A stretch of 64,000 bases of DNA from Solibacteraceae bacterium (GTDB taxonomy: Bacteria; Acidobacteriota; Terriglobia; Bryobacterales; Bryobacteraceae). Positions 1 through 64,000 of this stretch are shown here, in pieces (position 1 is the first letter of the stretch; each line of letters opens with the position of its first letter). The notes below the pieces were generated by a model that was not told the DNA's origin, searched no databases, and saw nothing but the letters and a program-made list of their open reading frames with translations. The stretch is from assembly GCA_021324015.1 (NCBI GenBank), contig JAJPJX010000023.1:62001-126000 (forward strand). The letters are read 5' to 3'. The translations under genes and the position numbers were made by a program.

Positions 1-770
1 CGCTTCTGATCCTGTTCGTCTGGGTAGTGCCTTATTGGATCTATGCCGCCGGGACCGGCGATTTCCGGCTGGCGGCCCTATACCGCCTGCTCGCCGTTTG
101 CGCGCCGCCTTTGTCGATCTACTACGTAGTGCCGCGCCGTCATCCTGGCTTACTCTATTGGGCGGATGCATTTGCCTGGTTGTGGCTCACGTTGGCAGTC
201 GTGCTGCGCCGGTTGGCCGGCATCTGGACCGTGCCAGTAAACCTGGACTTCATGGCCCGGCTGTTCGTGATCGCGGTGGCTTCCTGGTGCTGGGTCTTTG
301 TGCGTCCCGTACCGGGCATGGGATACGCCTTTTCGGTCTCCGCCCGAATCGTCCGCGCGGCGGCCTTCAATTTCGCTGGCTTTGCCTTGATCGCGATTCC
401 CGCCGCCTTCGCGATGCGTTTCGCCGGATGGCATCCGCGCTGGCAGGGCTTCGCGGCGTTTTGTCTGAACTATGTGGAGATTCTGGTATTCATTGCCTGG
501 CTGGAGGAGTTGCTCTTTCGCGGATTCCTGCAATCCCTGGCCACCCGCTGGCTCCAGTCCGAAATCAGAGGGCAACTCGTCGCCTCGCTGGCATTCGGGT
601 TGAGCCATGTTCTGCTCGCGCCCGCTCCGAACTGGCGATATGTAGCGCTGGCCTCTGTGGCAGGCTGGTTCTACGGCTCAGCGTTTCGGCGGAGCCGGAA
701 TCTGGTAGGGCCTTCGCTAACCCACGCCCTGGTCGACGTGGTGTGGCGCACCTGGTTCACCCCGGCTTGA
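1..770 (+). CDS. CPBP family intramembrane metalloprotease, 5' end cut off by the window
   Basis: Membrane protease-like protein of the CPBP (Abi, Rce1-like) family. The C-terminal part has the family signature: a Glu-Glu-Leu-Leu-Phe-Arg motif (EExxxR) near 503-520, then Phe...His (GLSHV) near 598-610, and His-Ala-Leu-Val-Asp near 723-737; these supply the catalytic Glu/His residues in Rce1-type proteases. At least six hydrophobic segments precede and separate them. A GTG at 27 could be a start, but the frame is open to the left edge and encodes more hydrophobic residues, so I treat the gene as truncated by the window. Family substrates vary (prenyl protein processing, bacteriocin immunity, signalling) and nothing here identifies one. 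Confidence 0.85.
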   Translation, partial: LLILFVWVVPYWIYAAGTGDFRLAALYRLLAVCAPPLSIYYVVPRRHPGLLYWADAFAWLWLTLAVVLRRLAGIWTVPVNLDFMARLFVIAVASWCWVFVRPVPGMGYAFSVSARIVRAAAFNFAGFALIAIPAAFAMRFAGWHPRWQGFAAFCLNYVEILVFIAWLEELLFRGFLQSLATRWLQSEIRGQLVASLAFGLSHVLLAPAPNWRYVALASVAGWFYGSAFRRSRNLVGPSLTHALVDVVWRTWFTPA

Positions 771-802
771 CCCGACGTGAGCGCGTAGCGGGAGGCCGGA
801 CA

Positions 803-1162
803 TCAGATCCATTCAAACCGGCGCACGGTAAGGTCGCTTGCCACCTCGCCGGTGTGCTTGATCCCGGCGGGTTCGAACAGCATGACCTCCACCTCTTGCT
901 CTGCCACAGGGCGGTGCTCCACTCCGCGAGGTACGACGATGAACTCGCCCTCGCCCAGCGTCACGCTCTTTTCGTGGAACTCCATCCGGAAACTGCCTCG
1001 CAAAACCAGGAAGAACTCGTCCTCCTCGGTGTGGTCGTGCCAGACAAACTCGCCTCGAAACTTGACGACCTTCACGTGCTGCCCGTTCAGTTCGCCCACA
1101 ATCCGCGGGTTCCAGTGATCTGAGATCATCGCCAGCTTTTCGCGGAGGTTAACCTTCTCCAT
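803..1162 (-). CDS. small single-domain cupin protein
   Basis: 119-residue cupin. Motif 1 is visible as WHDHTEEDEFFLVLRG (His-x-His-x4-Glu with the following Gly), and motif 2 as PRGVEHRPVA, so a mononuclear metal site is likely. Such proteins are small isomerases, dioxygenases or sugar-binding sensors; the substrate cannot be told. It stands alone, convergent with the CPBP gene and divergent from the 1227 gene. A TATCCT hexamer preceded by TG lies at 1169-1174 on the minus strand, only 6 nt before the ATG, which looks like an extended -10 element giving a leaderless or near-leaderless mRNA. Confidence 0.85.
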   Translation of the reverse strand: MEKVNLREKLAMISDHWNPRIVGELNGQHVKVVKFRGEFVWHDHTEEDEFFLVLRGSFRMEFHEKSVTLGEGEFIVVPRGVEHRPVAEQEVEVMLFEPAGIKHTGEVASDLTVRRFEWI

Positions 1163-1226
1163 GGGGCGAGGATAGCAGGAATTCGGCGGATGTCATCGGT
1201 CCGCCGCGGGTGATACACTCCCCCCT

Positions 1227-1631
1227 ATGCCAGATCTTCCCCAGTCCAGCCTGGACTATCGGCTCGATCAACTTTCGAAACTAGCCGGCATCCTGTTGCC
1301 GCTCGTCGTGGCGGTAGTGGGTGGTCTCTACACCTACGAGAAGGACAAAAACGATACGCGCACCCTAAACCGGCAGGAACGGCGCGATCTCCAACAAGTG
1401 CAGTATGCCAACCTGACCGCGCTGGTTCCTTTGCTGACCAGCCAGGACCCCTCCAACCGGTTGCTCGGCATGGAGATTTTCACTTCCGAGGCCAAGAAAC
1501 GCGAGGCTCCCCTGGACTTAATCCCCGCGATCCGGCGGCTCGGCAACGAGCATCCGGAACACCTGAAGCAGGCGATGGCCGCGGTGGCGGCAGCCGAGGA
1601 GCAAAGCAAGGCAGCGAAGAACGGAAGCTGA
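1227..1631 (+). CDS. hypothetical membrane-anchored protein, 134 aa
   Basis: I do not recognise a family. One hydrophobic segment at about residues 18-36 is followed by a strongly charged stretch (YEKDKNDTRTLNRQERRDLQQ) and a helical, Ala/Glu/Lys-rich C-terminus, so it is probably an N-terminally anchored protein with a helical soluble domain. There is no Shine-Dalgarno; TACACT with an upstream TG at 1211-1219 sits 7 nt before the ATG, again suggesting a leaderless transcript. It is followed after 11 nt by the DinB gene, so the two may be co-transcribed. Confidence 0.65.
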   Translation: MPDLPQSSLDYRLDQLSKLAGILLPLVVAVVGGLYTYEKDKNDTRTLNRQERRDLQQVQYANLTALVPLLTSQDPSNRLLGMEIFTSEAKKREAPLDLIPAIRRLGNEHPEHLKQAMAAVAAAEEQSKAAKNGS

Positions 1632-1642
1632 TCGGGACCGGG

Positions 1643-2221
1643 ATGGGTTCTCCAAACGTCTGCTCCCCAACCTGGACGTTGTACCATGGGGCGGTGACGC
1701 ACACGGACGAAGGTGCATTTCTATTGGAGAGCCTGAGGCGCACGCGCGACTTGTTCCTCGGCGAAGTGGCCGGCGTGTCGGAGGCGCAGGCGAGCTTTCG
1801 GCCTTCGGCGGATGCCTGGTCGATTGCGGACTGTGCGGAGCACGTGGCGATAGCGGAGCGGGGGATGTACAAGCTGATTGCCGCCGCCGGGCCGCGAACT
1901 GAAGAGAGCGACCGGCGGATTGACGAACGCATTCTCGAAATGGGCAGGAACCGGGAGCAGAAGATGGCCGCCCCCGCGGGCGCCCATCCCCGGCGGCGCT
2001 TCGCCACGCTCGCGGAGGCGGCGGCGTTTTTCGAACGCTGCCGCTCCGAGACGATCGAACTGGTGGAGCGCAGCCGGGGGGAACTGCGGCGCCTGGCCGT
2101 GAGCCATCCGCTCGCCGGTGAGATCGACGGCTATCAGTGCGCCCTGCTGATGATGGCGCATCCGGAACGGCACGCCCTGCAGGTGCGGGAGATCAAATCG
2201 CAGCCCGGCTATCCCGCCTGA
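1643..2221 (+). CDS. DinB family protein
   Basis: Four-helix DinB/YfiT-like protein. Helix 1 starts around DEGAFLLESLRRTRD. Conserved features are the WSIADCAEHVAI segment with the first metal-ligand His, and MMAHPERH near the C-terminus with two further His, giving the usual three-His site. Members are metal-dependent thiol transferases or hydrolases. The first about 20 residues do not fit the fold, so a GTG at 1694 is an alternative start. The gene may form an operon with the membrane protein just upstream. Confidence 0.8.
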   Translation: MGSPNVCSPTWTLYHGAVTHTDEGAFLLESLRRTRDLFLGEVAGVSEAQASFRPSADAWSIADCAEHVAIAERGMYKLIAAAGPRTEESDRRIDERILEMGRNREQKMAAPAGAHPRRRFATLAEAAAFFERCRSETIELVERSRGELRRLAVSHPLAGEIDGYQCALLMMAHPERHALQVREIKSQPGYPA

Positions 2222-2272
2222 GGTTCGCCAGCCCTCCGGCGGGTGTCATAATGGGTCCAGAGGGGTAATAGT

Positions 2273-2791
2273 ATGAGCGTGACCGACGAGGTCCTGGCTG
2301 CCAACCGCAGCTACTCCAGCACATTCCAACTGTCCCACCTGGTTGCTCCGCCCAGCCGCAAGCTGGCCGTGGTAGCTTGCATGGACGCCCGGCTGACCAT
2401 CGAGCCGATGCTGGGCCTGAAAACGGGCGAAGCGCACGTTATCCGGAATGCCGGCGCGATCGTCACCGAGGACGCCCTGCGTTCGCTGATCATTTCGCAC
2501 CACTTGCTGGGCACGCAGGAGTTCATGATCATCAACCACACGGATTGCGGAATGCTGAGCTTCCAGGATGCCGCCCTGGAGGCGAAGCTCCGCGAAACCA
2601 CGGGCACCGCGGCAGTGGCTCCGGCGGCGTTCCACGCGTTTTCGGACTTGGAGGAGAATGTGCGGCGGCAGATGCAAAAGCTGCGGTCGCACCCCTGGAT
2701 TCCCGCTTCCATCCCGGTGCGCGGATTCGTGTACGACGTCAAGAGCGGTCTGCTCCGCGAAGTGGCCATGGGGAAGACGCTTTCCGCGTAG
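2273..2791 (+). CDS. beta-class carbonic anhydrase
   Basis: 172-residue beta-carbonic anhydrase (CO2 + H2O to bicarbonate + proton, cytoplasmic). The zinc ligands are visible as CMDAR (Cys36, with Asp38/Arg40 forming the Asp-Arg dyad) and HTDCG (His89, Cys92). The HVIRNAG motif follows. It is on the short side for the family and resembles the compact Rv1284-type subclass. A CATAAT -10-like hexamer is at 2247-2252, and GAGGGG around 2260 may be a Shine-Dalgarno. It appears to be a single-gene transcript. Confidence 0.93.
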   Translation: MSVTDEVLAANRSYSSTFQLSHLVAPPSRKLAVVACMDARLTIEPMLGLKTGEAHVIRNAGAIVTEDALRSLIISHHLLGTQEFMIINHTDCGMLSFQDAALEAKLRETTGTAAVAPAAFHAFSDLEENVRRQMQKLRSHPWIPASIPVRGFVYDVKSGLLREVAMGKTLSA

Positions 2792-2804
2792 TCCGCCCGG
2801 ACGA

Positions 2805-2833
2805 TTGCCTTTTGGAGCCGGCAGGCCTATATA
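2805..2833 (+). promoter_or_regulatory. probable sigma70-type promoter of the 2843 gene
   Basis: TTGCCT at 2805-2810, a 17-nt spacer and TATATA at 2828-2833. Initiation would fall almost at the ATG (2843), leaving a leader of only a few bases. Confidence 0.5.
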
Positions 2834-2842
2834 TGGGATCTG

Positions 2843-4009
2843 ATGCGAACCGCGTTAGTGGGGGTGTGCCTGGCCTTGTTACCGGCTCCGATCCCGTTGC
2901 ACCCGGCGATGGCGCAGCGAAATAATTCCAAACCCGAGCACGCCGTCATCCTCATCATTGACGGGCTCAGCTACAAGGCGCTCCAGCGCCTGGAGATGAA
3001 GAATCTGCGGGCGCTGGCCGCCGCGGGGACGTATTACGAGAGGTCCTACAACATTCTCCCGGCCGACCCGAGAGAAGGCGAATGGACCCAATATCACTCC
3101 TCGTCGATCCCCAACCCGGTCATCCTGGCGGGCACGGTGATGCTGCGCACGGACCAGCGCTACGTGCAGGAGTCCTTTTATCCGGACCGCATCACGGCCC
3201 ACGCCGCCAACGATACGGCGTACCGGCGGATCAACGTGGGGTTCCACCTCAGTTATCTGAACGGTTCGGATGAACGCCCGGTGCACGACGACCAGACCAT
3301 GTACTGGGCGCTCGACTTCCTCCGCCACGACCGCCCGGCGTTCATGAAGGTCCACCTCCAGGACACGGGAAACGGGGGTTACGTCTGCTACCAGGAAAAG
3401 GACCCCGCGGTTCCGTGGCGGCAAAATATATGGGCGGAAGGGTCCCCGTACGTTAAGGCGGCCTTGCAGGCGGACGCTTACCTGGGGCAATTCCTGCGGG
3501 AACTCGAAAGCCTGGGGTTGCGCGACAAAACGCTGCTGTTTGTGACGGCCGATCACGGACAGGCCGATGCCGGCTGGCATCCGTTCGACGCCGAGGAGGC
3601 CTGGTCCATGCCGCTCGTGGTGGCCGGCCCCGGAGTCCGCGCGGGCCAGCGCTTCGAGTACGCCGAACAGATCGATATCGTGCCGACGCTGTGTCACCTG
3701 ATGGGGGTGAAGCCGCCCGCCAACGCCAGCGGCCGCATTCTCGCCGAAGCTCTGGAAAATCCGCCGAAGAGCGCGCCGCGGCGCAGCCAGACCATGAAAG
3801 AGCTGGACGCGCTGTTGCGGGACGGCGACGCGCAAATCGCGAAGCTGCGGAAGGAGGCCGAAACATCGGCCGAGGCCAAGGCCCGGCTCGCGGAAGTCCA
3901 GCGGGATTTCTATGGCCTGGACCGCATTCTGCGCTGGCATCGGTTCGGGACCGTCGCGCAGCTTATGGCTCACGATCGCAAGGTGCTCGACCGGATCGCG
4001 CCGCGGTAG
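2843..4009 (+). CDS. secreted alkaline-phosphatase-superfamily protein (phosphodiesterase/sulfatase-like)
   Basis: 388 residues with an N-terminal signal peptide ending near AMA-Q (about residue 24). The superfamily metal sites are recognisable: IIDGLS at about 37-42 supplies the first Asp, a Ser-rich HSSSIPNP segment near 90 is a candidate nucleophile region, VHLQDTGNGG supplies an Asp, and TADHGQADAGWHPF supplies Asp, His and His. The C-terminal 80 residues are charged and helical. Substrate could be a phosphodiester, phosphonate or sulfate ester; the family cannot be narrowed further by eye. It is separate from the cytochrome gene that follows 60 nt later. Confidence 0.75.
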   Translation: MRTALVGVCLALLPAPIPLHPAMAQRNNSKPEHAVILIIDGLSYKALQRLEMKNLRALAAAGTYYERSYNILPADPREGEWTQYHSSSIPNPVILAGTVMLRTDQRYVQESFYPDRITAHAANDTAYRRINVGFHLSYLNGSDERPVHDDQTMYWALDFLRHDRPAFMKVHLQDTGNGGYVCYQEKDPAVPWRQNIWAEGSPYVKAALQADAYLGQFLRELESLGLRDKTLLFVTADHGQADAGWHPFDAEEAWSMPLVVAGPGVRAGQRFEYAEQIDIVPTLCHLMGVKPPANASGRILAEALENPPKSAPRRSQTMKELDALLRDGDAQIAKLRKEAETSAEAKARLAEVQRDFYGLDRILRWHRFGTVAQLMAHDRKVLDRIAPR

Positions 4010-4069
4010 CCGCGCGGATGCCGGGACTGGATCGGCGGATATGGCCCAATCCGGCCTGCCGTTTGTGAG

Positions 4070-4573
4070 ATGATCTTCATGATGTTGCACGCGGGTTACC
4101 AGAGAGGGAAGGGTGCGTTTCTCATTTTCGCGGCCGCCCTGGCCGCCGCGGCGGCTTTCCCAGCCGCTGGCATGGATCTGCCGGAAGGGCCGGGAAGGCA
4201 GGCGACCATTCGGGTCTGCGGCAAGTGCCATTCTCCCGAGAAAGGGACATCGCTGCGGCAGAGCCGGGACGAGTGGGCCGCGGAAGTCTCCAAGATGATC
4301 GAGATGGGCGCCCAGGGGTCGGACGAAGACTTCAATATGATCCTCGACTACCTGGCCAAGAATTTCGGCCCCCAGTCGCCGCGCCCGATCAACATGAACA
4401 CGGCCACGGCGGTGCAACTGGAATCGCGGCTCACGCTGACCAAGACCGAAGCGGCGGCTCTGCTGCGGTACCGCGCGGAGAAGGGCGAGTTCAAATCCAT
4501 CGACGATCTCAAGAACGTTCCCGGGCTGGATTTCAAGAAGATCGAGGCGCGGAAGTCGAGAATTGTTTTCTGA
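4070..4573 (+). CDS. cytochrome c motif fused to a helix-hairpin-helix (ComEA-like) domain
   Basis: 167 residues. A hydrophobic signal segment covers residues 14-34. A single haem c site, CGKCH, is at residues 50-54, followed by a helical cytochrome-like region with a DYLAKNFG end at about 100. From about 105 to 165 there is a helix-hairpin-helix pair typical of ComEA (INMNTA...LTLTKTEAAALLRYR...FKSIDDLKNVPGL). The ATGs at 4070, 4079 and 4082 are all possible starts. It lies directly before two PQQ-like propellers (15-nt gap), so it probably accepts electrons from one of them; the HHH part may serve protein contact rather than DNA binding. The function is inferred. Confidence 0.75.
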   Translation: MIFMMLHAGYQRGKGAFLIFAAALAAAAAFPAAGMDLPEGPGRQATIRVCGKCHSPEKGTSLRQSRDEWAAEVSKMIEMGAQGSDEDFNMILDYLAKNFGPQSPRPINMNTATAVQLESRLTLTKTEAAALLRYRAEKGEFKSIDDLKNVPGLDFKKIEARKSRIVF

Positions 4574-4588
4574 GGGAAGGTTTGGGGC

Positions 4589-6175
4589 ATGCGCAGAGCA
4601 GGGTGGGGGGTGCTTTCCGCGGTCATCGGCTGCGGGTTGCTGTGGGCCGCGGATTGGGCCACCGAAAGCGGAAGTCCCCAGCGGGACGGCTGGCTGAAGG
4701 GCGAAAAGTCCCTGGTGAAGGAGAAGGCGGGGGGCCTGCATCTGCTGTACCGGGCCACCCTGGACAACGCCTCGAAGGGCGCGAACGCGCTCTCCTCGCC
4801 GCTGGTGCTGGGGAATCTCATCACCTATCGCGGCTTCAAAGAGATGTTGTTCGTGGGCGGGAGCGCGGACAACGTTTATTCGATCGACGCCGACCTTAAC
4901 CGGCTTCTTTGGAAGACGCATTTCGACGTCCGCGCGGAACCGCCGGCGGCTTCCGGGTGCGCGGAGGGAATGACCGCCGGGATCGCCATGCCCGGCAGCG
5001 CCACCGCCCTCGGCCGCGGCGCTACCTGGCGCCGGCCCGGCACAACGGCCGGCCGGAGCCTCCCGAGCTTCTTCGGGGGCGGGTTCGGGAGAAACGGCAG
5101 CGTGTTCGCGGTCTCGAGCGACGGCTGGCTGCGGATCGTGCGCCAGTCGGACGGGAACGACACGGCCGTGGCGCCGGTGAAGTTCGTGCCGCCGAATTCG
5201 CAGTTGAGCAGCCTGAATGTGGGCGGCGCGGTCGTCTATGCGGGCACCCGGGGCGATTGCGGCGGGCCGAACGCGCTGTACGCGGTGGATCTGGACGCCG
5301 CGGACCATCCCGTGAAAATGTTTCCTACCAACGGCAGCGGTCCGGCGGGCGCGGGCGCTACGGCCATCGGCTCCGACGGCACGGTGTATCTGCAGGTGGC
5401 GCGGGGGCATGGGGAGGCCGCCGGCGAGTACCAGGACACCGTGCTGGCGCTTACTCCGGGCGACCTCACGGTCAAGGATTACTTTACCCCCGCCGGTGCG
5501 CCGCGGGCAGGGAAGTCGGGAGCCGCAGTGGAGGGAGTGACCCCGGCGGTCTTCCGGTGGAAGGGCCGCGACGTGATCGTGGCCGGCGGAGCCGACGGCC
5601 GGCTGTACCTGCTGGATTCCAAGTCCCTGGGTGGGCCGGACCATCACACGCCGCTGGCCCGCAGTGAGCCGGTGGCGGCGGCCAACGGAAAATCCGCGGG
5701 CCGCGGCTGGTGGGGAGATTTTGCCACCTGGGAGGACGCCGACGCGAACCAGCGCTGGATCTACGCGGCGTTGCGCGGTCCCGCGCGGGCGGGGACGAAG
5801 ATTCCGGCCACGAATGGCGCGGCGCCGGACGGCAGCATCGTGGCCTTTCAGGTGGAAGAGCGCGGCGGACGCCTGGCGCTGGCGCCGCGCTGGATCTCGC
5901 GCAACCTGCTGGCCCCGGCGGCGCCGGTGACCACCAACGGCCTGGTGTTCGCCTTGGCCACCGGGGACTCGCCGCGCGGGGCGAAGCCTGCGGCGCTCTA
6001 CGTTCTCGATGGGGCCACGGGGAAGGAATTGTTCGCGACGGGGAAGGAGGTCCGCGCCTTCTCCCACGCGAGCAGCCTGGCGGCGGCCAATGGCCGCGTC
6101 TATTTCACGACGCATGACAACGCGGTGTACTGTTACGGTTTCCCCGCCGAGCAGCCGCAACTGACGGAGCCCTAG
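4589..6175 (+). CDS. exported PQQ-like beta-propeller protein
   Basis: 528 residues with a cleavable signal (LLWAADW). Repeated blades of the form xxVYSIDADxxxLLWK, LYAVDLD, LYLLDSK and LYVLDGATGKELF mark it as a PQQ-type/BamB-like propeller. The WATESGSPQRDGW start is shared with the next gene ([13 protein letters not shown]), so they are paralogues. I see no clear quinoprotein active-site residues, so it could be a quinoprotein oxidase or only a structural propeller. A Shine-Dalgarno (AGGGAAGG) precedes the start, and the gene is 15 nt after the cytochrome/HHH gene and 12 nt before its paralogue. Confidence 0.8.
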   Translation: MRRAGWGVLSAVIGCGLLWAADWATESGSPQRDGWLKGEKSLVKEKAGGLHLLYRATLDNASKGANALSSPLVLGNLITYRGFKEMLFVGGSADNVYSIDADLNRLLWKTHFDVRAEPPAASGCAEGMTAGIAMPGSATALGRGATWRRPGTTAGRSLPSFFGGGFGRNGSVFAVSSDGWLRIVRQSDGNDTAVAPVKFVPPNSQLSSLNVGGAVVYAGTRGDCGGPNALYAVDLDAADHPVKMFPTNGSGPAGAGATAIGSDGTVYLQVARGHGEAAGEYQDTVLALTPGDLTVKDYFTPAGAPRAGKSGAAVEGVTPAVFRWKGRDVIVAGGADGRLYLLDSKSLGGPDHHTPLARSEPVAAANGKSAGRGWWGDFATWEDADANQRWIYAALRGPARAGTKIPATNGAAPDGSIVAFQVEERGGRLALAPRWISRNLLAPAAPVTTNGLVFALATGDSPRGAKPAALYVLDGATGKELFATGKEVRAFSHASSLAAANGRVYFTTHDNAVYCYGFPAEQPQLTEP

Positions 6176-6187
6176 GTAAACGACGGA

Positions 6188-7741
6188 ATGCGAAGACTAC
6201 GGATAATCCTGACGGCTGCGGTTTTTTGTGCATCGGGTTGGGCCGCCGATTGGCCGACCGACGGCGGTAATCCCCAGCGGACCGCGTGGCAGCAAGACGA
6301 GCACATCCTCACCCTGGAGAACGTGCACAACCTGCAGATCCTCTGGAAGCTGCACCTGGATAATCAGCCCCGGGAGATGCACTCGCTGTTCCCGCCGCTG
6401 ATCGTGGAGGGCGTGCACACCAGCAGCGGTCCGAAAGAGGTGGCCATCGAGGCGGGCATTTCCGACAATTTGTACGCCATCGATGTAAGGGAGGGCAAGC
6501 TTCTCTGGAAGAAGCATTTCGAGTATCCGCCGATCACCCGGGGACGGGGGCTGCATTTCGGCGACCCGCTGTGCCCCGGCGGCCAGACGGCGACCCCGGT
6601 CATCGGCCCGCCGAATGCCGCGGGCGAACGCATCGTGTACGCGCTGGCCGGCAACGGCGAGTTGCACTCTCTCAACATTGCCAACGGAGAGGACGTCGCC
6701 CCACCCGTGCAGTTCGGTTTCCCCAACGGGAAGTCGTACGCCCTGAACCTGTGGAAAGGCGTGATCTATACCACGACTTCCCAAGGCTGCAACGGCAATC
6801 CCAACCAGGTGTGGGCGATCGATGTGAACGATCCCTCGCACAAGGTGATGACCTTCAATCCCGGAAGCGGCGGTTTGTGGGGCCGCACGGGGGCGGCCAT
6901 CGACTCGACCGGTACCGCCTGGGCTCCCACGGGCGACGGAATTTATGAGCCCGAGAACGAGATCTATGGCAACGGCTTGATCGGGGTGCATGTGGATGGC
7001 CGGCAACTGGCGCTCAAGGACTGGTACGTGCCGACCAACTGGGCGTGGATGCGGAAGCGCGACCTGGACATGCAGGTGACGCCCGCCATCTTTCCGTTCC
7101 GGGGGCGGGAGTTGATGGTGACCGGCAGCAAAGAGTGCCGCGTCTATCTGCTGGACACGCAGAACGCCGGCGGCGACGACCACCAGACGCCGCTCTATCG
7201 TACGCCGCTGATGTGTAACGAAGAGGTGAACTTCGCCTCGGCCGGAATCTGGGGCGCCATGGCCACTTGGCTGGATGCGCACGGCACGCGCTGGGTGCTG
7301 ACCCCTTTCTGGGGGCCGCCGCATCCCAAATTCAGCGCGCCGGTCTCTTACGGTCCGGTGAAAGATGGCGCGGTCGTGGCGTTCCACGTGGAGGAGCAGG
7401 GCGGCACGTTCCGGCTTGCGCCGGCGTGGATGTCGCGGAACATGAACCGGGCTGAGCCGCCGGTGATCGCCAACGGCATCGTATTCGCGTACGGCAACGG
7501 CGAGAACACCGAGCAGGCGTATCCGGATCGGGGGCTCTACGACTTCAGCCCGGAGCGTATCAAGAATTCCACCCACGCCGTCCTGTACGCGCTGGACGCC
7601 GAGACGGGCAAAGAACTCTATTCGAGCGGCGACCAGATCACGTCGTTCGCGCACTTCACCGGGTTGTCGGTCGCCAACGGGCGCGTCTACCTGGCCACCT
7701 ACGACAGCACCTTGTACTGCTTCGGCCTGCCGAACCATTGA
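6188..7741 (+). CDS. exported PQQ-like beta-propeller protein (paralogue of the 4589 gene)
   Basis: 517 residues, signal peptide ending near GWAADW. Propeller blades are seen as [41 protein letters not shown] and [13 protein letters not shown], ending in [16 protein letters not shown]. The blade order and conserved motifs match the upstream gene, pointing to a tandem duplication followed by divergence. The C-terminal Cys (YCFG) is present in both. Together with the cytochrome/HHH gene it forms a three-gene cassette that probably oxidises an unknown substrate in the periplasm. Confidence 0.8.
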
Positions 7742-7802
7742 TCATCCGTGTTTGGACGGACCCTCAGCACGCAGACCGATCCGCGGGATGTGCAGTTCGG
7801 GC

Positions 7803-8381
7803 TCAAGTTTTACTGGTGACGCCCGCGCGGGCAAGTTGGCGGTGCATGACCGCCAGAAGCTTGCGCATGCCCCGGTCCCAGTCCGGAAACAGGTCGAGGT
7901 ACTGCCATTCTTTCTGGATCCGGGCGGGCACGGCGCAGTCGTCCAGCCGCACCGGGATCAGAAAAATCTCGTCCAGCGGCACCCGGCGGGCGCAGTCCAG
8001 AGCGTAGCGGATCTCGGCCTGGAATCCGCCTTTCTTGCTCACCGAGCGGTGGGAGAAGCAGGGGACAAAGAAGTCGCAGGTCTCGATCGCTCCTTCGATG
8101 GAGCGCGGCCAGTTCTGTCCTGGCAGGAGCTTGCGGCGGTCCATCCACGGCTCGAAGCCGCTTGCCCGGAGGTTGTCAAAAAGCTGATCCACAGCCCGGG
8201 CATCCTCCTGCACGTAGGCCAGAAAGACTTTGGGCTGGGTCTTCGCCAGGAAGCGGAATCCGCAGCGGCGGTCGGGGAGAAACACCCCCAGGCCGTCGAT
8301 CTCCACGCGGCGGCCGTCCTGCAGACACTGCAGCAGAATGCGCGCCACCTCGCCGGCGCTCGAAGCGTGACTAGGCGTCAT
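7803..8381 (-). CDS. TIR-domain protein with an N-terminal half-HU segment
   Basis: 192 residues. Residues about 51-183 are a bacterial TIR domain: PKVFLAYVQED (strand A and box 1), FEPWMDRRKLLPGQNW (BB loop), CDFFVPCFSHRSVSKKGGFQAEIRYALD, with Glu123 at the place of the catalytic Glu of TIR NADases, and IFLIPVRLDDC. Residues about 10-45 (ILLQCLQDGRRVEIDGLGVF, then PDRRCGFRF) resemble the helix and first beta-hairpin of HU/IHF and match the protein encoded just upstream. Its ATG lies inside the 3' end of that gene (11-nt overlap), so translation is probably coupled. Possible roles are NAD+ depletion in defence or signalling; neither is shown by the sequence. Confidence 0.85.
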   Translation of the reverse strand: MTPSHASSAGEVARILLQCLQDGRRVEIDGLGVFLPDRRCGFRFLAKTQPKVFLAYVQEDARAVDQLFDNLRASGFEPWMDRRKLLPGQNWPRSIEGAIETCDFFVPCFSHRSVSKKGGFQAEIRYALDCARRVPLDEIFLIPVRLDDCAVPARIQKEWQYLDLFPDWDRGMRKLLAVMHRQLARAGVTSKT

Positions 8382-8592
8382 GATCCGGCCGCCCTTTCTG
8401 CGGATCGAGTTCGAAATGGAAGCCGTGCCGGGTGGCGGGCGTGAACATGCCCAAGCCGGGCAGCGCGGCGGGCTGCCCCTTTCGCAAATTGGAGAGAATC
8501 TGGTGAACCACTCGGTCCAGTTGATCGGCGGCTTCGGCCTTGCTCACGCCGGATTGCCGGGCCAGTCTTCTGGCAAGTTCCGGTTTCTTCAT
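8371..8592 (-). CDS. minimal HU-like protein, 73 aa
   Basis: The first 55 residues follow the HU/IHF fold: MKKPELARRLARQSGVSKAE (helix 1 and turn), a second helix ending ILSNLRKG, then LPGLGMF, where HU has its GFGTF strand. After one short hairpin (PATRHGFHFELD) the protein stops with a charged tail, so the long DNA-binding arms and the last helix of HU (about 90 residues) are missing. It may be a dimerisation partner rather than a normal nucleoid protein. GAGG 7 nt before the ATG is a plausible ribosome site. A GC hairpin (8613-8629) lies in its leader. It overlaps the TIR gene by 11 nt. Confidence 0.75.
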   Translation of the reverse strand: MKKPELARRLARQSGVSKAEAADQLDRVVHQILSNLRKGQPAALPGLGMFTPATRHGFHFELDPQKGRPDHDA

Positions 8593-8612
8593 ATTCCGCC
8601 CTCATGCTACCA

Positions 8613-8629
8613 GCCGGGGTGGCCCCGGC
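8613..8629 (-). promoter_or_regulatory. GC-rich hairpin in the leader of the HU-like/TIR unit
   Basis: GCCGGGG (8613-8619), a 3-nt loop and CCCCGGC (8623-8629) give a perfect 7-bp stem about 20 nt upstream of the HU-like start. It could form in the 5' leader and affect translation; function is unknown. Confidence 0.3.
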
Positions 8630-8667
8630 GGCCCAGCCCGGAGACCGGGGGGTCTGGTTAACAAGCT

Positions 8668-8765
8668 TGGATTCAACGGAGTAGGGTGTGTGCGGGGAAG
8701 TTGGGAAAAGGTGTGAATCCATACATGAAGTGATTTTAATTACGGATTAAGAGCCAGTTCATGTA
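8668..8765. repeat. two interleaved 8-bp inverted repeats between divergent genes
   Basis: TGGATTCA (8668-8675) with TGAATCCA (8714-8721), and TACATGAA (8722-8729) with TTCATGTA (8758-8765). Both pairs are perfect. They lie in the 231-bp region between the HU-like gene and the Lys-rich small gene and could be regulator sites. 8-bp matches arise by chance at a fair rate, so the call is weak. Confidence 0.3.
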
Positions 8766-8823
8766 GGTTTGAGTATGATACTCGAAGACGAACGGGTTTC
8801 GTCGCATCCAAAGGAGAAACGCA

Positions 8824-8970
8824 ATGAAGAAACTGATGACCGTGCTGCTCGGCCTGTCGTTCCTGGCGGGCACCGTAACCGCCACCTTCGCGCAGGAAAA
8901 GACTCAGAAGACCCAGAAGAAGAAGAGCCACAAGAAGAAGGGCGAGACCAAGAAGGAAGGCACGCGGTAA
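8824..8970 (+). CDS. short secreted Lys-rich protein, 48 aa
   Basis: A small gene with a strong AAGGAG ribosome site about 8 nt before ATG. Residues 1-23 are a clear signal peptide (MKKLMTVLLGLSFLAGTVTA then TFA), and the mature 25 residues are almost only Lys, Thr, Gln, Glu and His, so the exported product would be a very basic, disordered peptide. The coding potential is supported by the ribosome site, signal peptide and clean stop, followed by a hairpin at 8993. No function is known to me; counter-ion, surface or matrix roles are guesses. It is not overlapped by any better gene. Confidence 0.7.
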   Translation: MKKLMTVLLGLSFLAGTVTATFAQEKTQKTQKKKSHKKKGETKKEGTR

Positions 8971-8992
8971 GCTTTCGTAGTTGTCTGGGAAA

Positions 8993-9021
8993 GCCGCGTA
9001 GCGCGTCCGAACCTACGCGGC
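8993..9021 (+). terminator. possible terminator hairpin after the Lys-rich gene
   Basis: GCCGCGTAG (8993-9001) and CTACGCGGC (9013-9021) form a perfect 9-bp stem with an 11-nt loop, 23 nt after the stop codon. There is no proper U-tract, so it may act as an mRNA-end or processing structure rather than a classic intrinsic terminator. The rest of 9022-9211 is pyrimidine-rich and has no other feature than a 6-bp palindrome (AACCAA/TTGGTT, 9139-9154). Confidence 0.45.
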
Positions 9022-9211
9022 CTCACCAGATTTGGGTTCCCTCCTCAGGTTCTCCTTTAATCATTCCTTCCCGGTTGTTCCCCTCTGTAAAGGTTTGTAA
9101 ATCGCCCCCTCCTGGATTCTTCCTTTCTACCTGGCAGTAACCAACCGTTTGGTTCCTAACGCCAAATCTCATGATTTCGAGGGAACCCGGTAAGTCCATC
9201 GAGGATGACGG

Positions 9212-10432
9212 ATGAAACGCCTGTTAGGAGTTAGTGCGCCGCTCGTGTGGGTTCTGTTACAGGTGACGCCTCTAGCCGGGCAGCAGCCCACCGCTCCCGC
9301 TGCGGCGGTATCCCGGGTGATCGGTGAAGTTTCGGCAATTGATTCCGCGGGTGCGCGGATCACGCTGAAGCCCGACAAAGGCGATCCGGTGGTGGTGCAG
9401 CTTGGCGAGAAGACCCTGTATTTGCGCGTGCCGCCCGGAGAGAAGGATTTGAAGAAGGCGAACCGGATCACCCTGGCGGATATCGGTCAGGGGGACCGTT
9501 TGCTGGCGCGCGGGCGGCTCTCCGAGGATCAAAAAACGCTTTCCGCGGCGGCAGTGATCGTGATGACCAAGAGCGACCTGGCCGCGAAACAAGCGCACGA
9601 CCGCGAAGAGTGGCAACGGCGCGGCATGGCGGGGACCGTGGCGGCGGTCAGCCCGGAGACCAGGCAGATCACCATGACGGTGCGGAATTTTCAGGGTGCC
9701 CGCACCGTGACGATCGACGTTCCGGAAGGCGCGCGATTCCGCCGCTACGCCCCTGACTCGGTGCGCTTCAGCGACGCGCAACCGAGTTCCTTGGCGGAGT
9801 TGAAAGCCGGCGACCATCTGCGGGTGCTGGGCGAGAAAAACGAGGATGGAAGCCGCATCAAAGCGGAACAGATCGTCTTCGGATCGTTCCGGACGATCGC
9901 GGGCACGGTGCTGAAAGTGGATGCGGCGGCCAACGAGGTTTCGATCAAAGATCTGGCAACCAACAAGCCCCTGACGGTGAAAATCAACGCTGATTCCACC
10001 CTGCGGCGCCTGCCGCCCATGATGGCGGCCATGATGGCGCGGCGGCTGAATCCGGAAGCGGCGGGCGGCAATGCGGGGCGCGGACCCGCGGGTCCGGGAG
10101 GCCCGCAGGGTGAGCCGTACCGTGCTTCCGAGCGGCCTCCCGGGCAGGGCGGCGCCGACGGGCAGCGGCCGGTCTGGGCAGGCATGCGCGGCCAGGCCGC
10201 GCAAGGCCGCGGCGATTTCCAGCAGATGCTGGAGCGCATGCCGGCGTTCACCCTGGCGGAATTGAAGCCGGGCGATGCCCTGGTGGTTTCCAGTACCGCG
10301 GGTGCGCAGCCCACGCAAGTAACCGCCATTACCGTGGTGGCCGGGGTCGAACCGCTGCTGACGGCCTCTCCGCAGGGCGGCAGGCAGGTTGGCGGCGCCT
10401 GGAATTTCGGTGATATCGGCCTGCCAGAGTAG
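9212..10432 (+). CDS. secreted DUF5666-like repeat protein
   Basis: 406 residues with signal peptide (cleavage near LAG-Q). Three similar beta-rich units can be seen, each starting with G-x-V-x-x-(I/V) and an ITLK/ITMT/VSIK strand: VIGEVSAIDSAGARITLKPD, MAGTVAAVSPETRQITMTV and IAGTVLKVDAAANEVSIKDL. These look like OB-like DUF5666 repeats. The C-terminal third is Gly/Pro/Gln-rich (about residues 285-335) and likely disordered. GAGGA lies 6-7 nt before the ATG. It is 45 nt upstream of the Oar-like gene, and is probably in the same transcript. Confidence 0.7.
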   Translation: MKRLLGVSAPLVWVLLQVTPLAGQQPTAPAAAVSRVIGEVSAIDSAGARITLKPDKGDPVVVQLGEKTLYLRVPPGEKDLKKANRITLADIGQGDRLLARGRLSEDQKTLSAAAVIVMTKSDLAAKQAHDREEWQRRGMAGTVAAVSPETRQITMTVRNFQGARTVTIDVPEGARFRRYAPDSVRFSDAQPSSLAELKAGDHLRVLGEKNEDGSRIKAEQIVFGSFRTIAGTVLKVDAAANEVSIKDLATNKPLTVKINADSTLRRLPPMMAAMMARRLNPEAAGGNAGRGPAGPGGPQGEPYRASERPPGQGGADGQRPVWAGMRGQAAQGRGDFQQMLERMPAFTLAELKPGDALVVSSTAGAQPTQVTAITVVAGVEPLLTASPQGGRQVGGAWNFGDIGLPE

Positions 10433-10477
10433 CAGGCGCATCCCTCGCACATGCCATTGCCGCGGAAAGAGAGTTCT

Positions 10478-13396
10478 ATGCTCAAGCTGTTTCGGAGTGT
10501 ACTGATTGTTACGTTGATTCTGTGGTGCGGGCGGATTCCGGCCGGCGCGCAGCAAGCCACCGGAACCCTGCGCGGCCAACTGAAGGACGAATCCGGCGCC
10601 GTGATCCCCGGCGCCACGGTGGTGGCGGCCGGCGCGGGAGTGCGCAAGACGGCAGGCACCCAGGCGGACGGTTCCTATGTGCTGGCTGGCTTGCCTCCAG
10701 GGCAGTATACGGTCAGCGTGAACTACACCGGCTTCTCGCCATATCAGAACCGCGCGGTGGTGATCAACGCGGGAAAGACCACCCAACTGGCGATCGCCCT
10801 GACGCTGGCCACCGGCAAGCAGGAGGTCACCGTGGTGAGCGAACCTCCGCCCACCGTGAGCGTGGAGCCGGAAAACAACGCGGGCGCGCTGGTGCTGCGC
10901 AAAGAGGACCTGGAATCGCTGCCCGACGACCCGGACGACCTGGCCAACGATCTGCAAGCGCTGGCGGGCCCCTCGGCCGGCCCCAGCGGCGGCCAGATTT
11001 ACATCGACGGGTTTACCGGCAATGGGCGCCTGCCTCCGAAAGAGTCCATCCGCGAGGTGCGCATCAACCAGAATCCTTTTTCGGCCGAATATGACAAGCT
11101 GGGTTTCGGCCGCATCGAGATTCTGACCAAGCCCGGCTCGGACAAGTTCCGCGGCATGGCGTTCTTCAACTTTAGCGACGCGGCGTTCAACTCCCGCAAC
11201 CCGTTTGCGCCGGATAAACCGAGCTTCCAGTCGCGCTATTACGGCGGCAACGTGAGCGGGCCCTTGAGCAAGCGCGCTTCCTTTTTCCTGGACATGGACA
11301 AGCGCGATATCGACGACAACGCCGTGATCAACGCCACCATCCTGGACAGCAACCTGAACCCGGTGCCGTTTAGCCAGGCGCTGGTGACCCCCAACCGCCG
11401 CACGGAGATCAGCCCCCGGCTGGATTATCAGTTGAGCACCAACAATACGCTGGTGGCGCGCTACCGCTACTCGCACGTAGGCGAGGAAGACCAGGGCATC
11501 GGTCAGTTTTCACTGGCCTCGCGGGCCTATAGCGTGCATGACACGCAGCACACGCTGCAACTCACCGAGACCGCGGTGCTGAGTCCCAAGGCCATCAACG
11601 AGACACGTTTTCAATACCAGCACCTGGAGGTCTCCGATATCGGGGACAACACGATTCCGAGCATCAACGTGCTGGACTCGTTTACCGGCGGCGGGGCGCA
11701 GATCGGGCATTCCGTCAACACGCAGAACTATTTCGAGATCCAGAACTACACCTCGCTGACGCTGCACACCCACACCGTGCGTTTCGGGGTACGCTCGCGC
11801 ACGGAGAATCAGAGCGACATTTCTCCGCAGAATTTCGGAGGAACCTTCACCTTCGCGGGCGGTACGGGGATCACCTCGATTGACCGCTATCGTCTGACAT
11901 TGCTGGGCCAGCAGCAGGGGCTGAGCATGGACCAGATCCGCGCGCTGGGCGGGGGACCGACGCAGTTCACGCTGAACGCCGGGAACCCCCTCGCGGCGCT
12001 GAGCCAAACCGACATCGGCGCCTTCGTGCAGGACGACTGGCGCATGCGGCCGGGCCTCACCCTGAGCCTGGGGCTGCGCTACGAGACGCAGACGAATATT
12101 CACGACTGGCGGGACATCGCGCCCCGCGTGGGGTTCGCCTGGGCCCCGGGAGCCGGCCGCGGCGGGCGGCAGCAGAAGACCGTAATCCGTGGCGGATGGG
12201 GCATCTTCTACGATCGCTTCGCGGAGAATCTCGTACTGCAAACCATGCGTTTTAACGGAGTCGCGGAGCAGCAGTACGTGATCACCGACCCTAATTTTTA
12301 CCCCAGCATTCCGCCCATTTCGTCGCTCACGGCGGGACTGGTGCCGCAGAGCATCTGGCGCGTGGACGGCCATCTGCGCGCGCCCTACACCATGCAGTCC
12401 GCGATCGGCATCGAGCGGCAGTTGCCGTTCAATACCACCATCGCCACGACGTTCACCTACTCGCGGGCCATGCATCTGCTGCGCGCGCGGGATATCAACG
12501 CGCCGCTGCCCGGCACCTTCAATCCGGCCATTCCCGGAAGCGGAGTGCGTCCCTACGGAGACATCGGGAATCTGTTCCAGTACGAGTCCACCGGCATCCT
12601 GAATCAGAACCAGTGGATCACCAACGTGAACAGCCGGCTGAATCGAAACATCTCCCTGTTCGCGTTTTACGTGCTCGGTTACGCGCACAGCAATACCGAC
12701 GGCGCCAGCACCTACCCGGCCGATCCGTACAACATGGCGGACGAGTACGGGCGGTCCGCGCTCGACGTGCGTCACCGGTTTGTGCTGGGCGGATCGATCG
12801 CGGGGCCCTGGGCTCTGCGGCTCAGCCCCTTCCTCATCGCGCACTCGGGCGCGCCGTTTAACGTCATTACCGGCGCGGATCCCTTCGGAGATGCCACGTT
12901 TGCCGCGCGTCCGGCGTTTGCCACCGACCTGAGCCGGCCGAGCGTGGTGATCACGCCGCTCGGCGCCTTTGACCTGAAGCCCACGGGGGGAGAGCAGATC
13001 ATTCCCCGGAACTACGGCCAAGGCCCAGCCTATTTCTCCTTAAATCTGCGGCTCAGCAAGACGTTCGGCTTTGGCGCCAAGGACGAGCGCGGGGCTCCCG
13101 CTCCGGGCGGCGGATTCGGCGGCGGGCGGGGCGGTGGACGTGGTCCGGGCGGCGGCGGTATGCGCATGGGTGGCGGCATGCGCGGCGGGTTCGGCGACAG
13201 TCTGACTAACCACCGCTACAATTTGACGTTTTCGGTGAGCGCGCGCAACCTCTTAAACAACGTCAACTTCGGAATGCCCAGCGGTAACCTCACATCGCCC
13301 TTCTTCGGGCGCTCCAATTCCATTGCTGGCGGCTTTGGTCCCGCGGCGATTGCCAACAATCGCCGCCTGGAACTGCAACTTCGCTTTAACTTCTGA
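10478..13396 (+). CDS. Oar-like TonB-dependent outer-membrane protein
   Basis: 972 residues from the ATG at 10478, chosen because it starts the signal peptide (MLKLFRSVLIVTLILWCG...AGAQQ) and follows GGAAAGAGAG; an ATG at 10451 would add nine polar residues. After the signal come a carboxypeptidase-regulatory-like (SpaA/Cna-like) beta domain at about 30-110 (LRGQLKDESGAVIPGATV), a plug-like region, and a long beta-barrel ending in LRFNF, the expected aromatic terminus. Residues about 875-910 form an unusual Gly/Arg/Met-rich loop. Oar-type proteins are abundant in Acidobacteria and take up or process polymers; substrate unknown. A strong hairpin follows the stop. Confidence 0.88.
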   Translation: MLKLFRSVLIVTLILWCGRIPAGAQQATGTLRGQLKDESGAVIPGATVVAAGAGVRKTAGTQADGSYVLAGLPPGQYTVSVNYTGFSPYQNRAVVINAGKTTQLAIALTLATGKQEVTVVSEPPPTVSVEPENNAGALVLRKEDLESLPDDPDDLANDLQALAGPSAGPSGGQIYIDGFTGNGRLPPKESIREVRINQNPFSAEYDKLGFGRIEILTKPGSDKFRGMAFFNFSDAAFNSRNPFAPDKPSFQSRYYGGNVSGPLSKRASFFLDMDKRDIDDNAVINATILDSNLNPVPFSQALVTPNRRTEISPRLDYQLSTNNTLVARYRYSHVGEEDQGIGQFSLASRAYSVHDTQHTLQLTETAVLSPKAINETRFQYQHLEVSDIGDNTIPSINVLDSFTGGGAQIGHSVNTQNYFEIQNYTSLTLHTHTVRFGVRSRTENQSDISPQNFGGTFTFAGGTGITSIDRYRLTLLGQQQGLSMDQIRALGGGPTQFTLNAGNPLAALSQTDIGAFVQDDWRMRPGLTLSLGLRYETQTNIHDWRDIAPRVGFAWAPGAGRGGRQQKTVIRGGWGIFYDRFAENLVLQTMRFNGVAEQQYVITDPNFYPSIPPISSLTAGLVPQSIWRVDGHLRAPYTMQSAIGIERQLPFNTTIATTFTYSRAMHLLRARDINAPLPGTFNPAIPGSGVRPYGDIGNLFQYESTGILNQNQWITNVNSRLNRNISLFAFYVLGYAHSNTDGASTYPADPYNMADEYGRSALDVRHRFVLGGSIAGPWALRLSPFLIAHSGAPFNVITGADPFGDATFAARPAFATDLSRPSVVITPLGAFDLKPTGGEQIIPRNYGQGPAYFSLNLRLSKTFGFGAKDERGAPAPGGGFGGGRGGGRGPGGGGMRMGGGMRGGFGDSLTNHRYNLTFSVSARNLLNNVNFGMPSGNLTSPFFGRSNSIAGGFGPAAIANNRRLELQLRFNF

Positions 13397-13400
13397 GGGC

Positions 13401-13430
13401 CCGGCTGATCCGCGGATCGGCCGGCCGTTT
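13401..13430 (+). terminator. rho-independent terminator of the Oar-like gene
   Basis: The 24-nt segment 13401-13424 is an almost perfect inverted repeat around GATCCGCGGATC (only one G-T wobble pair), followed by CCGTTTCTT. It starts 5 nt after the stop codon and ends just before the promoter of the Rrf2 gene. Confidence 0.7.
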
Positions 13431-13431
13431 C

Positions 13432-13475
13432 TTGACTGGCGCAGACTTTTCCTCTAATCTCTAGTTGGATAGAGG
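13432..13475 (+). promoter_or_regulatory. promoter of the Rrf2-cysK unit with a possible operator
   Basis: TTGACT (13432-13437), a 17-nt spacer and TAATCT (13455-13460) form a good sigma70-type promoter. An inverted repeat CCTCTA...TAGAGG (13451-13475, 13-nt spacer) overlaps the -10, and is a natural place for autoregulation by the encoded Rrf2 protein. The -35/-10 pair is read directly; operator function is inferred. Confidence 0.6.
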
Positions 13476-13495
13476 AGATTCCCGCCGACATCCTG

Positions 13496-13921
13496 ATGAA
13501 CATTTCCGTGAAAGCCGAGTATGCCCTCCAGGCCTTGTATGATCTGGCGGCGCAACATTCCGCGGAACCCGTCAAGATCGCAGAGATCGCCCAACGGCAG
13601 AAGTTCCCGCAGAAGTTTCTGGAATTGATTCTGGCCGGCCTCAAGCAAGGGGGCTTCGTGGAGTCGCGGCGCGGCGCGGAGGGCGGGTACCTGCTGGCGC
13701 GCCCGGCCGACCGCATCACGATCGGCGAAGTCCTGCAGTTTGTGGAGGGCCGGCAGCCCGGCAAATCCCGAAAGCGAGAGACGACAGACTCTCCTTTTGC
13801 GGAGATGTGGGCGCGCGTGGAGCGGGCTGTTTCCGACGTGGTGGATCAAACCACCTTTGCGGACCTGCATCGCGAGTGGACGGAGAAGCACTCCAGATTC
13901 GTGCCGAATTGGGAGATCTGA
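13496..13921 (+). CDS. Rrf2 family transcription regulator, CymR-like, without Fe-S cysteines
   Basis: 141 residues. The N-terminal winged helix shows the family pattern ([53 protein letters not shown]). Unlike IscR or NsrR, the protein has no cysteine at all, so it cannot bind an Fe-S cluster through the usual three-Cys site. It is 4 nt upstream of cysK. In Bacillus the cysteine-free Rrf2 protein CymR represses sulfur genes in complex with CysK, so a similar sulfur-sensing role is likely here by context. The ATG is 18 nt after GAGGAG, an unusually long gap. Confidence 0.85.
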
Positions 13922-13925
13922 GCGA

Positions 13926-14882
13926 TTGATCTACGCCGATAATTCCTTTAGCATCGGGCGCACGCCTCTGGTGCGCCTGAACCACATCACGCAGGGGCTG
14001 GGAGCGACGATTCTGGCGAAAATCGAAGGGCGCAACCCCGCCTATTCGGTGAAGTGCCGCATCGGCGCCGCCATGGTTTGGGACGCGGAAGAGCGCGGCG
14101 TGCTGAAGCCCGGCAAAGAAATCATCGAGCCCACCAGCGGAAACACCGGCATCGCGCTGGCTTATGTGGCGGCGGCGCGCGGGTACGCTATCACCCTGAC
14201 AATGCCCGAAACCATGTCCATGGAGCGCCGCAAGGTGCTCAAAGCCCTGGGCGCCAATCTGGTGCTGACTGACGGCGAGCAAGGCATGGCCGGATCCATC
14301 GCCAAGGCCGTGGAACTGGTCAATTCGGCCCCGGAGCACTACGTGCTTCTGCAACAGTTCGAGAATCCCGCCAACCCGGACATTCACTTCCGCACCACGG
14401 GCCCGGAAATCTGGGACGACACCGAGGGGGCCGTGGACGTGCTGGTGGCCGGCATCGGTACCGGCGGTACCATCACCGGAGTCTCCCGCTATATCAAGCA
14501 GACCAAGGGCAAGAAGATTGTCTCGATCGGGGTGGAGCCGTCCGGGAGCGCGGTCATCACGCAGACTCTGAACAGGAAGCCCATACGCCCTGGTCCGCAT
14601 AAGATTCAGGGGCTGGGAGCGGGTTTTATTCCCGATACCCTGGATCTCAAGCTGGTAGACCGAGTGGAAACCGTGACCAACGAAGAAGCCATCGAATTCG
14701 CGCGACGACTGGCCAGTGAAGAGGGAGTCCTGGCCGGAATCTCCGGCGGCGCAGCTACCGCGGTGGCGGTGCGGGTCGCGCATGAGGAAGCCATGCGCGG
14801 GAAGATGCTGGTGGTGATTCTGCCGGACTCCGCCGAGCGCTACCTCAGCACCGCCTTGTTCGACGGTGTTGCCGACGCGTGA
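13926..14882 (+). CDS. cysK: cysteine synthase (O-acetylserine sulfhydrylase)
   Basis: 318 residues from a TTG start at 13926, 4 nt after the regulator's stop; an upstream continuation of the frame lies inside the regulator and is not used. O-acetylserine + sulfide gives cysteine, cytoplasmic, PLP-dependent. PLP lysine is Lys43 in [13 protein letters not shown]; the phosphate/substrate loop [11 protein letters not shown] follows, and [14 protein letters not shown] binds the PLP phosphate. The C-terminal SGGAA is normal. Context with a CymR-like regulator suggests a self-regulating sulfur switch, but this is inference. Confidence 0.93.
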
Positions 14883-15123
14883 GTTTTTGCCCGATTGCCA
14901 CTTACAGAGTCGGGGTGATAGGCTGTGGGGTAAGTTCACTAGCCCTTTTGAGCTATTCCATCGTCGGGAGAGCAAGAGAAAGCGGGCGCTCATTGGGTGA
15001 TAGGGGTGAGTGCGCCCGCTGTCGTAACGGGGATTTAGCTGTAAGGCGACCGGGTTTCGAGCGACGTTACACAGCTTGCAAAATAAATTTCGTTCCCGGC
15101 GTGGCGCTAAAATCAGGAACAGC
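14883..15123 (+). other. structured non-coding stretch between cysK and the BNR gene
   Basis: 241 bp with no good coding frame. It holds three potential stems: GGCT/AGCC followed by CTTTT (about 14922-14957, a weak terminator for cysK), AGCGGGCGC (14981-14989)/GCGCCCGCT (15012-15020), and AGCTGT/ACAGCT (about 15036-15074) closing an inner CG-rich region. TAAAAT at 15108-15113 is a -10-like hexamer close to the ATG at 15124. The layout could be a small RNA or 5' leader; I do not recognise a known class. Confidence 0.35.
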
Positions 15124-16074
15124 ATGCGGCGTGTTCTCCCCCTCGGCCTCAGCCTGGCGGGCCTGCTGGCGGCACAGTTCCAATTGCCGCCGCCGGGCGG
15201 TGCACCCCCTCAAGAGCTATCCAAGCCGGTAGAAAAACCGCCCGAAAAGCCGGTTCTCGCCAACAACGGCAGGCCCATGGTGGTGTCTTACCGATGTGCG
15301 GAAGAGGACATGACCTGGGCTGGGCTGGCCTGCTCGGAGGACGAGCCCTGCCGCTTTTATCTGGAGTTGGCTGCCGTGGAGCCGCTGGGAAACAAGATTT
15401 TTCTGGCTGGCAACATTCACTCCTCCTCGACAACTCTTTCCTCGATCTTTCTGGCCAGTGAGGATTCGGGGAAAACCTGGATCGAACCTTTCGAGCGCAT
15501 TCGCGGCGGGGGACTGGACCACATCCAGTTTGTGGATTTCGAAAATGGCTGGGTCAGCGGGCAGGTGCTTCAGCCCCTGCCGCAGGATCCGTTCCTGCTC
15601 ATTACCTCCGATGGGGGAAAAACATGGCGCCGGCGGCCGGTTTTCGGTGAAAGCCGCGGAGGCTCTATCCTGCAGTTCGGGTTCGGTTCCAAGACGGCCG
15701 GCAGCCTGGTGATCGACCGCGGCGAACCGGGAGACAGCGGCCGCTACGAACTCTACGAGACGCCGAACGGGGGAGAGACTTGGATGCTGCGGGAAATAAC
15801 CGACCGCCAGCCGAAGATCCCGCGCGCCGGGACGGGCAATCCGGACTGGCGGCTACGGCCGGACGCAGCCACAAAGTCGTTCCGTGTGGAGCACCGGCAG
15901 GGCGAGCGCTGGACCTCGCTGGCGAGTTTCGCCATTCCCATCGGGACGTGCACGGCGCCGGAACGCGAGCGGCCCCAGGCGCCCGCGGCGGTGGAAGCGC
16001 CCTCCGCCGAACCGGCTCCGGCCCCCGCGCCGCCGGTGAAGCCGCCTCCCAGCCTGCGCAAGCCCCGGCCGTGA
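15124..16074 (+). CDS. secreted BNR/YCF48-like repeat protein
   Basis: 316 residues from ATG 15124, which places a signal peptide (MRRVLPLGLSLAGLLAAQ) at the start; an upstream start at 15076 would add a basic stretch. Asp-box (BNR) repeats are visible: ASEDSGKTWIEPF, TSDGGKTWRRRPVF and ETPNGGETWMLRE, in YCF48-like blades. The region before them and the last 50 residues are Pro-rich (PPPGGAPPQ; APAPPVKPPPS) and probably flexible linkers. Family members are periplasmic or surface proteins, sometimes assembly factors or exosialidase relatives; no catalytic residues are evident. Confidence 0.75.
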   Translation: MRRVLPLGLSLAGLLAAQFQLPPPGGAPPQELSKPVEKPPEKPVLANNGRPMVVSYRCAEEDMTWAGLACSEDEPCRFYLELAAVEPLGNKIFLAGNIHSSSTTLSSIFLASEDSGKTWIEPFERIRGGGLDHIQFVDFENGWVSGQVLQPLPQDPFLLITSDGGKTWRRRPVFGESRGGSILQFGFGSKTAGSLVIDRGEPGDSGRYELYETPNGGETWMLREITDRQPKIPRAGTGNPDWRLRPDAATKSFRVEHRQGERWTSLASFAIPIGTCTAPERERPQAPAAVEAPSAEPAPAPAPPVKPPPSLRKPRP

Positions 16075-16105
16075 GAAGTCCGCGGGTGGTTTTTGCAGCG
16101 GCTTA

Positions 16106-16139
16106 CTGACCCGTCAGAATAAATTCAGGAAAGCTTCAG
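16106..16139 (+). promoter_or_regulatory. three TCAG boxes at 11-bp spacing, likely response-regulator binding site
   Basis: TCAG occurs at 16114, 16125 and 16136, exactly 11 bp apart; the last two are within TTCAGGAAAGCTTCAG. Just before is CTGAC/GTCAG (16106-16117). OmpR-family regulators bind direct repeats with a helical-turn period, and the gene downstream encodes one, so autoregulation is likely. The period is read directly; the binding is inferred. Confidence 0.55.
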
Positions 16140-16179
16140 TGGCCGGCGGCCGGCGGCGAAGGTATAAGAGGAAGAGCTT

Positions 16180-16863
16180 GTGCGCATCCTGGTAGTGGAA
16201 GATGAACGCAAAGTTGCCCATGCGCTCAAGGAGGGGCTGGAAGCCGAGCACTACAAGGTGACGCTCGCCCATACCGGCGAGGAGGGCTTTTACCTGATCC
16301 ACTCCGAGACATTCGACCTGGTGCTCTTGGACGTCATGCTGCCCGGGCGGAGCGGCGTGGAGATTCTGTCCACGTTGCGCAAGCGCGGACTGCAAACGCC
16401 GGTGCTTTTACTGACGGCGCGGGATACCGTGGAAGACCGGGTGCTGGGTCTGGATAGCGGGGCGGACGACTACCTGGTGAAGCCCTTCGCCTTTCCCGAA
16501 CTCTCCGCGCGGATTCGCGCGCTGCTCCGGCGGGGGCGCGGCGAGCCGGCTGCGCGCATGAAGCTCGCGGACCTGGAAATGGACGTGGTGGCGCGCACAG
16601 CCGCACGCGGCGGCCGTCCGCTGGAGCTGACGGCGCGGGAGTTCGACTTGCTGGAGTACCTGCTGCGGCACCAGGGGCGGGTGGTTTCGCGCGAAATGCT
16701 GGCGCGCGACGTGTGGAAAGAGGCGGCCCGTCATACACCGCTCGACAACGTGATTGACGTGCATATCGCGCGGCTGCGCCGCAAGGTGGACGACCCTTTC
16801 GCCCGCAAGCTGGTGCATACCGTGCGCGGCGTGGGTTTCGCCTTGCGCGAGGAGCCGGCATGA
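16180..16863 (+). CDS. OmpR/PhoB-family response regulator (heavy-metal CusR/CopR type)
   Basis: 227 residues. Receiver domain 1-115 with acidic pocket EDE (residues 7-9), phospho-acceptor Asp51 (LVLLDVMLPG), Thr at LLTARD and Lys at YLVKPF. A C-terminal winged helix covers about 128-225 (LTAREFDLLEYLLRHQGRVVSREML...VIDVHIARLRRKVDD...VRGVGF). It starts with GTG after AGAGGAAGAG, and overlaps the kinase by 4 nt (ATGA). The adjacent efflux pump and the presence of a heavy-metal-type subfamily pattern suggest metal or toxicant response. Confidence 0.92.
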   Translation: MRILVVEDERKVAHALKEGLEAEHYKVTLAHTGEEGFYLIHSETFDLVLLDVMLPGRSGVEILSTLRKRGLQTPVLLLTARDTVEDRVLGLDSGADDYLVKPFAFPELSARIRALLRRGRGEPAARMKLADLEMDVVARTAARGGRPLELTAREFDLLEYLLRHQGRVVSREMLARDVWKEAARHTPLDNVIDVHIARLRRKVDDPFARKLVHTVRGVGFALREEPA

Positions 16864-18266
16864 TTCCGCGGCCGCGCAGTGTGCGCACGCGCCTCACCCT
16901 CTGGTACGTGGGTGTTCTGGGAGGCGTGCTGGTTCTGTTTGTGGCCGGCACCTCCGCCGTGCTGTTCTGGACCCTGCGGCACCAGCTCGACCGCCGCCTG
17001 CGGGAGGACGTGGAGACGGTGGAGGGCCTGCTGCGCCTGGGGCCGGATGGCACTCTGCACGTGGGCCAGGAAGCTCGCGCGGGGGATATGCGGACCCAGC
17101 GGCCGCAGGAGCTTATCGAAGTCCGCGATGCGCAGGGCGCCGTTCTGTACCGCAACGAAGTTCTGGGCGGCACGCCGGCTCCCGACGAAGGCGTGAACGG
17201 GTATACGGAACGCTCCGGACGGCTGGGCGATGGCACGCGCATCCGCCTGGTGAGCCGGCGCCATTCGGTGGGCGCGCGCGCGCTGCTGGTGCGTGTGGCC
17301 CACAGCGAAGAGCCGCTGTGGAACGAGTTCCGCCGGGTGGTCCTGGTGATGCTGCTGGGGCTTCCTGCGGGTCTGCTGGTGGCCGGCCTCGGAGGCTATG
17401 CCCTGGCGCGCCGAGCCCTGGCGCCCGTGGATGCCATGGCGTGCCGCGCGGAAGAGATCACCGCCGAGCGCTTGCATGCGCGCCTGCCGGTGGAAAACCC
17501 GGATGACGAGCTCGGGCACCTGGCCCGCGTTTTCAACGACACGCTGGCGCGCCTGGAGGGATCCTTCGAGCAGTTGCGCCGCTTCACGGCGGATGCCTCG
17601 CACGAGCTGCGCACGCCGCTCACGGCCATTCGCAGCGTGGGCGAGGTGGGGCTGCAACAGCCGGCCGGCAGCGTGGATTACCGCGACGTGATCGGCAGCA
17701 TGCTGGAGGAGGCCGGCCGCCTGACGCGCCTGGTGGACAGCCTGCTGACCATCTCGCGTGCGGACGCCGGACGGATTGAATTGCATCGCGCGAGCACGCC
17801 CCTGCTGCCGCTGGCCCGCGAGGCCGCGGCGCTGGTGGAGGTGCTGGCCGACGAAAAGGGCCAGCAACTCACTGTGGAGGGAGACGAAGGCGCGAGCGCC
17901 TTCGTGGATCCCCTCATCGTGCGCCAGGCGCTCGTCAACCTGATCGATAACGGCATCAAGTACACACCCGCGGGCGGGTGGATTCGGGTCTGTGTGGAAG
18001 CGCGGGGGAACGAGTCCGTGGTGGAAGTGTCGGACTCCGGAGCGGGCATCGCTGTGGAAGAGCAGGGAAAGATCTTCGAGCGCTTTTATCGCGTGGAACA
18101 ATCCCGCTCGCGCGAAGGGGGCGGAGCCGGGCTGGGGCTGCCTATCGTGCGCTGGGCCGTGGAGGCGCACGGCGGGGCGGTCGAAGTGAAGAGCCGCCCG
18201 GGACAGGGCAGCGCCTTCCGTGTGAAGCTCCCCGCCGGACAGGTGTGCGCCTGCCGGACGTCCTGA
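16860..18266 (+). CDS. sensor histidine kinase, heavy-metal-sensor type
   Basis: 468 residues. Two membrane segments (about 15-37 and 158-182) flank a periplasmic sensor of about 120 residues, followed by HAMP (about 185-235), a dimerisation helix with His248 in DASHELRTPL, and an HATPase domain with the N box NLIDNGIKYTPAGG, G1 DSGAGI, F box FERFYRVEQSRS and G2 GAGLGLPIVR. It overlaps the response regulator by 4 nt, and precedes the TolC gene by 10 nt. It is likely to phosphorylate the partner to turn on the pump. Ligand is unknown; the periplasmic domain has no obvious metal cluster. Confidence 0.92.
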   Translation: MIPRPRSVRTRLTLWYVGVLGGVLVLFVAGTSAVLFWTLRHQLDRRLREDVETVEGLLRLGPDGTLHVGQEARAGDMRTQRPQELIEVRDAQGAVLYRNEVLGGTPAPDEGVNGYTERSGRLGDGTRIRLVSRRHSVGARALLVRVAHSEEPLWNEFRRVVLVMLLGLPAGLLVAGLGGYALARRALAPVDAMACRAEEITAERLHARLPVENPDDELGHLARVFNDTLARLEGSFEQLRRFTADASHELRTPLTAIRSVGEVGLQQPAGSVDYRDVIGSMLEEAGRLTRLVDSLLTISRADAGRIELHRASTPLLPLAREAAALVEVLADEKGQQLTVEGDEGASAFVDPLIVRQALVNLIDNGIKYTPAGGWIRVCVEARGNESVVEVSDSGAGIAVEEQGKIFERFYRVEQSRSREGGGAGLGLPIVRWAVEAHGGAVEVKSRPGQGSAFRVKLPAGQVCACRTS

Positions 18267-18276
18267 TTACAAAACC

Positions 18277-19671
18277 ATGAACTATCGTCTGTTCGGAAAC
18301 GGTCTTCTACTTGTGTTTCTCCTGTGGCTGCCGGCGCCGGACGCCCGCAGCCAGCCGGGGCCCCTCACGCTGGGCGAAGCGGTCCGGCAGGCATCGGAAA
18401 AATACCCGGCCGTGCGCGTTTCGCTGGAGCGTGTCTCGGCGGCCGCGGCGGGCATCAACCTGGCCCGCACGGCGTTCCTGCCGCGCGCGGACTTTCTGGC
18501 GGAACTGAACCGCGCCACGCACAACAATATCTTCGGCCTGCTGATCCCGCAGCCCATGTCGGTGATCCCCTCGATGTCCGGGCCGGTGCTGCTCACGAAC
18601 AACCTCAACAACGTGTGGGGCACCGCGGTAGGGGTGCTGGTCAACTGGGAGCCCTTCGATTTCGGTCTGCGGAAAGCCAATGTGGGGGTGGCCGAATCGG
18701 CGCGCAACCAGGCCAAAGCCGAGGTCGAGGTGACGAGATTTCAAGTGGAGGCCGCCGCGGCGGATGCTTTTCTCACGCTGCTGGCCGGCGAGCAGACGGT
18801 AGTGCCGGCGCGCGCGGCCGTGGAGCGCGCGCGGGTGTTAGACCAGGTGGTGGAAGCGCTGGCCAGGAATGACTTGCGCCCGGGCGCGGATGCTTCCCGC
18901 AGCCGGGCCGAACTGGCGCTGGCGCGGACCCAGTTGGTTCAGGCGGAGGAGGCTGCCGAAGTAGCCCGGGCAGCCCTGGCGCAACTGCTGGGCCTGACGC
19001 CCGCGGCGGTCCGGGTCACGCCCGGTCCGCTGCTTGGAATCCCGCCGGCAGCCCTGCCGGGGACGGTCCCGGTGGCGCAGCATCCCATGGCCGTGGCACA
19101 GGCCCGCGCCGTCGAACAGGTCCGCGCGCGCGAACGGGTGCTCGAGCGCTCCTACTATCCCAAGTTCAACCTGCAAGGCACGGTGTACGCCCGCGGCAGC
19201 GGCGCCCAGCCGGACGGCACTACCGGCGGAGCGGCGAGCGGCCTGGGTCCGAACATCCAGAACTGGGCCGCGGGCATGAGCGTCAGCTTCCCGGTCTTCG
19301 ATCTGCCGGCCATCCGCGCCAAGCGGGAGATCGAGGCCTCCAACGAGCGGGCGGAGTCCGCTCGGTACGCACAACTTCTGCAGGATCTGAACGGCCAGTT
19401 GGAGAAGGCGCAAGCGACGCTGGCGGGCGCCCGGAGAGTGATCGAGAACACGCCGATCCAACTGGAGGCTGCGCGCGCCACCGAGCAGCAGGCCACCGCG
19501 CGCTACAAAGCCGGCCTGGCCAACATTGTGGAGGTGGCCGAGGCCCAGCGCCTGCTCACCCAGGCCGAAATCGACGACGCCCTGGCGCGCCTGGGCGTGT
19601 GGCGCGCCCTGTTCGGCGTGGCCGCCGCCCAGGGCGACCTGACGCCCATGTTGCAGTTGGCCTCCCAGTGA
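18277..19671 (+). CDS. TolC-family outer-membrane efflux protein
   Basis: 464 residues with signal peptide (cleavage near DARSQ). Two TolC repeats are visible, starting LTLGEAVRQASEKYPAVRVS and, after the middle, the second-half helices TARYKAGLANIVEVAEAQRLLTQAE. The domain order and length fit an outer-membrane channel for a tripartite pump. It lies between the sensor kinase and the RND gene, with 10- and 17-nt gaps, so all five genes (16180-23922) look like one operon. Confidence 0.92.
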   Translation: MNYRLFGNGLLLVFLLWLPAPDARSQPGPLTLGEAVRQASEKYPAVRVSLERVSAAAAGINLARTAFLPRADFLAELNRATHNNIFGLLIPQPMSVIPSMSGPVLLTNNLNNVWGTAVGVLVNWEPFDFGLRKANVGVAESARNQAKAEVEVTRFQVEAAAADAFLTLLAGEQTVVPARAAVERARVLDQVVEALARNDLRPGADASRSRAELALARTQLVQAEEAAEVARAALAQLLGLTPAAVRVTPGPLLGIPPAALPGTVPVAQHPMAVAQARAVEQVRARERVLERSYYPKFNLQGTVYARGSGAQPDGTTGGAASGLGPNIQNWAAGMSVSFPVFDLPAIRAKREIEASNERAESARYAQLLQDLNGQLEKAQATLAGARRVIENTPIQLEAARATEQQATARYKAGLANIVEVAEAQRLLTQAEIDDALARLGVWRALFGVAAAQGDLTPMLQLASQ

Positions 19672-19688
19672 GCGAATAGGAACGAACT

Positions 19689-22600
19689 ATGTGGCTGGTG
19701 CTTTCCGCGCTTCGGCGGCCCATCACCATCCTGGTGATCGTAGTCTCCATCGCCGTGGCCGCGTTTCTGGCTCTGCGGCGCATGAAGGTGGATATCTTCC
19801 CCAACCTGGGGGCTCCCGCCATCTTCGTGGCCCAGCCGTACAGCGGCATGGACCCTTCGCAGATGGAGGGCTTCCTGACGTACTACTACGAGTATCACTT
19901 CCTCTACATCACGGGGATCGAGCACGTGGAGTCCCGCAACATTCAAGGCGCCTCGCTCATGAAGCTGGTGTTTCACGAAGGCACGGATATGAGCCAGGCC
20001 ATGGCGCAGGTCGTGGGATACGTGAACCGGGCACGCTCCTTCATGCCTCCCGGCGCCGTGCCGCCCTTCATCGTGCGCTACGACGCCGGCAGCGTGCCCG
20101 TGGGGCAGTTGATTTTCTCGAGCCCCATCCGGGATCCCGGCGAGATGCAGAATATCGCGCTCAACCAGGTGCGCCCGCTGTTTGCGACCCTGCCCGGCGT
20201 ATCCGCGCCGCCGCCGTTTGGCGGCAACCAGCGGACCATCGTGATCCGGCTGAATCCGGAACGGCTGCGGGCTTACCGCATCTCGCCCGAGGAAGCCATC
20301 AGCGCGGTGAACCGGGCTACGCTGGTCATGCCTTCGGGCAATGTGCGCACGGGCAGCCTGTTGCGCATCGCTTCCACCAACGCCGTGCTGGGCGGCAACC
20401 TCCAGGAACTGGCTGGCACGCCCATCCGCACCGGCGCCGGCCCGACGGTGTATCTGCGCGATATCGGCGTAGTCGAAAACGGCACCGATATCCTAACGGG
20501 CTACGCGCACGTCAACGGGCGCCGCACGGTGTACATCCCGGTCACCAAGCGCGCCGACGCCTCCACGCTGGACGTGATCCGCCGCGTGCGCGCAGCCTTG
20601 CCGGCCATGCGTAACGTGGTGCCGCCTGACGTGGAGATCCGCCTCGAGTTCGACCAATCCCGCTACGTGGTGAACGCCATCCGCGGCCTGATCAGCGAGG
20701 GCTTGCTGGGGGCCTTGCTCACCGGCCTAATGGTGTTGCTGTTCCTGCGGGACTGGCGCAGTTCCTTTATCGTGATCACCACCATCCCCTTCGCGCTGCT
20801 CTCCGCCGTGGTCTGGCTGTGGGCCGCCGGGCAGACCATCAACATCATGACCCTGGGCGGGCTGGCGCTGGCCGTCGGTGTTCTCGTGGACGAGGCCACC
20901 GTGGAGATCGAGAACATCCACACGCATATGGCCGGCGGACTTTCCCGTCCCCGCGCGGTGCTGGATGCCTGCCGGAAGACCGCGATTCCGCGTCTGCTCT
21001 CGATGCTGTGCGTGCTCTCGGTGTTTGTGCCGTCGTTTTTCATGGTGGGCGTGGGCCGCCAGTTGTTCGTGCCGCTTTCGCTGGCGGTGGGTTTCGCCAT
21101 GGTCTCGTCGTACGTGCTTTCGAGCACGCTGGTGCCGGTGCTGTCTACCTGGATCATGCGCCAGGCGCACGGCGAGGATCTGGAAACCGGCTTCCGGCGG
21201 ACCTACCGCGGCATCTTGCGGGGTCTGCTGAAAGTGCGCTGGCCGCTCGTGACTGCCTACACAGTGCTGGCCGCCATGCTGCTCCTGTACCTGGTTCCCA
21301 GGACGCCTACCGAGCTGTTTCCCACGGTGGACGCCGGCCAGTTCCAGCTTCGCCTGCGGGCTCCCATCGGCACGCGCATCGAGCGCACCGAAGAGATCGA
21401 GCTCCAGGCGCTGGACGTGATCCGCCAGGCCGCAGGTCCGGACAACGTGTTAATCACCACGGCTTTTATCGGCGTGCAGCCGGCCAGCTATCCGGTCAAC
21501 ACCATCTACCTGTTCACCAGCGGCCCGCACGAGGCCGTGCTGACAGTGGCGCTGAAGCCCAGCGCCACGCTGCGCGGAGAGGCCCTGAAGGAAGAACTGC
21601 GGCGGAAGCTGCCGGAAGCCCTGCCGGGCACCACGGTCTCCTTCGAAGCCGGCGACATCGTGAGCCAGGTGATGAGTTTCGGCTCGCCGACGCCCATCGA
21701 GGTGGACGTGCAGGGGCCAAACCTGGCCAACAACCGCGCCTTCGCCCAAAAGGTGCATGCGGAACTGGCGAGGCTGGGCTTCCTGCGGGACCTGCAATAC
21801 CTGCAGCCGCTGGACTATCCCACGGTGCAGGTCACCGTCGACCGCGACCGCGCCGGCCAGTTCGGCCTGACCATGTCCAACGTGGCGCGGTCGCTGGTGG
21901 CGGCCACCTCGTCCAGCCGCTTCATCGATCCCAACTACTGGCGTGACCCGCTCACCGGCAATGCTTTCCAGATCCAGGTGGAGATTCCGCAGCACAAGAT
22001 CGCGTCCATCCAGGACGTGCAGAACCTTCCGGTGATGGAAGACCAGGCCGAGCGGCCCATGGTGGGCGATCTGGCGGACGTCCGGTACGGCACCACCATG
22101 GGCGAGGTGGACCGCTACAACATGCAACGCATGGTCAGTCTCACCGCCAATATTCACGGTGTCGTGTTGGGGGATGCGGCGCGGCAGGTGCGCGCGGCTC
22201 TTGACCGCGCGGGCGCGCCGCCGCGAGGGGTAACCGTCAACGTGCGGGGGCAGGTGCCGCCGCTCGAAGATACGGTTTCCGGTCTCCAGACCGGGTTGCT
22301 GCTTTCGGTAGGCGTCATTTTCCTGCTGCTGGCGGCCAACTTTCAGTCCGTGCGGCTGGCGCTGGCTGTGCTCTCGACGGTGCCGGCGGTGCTGTGCGGC
22401 GTGATCCTGATGCTGCGCTTCACCGGCACGACGCTCAACGTGCAGTCCTTCATGGGCGCCATCATGGCCATCGGCGTGGCGGTGGCCAACGCGATCCTGT
22501 TCGTGACCTTCGCGGAGATGCGCCGGCGCGAAGGCAGCGCCTCGGCGGAGGCGGCGCTGGAAGGGGGGCGCAGCCGCCTGCGAGCCATTCTCATGACTGC

Positions 22601-22818
22601 CGCCGCCATGATCGCCGGCATGACACCCATGGCTTTGGGACTTGGCGAGGGCGCGGAGCAGACCGCGCCTCTGGGCCGGGCGGTGATCGGCGGGTTGACC
22701 GCCGCCACGCTGGCCACGCTGTTCATCCTTCCCTCGGTCTATGCGATTTTGCAGAAACGGGCGCTCGCGGCTTCACCTTCCCTCGATCCCGATGATCCAA
22801 CCAGCAGGTATTACGAGC

Positions 22819-22826
<8 letters not shown>
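19689..22826 (+). CDS. RND-family efflux inner-membrane transporter
   Basis: 1045 residues with 12 expected membrane segments and two periplasmic porter halves. The TM4 relay carries Asp401 but Glu402 in place of the second Asp ([13 protein letters not shown]), and the TM10 position of the usual Lys is Ala933 ([11 protein letters not shown]), so the proton relay differs from AcrB. It is co-directional with TolC upstream and overlaps the adaptor gene by 8 nt. Substrate is unknown; the heavy-metal-type two-component system suggests metals or toxic compounds, but the sequence alone does not decide. Confidence 0.92.
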
Positions 22827-25271
<2,445 letters not shown>

Positions 25272-25280
25272 GCGCAACGG

Positions 25281-25321
25281 ACCGGCCGGAGAGCGGGGGG
25301 TCCCGGCCGGTAGCGTATAAT
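25281..25321 (+). promoter_or_regulatory. 9-bp GC inverted repeat next to a TATAAT element
   Basis: ACCGGCCGG (25281-25289) and CCGGCCGGT (25303-25311) are perfect arms, directly followed by TATAAT (25316-25321). The stem may end metY transcription, or act as an operator at the promoter of the DUF1385 gene, 27 nt further down. No good -35 is seen. Confidence 0.45.
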
Positions 25322-25347
25322 AAAAAATAGATTTCTGAGAAGCCGCT

Positions 25348-26325
25348 GTGTCCCTGCATACTTTTTTCCGCCTGTTTACCCACATTCAGATGATGCCCGT
25401 GCTGGAGAGTGGGGAAGAAACCCTGGTGGGCGGCCAGGCCGTGATTGAAGGCGTAATGATGCGCTCCCCGCATTCCTACTGCGTGGCGGTGCGCAATCCC
25501 GAAGGTCGGATGGTCACCGAGGCGCAGCCTCTGGCCCGCATGTCGGAGCAGTATCCGATCTTCAAGTACCCGGTGGTCCGCGGCGTCGGCACGCTGTACC
25601 AGGCCATGAAACTGGGGCTCAAGGCCCTGCGCTTTTCGGCCAACGTTTCCGTGGCCAGCGGCGGGGACAAGGCCCCTTCCAGCGAAATCTCGAACTGGGC
25701 CATCACGCTGAACCTGATTTTCTCGCTGGGGTTCTTCATCTTCCTGTACAAGTTCGTGCCGCTGTACGTGGTCACCCGGCTGGAAAAGGCCTGGCCCATG
25801 CTGGAGGGAAGGATCGCCTTCAACGCCGCCGACGGCCTGATCCGGATCGCCATCTTCCTGGCGTTTCTGTATTTTGTCTCGCGGATGAAAGACATTCGCC
25901 GGGTCTTCGAATACCACGGCGCGGAACACAAGGTGGTGTTCAATTTCGAGTCCGGCATGCCGGTGAGCGTCGTCAACGCGCAGAAGTTCAGCACCTTTCA
26001 TCCCCGCTGCGGCACCAGTTTCCTGCTGGTGGTGATGATTGTTTCGATGATTGTCTACACGCTGATTCCCTTTGACGGATTTGTGGCTAAGTTCGTCTCG
26101 CGCGTCGCGCTGTTGCCGGTGGTGGCGGGCGTGAGCTACGAGCTGATCCGTTTTGCGGCCAGACGCCGCGGGTCCATCCTGGCCACCCTCACGGCCCCGG
26201 GCCTGTGGCTGCAACGCATCACAACCAAGCGGCCTTCGGATGACCAGGCCGAAGTCGCCATCCGGGCCCTCGCAGGCGCTATGGAGCTGGAAAAAGCTCA
26301 GGGCGGGGAACTGGTCATCGCCTGA
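25348..26325 (+). CDS. DUF1385 (YqhQ-like) integral membrane protein
   Basis: 325 residues. Conserved N-terminus ETLVGGQAVIEGVMMRSP and central SRMKDIRRVFEYHGAEHKVV are the DUF1385 hallmarks; the protein has several membrane segments (about 125-147, 168-190, 225-275). Function is not established. It commonly sits near prfA and prmC, as here (9 nt to prfA). The start is GTG 25348; an ATG at 25390 is possible. Confidence 0.85.
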   Translation: MSLHTFFRLFTHIQMMPVLESGEETLVGGQAVIEGVMMRSPHSYCVAVRNPEGRMVTEAQPLARMSEQYPIFKYPVVRGVGTLYQAMKLGLKALRFSANVSVASGGDKAPSSEISNWAITLNLIFSLGFFIFLYKFVPLYVVTRLEKAWPMLEGRIAFNAADGLIRIAIFLAFLYFVSRMKDIRRVFEYHGAEHKVVFNFESGMPVSVVNAQKFSTFHPRCGTSFLLVVMIVSMIVYTLIPFDGFVAKFVSRVALLPVVAGVSYELIRFAARRRGSILATLTAPGLWLQRITTKRPSDDQAEVAIRALAGAMELEKAQGGELVIA

Positions 26326-26334
26326 ACCGAATCC

Positions 26335-27410
26335 ATGCTATTCAAGGACAAGCTGGACCAGATCGAAGCGCGCTTTGAGGATTTGACGCGCCAGATGGCC
26401 GATCCGGCCGTCATCAACGAAGCCGAGCAGTACCGCAAGGTGACCAAGGCCCACAGCGAAATCTCCGAGGTGGTCAACAAATACCGGGAGTGGAAAAAGA
26501 TCGCGAGCGAACTCGGCCAGGCGCGGCTGGTGCTCGAAGATCACGACCCCGACCTGAAGGCTATGGCCGCCGAAGAGCTGGTTCGCCTGGAGCCCGAACT
26601 GGCCGCCGCGGAACAGGAACTCAAGATTCTGCTACTGCCCAAGGATCCCAACGACGAGAAGAACGTGGTGCTCGAAATCCGCGCCGGCACGGGCGGCGAC
26701 GAGGCCACCCTGTTTGCCGCCGAGATTTTCCGCATGTATTCGCGCTACGCCGAATCGCAGCGCTGGCGCATCGAAGTAACTTCCTCCAGCGAATCCGCCG
26801 TGGGCGGGCTGAAAGAAGTGATCGCCCTGGTGAGCGGCGAGCGGGTCTACAGCAAGCTGAAGTACGAAAGCGGCGTGCACCGCGTGCAGCGCGTTCCGGC
26901 CACGGAGCAGCAGGGCCGCGTGCACACCTCCGCCGTCACGGTGGCGGTGCTGCCGGAAGCGGACGACGTCGAAATCAGGATCGAGCCGAAAGACATCCGA
27001 ATCGACACGTTTTGCTCTTCGGGCCGGGCGGGCAATCCGTCAACACCACCTATTCGGCGGTGCGCATCACCCACCTGCCCACGGGGCTGGTGGTCTCCTG
27101 CCAGGACGAGAAATCCCAGATCAAGAACCGTGCCAAGGCGGAGCGCGTGCTGCGCTCCCGGCTGTACGAACTGGAACTCGAAAAGCAGCAGGAGCAACTG
27201 GGCGCGGAGCGCCGCAGCATGGTGGGCACCGGCGACCGCAGCGAGAAGATCCGCACCTACAACTTTCCGCAGAACCGCGTCACCGATCACCGCATCGGGC
27301 TGACCTTGCACCAGTTGGATATGGTCATCGACGGCCGGCTGGATCCCATCATCGAAGCGCTCACCACCCACTACCAGACGGAAAAGCTCAAGGAGCAGGC
27401 TGCCGCGTAA
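26335..27410 (+). pseudogene. prfA: peptide chain release factor 1, interrupted by a 1-nt frameshift at the GGQ motif
   Basis: The first part (26335 to about 27020) reads as a normal RF1 N-terminus; the rest reads in the other frame ([31 protein letters not shown]...). At 27020-27036 the frame changes: the sequence ...tcgggccgggcgggcaatcc... lacks one C or G compared with the expected Gly-Pro-Gly-Gly-Gln. With one base restored the protein is 358 residues with GGQ intact, so the length matches RF1. As RF1 is essential, a sequencing or assembly error in a GC run is the most likely explanation, but a real break cannot be excluded. The stop is followed directly by prmC. Confidence 0.9.
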
Positions 27411-28247
27411 ATGACCGTTCACACCGCGTTGCTCCAGGGCACGAGGCTGCTGGAGGACGCGGCTATCGCCGTGCCGCGTCTGACCGCCGAGGTGCTCCTG
27501 TGCCACGCCATGCGCCGCGAGCGGCCGTATCTCTACGCGCATCCCGAGCAGGAACTCACCCAGATCGAATGGATCCATTACGGCCGCTACCTGCACGAGC
27601 GCCTCGCGGGCAAGCCTACGCAGTACATCACGAAGCGGCAGGAATTCTACGGCCGGGAGTTCCGGGTTACGCCGGACGTGCTCATCCCGCGGCCGGAAAC
27701 CGAGCACGTGGTGGAGGCCGCCCTGGCCATCGCCCGGGATGCGCGCCGTGTGCTGGATGTGGGCTGCGGCTCCGGCGCTTTGGCCGTCACGCTGCAGTTG
27801 GAAACGGGCGCCCGGGCATGGGCCACGGATGTGTCGCTGGCCGCGCTGAGGGTAGCCGCCGATAACGCGCGCCGCCTGGGCGCCGTGGTCGAGTTCCTGG
27901 CCTGCGATCTGATGTCCGCTTTTGCCGATGGTTCGCTCGACCTGGTGGTCTCGAATCCGCCGTATGTCCCGTTGACGGACGAACACGGATTGCAGCGCGA
28001 AGTCCGCGACTACGAGCCGCGCGTGGCGCTATTCGCCGGGCCCACCGGGCTCGAAGTCTACGAGCGCCTGGTCCGGGACGCCGGGCGGGTGCTGCGCCCC
28101 GGAGGCTGGTTGATTCTGGAACTGGGCTACAACAGCTACGATCGCGTGCGGGCCATGCTGGGCCTCGCGTGGGGCGAGGCCCAGGTCACGCCGGATCTGG
28201 CCGGGATTCCTCGCGTGCTCGCGGCGCGGAAAACCTCGCGTACCTAG
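27411..28247 (+). CDS. prmC: peptide chain release factor glutamine N5-methyltransferase
   Basis: 278 residues, starting at the base after the prfA stop (TAA-ATG). It methylates the GGQ Gln of release factors. N-terminal helical domain (1-85), then the SAM-binding motif VLDVGCGSGALAV (114-126) and the substrate Gln-binding motif NPPYVP (182-187). The 3' end overlaps the oppositely oriented Oar-like gene by 4 nt. The prfA-prmC adjacency is classic. Confidence 0.93.
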   Translation: MTVHTALLQGTRLLEDAAIAVPRLTAEVLLCHAMRRERPYLYAHPEQELTQIEWIHYGRYLHERLAGKPTQYITKRQEFYGREFRVTPDVLIPRPETEHVVEAALAIARDARRVLDVGCGSGALAVTLQLETGARAWATDVSLAALRVAADNARRLGAVVEFLACDLMSAFADGSLDLVVSNPPYVPLTDEHGLQREVRDYEPRVALFAGPTGLEVYERLVRDAGRVLRPGGWLILELGYNSYDRVRAMLGLAWGEAQVTPDLAGIPRVLAARKTSRT

Positions 28248-31200
28248 AACTGCAAGCGGCCTCGCAGTTCAACCTGTCGGCTCGCCGCGCCGTCCACCAT
28301 GCTGCTGACCACTCCCACGCTTCCGGGCACCGAGATATTGGCGGCCGGCAGGTAGAAGTTGGGGTGGTTGAACGCGTCGGAAGCAGATGCGGTAAACGTG
28401 AAATGGAACCGCTCGGTGATGGCGAAGGTCTTGGCGATCGAGATGTTCTGGTTGTTGTATCCCGGGCCTTCCAGGACAAACGCGCCGGAATTGCCGAGAC
28501 TGCCCAGCGCCGGCACTTTGAAACAACTCGGGTCGAACCAGTGGTTGACGCTGCGCTGACTGGATGGCAGGTTGCCGTTGCAGACCCGATCGGGCAGGCC
28601 GCCCACGGTATTCGTGTTGGAGCGGTCCGCGCCGGAGTACGACGGCGAGAAGAAGTGCCCGGTTTCCATATAGCCGATCCAGTACAACTGCCAGCCACCC
28701 AGCGCGCCGTTCACCACCGCCGGGGCATGGCCCATGTAGCGCCGTCCTTTGCCCACCGGGATCTCCCAGACGATGTTCAACACGGCGCGCTGCCGCGGCG
28801 TGAACTGGTCGCGCGAGTAGAACAGCGGGGAGTACGGGCTCTCCAGGTCGGCGCCGCCCTGAAAGTTGGAGTAGCTGGAAGCCAGGGTCCAGTGCGCATC
28901 CAGGGTCACCTGGCCGCTCTTGCGCAACACCTCGAAGGTCATCGCATTGAACTTGGCTTCGCCGTTGCTGCGGTAGTATGACGCGCTCACGAACTGCGGG
29001 TAGGGCCGCCGGTCCGCGGTGAAGGGAATCAGGCTGGGCTGCGGTTTGTTGATGCTGATCCCGTAATTCATTCCGTAGTCGTGCGATCCCACATAGGACA
29101 GGCGGAAACCCATGTCTTTGAACTGCTGCTCCACCGTCACGTTGTACTGATGGATCTGCCCGTTGCTCGCGTCCGGCGGATATCCGGTGATGCTCTGGGA
29201 GGGAATGCGGGCGCTGGTTAGCGAGGTCGGGAACGGATTCGGGAAGGACAGCAGGGGCTGGCCATTGGTGATCACGTTCTGGTAGGTCTCGCTGATCTGG
29301 AACGGCCCGGTGCCCTGCAAACGCGCATACCGTCCCAGGGTTTCATTAAAGATACCGTAGCCGCCGCGAATCACGAGCTTGTCGCTCAAGCGGTAGGCCA
29401 CGCCGATGCGCGGCACGAAATTGTGCAGATCCGGGTTCATCGGGACGTGCCCGGTGACGATGGAAATGTTCTTGGGATAAAGCGCGCTCACCTGGTTCTG
29501 TGTGCCGTCCGGAATGATCACGTTGCCCGTCTTAGGGTCCCAGTTCAGCATGAGGCCGTCGGAAAAGGTGGGCGAGCCGAAGCGGTCCCAGCGCAGGCCC
29601 AGGTCCAGCGTCAGGCGGTTGTTCACTTTGAAGGAGTCCTGGATGAACAGGCCCAGTTCGCTGTCCAGCATCGTGCGGTTGGTAAGCGGATCCAGGCGCG
29701 TGCTGGTGAAGGGCATACCCAGCAGGAAGTCCGCGTAGCCGTATCCGGAGAGCGAGCCGTTGAAATTGAAGCTGCCGTAAGTGCCTTCCGGGATGAAGCC
29801 GGAGAAGCGTGATTGCGGCTTGTATTCGCCGCCGAACTTGAACACGTGGCGGCCCTTGGACCAGGTGACCGTGTCGGCATAGCCCCAGTCATGATCGTTC
29901 TGCCGCTCGCCGCCCGGCTGGGTATAGAGCGAGGGGTAGCCGGCAATGTCCATGCGCGGAAAACCTTCGGCGCTGTAACCCTTGGGGTTGACGCCCTGAA
30001 TCCCGAGCTGCTTCACGGCTTGGTCGCCCTTGAAAGGCGTGACGCCGTAGAGCGGTTCGCCATCCGTGTATTTCTCCTTGTAGAAGCCGACGCGGGCGGT
30101 GTTGACCAGGGTCGGCGAGAAGACATGCGTGTCCTCCACCACCGTGTGGATGTTGAAGCGCACACGGGTCCAGGAGAAAGCGGGGAAGTTGGTGGGCAGC
30201 ACGTACAGCCCCCAATCCTCGATCACGCGGCCCATCAGCCGGTTCTTGCTGCTGATCTGGTAATCGATGCGCTGCGTGAAGTCCTTCCGCAGGTGATAGT
30301 CTTGTGGGAACGGGAACGTGAAGCCATAGTTGCTGGCCAGGCCTGGGCGGTTCGGAGCCGGCAGATAATTCTGATTGACCGACTGCGAGACGGAGCTGAT
30401 GCGGCTGGCCGGGATCACGTTATTGGGGAAGGGCTGGCCGTTCAGCGGATCCTTGACCACCACGGGAGTTCCCAGCGCCAGTAGTTGGGAAAAATCGCCG
30501 CCGCGCATCTGGTCGGTGGGCACGTCCCGCAGGTAGAACTGCTTGCTCGGAATCTTCAGGATGTTGGCTGAGGCGTAGAAGAACAGCTTGTCTTTGATCA
30601 CCGGGCCGGAGGCGCTTACGGCAATCGTGTGGATGAGCACTTTGGCCTTGGTGTCGTCGAAGAATTGACGCGCGGCCAGCGCCGAATTCTGGTTCCAGTA
30701 GGCGGCCTGCCCATGGAATTGATTGCTGCCGGACTTGGTGACCAGGTTCAAGTAGCCCACCCGTGCGAATTCCGCCGTGTTGTTTACCGTCACCACGGTG
30801 ACTTCCTGGGCGTCCAGGATGTCGTTTAACTGGTTCACCGCGTTGTCGTTGGTATGGCCGTCCTGGCCCTCCTGCACCTGGTTCGAACTCTGCCCCGCCC
30901 ACTGCGAGCTCCACACGCCGTTGGATTGCGAAACCAGCGGCGCGGTGGTGATGAAGAGGCTCGGATCCAAGGTCGCCATGCCGCCCACCCAGGGGTTGTC
31001 GAAGTGCTTCGATGTATCCACGGCCGCCTGGATCTTGGCGGTATCGGTCTGGATCACCGCGGCTCCTGCCTGGACGGTCACTTCGGTCCCTACCGCGCCG
31101 ATCTCCAGGGTGACGTTGACGCGCCGCACCTGGGTGCCTTCCAGGATGATGCCATCGGCCACGAAGGTCTTGAACCCCGCCGCCGAGGCCGTGAGCCGGT

Positions 31201-31468
31201 AAGTGCCGCGCTGCAGGTCCGGAATTTCGAAGTCCCCTTCCGCGTTCGTCTTCACCTCGCGTTTGGCATTGGTTTCGAGGTTGGTGAGGGTGATGTCCGC
31301 CCCGGCGATCACCGCGCCGCTCGGGTCCGTGGCGACGCCGCGCACGGTGGATAAGGTGAGCTGCCCGAACAGCGCGGCGCAAGCCACCAGCGGAGCCAGA
31401 AAACGGTATTTCCGAAATCCGGGATAGCTGGTGGGTGTAAACCGCTCTCCCGCGAAATAGTTGGCCAT
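28244..31468 (-). CDS. Oar-like TonB-dependent outer-membrane protein
   Basis: 1074 residues. The N-terminus has about 24 polar residues before a hydrophobic signal region (residues 25-42), and the ATG follows GGAGG at a good distance. A carboxypeptidase-regulatory-like domain (about 45-130; VRGVATDPSGAVIAGADITL...GDFEIPDLQRGTYRLTA) is followed by a plug-like part with EVTVQAGAAVIQTDTAKIQAAV, then a long barrel ending in VELRGRLQF. It is convergent with prmC and divergent from the first GMC gene. Substrate unknown. Confidence 0.88.
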   Translation of the reverse strand: MANYFAGERFTPTSYPGFRKYRFLAPLVACAALFGQLTLSTVRGVATDPSGAVIAGADITLTNLETNAKREVKTNAEGDFEIPDLQRGTYRLTASAAGFKTFVADGIILEGTQVRRVNVTLEIGAVGTEVTVQAGAAVIQTDTAKIQAAVDTSKHFDNPWVGGMATLDPSLFITTAPLVSQSNGVWSSQWAGQSSNQVQEGQDGHTNDNAVNQLNDILDAQEVTVVTVNNTAEFARVGYLNLVTKSGSNQFHGQAAYWNQNSALAARQFFDDTKAKVLIHTIAVSASGPVIKDKLFFYASANILKIPSKQFYLRDVPTDQMRGGDFSQLLALGTPVVVKDPLNGQPFPNNVIPASRISSVSQSVNQNYLPAPNRPGLASNYGFTFPFPQDYHLRKDFTQRIDYQISSKNRLMGRVIEDWGLYVLPTNFPAFSWTRVRFNIHTVVEDTHVFSPTLVNTARVGFYKEKYTDGEPLYGVTPFKGDQAVKQLGIQGVNPKGYSAEGFPRMDIAGYPSLYTQPGGERQNDHDWGYADTVTWSKGRHVFKFGGEYKPQSRFSGFIPEGTYGSFNFNGSLSGYGYADFLLGMPFTSTRLDPLTNRTMLDSELGLFIQDSFKVNNRLTLDLGLRWDRFGSPTFSDGLMLNWDPKTGNVIIPDGTQNQVSALYPKNISIVTGHVPMNPDLHNFVPRIGVAYRLSDKLVIRGGYGIFNETLGRYARLQGTGPFQISETYQNVITNGQPLLSFPNPFPTSLTSARIPSQSITGYPPDASNGQIHQYNVTVEQQFKDMGFRLSYVGSHDYGMNYGISINKPQPSLIPFTADRRPYPQFVSASYYRSNGEAKFNAMTFEVLRKSGQVTLDAHWTLASSYSNFQGGADLESPYSPLFYSRDQFTPRQRAVLNIVWEIPVGKGRRYMGHAPAVVNGALGGWQLYWIGYMETGHFFSPSYSGADRSNTNTVGGLPDRVCNGNLPSSQRSVNHWFDPSCFKVPALGSLGNSGAFVLEGPGYNNQNISIAKTFAITERFHFTFTASASDAFNHPNFYLPAANISVPGSVGVVSSMVDGAASRQVELRGRLQF

Positions 31469-31535
31469 ACGAATCCTCCCTAAAGCCGAGTTGAGATTTC
31501 AGGCCGGAAGTTCTGTTGCCTGGTTAATTAGGGGT

Positions 31536-31563
31536 AGTATACACCGGGCCGCGCCTCTGCCAA
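31536..31563 (-). promoter_or_regulatory. promoter of the minus-strand Oar-like gene
   Basis: On the minus strand TTGGCA (31563-31558), 16-nt spacer, TATACT (31541-31536). The transcript would start near 31529, leaving a leader of about 60 nt. Confidence 0.6.
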
Positions 31564-31593
31564 CCCCACTTTTTAAACGGAGATGTGGGGTTG
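31561..31593. repeat. 9-bp inverted repeat between divergent Oar-like and GMC genes
   Basis: CAACCCCAC (31561-31569) and GTGGGGTTG (31585-31593), perfect, 15-nt spacer. The left arm overlaps the -35 of the Oar-like promoter and the right arm the possible -35 (TTGTCC, 31591-31596) of the GMC gene, so a shared operator is plausible. Confidence 0.45.
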
Positions 31594-31627
31594 TCCCGGG
31601 ATCTGGACATGGTGTAGTCTCTGGGAG

Positions 31628-33301
31628 ATGCCGCTATCGGCCGCTGGAATGAAATTCGATGTCATTGTGGTGGGTTCAGGTGCGGGCGGCGCCACGGCAG
31701 CTTACGTGCTCGCCAACAAGGGCTTGCAGGTTTGCCTGCTGGAAGCCGGCCGCGTGTTGAACCCTGCCAGGGACTTTCTGACGCACACCTGGCCCTGGGA
31801 ACTGCCTTTCCGCGGGCACGGAAAGCCCGGCGAATACGACGGCTTGTGGAAGATCAACGAGTACACGGCGCAGCTTTACACGAATCCCCGCCGCGAGCGC
31901 TACGACTCGCTCGAAAATTTCCACTGGACCCGCCTGCGCGGCACCGGAGGGCGCACCAACACCTGGGGGCGCGCCTGTTTCCGCCATGGGGAACTGGACT
32001 TCAAAACCCGTTCGAAACAGGGCTTCGGTTACGACTGGCCCATCGGCTACCAGGACCTCGCGCCCTACTACGATAAAGTCGAACGGCTGGTCGGGCTTGC
32101 CGGTAACCCCGGCGAGAACTACTTCAACATGCCGGATGGCATCTATTGCGGCCCTCCGCACAAGCCGCGCTGCTCGGAGTTATTTCTCCAGAAGCGGGCC
32201 GCGAAAATCGGCGTGCCGGTGCTGCACGAGCGCACGGCCGTCCTGAGCGTTCCTTATGACGGCCGCCCGGCCTGCCACTATTGCGGCGAATGCGGCCGGG
32301 GATGCGACGTGCGGGCCCGTTTCAGCACCATGGACGTGATTCTGCCCAAGCTGAAAAAGCTTCCCAACTTCACGCTGCGCCCGCACGCCGTAGCGCACCA
32401 GGTGCTCGTGAACAGCAACGGCCTGGCGCGCGGGGTCTCCTTTGTCGATGCGCTCAGCAGGCAGCACTACGAAATGGAAAGCCGCGCCGTGGTGCTGGCT
32501 GCCAGTACCGTCGAGTCCGGACGCATCCTGCTGAACTCGAAGTCGCGGTTCCACCCCAAGGGCATCGGCAACTCCAGCGGGTTGGTGGGACATTACCTGA
32601 TGGACAGCGTCAAATCGGGCGCCATGGTGGGCGTCGCGCCGGAACTCGAGAACCGCGAACGCGTGGACGAGGACGGCGCCGGCGGCTCCCACATGACCAT
32701 CCCGCGCTTCAACTACAACCGCCGGAACAATTTCTACGGCGGCTACTTCGTCCTGATCGGCACCGGCTTCGGGCGGGAGCTCAGCAGTTCCGGCGGCGCC
32801 ACCGCCTGGGGCGCGGCCCTCAAGCGGCAGATCCGCCGCCAATACGGGAGCACGATTTCGCTGCGGGGCTACGGCGAGCGGATCCCCGACCACGACAACT
32901 ATTTCGAAATCGACCCCCACAACACCGATTCCTACGGTATCCCGCAGGTGCGGTTTCACGTCGCCCACAAGGAAAATGAGTGGAAGATGATGGCGGATAT
33001 GTACGGCTGGATGGACCAGATTCTGCGCGCCGCCGGTGCTGAGATTCTGCCGCACCGCCAGTACCTGGAGCCCATGGGCGACGCCACCCACGAATGCGGC
33101 ACGGCGCGCATGGGCGCCGATCCCAAAGCCAGCGTCCTGAATGCGTGGTGCCAGTCGCACGATGTCAAAAACCTGTTCGTCACCGACGGCAGTTGTTTCG
33201 TGTCTCTGCCCGGCACGCACGGCATTACCACGCTGATGATGTCGATTTCCTGGCGGGCTTCGGAGTATCTCGCGGAGCAGATGCGGCGGGGAGACGTATG
33301 A
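31628..33301 (+). CDS. GMC-family FAD dehydrogenase with C-x5-C-x3-C motif
   Basis: 557 residues from ATG 31628 (an ATG at 31649 would give 550 and begin right at the Rossmann strand). FAD-binding FDVIVVGSGAGGATAAYVL is at the N-terminus. Cys216, Cys222 and Cys226 follow C-x5-C-x3-C (CHYCGECGRGC), like the Fe-S ligands in the FAD-dependent glucose dehydrogenase alpha subunit. The active-site His is in HECGTARMG; the second position is His (LPGTHGITT), not Asn. It probably oxidises a sugar or alcohol in the periplasm, with the 33298 protein (overlap 4 nt) as its small subunit. TAGTCT at 31615-31620 is 7 nt before the ATG. Confidence 0.85.
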   Translation: MPLSAAGMKFDVIVVGSGAGGATAAYVLANKGLQVCLLEAGRVLNPARDFLTHTWPWELPFRGHGKPGEYDGLWKINEYTAQLYTNPRRERYDSLENFHWTRLRGTGGRTNTWGRACFRHGELDFKTRSKQGFGYDWPIGYQDLAPYYDKVERLVGLAGNPGENYFNMPDGIYCGPPHKPRCSELFLQKRAAKIGVPVLHERTAVLSVPYDGRPACHYCGECGRGCDVRARFSTMDVILPKLKKLPNFTLRPHAVAHQVLVNSNGLARGVSFVDALSRQHYEMESRAVVLAASTVESGRILLNSKSRFHPKGIGNSSGLVGHYLMDSVKSGAMVGVAPELENRERVDEDGAGGSHMTIPRFNYNRRNNFYGGYFVLIGTGFGRELSSSGGATAWGAALKRQIRRQYGSTISLRGYGERIPDHDNYFEIDPHNTDSYGIPQVRFHVAHKENEWKMMADMYGWMDQILRAAGAEILPHRQYLEPMGDATHECGTARMGADPKASVLNAWCQSHDVKNLFVTDGSCFVSLPGTHGITTLMMSISWRASEYLAEQMRRGDV

Positions 33302-33849
33302 GCGCGCCGGAATTGAGCCGCCGGAGTGCCGCGGCCTTACTGGGGCTTGGGGTGGCGGCCTCGCGACTAAAGGCGGCGCAAGCCGCGCTCAACGCGCTGC
33401 GCCGCGATCCCGCGGAAGCCAAACTCCAGTTCTTCACCCCCGCGCAGCACGAACTGCTGGATGCGCTCACGGAGATGATCCTGCCGGCCGATGAGCATTC
33501 ACCGGGCGCCCACGCCGCCGCGGTCGGCAAGTACATCGACCTGGTGGTGGCCAACAGCACGCCCGAAACGCAGGCCGCCTGGAGAGCGAACCTCGCCGCG
33601 TTCGAAGCCTTCGCCGGGCAGGCCGGAAAGCCGTTTCTGCGAGCCGCGCCGGCCCAACGCGCCAAAGTGCTGGAGCAGCTCGCGGCGCGCGCCGCCCGTC
33701 CCGGAACCCCCGCGGAGCATTTCTTCGCGCAGGTCCGGGAAATGACCATCTTCGGATACTACAGCTCGGAAATCGGACTGCTCAAAGAACTCGGGTACAA
33801 AGGGAACCAGGTGCTGGCCGCGTTCCCCGGCTGCCACTCCGCGCCGTAA
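33298..33849 (+). CDS. gluconate 2-dehydrogenase subunit 3 family protein
   Basis: 183 residues. The start ATG overlaps the GMC stop by 4 nt. The N-terminal LSRRSAAALLGLGVAA looks like a Tat-type signal, which would carry the folded GMC partner across the membrane. The conserved core FFTPAQHELLDALTEMILPADEHSPGA and the C-terminal FGYYSSEIGLLKELGYKGN fit the family. It likely forms the gamma (export/maturation) subunit. The cytochrome subunit normally seen is not next to it. Confidence 0.88.
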   Translation: MSAPELSRRSAAALLGLGVAASRLKAAQAALNALRRDPAEAKLQFFTPAQHELLDALTEMILPADEHSPGAHAAAVGKYIDLVVANSTPETQAAWRANLAAFEAFAGQAGKPFLRAAPAQRAKVLEQLAARAARPGTPAEHFFAQVREMTIFGYYSSEIGLLKELGYKGNQVLAAFPGCHSAP

Positions 33850-33865
33850 CCGCCGCGCCGCCGGC

Positions 33866-34732
33866 CTACGCCGAATACTTGCGCACGCCGCGCTTGAGTT
33901 CCGCGGCCAGGCCGGGGAGGGCGGTTTCCACATCCTGGTCTTCGTACTCGATGGAGACGTAACCTTTGTATCCGCTTTTGGCGAACATGCCGAGCAAGCG
34001 ATCCCAATCGGCCTTTTCTTTCACGCCGTCCGGGCTCGCGATGTGCGCCTTGAAGTGCACGTTCACGGCGTACGGGATACAGAGCGCCACCTGCGCATAG
34101 CCGTTCTTCGGAAAATTCCCCGTGTCCAGGTTGATGCCGGCCCACGGGGAATCGGTCTGTTTCACGATCTCGACGGTCGGCTCGGCGGTGGTGGTCAGCC
34201 CCCCGTCGTCCTCCACTCCCAGAATGATTCCCTTGCTGCCGGCGTATTCCGCCCCGCGTTTGAGCACTTCGACGGCCCAGGCGATAGCCTGCGATTCGCT
34301 GGCGCCCTTGGGGATCGCGCCGCCGAAAACGCGCACGTGTGTGGCGCCGAGTTTATCGGCAATGTCCACCCACTTGCGGATGTTTTCAACTTCGGCGCGC
34401 TGCAATTCTGGCGTAGGCTGCGCCAGGCGGGCGCGCACCGCGGCGCTGTAAAGGCTCACCGCGTGCTTGTAAGCCGTGCGCCGCAGGGATGCCAGGTACT
34501 GATCCGAGGTGTCCGGGAACCAGTAGACCGTGGTGTCCAGCCCGTCCAGGCCGAGGTCTGCCACGTAGCGGATCAGGTCCTCGTAGGTCAGCGTCTTGGC
34601 TTGCAGTTGCCGGCGAAACGAATACGCCACCAGGCCGGCTTTCAGGTGCCCTTTGGCCCCGGCTTGTGGGTAGGCGCGGGCAGCGGCCGCGGCGAGCGCG
34701 GGGGCGGCTTTCAGGAGTTCTCGGCGATTCAT
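33866..34732 (-). CDS. Tat-exported xylose-isomerase-like TIM barrel (sugar phosphate isomerase/epimerase family)
   Basis: 288 residues. Signal MNRRELLKAAPALAAAAARA has the twin Arg. The barrel core has GLVAYSFRR, LGLDGLDTTVYWFPD, LGATHVRVFGGA, GIILGVEDDGG with acidic metal ligands, and GINLDTGN and YKGYVSIEYEDQDVE near the end, typical of the AP-endonuclease-2-like fold. In 3-keto-glycoside degrading systems, a TIM-barrel lyase of this type acts with GMC dehydrogenases; that role is possible here but not shown. It diverges from the acetamidase gene. Confidence 0.8.
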   Translation of the reverse strand: MNRRELLKAAPALAAAAARAYPQAGAKGHLKAGLVAYSFRRQLQAKTLTYEDLIRYVADLGLDGLDTTVYWFPDTSDQYLASLRRTAYKHAVSLYSAAVRARLAQPTPELQRAEVENIRKWVDIADKLGATHVRVFGGAIPKGASESQAIAWAVEVLKRGAEYAGSKGIILGVEDDGGLTTTAEPTVEIVKQTDSPWAGINLDTGNFPKNGYAQVALCIPYAVNVHFKAHIASPDGVKEKADWDRLLGMFAKSGYKGYVSIEYEDQDVETALPGLAAELKRGVRKYSA

Positions 34733-34761
34733 ACAGGCTCAGGCGCGGCGCGCCGACCTGA

Positions 34762-34789
34762 ATTATATCCAAACTCCCAGTGCTATACT
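34762..34789. promoter_or_regulatory. overlapping divergent -10 elements
   Basis: Plus strand: TGCTATACT, an extended -10 (TATACT at 34784-34789), 8 nt before the ATG at 34798. Minus strand: TATAAT (34767-34762) for the TIM-barrel gene. No clear -35 is seen for either. Confidence 0.5.
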
Positions 34790-34797
34790 GCCCCATC

Positions 34798-35814
34798 ATG
34801 TGCTCGCCTCTCGTGCGCTTCAGCCTCGCGCTCCTGCTGCCGTGGGCCCTCGCCGCCGAAACCCATGAGGTGGTGGCCAAGGTCTACTACCGCACCTTTT
34901 CGCATACGAATCCGGTTCTGCTGCGCATCCGCCCCGGCGACGTGGTGGTCACCAAAACCCTCGACGCCAGCGGCCGCGACTACACCGGCGCGGTGCGCCA
35001 TCCGGACCCCGGCAATCCGCTCACGGGGCCGTTTTATGTCGAAGGCGCCGAACCGGGCGACGCGCTGGTGGTCCACCTGCGCAAAATGCGTCTGAACCGC
35101 AACTGGGGCTATTCGGGCTACCGCCTGGGCCTGTTTTCGCTGACCCCCGACTTCATCGAGACGCTCTACCCCAACAGCTTCAAGCCGGACATCGTCATGA
35201 AGGGCGCTTCGCGTTACGTGCGCTGGGACCTGGACCTGGCGCGCAACCTGGTCCAGCTCAACGATCCGAAAAGCCGCGAGATCCGGCTGGAATTCCCGGC
35301 CAAACCCATGCTGGGCTGCATCGGCGTGGCGCCCGCGGGAGATTTCGCGCCGACCTCAGGCCCCGCCGGGTCTTACGGAGGCAACCTGGACTACAACGAG
35401 GTGCGCGAAGGCGCCACCGTCCTGCTGCCGGTGTATCACTCGGGCGCGTATCTATTCCTGGGCGACGGCCACGCGCTGCAAGGCGACGGCGAACCCACCG
35501 GCAACGGCATCGAGACCTCCATGGACGTGGAGTTCAGCGTGGAGGTGCGCAAGCACGCCGGCCTTTCCGGACCGCGTCTGGAAACGGCCGACTCGCTCAT
35601 CAGCCTGGGCGCCGAGCCCGAATTCACCAGTGCGCTGGACCGTGGTTTGCAGATGGCCACGGTGGATATGGTCCGCTGGCTGACCAGCGAATACAAGCTG
35701 GAACCCTGGGCCGCGCACCTGCTCGTGGCGTTTCAGGGCAAGTACGACGTGGTCACCGTGGCGGGCACCATGGGGCTCCGGATTCCCAAGGCAGCGCTGG
35801 CCCATCGGCCATGA
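34798..35814 (+). CDS. exported acetamidase/formamidase (FmdA/AmdA) family protein
   Basis: 338 residues from ATG 34798, which starts the signal peptide (MCSPLVRFSLALLLPWALA). Family signs: RIRPGDVVVTKTLDASG, NPLTGPFYVEGAEPGDALVVHL, KPMLGCIGVAP, GGNLDYNEVREGATVLLPVYHSGAYLFLGDGHALQGDGE and GIETSMDVEF. The usual enzyme is cytoplasmic and acts on short amides; here it has an export signal, so the substrate may be different. It overlaps the aldo/keto reductase by 4 nt. Confidence 0.87.
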   Translation: MCSPLVRFSLALLLPWALAAETHEVVAKVYYRTFSHTNPVLLRIRPGDVVVTKTLDASGRDYTGAVRHPDPGNPLTGPFYVEGAEPGDALVVHLRKMRLNRNWGYSGYRLGLFSLTPDFIETLYPNSFKPDIVMKGASRYVRWDLDLARNLVQLNDPKSREIRLEFPAKPMLGCIGVAPAGDFAPTSGPAGSYGGNLDYNEVREGATVLLPVYHSGAYLFLGDGHALQGDGEPTGNGIETSMDVEFSVEVRKHAGLSGPRLETADSLISLGAEPEFTSALDRGLQMATVDMVRWLTSEYKLEPWAAHLLVAFQGKYDVVTVAGTMGLRIPKAALAHRP

Positions 35815-36662
35815 TCCGGCGCGTCTTCGGCTGGACCGGTGTGGAGGTGCCGGTCATCGGGCAGGGGACCTGGATGATCGAAGGCAGCCGCGAGGCGGAG
35901 CGGCGGGCCATCGAAGCCCTTTGCACCGGCCTTGATCTGGGCATGACCCACATCGACACCGCCGAGATGTACGGCAGCGGGCGCGCCGAAGAACTGGTGG
36001 CCGAAGCCATTGCCGGGCGCCGCCACGAAGTCTTCCTGGTAAGCAAGGTGCTGCCGTCCAACGCCTCGTACAAAGGCACGATCGCGGCTTGCGAGCGCAG
36101 CCTGAAACGCCTGGGGACCGGCTGGCTGGATCTGTATCTGTTGCACTGGCCCGGCCGCTATCCGATCGCCGAGACCATGCGCGCCATGGAGGACCTGGTG
36201 GCCGCGGGCAAGATCCGTCACCTGGGCGTCAGCAACTTCGATCTTGGCGAACTGCAAGCCGCCGAGCGCGCGCTGAAGCGGGAACGCATCGCCTGCAACC
36301 AGGTGCTCTACCACCTCGGCGACCGCGGTATTGAGCGCAGGCTGATTCCGTACTGTCAATCCCGCGGGATCGCCGTCGTGGGTTACAGCCCGTTCGGTCA
36401 CGGCGACTTTCCTTCGCCGCGCAGTGCTGCGGGCCGCACGCTGGCCGAGGTGGCCGAACGCCACGGGCGCACGCCGCGGCAAACGGTACTGAACTTTCTC
36501 ACGCGCCAGCCGGGAGTCTTCAGCATCCCCAAATCCTCGCGCAGCCAGCACACGCGCGAAAACAGCGCCGGCGCCGGCTGGAGTCTCGATCCCGAAGGTC
36601 TGGCCGCGATCGGCGGCGCCTTTCCCGCGCCCGATCACGACGTCCCGCTGGGCATGCTCTGA
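35811..36662 (+). CDS. aldo/keto reductase
   Basis: 283 residues, NAD(P)H-dependent carbonyl reductase with the TIM-barrel fold. The catalytic tetrad is Asp49, Tyr54, Lys79 and His112 (HIDTAEMYGSG, LVSKVLPSNAS, DLYLLHWPG). HLGVSNFDLGEL and the C-terminal IPKSSRSQHTREN (cofactor phosphate region) are normal. It starts within the acetamidase stop (ATGA), and is likely translationally coupled. Substrate unknown. Confidence 0.9.
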   Translation: MIRRVFGWTGVEVPVIGQGTWMIEGSREAERRAIEALCTGLDLGMTHIDTAEMYGSGRAEELVAEAIAGRRHEVFLVSKVLPSNASYKGTIAACERSLKRLGTGWLDLYLLHWPGRYPIAETMRAMEDLVAAGKIRHLGVSNFDLGELQAAERALKRERIACNQVLYHLGDRGIERRLIPYCQSRGIAVVGYSPFGHGDFPSPRSAAGRTLAEVAERHGRTPRQTVLNFLTRQPGVFSIPKSSRSQHTRENSAGAGWSLDPEGLAAIGGAFPAPDHDVPLGML

Positions 36663-36888
36663 ACCCGGGCCAGGCGTTTACGGCGCGGAAGTCCGCAAAC
36701 CGTGCGATACTGAAGATAGTTCTCTCCACCGAGCGGCCCCCCGATGGCTCGCCACTCTCTGCCGAGGACGCGGAGTGGTACATGAGCTGAGCCGGTACAC
36801 ATCGCAAAGTTTCAGTACAAGTTCTGACCTGGCTTTAGAGGCGACGCGGTTATCCGGTTGCCTGCTTCGCATGCAACGCATGAAACAC

Positions 36889-37155
36889 ATGAAACTCGAA
36901 CTTACGCTTGAGGAACTCACCCTGTTGACCAGCTTGGCATCCGATCAGCTCTTCCGCAGAGAATTCATCGACCCGAAGATGCCCGGGTATCGGGCCGATC
37001 CCGCGGAACTGCAACTGGGCAAGGCGCTGGTAGGGCGGCTGCGGCTGATGATCGTCCAGGCCTCCCGGGACACCGGAGCATCGCCGGCCGCCGACACCGG
37101 GCGCGTTTCGGGTAATGCGTCCAAGCGGTCCCATGGCATCACAGATGCCCTTTGA
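36889..37155 (+). CDS. hypothetical small protein, 88 aa
   Basis: No family recognised. The stretch KLELTLEELTLLTSLASDQLFRREF is likely helical; the last 30 residues are polar. In-frame ATGs at 36871 and 36880 are also possible and there is no clear ribosome site. The preceding 226 bp (36663-36888) hold a short GCGG/CCGC stem at 36684-36695 and nothing else I can support. A second small gene follows after 28 nt. Confidence 0.45.
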   Translation: MKLELTLEELTLLTSLASDQLFRREFIDPKMPGYRADPAELQLGKALVGRLRLMIVQASRDTGASPAADTGRVSGNASKRSHGITDAL

Positions 37156-37183
37156 TCCGCGAGAACCTGTTAGGAGTGCGACT

Positions 37184-37528
37184 GTGCGGTTCACTCTGAC
37201 GGGATTCAATCAAAAGGCGGGAGTCCGCCTATATGCGTTTGAAGGAATCGCGGATGGGATCCGTACGAGCTTCACGGTCGGAGTAGATCTGGCTCTCATC
37301 CCGCGCTTTGGAATCCACATTCAGGAGCTGCCGCTCTTGTGTCGGGAACTTCTGGAGCGGCAGGCAGAAGGCCGGGAAGAGCGCACTTTGACCTTTACGG
37401 AAGAGGAAATGCGCGTACACGCCCACAATCGCGAGTTGGCGCGAGAGGCAGCGGACCGGAAGCGCAAAGCCGTCCGAAGACCTTCGAGCGACAACGTCGG
37501 GGTGGCCTGGCGCACTCCGGTTCGATAG
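37184..37528 (+). CDS. hypothetical small protein, 114 aa
   Basis: GTG start at 37184 chosen because AGGAG ends 7 nt before it; an upstream ATG at 37145 is less likely. The N-terminal part (VRFTLTGFNQKAGVRLYAFEGI) looks beta-rich, the second half is helical and highly charged (LLERQAEGREERTLTFTEEEM). No family recognised. It has the same size class and GMC-region location as the genes at 36889 and 40082. Confidence 0.6.
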   Translation: MRFTLTGFNQKAGVRLYAFEGIADGIRTSFTVGVDLALIPRFGIHIQELPLLCRELLERQAEGREERTLTFTEEEMRVHAHNRELAREAADRKRKAVRRPSSDNVGVAWRTPVR

Positions 37529-37547
37529 TCCGCGCCCTGCCATAGGA

Positions 37548-37572
37548 GCCGAGCCGCGACCGTCACGGAGCG
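37548..37572 (+). repeat. dispersed 25-bp repeat, copy 1
   Basis: GCCGAGCCGCGACCGT then CACGGAGCG. 23 of 25 bases match 46833-46857, with the first 16 identical. It lies in the 111-bp region before the second GMC gene. Confidence 0.55.
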
Positions 37573-37639
37573 TTCCCTTGCCGCGCGCTGCCCCGAACTC
37601 CGCCCTCAATCGGCGTAGCATGGTAATTAAGAGGATGCT

Positions 37640-39406
37640 GTGGACATACGGGAGGCGGATCTCACCAAAACCTACGATGCCGTAGTGGTCGGTTCCGGCG
37701 CGGCCGGAGGCATGGCCGCCTATGTGCTCGCCATGCACGGCATGCAGGTGCTGCTGCTCGAAGCCGGCAGGAAGCTGAACATCGAGCAGGAATTGCGGTC
37801 GATGCAGTGGCCCTACGATCACCCCCGGCGCGGGGAAATGCCTCCGGACTATCATGCCCTGGGAGCCCGCGAATACAGAATCCGCCGCCCTCCCTACGCC
37901 GCCGGCAGTCCTTATCCGCACGTGGAGTCGTATGTGCAAGGCTGGAACGGGGCCGACTACAGCAAGAACATCGTGGTGGACGAGAAGGACCATCCTTACT
38001 CCGGCACGAACTACGCCTGGGTGCGGGCGCGCTGTCTGGGCGGCAAAACCAACATCTGGGGACGCCTGGCGCTGCGGCTCTCCGACTATGATTTCAAGGC
38101 TGCCAGCCGCGACGGCTTCGGCGAGAATTGGCCCATCTCCTATGCCGACATCGCGCCGTATTACGACAAGGTAGACCTCCTGCTGGGCATTTCCGGCGTC
38201 AAAGAGAACCTGGATTACCTGCCCGACAGCATTTTTCAGCGGCCCATCCGCCTGAATTACGCCGAGGTGAAACTGCGCGAGTCGCTGGCCCGCTCCGGGC
38301 GCGTGCTGACCCCCTACCGCGCCGGCGTGACCACCGACGGCGTCAAAAACAAGTACCGCAGCCACTGTTTCGGGCGTGGCGCGTGCAACCGTCACGTGGG
38401 CGGCTGCGATATCCACGCGGCCTTCGATTCGCCCACCGGCCTGATCTATCCCGCCGCCGATACCGGGAGGCTGAGCCTGCGCACGAACGCCACCGTGTAC
38501 GAGGTGCTGGCGGACAAGGACACGGGTAGGGCGCGCGGGGTGGCATTTCTCGATACCGAAACCCGCCGGACTTACGAGGTGAAGGCCAAAGCGGTGCTGC
38601 TGGCCGCCTCCACGCTGGAGTCCGCTCGTCTGATGTTGCTTTCGAAGTCCCGCCAGCATCCCAACGGCATCGGCAACTCCAGCGGCCACGTCGGACACAA
38701 TTTCTGCGAGCACATTATGGGGCCGAGCGTGACCGGCATCGTGAAGGAGCTGGTAGGCAAGCCGCACACGCTCGACGACGGCCGGCCGGGCGGCTTCTAC
38801 CTGGCGCGCTTCCGCAACCTGAAGGAGCGCCACCCCAACTTCATCCGCGGCTACGGCTTCGAGGGTTCGAGCGGCAGTGCCATGATTCCTTCGAATACCA
38901 TGTCCACGCCCGGCTTCGGCGCCGAATACAAGAAGAAAGTGCGCGAATACTCGGGCGCCTTCATCCACATGGGCGGATTCGGTGAAGTGCTGGCGCGCTA
39001 CGAAAATTACGTGGACCTGGACCCGCAGCTAAAAGACCAGTGGGGCATCCCGGTTCTGCGCTTTCACTACCAGTTCGGAGACAACGAGAAGAAGATGGCC
39101 GCCGACATGGCGGATACGGCCCGCCAGATGTTCGAGGAGGCGGGCTTCGAAGTCGTCCACGTGAGCCGGCAGTTATTGACCGAGGGATGGTCCATTCACG
39201 AGATGGGAACCGCGCGCATGGGGTCGGACCCGAAAAAATCCGTGCTGAACCAGTTCCAGCAAGCGCACGACGTGAAGAATCTGCTGGTGGTGGACGGCAG
39301 CAGCCACGTGAACGCGTCCTGCCAGAATCCCACCTGGACGATCATGGCGCTGTGCTGGCGCTCCTGCGACCACCTGGCGGACCAGATGAAGAAAGGAGAA
39401 ATCTGA
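37640..39406 (+). CDS. GMC-family FAD dehydrogenase (paralogue)
   Basis: 588 residues from GTG 37640, after GAGGA. FAD motif YDAVVVGSGAAGGMAAYVL. The Cys motif is longer-spaced than in the first copy: Cys243-x5-Cys249-x6-Cys256. Active-site His in HEMGTARMG, and the second residue is Asn in CQNPTWTI, the usual sugar-dehydrogenase pattern, whereas the 31628 paralogue has His there. The stop overlaps the small-subunit start by 1 nt (TGATG). It is likely to be periplasmic through its Tat-carrying partner. Confidence 0.87.
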   Translation: MDIREADLTKTYDAVVVGSGAAGGMAAYVLAMHGMQVLLLEAGRKLNIEQELRSMQWPYDHPRRGEMPPDYHALGAREYRIRRPPYAAGSPYPHVESYVQGWNGADYSKNIVVDEKDHPYSGTNYAWVRARCLGGKTNIWGRLALRLSDYDFKAASRDGFGENWPISYADIAPYYDKVDLLLGISGVKENLDYLPDSIFQRPIRLNYAEVKLRESLARSGRVLTPYRAGVTTDGVKNKYRSHCFGRGACNRHVGGCDIHAAFDSPTGLIYPAADTGRLSLRTNATVYEVLADKDTGRARGVAFLDTETRRTYEVKAKAVLLAASTLESARLMLLSKSRQHPNGIGNSSGHVGHNFCEHIMGPSVTGIVKELVGKPHTLDDGRPGGFYLARFRNLKERHPNFIRGYGFEGSSGSAMIPSNTMSTPGFGAEYKKKVREYSGAFIHMGGFGEVLARYENYVDLDPQLKDQWGIPVLRFHYQFGDNEKKMAADMADTARQMFEEAGFEVVHVSRQLLTEGWSIHEMGTARMGSDPKKSVLNQFQQAHDVKNLLVVDGSSHVNASCQNPTWTIMALCWRSCDHLADQMKKGEI

Positions 39407-39930
39407 TGCGCGGCGAAAAGCGGGCGCAGCCGACCCGGCGCGAGGTGATGGGGGCGGCGGCTTTGGTGGCGGGGCGCTTGGCCAAGGCGGCGCCCGCGCC
39501 GCGGCAGGGCGAGTCCGCGTTCTTCACGCCCGAGGAATTCGCCCTGGTGGATGAGCTGACCGAGATGATTATCCCCGCCGACGAGCATTCGCCCGGCGCG
39601 CGGGCGGCGCAGGTGGCCGCCTACATCGACCGGCGCCTGGCCGAAGCGCTGGAGGCTCAGCCCAAGGAGATTTGGCGCGAAGGTCTCCGGCGCGTGGACG
39701 ATGCCGCGCATACTCTGCACGGCGGCCCGTTTCTGAAGCTCACGCCGGAGCAGCGCACCGAGGTGTTGACACGCTTCTCGCTGCGCGATCCGTTTTTTCC
39801 GGAACTGAAAGCCCGCACGGCCAACGCCTACTACACCTCCAGGATCGGCATCCACCAGGAGATGGAATACAAAGGCAACGTCTACCTGGAGCAGTTCGTG
39901 GGCACCGACGTCGGAAAAGCTGACCGCTGA
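39406..39930 (+). CDS. gluconate 2-dehydrogenase subunit 3 family protein (paralogue)
   Basis: 174 residues, overlapping the GMC stop. PTRREVMGAAALVAG is a Tat-like signal; the family core is ESAFFTPEEFALVDELTEMI, IPADEHSPGA and the end is YYTSRIGIHQEMEYKGN. It parallels the 33298 gene, giving two complete GMC/subunit-3 pairs in 8.3 kb. A 14-bp tandem repeat (GCTGACCGCT twice) covers its stop codon. Confidence 0.87.
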   Translation: MRGEKRAQPTRREVMGAAALVAGRLAKAAPAPRQGESAFFTPEEFALVDELTEMIIPADEHSPGARAAQVAAYIDRRLAEALEAQPKEIWREGLRRVDDAAHTLHGGPFLKLTPEQRTEVLTRFSLRDPFFPELKARTANAYYTSRIGIHQEMEYKGNVYLEQFVGTDVGKADR

Positions 39931-39942
39931 AGGCTGACCGCT
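39919..39942 (+). repeat. 14-bp tandem duplication at a stop codon
   Basis: GCTGACCGCT occurs twice, 14 bp apart, across the last codons and stop of the 39406 gene. Nothing else is seen in 39931-40081 apart from the ribosome site of the next gene. Confidence 0.5.
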
Positions 39943-40081
39943 TGCGCCGTGTTCTCAAAGGCTGCGGGTTTCAGAGTTTCCCCTCCGTATAGGGATTGCA
40001 TCGCACCGAGCGCTGGGGTATGCTTCTGATCGGAAGACTGCTGAAGGCGGAGATTCTGGACCGCTTCCAGGGGAGGTGAAC

Positions 40082-40348
40082 ATGTTCCGCTCCGTGTCGG
40101 GATTTCGATCGCAGTACGGAGAGCTGACACTCCTGGTAGCCTCGGATTTCGATGAGTGGAAGGTCCTGATTCTGGGACCCGGAGTCACCATCCATGGAGG
40201 GCGGCAGTTCTCCGAAGGGAAGGCCAAGGACCATGCGCGTGCTATCGCCATGGACTACGCCCGGAAGGAGTCGCCGGAGGGTCCGCCGGCGCCCGAGCTG
40301 GATTGGGCGCCTTTCAGCCCCGGGCAATGGCTGAACTGGCGGCCCTAG
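40082..40348 (+). CDS. hypothetical small protein, 88 aa
   Basis: ATG 40082 follows GGAGG at about 7 nt; a GTG at 40076 is alternative. No family known to me: an N-terminal beta-rich half (ELTLLVASDFDEWKVLILGPG) and a helical KAKDHARAIAMDYAR segment, ending in Trp-rich WAPFSPGQWLNWRP. It may belong to the same loose set as the 37184 gene. Confidence 0.6.
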   Translation: MFRSVSGFRSQYGELTLLVASDFDEWKVLILGPGVTIHGGRQFSEGKAKDHARAIAMDYARKESPEGPPAPELDWAPFSPGQWLNWRP

Positions 40349-40405
40349 CTGTCCGACAGCACGGCCTGTCCCGTTACGAGAGCATCGCGTTTAGTGGAGG
40401 TTGCC

Positions 40406-41254
40406 ATGAAAGGGACACCGAAGCGGGTGGCGCTTGCGGGCGCCCTCGCACTCATCGCCCTGGTTGTGATTTCCTGTGCGACAGGGCCCCGGCCGCCGCA
40501 GCCGGGTACGCCTGCGTTTTATTGGGGTGCGGCCAACGAGATGTTCAAGGCGGGAGACTATCTCAAGACCAACGACAATTTGGCGCAGGTGACCAGGTCG
40601 GACAACGAGTTCACCGCCCGTGCGCGCCCGTTGGAGATCCTGGTGTCTGCCGGTCTGGCCCAGGGTTTTATGGATCTGGCGGAAAATTACGAAACCGGAG
40701 CCCGCATCAACCGCGCCAATCCAACGCCGTTCCGGAAGCAGGTGAACATCTTCCGCGGGTATGCCAGCAACGCCTCCTTGCAGTTCGTAGAAGCCTTTCA
40801 CCGCTTCCGCCTGCTCAATAAGGACGCCAACGTGGTGCTGGCGTTCGGGTATCCCACCGGCAGCGCGGCCATCCCGCAGCAGATCAAGCGGGTGACCAGC
40901 GGCATCTTCGTGCCGCAGGCTGAGATGGAAGAGATCCAGAAGGATATGCTCCAGCGCGGCGTGCTGCTGGCCGTCTCCCGCGCGGTTGGGGCGGCGGACG
41001 ACACTGCCAAGGCCCTCGAGGTCTTCCAGAAGGGCGAGGTGCAGGTGCCCGCGCCGGTGTTCTACCTGGCCATGGCGAAGACGCTCCACGAGCAGTCGCA
41101 GCTTTACTCCACCACCAAACTGGATCAGCCCGTGCGGATGCAACTTTTCTGTAACGAAGCGCTGGCGGCCCTCAAGCTCGTGCCGGCTTCCAAGGAAAGC
41201 AAGGATCTCACGGGCAAGGTCGAAAAGACGCTGAAGAAGATCAAGACCACTTAA
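40406..41254 (+). CDS. lipoprotein of unknown function, mostly helical
   Basis: 282 residues from ATG 40406, 5-6 nt after GGAGG. The signal ends with a lipobox-like VISC (Cys at about 24), so the mature protein is probably a lipid-anchored periplasmic protein. The rest is rich in helix-repeat-like segments (FYWGAANEMFKAGDYLKTNDNLAQV; FYLAMAKTLHEQSQLY), TPR-like in character but not convincing. It is convergent with the amidohydrolase, overlapping by 4 nt. Confidence 0.75.
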   Translation: MKGTPKRVALAGALALIALVVISCATGPRPPQPGTPAFYWGAANEMFKAGDYLKTNDNLAQVTRSDNEFTARARPLEILVSAGLAQGFMDLAENYETGARINRANPTPFRKQVNIFRGYASNASLQFVEAFHRFRLLNKDANVVLAFGYPTGSAAIPQQIKRVTSGIFVPQAEMEEIQKDMLQRGVLLAVSRAVGAADDTAKALEVFQKGEVQVPAPVFYLAMAKTLHEQSQLYSTTKLDQPVRMQLFCNEALAALKLVPASKESKDLTGKVEKTLKKIKTT

Positions 41255-42009
41255 GCGGCCAAGCCCAGGAGACGTGCGGCGTTACCCCCAAGGATCTGCG
41301 CCTTGGCCGTCTCGGGAATCGCTGCGGTGAGCACCCGGCCTTTGTGGATGCGGGGGTCCATGAGCGGCAGGTCGGAACCGAACAACAGGCGGTCCGCTCC
41401 GGCGCCCGAGACGAGTTCCTCGATCGAGCCGATCTCCCGCCACGAAGTGCAGATTTCGATGAAAATGTTGGCGCAGCGGCGCGCCGCGGCAATCGAGCTG
41501 AGGCGGCCGGAACGGAAGTTGCCGGCATGGCCGAGGACGATGCGGGCATCGGGGTACTTCTCGGCCCAGCGCACGAACATTTGCGGCTCCCCGTGATTCG
41601 GGTTCACCAGCGGATCGCGCCCATCGCTGTGGGAAATCAGCGGGACTTTCCGGGCGTGGGCGAATGCGAAGACCGGCTCCCAAATCGCATCCTCCACGGT
41701 TCGGTCGAAGTAGGGCGGGTAGATCTTGATGCCTTGGAGGCCCAGATGGTCGAACACGCGCGCTAACTCCCCTTCCATCTCTTCCGGATAATGCGGAGTC
41801 ACGAAAGCGAACCCGATGAAGCGGTCCGGGTGCGCGGCGACGAACCTGGCGGTCAGATCGTTGCCGAACGCGGCATCCGCGTGGAAGATGTTGAACACGC
41901 AGCAGCGGTCCACTCCGGCGGCATCCATGGCGTGCAGCATGGCGTCCGCGGTGAGCCGCGCGCCGATGCTGTCCATCGAGCCCACGTGCGCGTGAAAGTC
42001 GATGATCAT
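41251..42009 (-). CDS. amidohydrolase-2 family metal hydrolase
   Basis: 252 residues from ATG 42009; the frame extends further but inside the upstream gene. The metal site is intact: IDFHAHVG (HxH), SHSDGR, LGHAGN, and Asp in LLFGSD. These enzymes are ACMSD/decarboxylase-like hydrolases. It overlaps the upstream amidohydrolase by 4 nt (ATGA), so both are likely co-translated; the partner is degenerate. Confidence 0.85.
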   Translation of the reverse strand: MIIDFHAHVGSMDSIGARLTADAMLHAMDAAGVDRCCVFNIFHADAAFGNDLTARFVAAHPDRFIGFAFVTPHYPEEMEGELARVFDHLGLQGIKIYPPYFDRTVEDAIWEPVFAFAHARKVPLISHSDGRDPLVNPNHGEPQMFVRWAEKYPDARIVLGHAGNFRSGRLSSIAAARRCANIFIEICTSWREIGSIEELVSGAGADRLLFGSDLPLMDPRIHKGRVLTAAIPETAKAQILGGNAARLLGLAA

Positions 42010-42761
42010 ACCGCGCGCTCTCCGGCGATCAGTCTTTCCAGGTTGTCCCGGCAGATGGCCCGCAGGCCGTTCTCTTCGAGACCGCAGTGCCGCAGATAGT
42101 GCAGGTACGGCTTCGGGTCCACCTCCGGGAAATCGGACCCGAACAGCAGGCGATCGAGGCCCACGTGGCGCTCCAGCCGCTCTATGCCGTTCGCCGCGTC
42201 GAAGCGCGAAAGGTCCAGGTGGATGTGGTCCAGGGCTTTGAGCAGCGGCCACACTGCCGCGTAGTTGGAGTAGTGCGCGCCGGCGAGCACCACCGGCACG
42301 TCCGGATGCCGGCGGGCGGTCTCATAGAGGTCGCGAATATCCACTTCCGGGTTGCGCCCGAGCGGAACCCAGAGGGCCATGCGTTCGCGGGCCATCCATT
42401 CCAGCCAGGGCCCGGCGATCCAGTCCACGAAGGGATATCCGTGGCTTTTGGGGAAAACGCGCAGCGTGCGCACGCCGGCGGCCTCGGCGGCGGCGCGTAC
42501 CTCGTCCGGATCGTCCACCGCGAAACTCACCACGAACTGCGGCACCAGTTCGGGATGGCCGGCCACGGCATCCAGCAGGAAGCGGTTGCCTTCCATGGTG
42601 CCGAACGGGACCGCGTAGGGGTGATACACCAGCGCCTTCGAGATCCCCGCTGCGGCGAGGAAACGAACCACGTCGTCCGGACGATCGTACGCCACGCGCC
42701 GGTTGTGCCGGCGGCCGAGCGCCGCGTTGCAGTCGAAGACCGGGAAATCGGAGGTGGACAT
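42006..42761 (-). CDS. amidohydrolase-2 family protein with degenerate metal site
   Basis: 251 residues. It aligns with the downstream gene but the HxH motif reads DCNAALG and the next His (of SHSDGR) is replaced by VPLGRN, while AGAHYS and LLFGSD remain. So metal binding is probably weakened or changed. A partner or regulatory role to the 41251 enzyme is possible. It is divergent from the esterase at 42817. Confidence 0.8.
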   Translation of the reverse strand: MSTSDFPVFDCNAALGRRHNRRVAYDRPDDVVRFLAAAGISKALVYHPYAVPFGTMEGNRFLLDAVAGHPELVPQFVVSFAVDDPDEVRAAAEAAGVRTLRVFPKSHGYPFVDWIAGPWLEWMARERMALWVPLGRNPEVDIRDLYETARRHPDVPVVLAGAHYSNYAAVWPLLKALDHIHLDLSRFDAANGIERLERHVGLDRLLFGSDFPEVDPKPYLHYLRHCGLEENGLRAICRDNLERLIAGERAV

Positions 42762-42816
42762 GTTGGAAGCAGGCGCGGAAGGGGCCGGTTCCTACGATAT
42801 CATCGAATCCTTGCCC

Positions 42817-43686
42817 ATGAAGATACGAATGCTGCTTTCCCTCGCTCCGATCCTGGGCGGCCTGCTGGCCCAGACGCCGCCCTCCATTCCGGAGAATCTG
42901 CAATATGAAGCCGGCGTGGCGTATGCGTCCGCCGATCCGCAGCAGGTGATGGATATCGTGCGCCCGCGCGACGGGCAGCGCCATCCCGCGGTGCTGTGCA
43001 TTCACGGCGGCGGCTTCCGCGCGGGTTCCCGCAAGGGGTACCTGTCGCTGTGCGTGCGGCTGGCCGGGCACGGATACGTGGCTGCCACGGCGGACTATCG
43101 CCTGGCGCCCGGTGCGCAGTTCCCGGCCGCGGTCAACGACGTCAAGGCCGCCGTTCGCTACCTGCGGGCCAACGCCGCGCGGCTGGGCATCGATCCGGAG
43201 CGCATCGGAGCGATGGGCGGCTCGGCCGGCGGGCACCTGGCGCTGTTTCTGGGAGTCACTGGCGGCGTGGCGCGCTTCGAGGGCGACGGGCCCAACCGCG
43301 ATCAATCCAGCCGCGTTTCCTGCGTGGTGGACTATTACGGGCCTTCGGATCTGACCAAGTCCTACGGCCGCAGCGTGGATGCCGCCGAAGTGCTGCCCCT
43401 GTTCCTGGGCGGCGACCTGAACCACGCGCGGCAGCGCCACATCGAGGCCAGCCCCCTGAACTGGGTGACGCCCGACGCCGCGCCCACGCTGGCCATCCAG
43501 GGCACCAGGGACCGCTACGTCAACTACGAACAGTCCGTGTGGATCATCGACCGGCTGCTGGCGGCGGGCGTGGAAGCCGAACTGGACACCATCGACGGCG
43601 CGGACCACGGATTCAAAGGCGCGGACGCCGAACGCGCCGAGCGCAGCATGCTGGCCTTTTTCGATCGGCACCTGATGATAAAATAG
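42817..43686 (+). CDS. exported alpha/beta-hydrolase esterase (BD-FAE/ HSL-like)
   Basis: 289 residues from ATG 42817, giving a signal peptide (MKIRMLLSLAPILGGLLAQ). Oxyanion HGGG at 63-66, nucleophile Ser136 in GGSAGG, and Asp232 and His264 (GADHGF) as the probable acid and His. Probably cleaves acyl esters from sugars or polysaccharides. It is followed by the Gfo/Idh/MocA gene after 28 nt with a GGGAGG ribosome site. Confidence 0.87.
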   Translation: MKIRMLLSLAPILGGLLAQTPPSIPENLQYEAGVAYASADPQQVMDIVRPRDGQRHPAVLCIHGGGFRAGSRKGYLSLCVRLAGHGYVAATADYRLAPGAQFPAAVNDVKAAVRYLRANAARLGIDPERIGAMGGSAGGHLALFLGVTGGVARFEGDGPNRDQSSRVSCVVDYYGPSDLTKSYGRSVDAAEVLPLFLGGDLNHARQRHIEASPLNWVTPDAAPTLAIQGTRDRYVNYEQSVWIIDRLLAAGVEAELDTIDGADHGFKGADAERAERSMLAFFDRHLMIK

Positions 43687-43714
43687 CGGCAACAGCAAAC
43701 AGGGAGGCGCTGGT

Positions 43715-45028
43715 ATGGATTCCGTAACACGCAGAAGTTTTCTCGCGGCCGGATCGCTGATTCCGATGACCGCCCGTTCGTACGCGCGCATTGTCGGAGC
43801 CAACGACCGGATTCAGATCGGGCATCTCGGCTGCGGGCACCGGTCGTCGGGTCACCGCCGCATGCTCAAGAAGTCCGCGGAATCGGATCCCAACTTCGAT
43901 GTGCGCAGCGTGTGCGACTTGTGGTCGGTCAACCGCGAGCGCGCCGCGGACGACGTCCAGCAAATGTTCGGCAAGCGCCCTAAGACCTTCAAGTACTCCG
44001 AGGAGATGCTGGCGGACCCCGAACTGGACGCCGTGATGATCGGCACCGGGGATCACCAGCACGCCCGGATCCTGGCTGAGGTCGTGCGCGCGGGCAAGGA
44101 CTGCTATTGCGAAAAGCCCATGGCCAACACCCTGGAGGACGCCAAGCTGGCGCGCGAAGCCGTGCTTTCGAGCAAGCAGGTGGTCCAGATGGGTTCGCAA
44201 TGGCTGAGCTGTCCGTACCAGCAGAAGGTGCGCGAGCTCATCCGCGGCGGCAAAATCGGGAAGGTCGTTTCCATCAGCCAGAGCTGGAATTTCAACGGCC
44301 CCCGCTGGCACACTCCCAAAGATCCCAACGTGCTGGAGATCCGCGAGCAGGATACTGACTGGAAGCGCTGGCTCTTGGGCCGTCCCGACCGCCCGTTCGA
44401 TCCGCGCGTCTACTTCGAATTTCGCATCTTCAAGGATTTCTCCGGCGGCATCACCGACCAGTGGTACAGCCACGGCTCCGGCCTGGCGCATTTCTATCTG
44501 GACACCTTCATTCCCGACGACACCGTCTCCAACGGCGGCATCTTCGCCTGGCACGACGTGCGCGAGAATCCGGATACCTTCCAGTGCGTGTCCACGTTTG
44601 CCGAAAAGCAGGTGCTCTACACCTTCAGCACGACTTTCGGCAACGGGTGGGGAGACCACACCATCATCCGCGGGGAGCGCGGCACGCTGTATTCTCCGGG
44701 CGGCGAAGGCAGCCCGCAGTGGTGGTTCGTCGAAGAGTCCCGCAGCGGCTGGCGCTCCAACCTGGTCTTCGATCTGCACACGGGCAAAGCCAAGCCCGAA
44801 CCGGTCACGATTGACGGGCATCCGGACGTGGCGCCTCTGCACCAGGACGACAATTTGAAGGCTCATACCGACAACTGGTTTCAGTGCATGCGGAGCCGCA
44901 AGGTTCCCAACGGGAGCATCGAGACCGGGTTCGCCCACGCCGTCGCCGTGGTCATGGCCACGCGCAGCTACCGCGAGGGCAAGAAGATGTACTGGAACCG
45001 GAAGAACGAACAGATCCTGGCCGGCTGA
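43715..45028 (+). CDS. Tat-exported Gfo/Idh/MocA family oxidoreductase
   Basis: 437 residues. VTRRSFLAAGSLIP is a Tat signal. Rossmann part IQIGHLGCGHRS and the catalytic EKP motif (DCYCEKPMANT) are present, followed by the C-terminal beta-sheet domain (ISQSWNFNGPRW...TDQWYSHGSGLAHFYLDTF). The enzyme acts on sugars/inositols with NAD(P), which is odd for an exported protein; these proteins are thought to carry the cofactor with them, as in glucose-fructose oxidoreductase. It could work with the GMC enzymes on 3-keto sugars. Confidence 0.88.
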   Translation: MDSVTRRSFLAAGSLIPMTARSYARIVGANDRIQIGHLGCGHRSSGHRRMLKKSAESDPNFDVRSVCDLWSVNRERAADDVQQMFGKRPKTFKYSEEMLADPELDAVMIGTGDHQHARILAEVVRAGKDCYCEKPMANTLEDAKLAREAVLSSKQVVQMGSQWLSCPYQQKVRELIRGGKIGKVVSISQSWNFNGPRWHTPKDPNVLEIREQDTDWKRWLLGRPDRPFDPRVYFEFRIFKDFSGGITDQWYSHGSGLAHFYLDTFIPDDTVSNGGIFAWHDVRENPDTFQCVSTFAEKQVLYTFSTTFGNGWGDHTIIRGERGTLYSPGGEGSPQWWFVEESRSGWRSNLVFDLHTGKAKPEPVTIDGHPDVAPLHQDDNLKAHTDNWFQCMRSRKVPNGSIETGFAHAVAVVMATRSYREGKKMYWNRKNEQILAG

Positions 45029-45035
45029 GCGCTTC

Positions 45036-46880
45036 TTACTGCAATTCGCCCGTAGACCGGAAACGAAAACTGCCCGCCAGCGACGTTCCGGAAGCCAGCA
45101 CTTCCCGGATGCGGCCGCGGTTGGGTCCGGCCTTTGCCGCGGCGTCCGCCAGGCAGCGGACGGCGTCTTCCAGGCGCGTCTCCGGCGGCAGGCGGAAGAC
45201 CCAGGGAATGTTGGTCGAGGTCAGCGCGCGATCCGCCGAAAGCGCGATCAAGGGCGCGAATGCCTTGACGGCGATCTGTTCCGCCAGGTGGCTGGACGCG
45301 CGGTCGAGCGCGATCAGCCCCATAGCCTGGTCTTTGTAGAGTGCCTGGACCAACGCCGTAGAGGCCTTTCCCCAGGGCACATCGGACGGAATCCCGATCA
45401 GCGAATAGCGCCCGGACGGCGGCAGAGCCCTCACCAGTCGGTCCGCCTGGGGGCCGAAGACCGCGATGCGCAGGTCCCGGACGGCCGAATCGGCGAGCGG
45501 CGGTCCGGCGAACTGCACTCCCGCCTCGCCCACTTTCGCGTACGGGGCCTGCATGTAGGCCCTCCGGAACTGCACTTTGCCGCCCTTTACCGTGCCCAGG
45601 TACATGGGGGCCACGTTCTTGCAATTCGGATCGAAGACCATCTCCCCGGTCACACCCTGGTAGTGCTCGATGGCGGTCAGCGCGTCGCGGATCCGCCCCC
45701 GGTTGAGCCCCGCGCGGCACACCGCGGCCAGCAGGATGTTCATGGCGTCATAGCCCAGGGAAGAAAAAGCGTCGGGCCTGGCCTGGTAGCGCGTTGCGAA
45801 GCGCCGGCCGAAGTCCAGCCACCTGGGGTCGTCGCGCGTGGGGTCGTACGGATAGACGGCTTCGAGGCCCTCGGCCGCCGCACCGGCGATGCGGAACAGA
45901 TCATCACCCAGCACGCGGTAGCTGCCGAACACCGGCTGTGTGAGTCCCATGGCGCGCATCTGCTTCAGGATCATGCCGGCGGGGGTCGCGTCCGCCCACA
46001 GCACCACGCCGTCCACGCGCGAATCGCGGATCACCCGCAACTGGCGGGCGAAGTCCGTGTCCCCGGGCATGTACTTTTGCTCGATCACCACGGGGTGCCC
46101 CAGGCGGCGGGAGGCGTCCCGGAATTTCAGCACGCCAAAGCGCCCGTAGCGGTCGTTCACCCGCATGATGGCGATGCGCTCGAGCCCGCGCTCGGTATAA
46201 ATGCGGTGCGCCAGGGTGTAGCCCTGCACCCGGTCGTCCTGAATGACCGTGAAGTACCAGGGAATCACCGTTTCCGGGATGGTGGGGTCCGTGGCAGCGC
46301 TGTTGACGATGGGCACTTCCGAGCGCAGCGCCACCCGCAGGGCGATATGCGTGGAATCGCCGCTGATGGAGCCGAGCATCGCCCAAACCTGCTCGTCGTA
46401 ACACATCTTGACGATTTCGTTGCTCGAAGCGCCCCAGACGGCCGCGTCGTTGTGCACCATCAGGCGGAAGGGTTTTCCGCAATAGCCGCCCCGCGCGTTG
46501 GCTTCGTCGATGGCCAGGCTGGCGCCGTGCAGCATGGCGTTCCCCAAAACCTCGTCGATGTGCTCCCGGATGGGCCCGAGAAATCCGATGCGCACTTCGG
46601 AGAGATCCGCCAGGTTGGGCGCCGGGACATCTTGTGCCGCGCCGTTGTACTCCACCAGTTTGGTGTAGTGCTCGTGATATGGCTTGGTGAACCGGGAAAA
46701 CGGCCGCATGTCCTCCGGTTCGTCCGCGTAAGGCTCGTGGACCCGGTTGGGCGGCGGGCCGGGCGGATGCGCGCCGCACTCGCACTGCGCCCACGACGCG
46801 GGCGCCGCGGCGAGCAACAGCAGCAGCAACGTGCCGAGCCGCGACCGTGAGGGAGCGGTGTCTCGGCCCAACGGCGGCAT
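45036..46880 (-). CDS. periplasmic branched-chain-amino-acid-type binding protein with an extra C-terminal lobe
   Basis: 614 residues from ATG 46880 (an upstream in-frame extension overlaps ridA and is poor protein). Signal peptide about 14-36 (LGTLLLLLLAAAPASWAQ). Residues about 85-425 are a type-1 periplasmic binding protein (EVRIGFLGPI, LHGASLAIDEANARGGY, VNSAATDPTIPETVIPWYF). Residues about 440-590 repeat the first lobe (LRIAVFGPQA, LSADRALTSTNIPWVFRLPP), so a partial internal duplication. No permease gene is nearby. Its signal-peptide coding region contains dispersed-repeat copy 2. Confidence 0.8.
   Translation of the reverse strand: MPPLGRDTAPSRSRLGTLLLLLLAAAPASWAQCECGAHPPGPPPNRVHEPYADEPEDMRPFSRFTKPYHEHYTKLVEYNGAAQDVPAPNLADLSEVRIGFLGPIREHIDEVLGNAMLHGASLAIDEANARGGYCGKPFRLMVHNDAAVWGASSNEIVKMCYDEQVWAMLGSISGDSTHIALRVALRSEVPIVNSAATDPTIPETVIPWYFTVIQDDRVQGYTLAHRIYTERGLERIAIMRVNDRYGRFGVLKFRDASRRLGHPVVIEQKYMPGDTDFARQLRVIRDSRVDGVVLWADATPAGMILKQMRAMGLTQPVFGSYRVLGDDLFRIAGAAAEGLEAVYPYDPTRDDPRWLDFGRRFATRYQARPDAFSSLGYDAMNILLAAVCRAGLNRGRIRDALTAIEHYQGVTGEMVFDPNCKNVAPMYLGTVKGGKVQFRRAYMQAPYAKVGEAGVQFAGPPLADSAVRDLRIAVFGPQADRLVRALPPSGRYSLIGIPSDVPWGKASTALVQALYKDQAMGLIALDRASSHLAEQIAVKAFAPLIALSADRALTSTNIPWVFRLPPETRLEDAVRCLADAAAKAGPNRGRIREVLASGTSLAGSFRFRSTGELQ
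46833..46857 (+). repeat. dispersed 25-bp repeat, copy 2 (inside a gene)
   Basis: GCCGAGCCGCGACCGT then GAGGGAGCG; 23 of 25 bases match copy 1 (37548-37572). It encodes part of the N-terminal APSRSRLG of the binding protein on the minus strand. Confidence 0.55.
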
Positions 46881-46884
46881 GGCG

Positions 46885-47376
46885 CTACTCCTTTTCCACG
46901 CGCCGCCGGAACAGCGCGATGGCTTCAATTTCCACCAGCAGTTCCGGCCGGCAGAGGATGGCCTGTATTCCGGTCGAGGCCGGCAGCGGATCGAGCTCCT
47001 GCTCCCGGTAGAACGCCGTGCGCTCTTCGTTGAAGGCCGCGTAGTCACGCTCGATGTCGCGCAGGTAGCAGGTTGTGCGCACGACGTCTTTCCACGTGGC
47101 GCCCTCCGCCTCGAGCAGCGCGGTGATGTTCCTGTAAGTGCGCCGGGTCTGGGCGCGGAAATCGCCAATGTGGATCGACTGGCCGTTTTCATCCACACTG
47201 GCAGTGCCGGAAATCAGCAGGATGACCACGTTGCCCACGTCGATCCGCATGCCCCGGGAGAACGAACTGGGGCGCGGATACTTGTAGGCTTCGTTTAGCA
47301 CCTCCGGGGCGCTGATGGCTCGCTTCTCAATGGCGGTCGCCAACGAGAACTCCGGGATCACGTCTTCGATGATCAT
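46885..47376 (-). CDS. RidA (YjgF/YER057c/UK114) family protein
   Basis: 163 residues. Core: ILLISGTASVDENG, IGDFRAQTRRTYRNITALLEAEGATWKDVVRTTCYLRD, and PELLVEIEAIALF with the conserved Arg/Glu region. RidA hydrolyses reactive enamines and imines from PLP enzymes; relatives are often decoupled from this. Strong AGGAGG before the ATG. Its start lies 50 nt inside the 3' end of the propeller gene. Confidence 0.88.
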   Translation of the reverse strand: MIIEDVIPEFSLATAIEKRAISAPEVLNEAYKYPRPSSFSRGMRIDVGNVVILLISGTASVDENGQSIHIGDFRAQTRRTYRNITALLEAEGATWKDVVRTTCYLRDIERDYAAFNEERTAFYREQELDPLPASTGIQAILCRPELLVEIEAIALFRRRVEKE

Positions 47377-48448
47377 TACTGGTAACCTCCTGATGAATTC
47401 GCATGCCGTGGCTCACACCCTTGGCCGTGGCCACCCAGATGTCGTCGCCCTGGAAATCCACGCCGAATGTGTAATGGTGGACCGGGGCGCTGTCCACGGG
47501 AACGCTGGTCACCTTGCCGGCGGCGTCGCGGACCAGCATCTCCGGGCGGCGGGTGTCCAGTGCCGGCCGGTATGTGGCCCAGTTCCGGCCGTCGAAATAG
47601 GCCAGTCCTTTATCGGTGGAGAACCAGGTGCGCGTGCCGTCTACCGATTTCACCTGGTTCAGAAAGTTGCTGGGCAGCCCGCTGTCCTTGTCCAGGAAAT
47701 TGCGCCAGTTGCGCCCGTCGTAGCGGCTGGCGCCGAAATAGGTGGCCACCCAGACGATCTGGTTCACGTAGCTGACCGACGTGGTGATCTCGTGGATCAG
47801 CCCTTGGTCCTTGTAGAGCACGATCTCGGTCTCGCCGTCCGGATCGTTGTAGTCCTTCCAGCGCTCGGTCTTGACGTCGTACTCCAGCAGCCCGCCGCCC
47901 CACACCGCGTAATAGACCTTGTCCTCCCCCGGGCTCACCGAATAGGTCCAGATCTCGTACATGGGGGTGTTGCGTTCGTTGAACAGGCTCCACTGGTTCG
48001 TGCGGGTGTTCAAACGGCTGGCGCCCGCGGCGGTGGCGGTCCAGACGTACTCTCCCTGCACCGCGACGCCATAGACCACGTCGTTGGCCAGGCCGCTATT
48101 GAGTTGGTTGAACGTGTCGAACCGGCCGGCCGAATAGCGGCTCAAGCCGCCCATCGTGGCAATCCACAGGTCGCCGGTCTTCTTATCCAGCGCCAAGTAG
48201 AGGACCGCCCGGTGGGCCAGGCCGTCGGCGGGATGGAAGCTCCTCCACTTGCCGTTTTCATAGAGCGCCAGGCCGTTGTCGGTTCCCGCCCAGATGCGGG
48301 CGCCGTCCACACAGACGCTGTAAACGCGGTTATCGGGGAGTCCTTCGGCGGTCGTGAAGTTCTCCCAGCGGAAGCGGGGCATGTCCTGCGGCGCGGCGGT
48401 GCGCGCCAGCAGAACAAACAGAATTCCCGGCAATGCCAGCTTCTTCAT
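47327..48448 (-). CDS. secreted beta-propeller (two-component-regulator-propeller-like repeats)
   Basis: 373 residues, signal peptide about 1-20. Repeats of the form TTAEGLPDNRVYSVCVDGARIWAGTDNGLALYENGKW, VLYLALDKKTGDLWIATMGGLSRYSAG and VVYGVAVQGEYVWTATAAGASRLNTR show a propeller like the sensor part of hybrid two-component regulators, but with no membrane or kinase part. It overlaps the cytochrome gene by 4 nt and ridA by 50 nt. Confidence 0.8.
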   Translation of the reverse strand: MKKLALPGILFVLLARTAAPQDMPRFRWENFTTAEGLPDNRVYSVCVDGARIWAGTDNGLALYENGKWRSFHPADGLAHRAVLYLALDKKTGDLWIATMGGLSRYSAGRFDTFNQLNSGLANDVVYGVAVQGEYVWTATAAGASRLNTRTNQWSLFNERNTPMYEIWTYSVSPGEDKVYYAVWGGGLLEYDVKTERWKDYNDPDGETEIVLYKDQGLIHEITTSVSYVNQIVWVATYFGASRYDGRNWRNFLDKDSGLPSNFLNQVKSVDGTRTWFSTDKGLAYFDGRNWATYRPALDTRRPEMLVRDAAGKVTSVPVDSAPVHHYTFGVDFQGDDIWVATAKGVSHGMRIHQEVTSNDHRRRDPGVLVGDRH

Positions 48449-50268
48449 AGCGTTTTCAAATACTCAATCAGGTCATTGAGTCCGTCTTTCGCCAAGTCAT
48501 TGGTTACCCCGTGCGTATCCCGGGGATTGAAGACCGTCCAGATCTCTTCCAGGGTTTGCGCGGAGCCGTCGTGCAGATAGGGCGCGGTCAGCGAGACGTT
48601 GGTCAGGTGCGGCACGTCGATGAGCGGGGAGCGGTCCGTGGGCTTGCCGCTGCCCACGTCGGTCAATTGCCGGTTGGTGTAGTATTTGCCCGAGTGGCAC
48701 ACGGGGCATTGCAGTGGTTCCGCAATGGGCGTGCCGTCTTTCTTCCTGGTACGCTCGAAGATGGCCTTGCCGCGTTCCTGCGCGGGGGTGAGTTCGCCAT
48801 TGGGCAGACGGTAACGGTTGGGCCGCAGCGGAATGGATTTGATGTAGCGCACCAAATCCGCGAGTTCCTCGGGGGAGTAGCTCTGCGAGCGGTAGAAGAA
48901 CTTCTCGGTGCGCGGGCCGCACTCCGTTTCCAGGTCCGGATTGCCGCCGTTCCATTTGAACGGCGCCGTCTCGCCGACTTGCTCGAGCGAGCGATTGTCC
49001 ACGATGTCGATGCCGAAGCCGTCCGGTTCGAGGTCCCATTCCAGGCCATCGATGGTGGCTTCAATGTGGCAACTGGCACACCCGAAATGTCCCTGGAAGC
49101 CATACTTCGCGGTAAAAAAGAGACGCTCGCCGCGCCGCTCGGGGGTGAGTTCGCGCGGCCCGCCGAGGCCGATGGTGGCGGTCACCGTGCGGCTGCTTGT
49201 GTCGATGACCGAAATGTTGTCGTCCAGGCGGTTCGCGACATAAAGGCGCGTGCCGTCCGGCGAAAGCGCCAGCGCCTTCGGATTGCGGCCCACGGGAATG
49301 CGCGCGGCGACGTAGCGCGCCGCAGCCGAGAGGTCGTTGGCCAGCGCGCGATGTTCCGTAGTCCCTATGGCGGCGAGCAGGCGGTTGAGATCCAGCACGG
49401 TCACCACGTCGGAACCGCTGCTTGAGACATACGCCAGGCGGCGGGCTGAATCCACCGCCACGCCAAAAGGCATGGCGAAGTAGCGCTCCAGTTCGTCGAT
49501 GGGGACCTGCACCACTCCGTCGATCCCCTGGCCGAAGACGGCCAGCGAGTTGCCGAACACCCAGCCGTGCGCCACGTGCGCCAGCGGGATGAGGTTCTTG
49601 GGCCGGATCTGGGCGATCAGGCCCAATCGTCCGTCAGCCGAAAACGCCGCGTGGAACATTCCCGCGGCATTCACGACGCGCTGCCGCTCGATCACCCGCT
49701 GTGTGGCCGTGTCAATCTCCGTGATCTCGGACTGCGGCGGAGTGCGGTAGCGGCCCGGGTTGGGGTAGATATGCGTGCAGTAAACCCGGCGGCCCTCCGG
49801 CGAGAGGGTCAGGTAGCTGGCGCCCCGTCCGGCGGCCAGGCGTTTCACTTCCTTGCCGGATGCCAGGTCGATCACCGAGATGTCGTTGCTGATGCGGTTG
49901 GCCGTATACAAAAACGCGCCGGCCCGGTCGGTGATCACGCCGGTTGGTTCGAAGCCCGTGTGCAGCGTGCGGAGGACGGCGAGCGAGGCCGCGTCGATTT
50001 CGCTCACCGTATCATCCCAGGAGTTGGAGACGTACACGCGCGCGGCCCCCGGCCCGAGGGCGATTCCCTTGGGCACCCGGCCCACCTTCAGGCGGCGGGC
50101 CACGCTGTTGGCGCGCGTGTCCGCCACCACGAGTTCGTCCGTGCCCTGGCAGACGATGTACAGGCGCGCTCCGTCGGGAGAAACCGCCAGTTCGACCGGC
50201 GAGGGGTACTGGGCGGGCGAAAGTGCCTGCGCCGCGGCCATGGCCAGCCAGACTCCCCACATGCTCAT
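48445..50268 (-). CDS. YVTN propeller fused to a dihaem cytochrome c (peroxidase/MauG-like)
   Basis: 607 residues. Signal peptide about 1-14. YVTN-type propeller at about 22-390 (PVELAVSPDGARLYIVCQ, ALSPDGTRLYVANRLDDNISVIDTSS), then a cytochrome domain with two haem sites, CASCH at 397-401 and CPVCH at 521-525. The second part (RGKAIFERTRKKDG, VPHLTNVSLTAPYLHDGSAQTLEEIW) is like the cytochrome c peroxidase/MauG fold. It may oxidise a substrate recognised by the propeller. It overlaps its neighbours by 4 nt each. Confidence 0.88.
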   Translation of the reverse strand: MSMWGVWLAMAAAQALSPAQYPSPVELAVSPDGARLYIVCQGTDELVVADTRANSVARRLKVGRVPKGIALGPGAARVYVSNSWDDTVSEIDAASLAVLRTLHTGFEPTGVITDRAGAFLYTANRISNDISVIDLASGKEVKRLAAGRGASYLTLSPEGRRVYCTHIYPNPGRYRTPPQSEITEIDTATQRVIERQRVVNAAGMFHAAFSADGRLGLIAQIRPKNLIPLAHVAHGWVFGNSLAVFGQGIDGVVQVPIDELERYFAMPFGVAVDSARRLAYVSSSGSDVVTVLDLNRLLAAIGTTEHRALANDLSAAARYVAARIPVGRNPKALALSPDGTRLYVANRLDDNISVIDTSSRTVTATIGLGGPRELTPERRGERLFFTAKYGFQGHFGCASCHIEATIDGLEWDLEPDGFGIDIVDNRSLEQVGETAPFKWNGGNPDLETECGPRTEKFFYRSQSYSPEELADLVRYIKSIPLRPNRYRLPNGELTPAQERGKAIFERTRKKDGTPIAEPLQCPVCHSGKYYTNRQLTDVGSGKPTDRSPLIDVPHLTNVSLTAPYLHDGSAQTLEEIWTVFNPRDTHGVTNDLAKDGLNDLIEYLKTL

Positions 50269-51872
50269 TTCTCCCGCACCTCGATTTCGCGATCCGCGCT
50301 GATGTTCTGGAGCGTCTGCCGCGCTCCGCTGGGCCAGGTGACGATCACCTGCTCCGCCTTGGCGGCGCCGCCCAACCCGAAATGCAGCCGCCCGTCGTCC
50401 TGCGACAGGTAGCCCGAACCGGCCACGCGCTGGCTTAGCCGCTGCACGCCGCCGGAGATGACCTCCACCTTAGCCCCGATGCCGTCCCGGTTGCTCCGCG
50501 TGCCGGTCAGCTTGATGGTCAGCCAGTGATTGCTGGCGGGCGAAACATTGTGCCAGAGGGATCCCGGGCCGCCCAGGTTGACCACGAAGGCGTCCACCCT
50601 GCCGTCGTTGTCATAATCCGCGAAGCAGGCGCCGCGCCCCACGGTCTTCACGTCAAGGATAGGTCCGGCGCTCGAGGAGACGTCCGCGAACCTCCCGCCT
50701 CCCACGCCGCGGAACAGGGAGTGCTCCTGCGGCACCATGTGGATCAGCCCGCCGTGGATGATCAGTATGTCGTCCCAGCCGTCATTGTCGAAATCGTAAA
50801 CGCCGGTGCCCCAACTGGTGTACTGCGCGGCCAGTTGGGAGATTCCCGCGGATTCGGTGATGTCTTTGAACCGCAGAGGACCCGCGGGATCAAGCAGCCG
50901 GTTGTACTTCGAGTCGCTGACCCACAGGGTCATGCGGCCGTCGTGTTGCAGATCGAAGAGAACCGGGCCCATCGCCGAAGTGTTCTCGCCGCTCTGCCCG
51001 TAGGCCACCCCGGCCGCGCCGGCTACCTCTTTGAAGGTCCCGTTCTTCTGGTTGAGAAACAGAAAACTCTCGGTCTTGTCGTTCGCCACGTAAATGTCCG
51101 GGCAGCCGTCGCCGTCGAAATCCGCCGCCGTGACGCCCATGGCGCGCCCGGTGAACGCGGCAATGCCGGACTTTTGGCTCACATCGGAGAACGTGCCGTC
51201 GCAGTTGTTGCGATAGAGGACGTTGGTCTCGCCTTCGTAGTCCAGCGGGCCGGGGTAATTATCGGCGGCGTAATAGGCGCGGTAGTTGGGGTCGAACTTG
51301 ACGTAGCGGCCCACGAAAAGATCCACGCAGCCGTCGCGGTCGTAGTCTAGCCAGGCCGAGCCGATGGACCAGCCGCCCGCCTTCAAGCCCGCCTTGGCGG
51401 TCACGTCTTCAAAAGTGCCGTCTCCCTTGTTGCGGTACAGTGTGGCGCGGCCGTAGCCCGTGACGAGGAGATCCACCCGGCCGTCGTTGTCGTAGTCCGC
51501 GGCGATGGCGGCGGTGCCGAAGCCCTCTCCGGCAACGCCAGCCTGTTCGGTGACATCCGTGAATTTGCCGTGGCCGTCGTTGCGGTAGAGATGGTTGTGC
51601 GCGGGCACGGCCGGAGGCTTGCGCAGCGGGTAGGGATGCATGCCCTTTTCCAGCGGGCGCCCGTTCACCACGTAGAGGTCCGGCAGGCCGTCGTGGTTAT
51701 AGTCCAGCCAGGCACAGCCGGTGCCCGTGCTTTCAAGAAGCGATCCCAGCCTCTCCGCGCCGAAGGTCTGCGTGAACTGGATCCCGGATGGCGCGGTCGC
51801 GTCCTCGAAGCGAATGGGGCCCGCCGGATGTTCCGCCGCGGCCAGCAGGACGCCGAGAATCCAGGGTTTCAT
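50265..51872 (-). CDS. CRTAC1-type FG-GAP/VCBS protein with ASPIC/UnbV C-terminus
   Basis: 535 residues, with short signal peptide. Repeats with calcium-binding Asp loops are visible (DYNHDGLPDLYVVNG, DYDNDGRVDLLVTG, DYDRDGCVDLFVG, DFDGDGCPDIYVANDKT). The C-terminal about 70 residues match ASPIC/UnbV (NRDGIGAKVEVISGG, QVIVTWPSGARQTLQNISADREIEV). Likely secreted or surface-associated; function unclear. It is separated from the HzsA-like gene by 1 nt and overlaps the cytochrome gene by 4 nt. Confidence 0.87.
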   Translation of the reverse strand: MKPWILGVLLAAAEHPAGPIRFEDATAPSGIQFTQTFGAERLGSLLESTGTGCAWLDYNHDGLPDLYVVNGRPLEKGMHPYPLRKPPAVPAHNHLYRNDGHGKFTDVTEQAGVAGEGFGTAAIAADYDNDGRVDLLVTGYGRATLYRNKGDGTFEDVTAKAGLKAGGWSIGSAWLDYDRDGCVDLFVGRYVKFDPNYRAYYAADNYPGPLDYEGETNVLYRNNCDGTFSDVSQKSGIAAFTGRAMGVTAADFDGDGCPDIYVANDKTESFLFLNQKNGTFKEVAGAAGVAYGQSGENTSAMGPVLFDLQHDGRMTLWVSDSKYNRLLDPAGPLRFKDITESAGISQLAAQYTSWGTGVYDFDNDGWDDILIIHGGLIHMVPQEHSLFRGVGGGRFADVSSSAGPILDVKTVGRGACFADYDNDGRVDAFVVNLGGPGSLWHNVSPASNHWLTIKLTGTRSNRDGIGAKVEVISGGVQRLSQRVAGSGYLSQDDGRLHFGLGGAAKAEQVIVTWPSGARQTLQNISADREIEVREK

Positions 51873-51873
51873 C

Positions 51874-53157
51874 TCACTTCCCTCCGGTGAGCTTTACCGG
51901 CTTTGTGGAACGCAAAAGCACCTCGGGCACGGCATTTTCCGGCGCGCGCTCGGGACCGGCGTGGCAGCCGACGCAAACCCGTTGCTCGCCCTTGCGCATC
52001 CAGAACCAGCCGTGCTCCGCTTCGAGCGTGCGGCCGGATCGATCCAGCACTTCCAGCCGGATGGGCTGGTCCGGGGGCACCTGGACATAGAAGGAACCGT
52101 CCCGTTCGACCCGGGTTTCGCCCAGCAGCCGCTCCGCGCCCGCCTCCCCCAGCGTGTAAAACCTCGCTGCGCCGATCGAACCTTCCGGGAACACCCGCTT
52201 CGAAACATAGGTGTTCAGGCACAGCAGGTTGCCCGCGCCCCGCTGCGGCATGAGCGCGGAAGGGTGCCGCAGCGGTGGCTTGCGCGCCGCTACCACCACG
52301 GGCTGGAGGCGGAAGCCGGCGTTCGGCCCCGGCAGTCTCTCCAGGCATTGCATGGCGACATCCAGGCGGCACAGCGAGAGGGGACTGCCTGAACCTGCAC
52401 TGGCCGCCACCAGCCACTGGCCCGGCGCAAATTCGGCCACCGGCCCGGCGAATCTCGCGGCCGGCAGCCGGAGGGCCACCTCTTGTGCCAGGGCCGAGGT
52501 GAAGCGCGCCAGGCGGTCGCCCTCCTGGAAAACGATGTCCCCGGAAGCCACCTGCCGGCCGGCGTGGCGGTCGCGGCCATGATCGCAGCGGTAGGCCTCC
52601 GGGAAGGTGCCGTCGCTGTAGACCGTGTAGAGGTCGCGTCCGCCGGCAGGGTGAGGACCTTCAAACAGGAGCCGCCCGTCGGCCAGCACATCCGACACCA
52701 GGAAATCGCCCGGCGCGTAGGTCAGGCGATCCGGTGCTCCGCCGGCCAGCGGGAGGACTTCGAGGGCAAATCCGGAGGGGGTTCGCCGCGCGTATACCAC
52801 CTTCTCATCAGGGAGATAGTGGGGCGTGACGGCATCCTCCGGGAAGTTCGTTACGGCTCTGGCCTTCCCACCCGCGACCGGGATCTCCCAGATCTGCCAG
52901 GGGCCGCCCTTGCGGAGCTTCCCCGCGAACAGAATGCGCTTGCCGTCAAAAGAGATATCGGCGTCGGCCGAAGCGAATAACTCCGGGGCCACGGCCCGCC
53001 GCTGCCCGTTTTCGACCAGCACCAGGCTCGCGTGGGAAGGAAACCGCTCGCCGCACTGTTGGTAGTGGTCCGCCTCGGTGTACACAAAGGGGGGGAAGCT
53101 GTCCCAAAGCATCCCAGGCAGCATCATCCACCACAAGCACAGGGTTTTAGGACCCAT
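51874..53157 (-). CDS. HzsA-like/PD40 monohaem protein
   Basis: 427 residues, signal-like start (LCLWWMMLPGMLWDSFP). The first part has PD40/TolB-type blades (ADADISFDGKRILFAGKLRKGG, PWQIWEIPVAGGKARAVTNFPEDAVTPHYLPDEKVVYAR). At the end a single haem site CVGCHAGPERAPEN (Cys395, Cys398, His399) closely follows the pattern of hydrazine-synthase-alpha-related proteins. The enzyme probably has no hydrazine function; relatives occur in many non-anammox bacteria. A -35/-10 pair precedes its ATG. Confidence 0.8.
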   Translation of the reverse strand: MGPKTLCLWWMMLPGMLWDSFPPFVYTEADHYQQCGERFPSHASLVLVENGQRRAVAPELFASADADISFDGKRILFAGKLRKGGPWQIWEIPVAGGKARAVTNFPEDAVTPHYLPDEKVVYARRTPSGFALEVLPLAGGAPDRLTYAPGDFLVSDVLADGRLLFEGPHPAGGRDLYTVYSDGTFPEAYRCDHGRDRHAGRQVASGDIVFQEGDRLARFTSALAQEVALRLPAARFAGPVAEFAPGQWLVAASAGSGSPLSLCRLDVAMQCLERLPGPNAGFRLQPVVVAARKPPLRHPSALMPQRGAGNLLCLNTYVSKRVFPEGSIGAARFYTLGEAGAERLLGETRVERDGSFYVQVPPDQPIRLEVLDRSGRTLEAEHGWFWMRKGEQRVCVGCHAGPERAPENAVPEVLLRSTKPVKLTGGK

Positions 53158-53169
53158 AAATCTGCAACC

Positions 53170-53199
53170 ATTCTATGTCACGCCTGATGCATATTGCAA
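53170..53199 (-). promoter_or_regulatory. possible internal promoter of the cytochrome operon
   Basis: On the minus strand TTGCAA (53199-53194), 18-nt spacer, TAGAAT (53175-53170), 12 nt before the ATG of the HzsA-like gene. It lies in the 46-bp gap, so the six genes from here on could also be transcribed separately. Confidence 0.45.
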
Positions 53200-53203
53200 C
53201 GAA

Positions 53204-56080
53204 TTAGTGGACTTGTGAGGGTGGCCTTAGGATGCTCGTGAAGCGCAGAGCCGGGCGAGTGTTGTATGCCTCCCGGTAGGCACGGTGATAGGGGTCGTGG
53301 GGGTAGAGATCCCCGTAATGGGACATGCCGTGGAAAGGCAGGGGTTCCACCGATTGGGAAAAGAGGGTATTCGCGTCCCGATCCTTCGCCCAGCCGTCCA
53401 CCAGCAGCAGGAAATCCCGTTTTGCGCCGGGCAGGAGCGCCGGCAAGCCGGAGGCATCGAAGGACAACTCCAGTTCGTCGCCCGAGCCCATGATCACCAA
53501 CCGGTCGTCGATGGTGGTAAGCAGGTCGCGTACGTTCCCGTAGCGCGTGTAAAGCCCGGGCGTAGGGTCCCAGGAGGGCGCAGCGCCGCCAAGGTGCAGA
53601 CCGGCATCCGCCGGCAGCAAGTCCTTCAAATGCAATGGCGTACCAGGACGTTCTTCCCCCAGAAAGATCTCGTCCCAGTGCACGGGCAGGTTCGTGACGA
53701 TGCGGACTTCGCGCGAGGGCGAGAGAAATTTCCCCGAAAGATCCACGGCTATCGTTTTGGTCTTTCCGGAGGGCATACCCGTATCTGGAATCACCGTCTG
53801 CCACCGGCCCCGTGTGTCCTTAACCTGAAGATACGGCGGGAGGAAGCCGCTGCCCGTCTGCGCAGCGGCGTAGAAGGTGCTGGCATCGGGCCAGTCCACG
53901 CTGCCGGTCAACACCAGAACGGCGTGGTCCTGTGGCGCGGATGCGCCGAAATCCAGGACTTGGCCCTTTCGTACGGGGTAAAACCGGTGCCCTATCGGGT
54001 AGAGACGAAACTCGGGGTATGGCGGGCTCTTCCACTTGTCATTGTTGAAGATTTCCACGTCGGCAGGGTGGTCCACCGCGATGAGGCGAACGTGATCCAG
54101 GTAGGTGACCTCAGCCAGTTCTTCGGTGATACGGATCCGGTAGCGGCCGTTCACCGGCACGAGGGCATCGCCGGGGATCTGCACGTATTCGTCGTGATCG
54201 ACGGAAAAGCCCCGCGCGCCCAAGGGCGCCACACCCAGAACGTCGGTCAGGAACTGGAAACGCTGCCCGTTCCAGGTATAGATCATGGGGCAGGAGCCGG
54301 AGAGACGGGGCGCCTCTTTGTATTGCACGGCCCGGTCTGCCGGCTGCTTCATCATGTTCTGAATCAGGCCGTTGGCCCAGGTGATACGCACGGTATCGAG
54401 CATGGAGCGCGAGCCCAGGCCAAACAGAAGCGGAACCCCCAGGTAGACCTGCTTCTGATACAAAGTGCCGGCCTTGACCTCCACCTCCGTGCCCGGGGCC
54501 AGGATCATGTTCTTTACGCCCACCAGCGACACTTCCAGCCAATGGTCTTGGGCGCTGGTCCGGTTGAGGTGAAGATGAATGCCGCCTTCCGCATCCACGG
54601 TGGCCAGATCCGCCAGGCCGTCGCCGTTGAAGTCGGCCGCCGCCCAGGCAACGCCGGAAGGGCCGTGCTCCGCAACGGCAGCAGCTTCGAGCTTACCTTG
54701 ACGGTTCCGCAGCGAGCTGCCGCGGTAGGACAACTCAAGCCAGCCATCGCTGTCGATGTCCGCGGCGGCAAGCCCGGTGGCGCCGGCAGGCAGCGCATCG
54801 AGCGGGGTTTTCTCGTAGGTGCCCGCCAGGCGGTCGCGATACAGGATGCCGGGATGGTCCTCGTAAGAGACGGCCAGATCCAGCGCCTTGGTATCGGGAA
54901 CCACGCGTAGCGGGACGGCGTCGAGAGCGCGGCCGGGGGCGAAAGGAAAGTCGGCCGTGCGGTCCTGAAAGCCCGCCGCTCCCTGGTTGCGCAGCAGCAC
55001 GGAGCGGTCGCCGAGCAGGAAGAGGTCCTGGTCGTAGTCGTGGTCGTAGTCCAGCCAGACCGCCTTGCGGAAGCGCCCGCCGGGCAGGGCAGTGCCGAAC
55101 TTCTGGAAGACCCCTTTGTGGTTCAGGTAGAGAGCGGCGCCGGTCTTTGTGACGATGCAAAGGTCGGCCAGGCCGTCGTTATTGAAATCGCCAGGGGCGA
55201 CCGAGACGACATCCGCGATCCCGGAGAGGCCGGCGTCCACCGGTTCGGCGCCGTTGCGGTAAAGCAGAATGCCGCGCGCCGACCATGCGAGCAGGTCGGG
55301 GCGCCCGTCGCCATCGGCATCCAGCACCACTAGGCCCGCGGTCCGTGGGTCGGCCTTGCCGGGCAGGCGGCGGTCTTCGAAACGCTGCGCGGGGCGCGAG
55401 GACGCCCCGGGCTTTTGGCGCGGCGCCTCGTCGTAGACCTCGGCGTACACGCACCAATTCGTATCTTCGGCCTCCGCGCCGGAAGCATCATGCTGTTTCT
55501 TCACCTGCTGGAAGGGCTCGAAGGCGCGTTCGGCTTCGGCGGTGCGATCCAATTCGCGATAGGTGTTAAAGATCTGGAAGCGTGGCGCAACAAAATTGGG
55601 ATCGAGCCTGGCGGCGGTCTCGAATTCCCGGATGGCGTCCTCAATCTTGTCGAGGAATTTGTAAAGGACCCCCAAATTGTAATGGCTGACAGGTTCTCCG
55701 GGAACCAGTTGGATCATGTGCCGGAACTGATCGATGGCGCGCTGGTATTGGCCGCGCTTTTTGTAGACCACGCCGAGGTTGAACCAGGTGTGCGGGATCT
55801 GGGGGGCTTCGCGCTGGACGCGCTCCAATTCGGCGGCGCCCTCGTCCAGGCGGCCCGCGCGCAGCAGCGCCAGGCCGTAGTTCAGCCGCTCGCGGGGCGA
55901 ATCCGGCGCCAGATCGAGGGCCTTCCGAAACTCCTCTACGGCCTGATTGTGGCCGGCGGGATCTTCGTAGAACGCTTTGCCGAGGTTCCGGTGCTCCCAG
56001 AGCTGTTCCTCGCGGGAAGCCGGCGGGAGCGCCTGTGCCAAGGCCAGCAGAACCAGAAGAATCAGCCTCGAGTGCGGCAT
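53204..56080 (-). CDS. TPR plus FG-GAP/VCBS plus ASPIC/UnbV protein
   Basis: 958 residues. Signal peptide about 1-18. About residues 25-200 hold four or five TPRs (HNQAVEEFRKALDLAPDSP, YQRAIDQFRHMIQLVPGEPVSHYNLGVLYK, IEDAIREFETAARLDPN). About 240-500 are FG-GAP repeats (DGRPDLLAWS, DFNNDGLADLCIVT), 505-580 ASPIC/UnbV (GTLYQKQVYLG, VRITWANGLIQN), and 590-958 an extra beta-rich region. It shares the ASPIC unit with the 50265 gene. Probably a surface or periplasmic scaffold. Confidence 0.85.
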   Translation of the reverse strand: MPHSRLILLVLLALAQALPPASREEQLWEHRNLGKAFYEDPAGHNQAVEEFRKALDLAPDSPRERLNYGLALLRAGRLDEGAAELERVQREAPQIPHTWFNLGVVYKKRGQYQRAIDQFRHMIQLVPGEPVSHYNLGVLYKFLDKIEDAIREFETAARLDPNFVAPRFQIFNTYRELDRTAEAERAFEPFQQVKKQHDASGAEAEDTNWCVYAEVYDEAPRQKPGASSRPAQRFEDRRLPGKADPRTAGLVVLDADGDGRPDLLAWSARGILLYRNGAEPVDAGLSGIADVVSVAPGDFNNDGLADLCIVTKTGAALYLNHKGVFQKFGTALPGGRFRKAVWLDYDHDYDQDLFLLGDRSVLLRNQGAAGFQDRTADFPFAPGRALDAVPLRVVPDTKALDLAVSYEDHPGILYRDRLAGTYEKTPLDALPAGATGLAAADIDSDGWLELSYRGSSLRNRQGKLEAAAVAEHGPSGVAWAAADFNGDGLADLATVDAEGGIHLHLNRTSAQDHWLEVSLVGVKNMILAPGTEVEVKAGTLYQKQVYLGVPLLFGLGSRSMLDTVRITWANGLIQNMMKQPADRAVQYKEAPRLSGSCPMIYTWNGQRFQFLTDVLGVAPLGARGFSVDHDEYVQIPGDALVPVNGRYRIRITEELAEVTYLDHVRLIAVDHPADVEIFNNDKWKSPPYPEFRLYPIGHRFYPVRKGQVLDFGASAPQDHAVLVLTGSVDWPDASTFYAAAQTGSGFLPPYLQVKDTRGRWQTVIPDTGMPSGKTKTIAVDLSGKFLSPSREVRIVTNLPVHWDEIFLGEERPGTPLHLKDLLPADAGLHLGGAAPSWDPTPGLYTRYGNVRDLLTTIDDRLVIMGSGDELELSFDASGLPALLPGAKRDFLLLVDGWAKDRDANTLFSQSVEPLPFHGMSHYGDLYPHDPYHRAYREAYNTRPALRFTSILRPPSQVH

Positions 56081-56105
56081 CTGTGATCAGTATAAGCGGA
56101 TCTGG

Positions 56106-59100
56106 TTACCGCAGACGCCAGGCGAACGCATCCGGCGCCACTTCCACCGTGAACACATGAGCGCTGCCGGCCGCCGGCGCGCGGCGCAGCACGTTGCCGG
56201 AGGCGTCCAGCGCTTCCACCTCATGGGGTTCCGGCAGCCGCCACGGCAGTTCGTCCCAGTGCACCCGGGCGGTGAAACTGCCGCTTTCCGGCGCCGGAAT
56301 CAGCCGCACCGCCTGCCCGTCGCGGACCAGGCGCAGGCCGGGTTCCGGGCGGGTCTGCACGTAGTACGCCGCCGGGGAACGCGACCATGCGACCACCGCG
56401 CCGCCGCGCCGCTCGATGGCCGATTCCACGGGGCCCTCGGCAGCCGTGACGCGGGCATAGTAGCCGTACTGCGGCAGTACGTGGCCTTCGACAGTCCAGT
56501 CCGAGGAGCCGCGATTGACCCACACCTCGCCGCCGTTCCAGTGCACCTGCTGTCTATGCAGATCGCCCCCGGCAAAGGAGACGGCTTCGATACGGCGGAG
56601 CGCGAGCGCGCGCATGAGGTCGTCGAGCAGCCAGTATTTGCGCACGACATCGGGATTGAAGGGGTCCGCGACCATGGCGGGATGGCCGGTGAGCACTTCG
56701 GTGGCGATGTAGTCGTCGCTGTAGATGCCGTGGGTGCGCTCATCCAGACCGGCGGCGTAGCGGTCCGGGTAGCCCGCGCCGTGCAGGACGAACACATCGT
56801 GGTAGGCCGCGTCTTCCCAGGGAATGCGCTCGGCGTCCGCGGCGCGAATGGGCCAGGTGAAACCCTGCGCGGGGGGCGCTTCCACACGCAGATGGTTGGC
56901 CTGCGCGCCGTCCAGCCAGCCGATCAACTGGTCGTGCCCGGCTTCGGAGATTTGGGGCGCGCCGCCGAGAAAATCGCGAATCCAGGCGAAGCTTTCCCCC
57001 CACACCTGCCGGGTCACGCCGCGCGGCACGAAGCGCCCGTCTTCGGTCCAGAAGTCCCACGGCCCCATGGAGGACCAGACATCAATGAAGTACGCCGTGG
57101 GAGCGAAACTGCTTTGGACCAGGCGGACGTTGCGCTCCAGGAAGGGGCGCAGCTTATCCGGGCGGAAGCGGTAAGACTGCGCCTGGCGGTAGGAGTGATA
57201 CCAGGCCTTGCGGGGCTGGCCGTCGCGGTTGAACACGATATCCGCATAGCTGAAGTCCTCCGCATCGGGGTAGAAGTCGATGTAATTGTCGTGCGGAGCG
57301 AACAGGACGCCGGCGTCCTTCGAGGTTTGGACCAATTGCCGGAACTCCTCCAGGGTGCCGAATTCGGGATTGGGCGGGTAGATATCGGGCAGCCGGTAGT
57401 CATAGCCCCAGCGCTGCCAGTTGTGCCAGACCACCACGGCGTTGGTGACGCCGTATTGGGCCGCCCGGGCGAGCGCCCGCGCGCTTTCGGCGTAGCGGCC
57501 CTGCCAGAGGTCGAAGACGAAACGGCCGGCCAGTTTGGGCACGCCCGCGGCGGCGTGCTTGCCGCTGAGCGCGCGCCAGGCGAGGGCGCCGTCCCAGGCG
57601 GTGGGGACGGGGAGAAACGTCAGGGTCTGAGCGTGCGGCGTGCTCAGCGTGTAGATGCGGCCCTCCGGGTCCACCTCCAGGCGATCCGGCACGGCATCCA
57701 CACCTTGGACGATCGAAAGGCCAGGAAAATCAAAGCCCACGAACGAAGTCGCCAGCCGGTGCCCGTCGAAGGGTAACTGAAAAGCCTGCGGGTCCTGGAT
57801 CACGTTTCCCAGGCCGGCATAAATGCGGCGGGCGCGGTCGCTCCAGGGGCCGGCGGCCACTTCTTCCAGGTAGACGGCCAGCCAGGGCCGGGGCGGCGGG
57901 GCGTTTTCCAGCCAGAAGCGGGCTTCGAGCGCGCCGGAGACGATCCAGAGCTCGCCCAGGAGATCAAAGGCGCCCGCCCAGCCGCGAAAACGATGCCGCA
58001 CGCGATAGCGGCCATTGGCAGGCTCCTCGCGGACTTCGGTGAGCGCGTGCGCGGAGCGGGCATCTTCGAGCACATCGCCGGCGACCCGGACATGGAAGCC
58101 GTGAAACTGGAGTTCCCGGCCGCCGGCGGCAAAGCTGACGGTGGCATCGAGCAGGCCGCGGCTGCCGGGCCGCAGGCGAATCTCGTAGCGGGTGTGATTC
58201 CGTTCGATCACGCCCAGCGGGCGCGGCGGGGCGGGCGCGGGCGCGGCGGGAGCGCCCACCACCAGCGCCGGCTCCGCCCAATCCGCCTCTACGGAACCTT
58301 CGGCCTGCGCCTCGAGTTGCAGGCGAACCGGCTTTCCGGCGAAGGCGTCGAGGTTGACCTCGTGATTGACCCAGGGGGATCCTCCGCCGCGAGACTCGAA
58401 GACGGATGGCCCCGGCTGCGCTTCGGGCGCGTTAAAGGACGCCACGCGGACGCGAAACAGGGCCGGCGCTCCGCTGGTGGCGGCGGCGAACTGGAGCCGC
58501 AGGGGATGGGCATTGGGCAGGGCCAGGGGATATTCAATCAAGGCGGAGGCGATGCGCTCGCGGCGCGAGGGCAGCCGCGGGCCTAAGGCCATGGCGATGG
58601 CCTCCCGCCGCTGGCCGCGCGTCACCCCCACGCCGAATTGAACCGGCTGGGAGGTCTCGAAGGTTTCGGGCGCCAGGCTGATGAGCCGGGTTTCGCCGCC
58701 CACTGTCTGGATGATGTCGCGATGCAGCGGCAACCGCCACAGTCCCATGGCGCCGCGTTGGGGGACGGGAAGCGGCAGCCATGCCAGCGGGAGATGGGCG
58801 CGCGGCGGGTCAGACAACTGCGTCGCCAGGATCAGCACCGGATGGGCGGTGAGGCGGCGTCCCTGGTAAGTGAACTCGGCGATCGCGTGCAGCGGGTAGT
58901 GCGCATTATGGGCGCGGGCGCCCACCGTGATGGTGAAGCGCATTTCGGCGCGGCCGTGTCCCACGAGGTGGAAAGGCGCCGCTGCGGCCGGCTCCACGCG
59001 CCAGTCGTCGATGGCGTGGACACGCAGCGTTCCCTCGAGCGGCGCGCCCTCCGCGTTCTGCAAGAGCACCTCCAGGGAGAAGGGCATGCCCGAGCGGTTG

Positions 59101-59261
59101 AGCTGCGTGGGGCCTCCGGCGCCGTAATTACCGAGAGCCGGCTCCAGGATGCGGACGGTCAGCGGTCCGGCGGTATCCACGGGCGGGTTGTAAGCCAGGA
59201 GCGTGCCGGCAGGCAGCAGGCTCAGCACGCCCAGGAAACTCCACAAGCGATGCGCGCGCAT
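56106..59261 (-). CDS. large exported protein with a TIM-barrel-like central domain (glycoside-hydrolase-like)
   Basis: 1051 residues from ATG 59261, 9 nt after GAGGTG; a GTG at 59273 is possible. Signal peptide (LWSFLGVLSLLPAGTLLA). The first about 400 residues are beta-rich with Pro/Ala linkers. From about 560 to 870 there is a barrel-like region with acidic motifs (YFIDVWSSMGPWDFWTEDG, LFAPHDNYIDFYPDAEDF, ISEAGHDQLIGWLDGAQ), and then a beta-rich C-terminus. It resembles large glycoside hydrolases/DUF5696-type proteins, but I cannot assign a family. It precedes the TPR gene by 25 nt. Confidence 0.6.
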   Translation of the reverse strand: MRAHRLWSFLGVLSLLPAGTLLAYNPPVDTAGPLTVRILEPALGNYGAGGPTQLNRSGMPFSLEVLLQNAEGAPLEGTLRVHAIDDWRVEPAAAAPFHLVGHGRAEMRFTITVGARAHNAHYPLHAIAEFTYQGRRLTAHPVLILATQLSDPPRAHLPLAWLPLPVPQRGAMGLWRLPLHRDIIQTVGGETRLISLAPETFETSQPVQFGVGVTRGQRREAIAMALGPRLPSRRERIASALIEYPLALPNAHPLRLQFAAATSGAPALFRVRVASFNAPEAQPGPSVFESRGGGSPWVNHEVNLDAFAGKPVRLQLEAQAEGSVEADWAEPALVVGAPAAPAPAPPRPLGVIERNHTRYEIRLRPGSRGLLDATVSFAAGGRELQFHGFHVRVAGDVLEDARSAHALTEVREEPANGRYRVRHRFRGWAGAFDLLGELWIVSGALEARFWLENAPPPRPWLAVYLEEVAAGPWSDRARRIYAGLGNVIQDPQAFQLPFDGHRLATSFVGFDFPGLSIVQGVDAVPDRLEVDPEGRIYTLSTPHAQTLTFLPVPTAWDGALAWRALSGKHAAAGVPKLAGRFVFDLWQGRYAESARALARAAQYGVTNAVVVWHNWQRWGYDYRLPDIYPPNPEFGTLEEFRQLVQTSKDAGVLFAPHDNYIDFYPDAEDFSYADIVFNRDGQPRKAWYHSYRQAQSYRFRPDKLRPFLERNVRLVQSSFAPTAYFIDVWSSMGPWDFWTEDGRFVPRGVTRQVWGESFAWIRDFLGGAPQISEAGHDQLIGWLDGAQANHLRVEAPPAQGFTWPIRAADAERIPWEDAAYHDVFVLHGAGYPDRYAAGLDERTHGIYSDDYIATEVLTGHPAMVADPFNPDVVRKYWLLDDLMRALALRRIEAVSFAGGDLHRQQVHWNGGEVWVNRGSSDWTVEGHVLPQYGYYARVTAAEGPVESAIERRGGAVVAWSRSPAAYYVQTRPEPGLRLVRDGQAVRLIPAPESGSFTARVHWDELPWRLPEPHEVEALDASGNVLRRAPAAGSAHVFTVEVAPDAFAWRLR

Positions 59262-59277
59262 GCGAGAACTCACCTCG

Positions 59278-59351
59278 GCGGATCGGAATTTGAGATCCGC
59301 TTTGAGTATACAGAGTTTGCCGTGGCCACAGCCGGGCAGCTTTTATATAAT
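59278..59351. promoter_or_regulatory. divergent promoter region with a 7-bp inverted repeat
   Basis: Plus strand: TGGCCA (59323-59328), 17 nt, TATAAT (59346-59351) before the PSD1 gene. Minus strand: TATACT (59310-59305) before the 56106 gene. GCGGATC (59278-59284) and GATCCGC (59294-59300) form a perfect inverted repeat downstream of the minus-strand -10, a possible operator. Confidence 0.45.
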
Positions 59352-59379
59352 GCTTCCAAATGCACCCGGAGGTGTGGTA

Positions 59380-62300
59380 ATGAGAAGGAGCTGGTCCGCT
59401 ATCGCTCTGGTGGCGGCCTGGCGGATGTTTGCCGCGGAACCGCTTCCGCAAACCGTCGAGTTCAACCGCGATATCCGGCCGATTCTTTCCGACAAGTGTT
59501 TCACCTGCCACGGCCCGGACCGGGCCAACCGCAAGACCAAGCTGCGATTCGACAGCGAATCCGGCGCCAAGCAGGACCTGGGTGGGCATTTCGCGATCGT
59601 GCCCGGCCAGCCCGACCACAGCGAAATGGTGCGGCGCATCAGCTCGCCCAATAAGGCATTTCGCATGCCGCCGGCCTACACCGGCACGACGCTTTCCCCG
59701 CGCGACATCGCCCTGATCCGGCGCTGGATCGAGCAGGGGGCCAAGTGGGAGAAGCACTGGTCTTTCCTCCCGCCGAAGCGGCCGGAGGTGCCCGCGGTCG
59801 AAAACCGCGCATGGGTGCGGAATCCGATCGATGCATTCATCCTGGCGCGCCTGGAAAAGGAAGGTTTGAAGCCGTCGCCCGAGGCCGATCGCGCGACGCT
59901 CCTCCGGCGCGTGACGCTGGACCTCACGGGGCTTCCGCCCACGCCCGCGGAACTGGACGCCTTCCTGCACGACACTTCGCCGGACGCGTACGAGAAGGTT
60001 GTGGACCGGCTGCTGGCCTCCCCGCGGTACGGGGAGCGCATGGCCGAGCGGTGGCTGGATGCGGCGCGCTACGCCGACACCAACGGCTACCAGACCGACG
60101 GCGAGCGCAGCATGTGGCGATGGCGCGATTGGGTGATCGACGCCTTCAACCGCAACATGCGGTTCGATGAATTCACCGTGGAGCAGATCGCGGGCGACAT
60201 GCTGCCCAATGCCACGCTCGATCAGCGCATCGCCAGCGGCTTCAACCGCAACCATCGCGGCAACGGCGAGGGCGGCATCATTCCGGAAGAGTACGCCGTG
60301 GAGTACGTGGTGGACCGTGTGGACACGACCGCGACCGTCTGGCTGGGGATCACGCTGGGCTGCGCGCGCTGCCACGACCACAAGTACGATCCGTTCAGCC
60401 AGAAGGAGTTCTACCAGGTTTTCGCCTATTTCAATAACGTGCCGGAGCGCGGCAAGGCCTGGAAGTACGGCAATTCTCCGCCGTTCATCCAGGCGCCCAC
60501 GCGGGAGCAGCAGGCGGAACTGCAAGGGCTGGAGCGCAAGCTGGCGGATGCCGAGCAGCGCTTTTCGGCGTTGCAGCCGGAGTTGGTGAAAGCCCAGCGG
60601 AAATGGGAAAAATCCGCGCGCAAGTCCAAAACGCTGGATTGGTCGATCCAGACGGACCTGGCGGCGGAAGTTCCGCTCGGCCGGAACGAAGTCTTCGACG
60701 GCAAGCGCGCCGTGGACGGCGGCAACAAAGCGGATTTCGGCTTCTACGACAAATTCACGCTGGCGGCCTGGGTGTACGCCACCGCGCCCACGGGCGCCAT
60801 CGTCACGCGGGCGCAGGATGTCGCGGAAGGCGAAGGCTACGGCCTCTATCTGAAAAACGGGAAACTGCAAGTCAACCTGGTGAAGCGCTGGCTGGACGAC
60901 GCGCTGCGCGTGGAGAGCGAAGGCTCGCTGGAGCTGAACCAGTGGCACCACGTGGCCATGACCTACGACGGCTCGCGGCTGGCGGATGGCGTCAGGATCT
61001 ACATCGACGGCGTGCCGCAGAAGATCAAGCCCGTGCTGGATGATCTGAACCAGTCTTTCCAGGTCAAGGAGCCGCTGCGCGTGGGCGGCGGAGGCGGCCC
61101 GGAGAACCGCTTTCGCGGCAGGATCAGCGACGCGCGGGTGTACCACGCGGCGCTGCCGGAAAGCGATATCGGAGTGTTGGCGACCGCGGCTTCGGTCGGC
61201 GAACTGGCGCGGATCGCTCCGGAACAGCGCACCAAACCGCAAGCCGACAAAGTCTCCCTATGCTTCCTGGACCAATACGCGCCCCAGCGGATGCAGGCGG
61301 CCTGGCGGGAGCTGACGCGCCTGCGCCGGGAGCGGGAGCGCATGATCGAAAGCTTCCCCACCGTGATGGTGATGCAGGAGCGGGAGAAGCCGCGCGACAC
61401 CTTCTTGCTGATTCGCGGGGCCTACGACCGCCCGGGCCAGAAGGTCTCCCCGGCCGTGCCGGCCGTGCTGCCACCGCTGCCCGCGGGCGTGCCGGACAAC
61501 CGGCTGGGGTTTGCCAAATGGCTGGTGGACTCCGGCAATCCGCTTACCGCGCGCGTGACCGTGAACCGCTTCTGGCAGATGTTCTTCGGCACGGGAATCG
61601 TCAAGACGGTGGAGGATTTCGGCTCGCAGGGCGAGTGGCCGACGCATCCGGAGCTGCTGGACTGGCTGGCTACGGAGTTCATGCGCGACGGTTGGGACAT
61701 GAAGGCCATCATCCGGACGATGGTCACCAGCGCGGCGTATCGCCAGTCTTCCACGGCGACGCCGGAGCTGCTGCAAAAAGACCCGGAGAACCGCCTGCTG
61801 GCGCGGGGCCCGCGCTTCCGCTTGCCCGCGGAGATGGTCCGCGACCAGGCGTTGGCGGTGGCCGGGCTGCTGGTGGAGCGCGTGGGCGGGCCCTCGGTGA
61901 AACCTTACCAGCCGGCGGGACTTTGGAAAGAGCTCGGCGGCGGGGATTACAAGCAGGACCACGGCGAGAGCCTCTACCGGCGCAGCATGTACACCTTCTG
62001 GAAGCGGACGGCGCCGCCGCCTTCGATGGTGACCTTTGATGCCGCGGGGAGGGAGATGTGCACGGTGCGCGAGACGCGCACGAATACGCCGCTGCAGGCG
62101 CTGGACCTGATGAACGATGTGACCTACGTGGAGGCCGCGCGCAAGCTGGCGGAGCGCATGATGACCGAGGGCGGCACGAGCGCCTCCGACCGCATCGCCT
62201 GGGCGTTCCGGCTGGCGACGGCGCACGCCCCGGCGCCGGAACAGCGCCGCATCCTTTTGGAGAGCTATTCGCACTATCGCGACAACTACCAGACGCACCC

Positions 62301-62433
62301 CGGCGCGGCGGCGGAACTGCTGAGCGAGGGCGAATCCCCGCGCGATCAGAAACTGGACACGAGCGACCTGGCCGCCTATACGGCGGTCGCGAGCTTGATC
62401 CTGAATTTGGACGAAACGGTGACCAAGGAGTAA
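59380..62433 (+). CDS. PSD1-type cytochrome c protein with internal LamG domain
   Basis: 1017 residues from ATG 59380, which follows GGAGGTG; further upstream the frame is poor. Signal region about 1-21. The N-terminal cytochrome (PSCyt1) has a haem site at Cys40-Cys43-His44 (KCFTCHGPD) and [15 protein letters not shown]. Next is DUF1549 (about 145-355; [35 protein letters not shown]), then an inserted LamG-like beta-sandwich (about 420-595; [30 protein letters not shown]), and DUF1553 (about 690-960). The next gene, DUF1501, is the usual partner. Function of the pair is not established. Confidence 0.9.
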
Positions 62434-62436
62434 CCC

Positions 62437-63888
62437 ATGGATCCTATGCTGGAACGCCGGCTTCTCCTGACCCGCCGCCACTTCTTTGGGCTGAGCAGCG
62501 CGGGGCTGGGCGTCGCGGCGCTCGCCACGCTGTTGAGCGAAGACCTGCGCGCGGACGCATCCGCGCTGGGCGGGCTGCCGGGACTGCCTCATTTTCCGCC
62601 CACGGCCAAGCGGGTGATCTACCTGTTCCAATCCGGGGCGCCCTCGCAGATGGAGCTGTTCGATTACAAGCCGCGCCTGCGGGACCTGCGGGGGAGCGAG
62701 CTGCCGGATTCCATTCGCCACGGCCAGCGCCTGACGGGTATGACAGCCACGCAGTCGAGCTTTCCGGTGGCCCCCTCGCTGTTCGGGTTCGCGCAGCACG
62801 GCGAATCGGGTGCGTGGATCAGCGAACTGATGCCCCACACGGCCAAGGCGGTGGACCGGCTGTGTTTCATCAAGTCGATGTACACCGAGGCCATCAACCA
62901 CGACCCGGCTGTGACGTTTTTCCAGACCGGCGCGCAACTGGCCGGGCGGCCCAGCATCGGCGCCTGGCTGGCCTACGGCTTGGGCAGCGAGAACAAGGAC
63001 CTGCCCGCCTTCGTGGTGATGGTGTCGCAAGGCACCGGGAACCCCAACGACCAGCCGCTGTACGACCGGCTGTGGGGCAGCGGCTTTCTGCCGACCCGCT
63101 ACCAGGGCGTGAAGTTCCGCTCCGGAGGCGACCCGGTGCTGTACCTTTCCAACCCGAAAGGTTTCTCGGACGGCGACCGGCGGCGCTTCATCGACGACCT
63201 GGGCAAGCTGAACCAGGCGACGCTGCGGGAGTTCGGCGATCCGGAGATCGCCACGCGGGTTTCACAGTACGAGATGGCCTACCGCATGCAACACTCCGTG
63301 CCGGAGCTGACGGATCTCTCGAAGGAACCGGACCGCGTGTTCGAACTCTATGGCCCGGACTCCCGCAAGCCCGGAACGTTCGCGGCCAACTGCCTGCTGG
63401 CGCGGCGGCTGGCGGAGCGCGGCGTGCGCTTCATTCAGTTGTTCCACCGCGGCTGGGACCAGCACACCAAACTACCGAAGCAGATCGTGGGCCAGTCGCG
63501 CGACACCGATCAGCCCTCGGCGGCGCTGATCCACGATCTGCTCGAGCGCGGGCTGCTGGACGACACGCTGGTGGTGTGGGGCGGCGAGTTCGGCCGCACG
63601 GTCTACTGCCAGGGCAAGCTCACGGCGGACGATTACGGGCGCGATCATCATCCCCGCTGCTTCACCGTATGGATGGCGGGCGGCGGCGTCAAGCCGGGTA
63701 TCACCTACGGCGAGACGGACGACTACTGCTACAACATCACGCGAGACCCGGTGCACGTGCACGACCTGCACGCCACCATCCTGCACTGCCTGGGGATCGA
63801 CCACACCAAGCTGACCTTCAAGTTCCAGGGCCGGCACTTCCGGCTGACGGACGTGGCGGGCAGCGTGGTGCGGAAGATATTGGCATAA
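62437..63888 (+). CDS. Tat-exported DUF1501 protein
   Basis: 483 residues. [21 protein letters not shown] is a Tat signal. The fold is alkaline-phosphatase-like: [20 protein letters not shown] near the N-terminus, [15 protein letters not shown] near 387 and [16 protein letters not shown] near the end. It begins 3 nt after the PSD1 stop, as usual for these pairs. The following 112 bp to the window end have no recognisable gene. Confidence 0.9.
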
Positions 63889-64000
63889 GTCCGATTCACT
63901 TTACTTGAGGAGTGCTCGGCGGTGGTGTCAGGTTGCCGTATCTGAACCTCCAGGGGCAAGAGTCCGAGGTTTGGGACAAACGTGAAAACGCCAGGCAGAA

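What the first reader, a model, noticed from the sequence alone, without database searches (positions are those of the whole stretch)
7803..8592. Minimal HU-like protein plus TIR-domain protein: candidate undescribed two-gene system
Two overlapping minus-strand genes encode a 73-residue HU-like protein that ends before the DNA-binding arms, and a TIR-domain protein with the candidate catalytic Glu123. TIR domains in bacteria often cleave NAD+ in anti-phage defence or make nucleotide signals. No sensor known to me (Thoeris ThsA, SAVED, APAZ) is present; the HU-like part could be a new DNA- or nucleoid-linked sensor. The overlap suggests fixed stoichiometry. The defence role is inference.
Basis: partly seen in the sequence, partly recalled or inferred. 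Interest (0 to 1): 0.8.

Follow-up and report, generated by a model that had tools for sequence, protein, structure and literature searches.

The report
Conserved mini-HU and HU-TIR gene pair
Two overlapping genes, one for a stripped-down DNA-packing (HU) protein and one for a half-HU joined to a TIR enzyme domain, are inherited together in most members of one soil-bacterial family, which points to a resident, chromosome-linked TIR switch rather than a typical mobile anti-phage system.

Summary
So the two proteins carry matching HU pieces and probably pair. In the window's family (Bryobacteraceae) about 120 of 150 genomes have the full TIR protein, with the mini-HU directly upstream in essentially every readable case. 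Glu123 is invariant in 59 distinct sequences. The pair is single copy, tracks RpoB phylogeny, sits at a recurrent chromosomal site, is missing as a unit in some genomes, and was not seen in other Acidobacteriota families (one probable contaminant contig), phages or viral contigs. This fits a vertically inherited, lineage-specific module better than a mobile defence system. Best guess: an HU-HU complex places a TIR NADase on DNA or the nucleoid and controls its assembly. Enzymatic activity, DNA binding and complex formation are inferred, not shown. Defence remains possible.

The parts
8371..8592 (-). mini-HU gene, 73 aa: helix 1, helix 2 and a short three-strand hairpin; no DNA-binding arms, no C-terminal helix; short variable basic tail
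7803..8381 (-). HU-TIR gene, 192 aa, start overlaps the mini-HU stop by 11 nt
8244..8360 (-). half-HU segment of the TIR protein (residues ~8-46: helix 2 and hairpin, no helix 1)
7827..8231 (-). TIR domain (residues ~51-185)
8013..8015 (-). codon of invariant Glu123, aligned with Glu77 of SPARTA TIR-APAZ
8725..8763 (-). conserved 39-bp cis element CATGAA-N6-CTTAA-N7-TTAAAA-N4-TTCAT between the mini-HU gene and the divergent small peptide gene; probably the small peptide's control site, perhaps shared
8824..8970 (+). divergent 48-aa Lys-rich peptide with a signal-like N-terminus; conserved left-hand neighbour, not clearly part of the system

Best explanation
This is a lineage-specific, vertically inherited two-protein module. 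The mini-HU and the half-HU of the TIR protein pair through their shared HU core into an armless HU-like body with a TIR domain on it. That body holds the TIR on DNA or on the nucleoid (perhaps beside normal HU) and keeps TIR domains apart or assembles them according to the state of the chromosome. When assembled, the TIR cleaves NAD+ (depletion or an ADP-ribose-type signal) through Glu123, as a stress response. Shown: conserved linkage, the second HU segment, TIR fold, invariant catalytic-type Glu, inheritance pattern. Inferred: pairing, DNA binding, NADase activity and the trigger.
For: Half-HU in the TIR protein: profile-profile probability 94.6%, score 46.1 against at most 9.1 in 50 column shuffles and 4.1 for the TIR core; both model as a helix plus short hairpin, though at modest confidence. 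Genes overlap by 1-20 nt in 45 of 57 distinct pairs. Both are absent together: in ten searched genomes without the HU-TIR protein, mini-HU searches found nothing or only longer HU frames of 108-141 aa. The TIR fold is closest to the NAD-cleaving SPARTA TIR (VIA Z 16.0, rmsd 2.8 over 129 residues); E123 aligns to E77, whose alanine mutant is the catalytic-dead control in PMC10474274. Near-universal and single copy in the family; rpoB-TIR Mantel r 0.45, 0 of 5000 permutations, 8 shared tree splits against at most 3 in shuffles. Recurrent locus with TPR in 26 and uvrC in 24 of 47 loci. The genome keeps three ordinary full-length HU genes, so the mini-HU is not the housekeeping HU.
Against: No biochemical data. 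The mini-HU lacks the arms that canonical HU uses to grip DNA, so it may be only a pairing module. The TIR half-HU lacks helix 1, so how it would pair is unclear. Pocket conservation relative to SPARTA is partial: F45 corresponds to invariant W91, but W46 corresponds to Pro92 and T11 to variable position 58. The mini-HU model is weak (pLDDT 62, pTM 0.34). Absence from several near-complete genomes means it is not essential.
Confidence: 0.38

Rival explanations
1. A chromosomally fixed anti-phage system: the HU pair senses phage DNA or phage disruption of the nucleoid and releases TIR NADase activity, giving abortive infection.
For: TIR NADases are common defence effectors; closest structures are SPARTA TIRs; an N-terminal sensing domain on a TIR is known, e.g. 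SpbK, whose N-terminal part binds a phage portal protein (PMC11984713); absence of the whole unit in some genomes.
Against: Near-universal, single copy, RpoB-congruent, at a recurrent housekeeping locus; among 71 neighbour genes the PADLOC families shown at E<=1e-10 each had one member, and the best models are protein-kinase ones; no phage or viral copies and only more distant TIR matches on plasmids.
Confidence: 0.25
2. A toxin-antitoxin-like module: the small upstream mini-HU binds the half-HU of the TIR toxin and holds it inactive (possibly also autorepressing); stress frees the TIR and NAD+ falls, giving dormancy or tolerance.
For: A small basic gene overlapping and preceding an enzyme gene in 45 of 57 distinct pairs; matching HU pieces on both proteins; precedent for a core-genome NAD-depleting toxin-antitoxin pair, NatR-NatT (PMC11535050).
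Against: Neutralisation untested; vertical, near-universal retention is unusual for most toxin-antitoxin pairs.
Confidence: 0.22
3. The TIR is a non-enzymatic assembly domain: an HU-HU-TIR nucleoid or repair scaffold.
For: Partial pocket conservation relative to SPARTA; uvrC lies about 1 kb downstream in half of the loci.
Against: Glu123 is 100% invariant together with W79, D81, G88, W91, F120 and R125; uvrC is separated by a TPR gene on the opposite strand and is absent from the other half of loci, so the link may be positional only.
Confidence: 0.1

Closest known systems
SPARTA TIR-APAZ / short Argonaute
   Same: Closest solved TIR fold; catalytic Glu aligned; two-gene operon with a nucleic-acid-related partner
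   Different: No APAZ domain and no Argonaute; the partner is a 73-aa HU-like protein; vertical inheritance
Thoeris (ThsB TIR + ThsA)
   Same: Small TIR protein in a two-gene unit
   Different: No ThsA-like gene beside it; ThsB models match only weakly
HU/IHF nucleoid proteins
   Same: N-terminal half of the HU fold, residues 1-56
   Different: No arms and no C-terminal helix; the partner HU piece is fused to a TIR
Armless HU domains (Pfam HU-CCDC81_bac_2, HU-HIG)
   Same: Weak matches to the mini-HU and, for HU-HIG, to the TIR N-terminus
   Different: Scores are below the curated cut-offs; no TIR or split-gene form of them was found in the paper library
NatR-NatT toxin-antitoxin (RES domain)
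   Same: Core-genome two-gene module with an NAD-consuming enzyme and a small partner
   Different: Unrelated enzyme fold and partner

Membership tests
TIR domain superfamily | TIR fold and sequence profile | tested here: met
   PF13676 E 3e-25 over the full profile; VIA Z 16.0 to the SPARTA TIR
NAD-cleaving TIR enzymes | Catalytic Glu in helix alpha-C | tested here: met
   E123 invariant, aligned with E77 of TIR-APAZ
NAD-cleaving TIR enzymes | Pocket residues as in SPARTA (T11, F45, W46) | tested here: inconclusive
   F45 = W91 invariant; W46 = P92; T11 = variable position 58
NAD-cleaving TIR enzymes | NAD+ hydrolysis or cyclisation | not testable with these tools
   needs an assay
HU/IHF DNA-binding proteins | N-terminal helical body | tested here: met
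   PF00216 1-56, E 4.1e-9; HU chains top the PDB sequence and fold hits
HU/IHF DNA-binding proteins | Beta arms and C-terminal helix | tested here: not met
   protein ends at 73 aa (median 70 in relatives); match stops at profile position 56 of 90
HU-CCDC81 / HU-HIG armless HU families | Score above the Pfam cut-off | tested here: not met
   26.6 against 35 bits and 23.0 against 26.2 bits
Thoeris | Adjacent ThsA-type effector | tested here: not met
   window neighbours; neighbours of relatives show no such model among the families listed
SPARTA | APAZ domain and adjacent short Argonaute | tested here: not met
   the TIR protein ends after the TIR domain; no Argonaute among the window's neighbours
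Mobile anti-phage defence systems in general | Patchy, horizontally moving, defence-island location | tested here: not met
Type II toxin-antitoxin | Small partner neutralises a toxic enzyme | not testable with these tools
   gene arrangement fits; toxicity and neutralisation need experiments

The most novel reading that the evidence does not exclude
A split armless HU body, shared between a mini-HU and a TIR enzyme, acts as a nucleoid-integrity sensor that turns chromosome or DNA stress into NAD+ cleavage or an NAD-derived signal, as a resident function of one bacterial family rather than an immune system.
Probability: 0.3. Interest if true: 0.85.

Novelty: new variant of a known kind. Interest (0 to 1): 0.6.

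Why it matters
Bacterial TIR proteins are mostly read as mobile defence effectors. A TIR enzyme inherited vertically across a family, with HU-type nucleoid protein pieces on both partners, would link chromosome state to NAD metabolism and would offer a testable case of a resident TIR function. It also defines a compact two-protein system suited to direct biochemistry.

Tried and rejected
Chance neighbours: rejected, since the mini-HU is upstream in 57 of 59 distinct sequences, with a partial mini-HU end at a contig edge (L021/L038) and a degenerate copy (L090) in the other two. Mini-HU as the housekeeping HU: rejected, three ordinary HU genes exist. Natural single-chain fusion to model the complex: none among the long frames examined. 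A third component: no neighbour is conserved in all loci; uvrC, TPR, Rrf2, cysK and the small peptide are conserved only in subsets. tRNA-linked integration: few tRNAs near the loci. The first rpoB comparison gave r 0.09 because one rpoB was taken from the wrong frame; corrected. Plasmid hit on Thioflavicoccus: an N-terminal TIR followed by repeats annotated as HEAT, no HU segment. The conserved cis element near the pair was first taken as a candidate HU-TIR operator, but it stays with the small peptide gene in genomes lacking the pair. Structural second look: rows covered residues 49-186, so it neither supports nor opposes the HU fold of residues 8-46. Literature searches with the terms used found no HU-TIR system, but the library is open-access only. 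Whole genomes outside the phylum could not be searched with this profile.

Full report
Observation. The two ORFs are exactly where stated. The mini-HU (8371-8592, minus, 73 aa) and the TIR ORF (7803-8381, minus, 192 aa) overlap by 11 nt. Pfam gives PF00216 for residues 1-56 of the mini-HU (profile 1-56 of 90) and full-length TIR_2 for residues 52-176 of the second protein. The mini-HU therefore stops before the arms and the last helix. Among solved structures its sequence and model hit HU proteins. The genome also has three ordinary full-length HU genes.

A second HU piece. A self-search of the genome with the TIR protein also hit the mini-HU gene weakly, and in many relatives the mini-HU query hits the N-terminus of the TIR protein. 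Profile-profile comparison of the two family alignments gave probability 94.6% and score 46.1 over 43 columns; 50 column shuffles gave at most 9.1, and the TIR core gave 4.1. The model shows helix 9-21 and strands 26-28, 32-37, 41-46 ahead of the TIR fold, the same helix-hairpin pattern as the end of the mini-HU (helix 18-37, strands 42-44, 48-52, 58-60). Helix 1 is missing from the TIR copy. That the two pieces pair is inference.

The TIR. Foldseek and the second-look aligner place it with SPARTA, SARM1 and other TIRs. In the alignment with a TIR-APAZ chain, E123 falls on the Glu at position 77 by my count of the printed alignment; E77A is the catalytic control in PMC10474274. That paper worked on a homologous SPARTA, so the transfer of numbering is an inference. 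Of its pocket residues, F45 corresponds to invariant W91, W46 to P92 and T11 to a variable position. E123, W79, D81, G88, W91, F120 and R125 are invariant in 59 distinct sequences. Activity is untested.

Distribution. In the family, 123 of 150 genomes match at E <= 1e-12, of which about 120 are the HU-TIR protein and the rest other TIR proteins; named relatives are Bryobacterales/Bryobacteraceae. None of the 20 sampled genomes from the two other families of the order has it, and a 297-genome phylum sample gave only TIR-domain matches outside the family. One class-level genome, G487, has a full copy, but its 16-kb contig is broadly similar to Bryobacteraceae loci and the assembly is listed as 4% contaminated: probably contamination, not settled. 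No copy was found in phages or viral contigs; four plasmid records matched at E <= 1e-15, and the one read in full is a TIR-repeat protein without an HU segment.

Linkage and inheritance. The mini-HU is upstream in 57 of 59 distinct sequences; in the other two a mini-HU end is visible at a contig edge and a degenerate copy is seen. Overlap is 1-20 nt in 45 of 57. In ten searched genomes lacking the HU-TIR protein no mini-HU was found, only longer HU frames in three of them. Distances of TIR and mini-HU correlate with RpoB (Mantel r 0.45 and 0.49, 0 of 5000 permutations), and 8 of 25 tree splits are shared, against a shuffled mean of 0.25 and a maximum of 3. Both genes show excess third-position change.

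Locus. In 26 of 47 loci a TPR gene on the opposite strand lies downstream, and in 24 of 47 uvrC lies downstream; in 9 a cysK-Rrf2 pair lies on the other side, as in the window at 13496-14882. In 21 of 57 loci a small Lys-rich peptide gene diverges from the mini-HU gene. In G070 and G109, which lack the pair, the small peptide gene is followed directly by the TPR gene, as in an empty site. Whether that is loss or the pre-insertion state cannot be told. Neighbours do not look like a defence island: across 71 neighbours each PADLOC family shown at E <= 1e-10 had one member, with kinase models the best (25 of 40 families were shown).

Mechanism and rivals. The best-supported reading is a resident two-protein switch in which HU pieces pair and position a TIR NADase, controlled by DNA or nucleoid state. 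Fixed anti-phage defence and a toxin-antitoxin-like role are serious rivals; the NatR-NatT pair shows that a core-genome NAD-depleting toxin-antitoxin exists. A non-enzymatic scaffold is less likely given the invariant Glu.

Novelty. No NCBIfam system model reaches its cut-off and PADLOC models match only the TIR part, and the literature searches run here found no description. It is a new variant of the known class of small TIR-effector operons, with an unusual partner and an unusual inheritance pattern.

Noticed in passing
window 8725-8763 (minus) and 8824-8970 (plus): A 39-bp element CATGAA-N6-CTTAA-N7-TTAAAA-N4-TTCAT, zero to two copies per genome in the 19 searched (reversed-pattern control zero), next to a conserved 40-60 aa Lys-rich peptide gene with a signal-like N-terminus; the element and peptide persist in genomes that lack the HU-TIR pair.
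   Followed up: partly
L152 and L153 (G070, G109): Apparent empty site: the small peptide gene lies next to the TPR gene with no HU-TIR pair between them.
   Followed up: partly
24 of 47 relative loci, e.g. L036:6757-8580: uvrC about 1 kb downstream of the TIR gene, beyond a TPR gene on the opposite strand; a functional link to repair is unproven.
   Followed up: partly
L073 (G064), L046-L052: Other Acidobacteriota TIR proteins related to this TIR domain but with other partners, e.g. kinase-like N-terminus before a TIR, or a long C-terminal part after it.
   Followed up: no
L155 (G487): Full mini-HU/HU-TIR pair in a genome assigned to another family of the class; the contig resembles Bryobacteraceae loci, so contamination or transfer.
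   Followed up: partly
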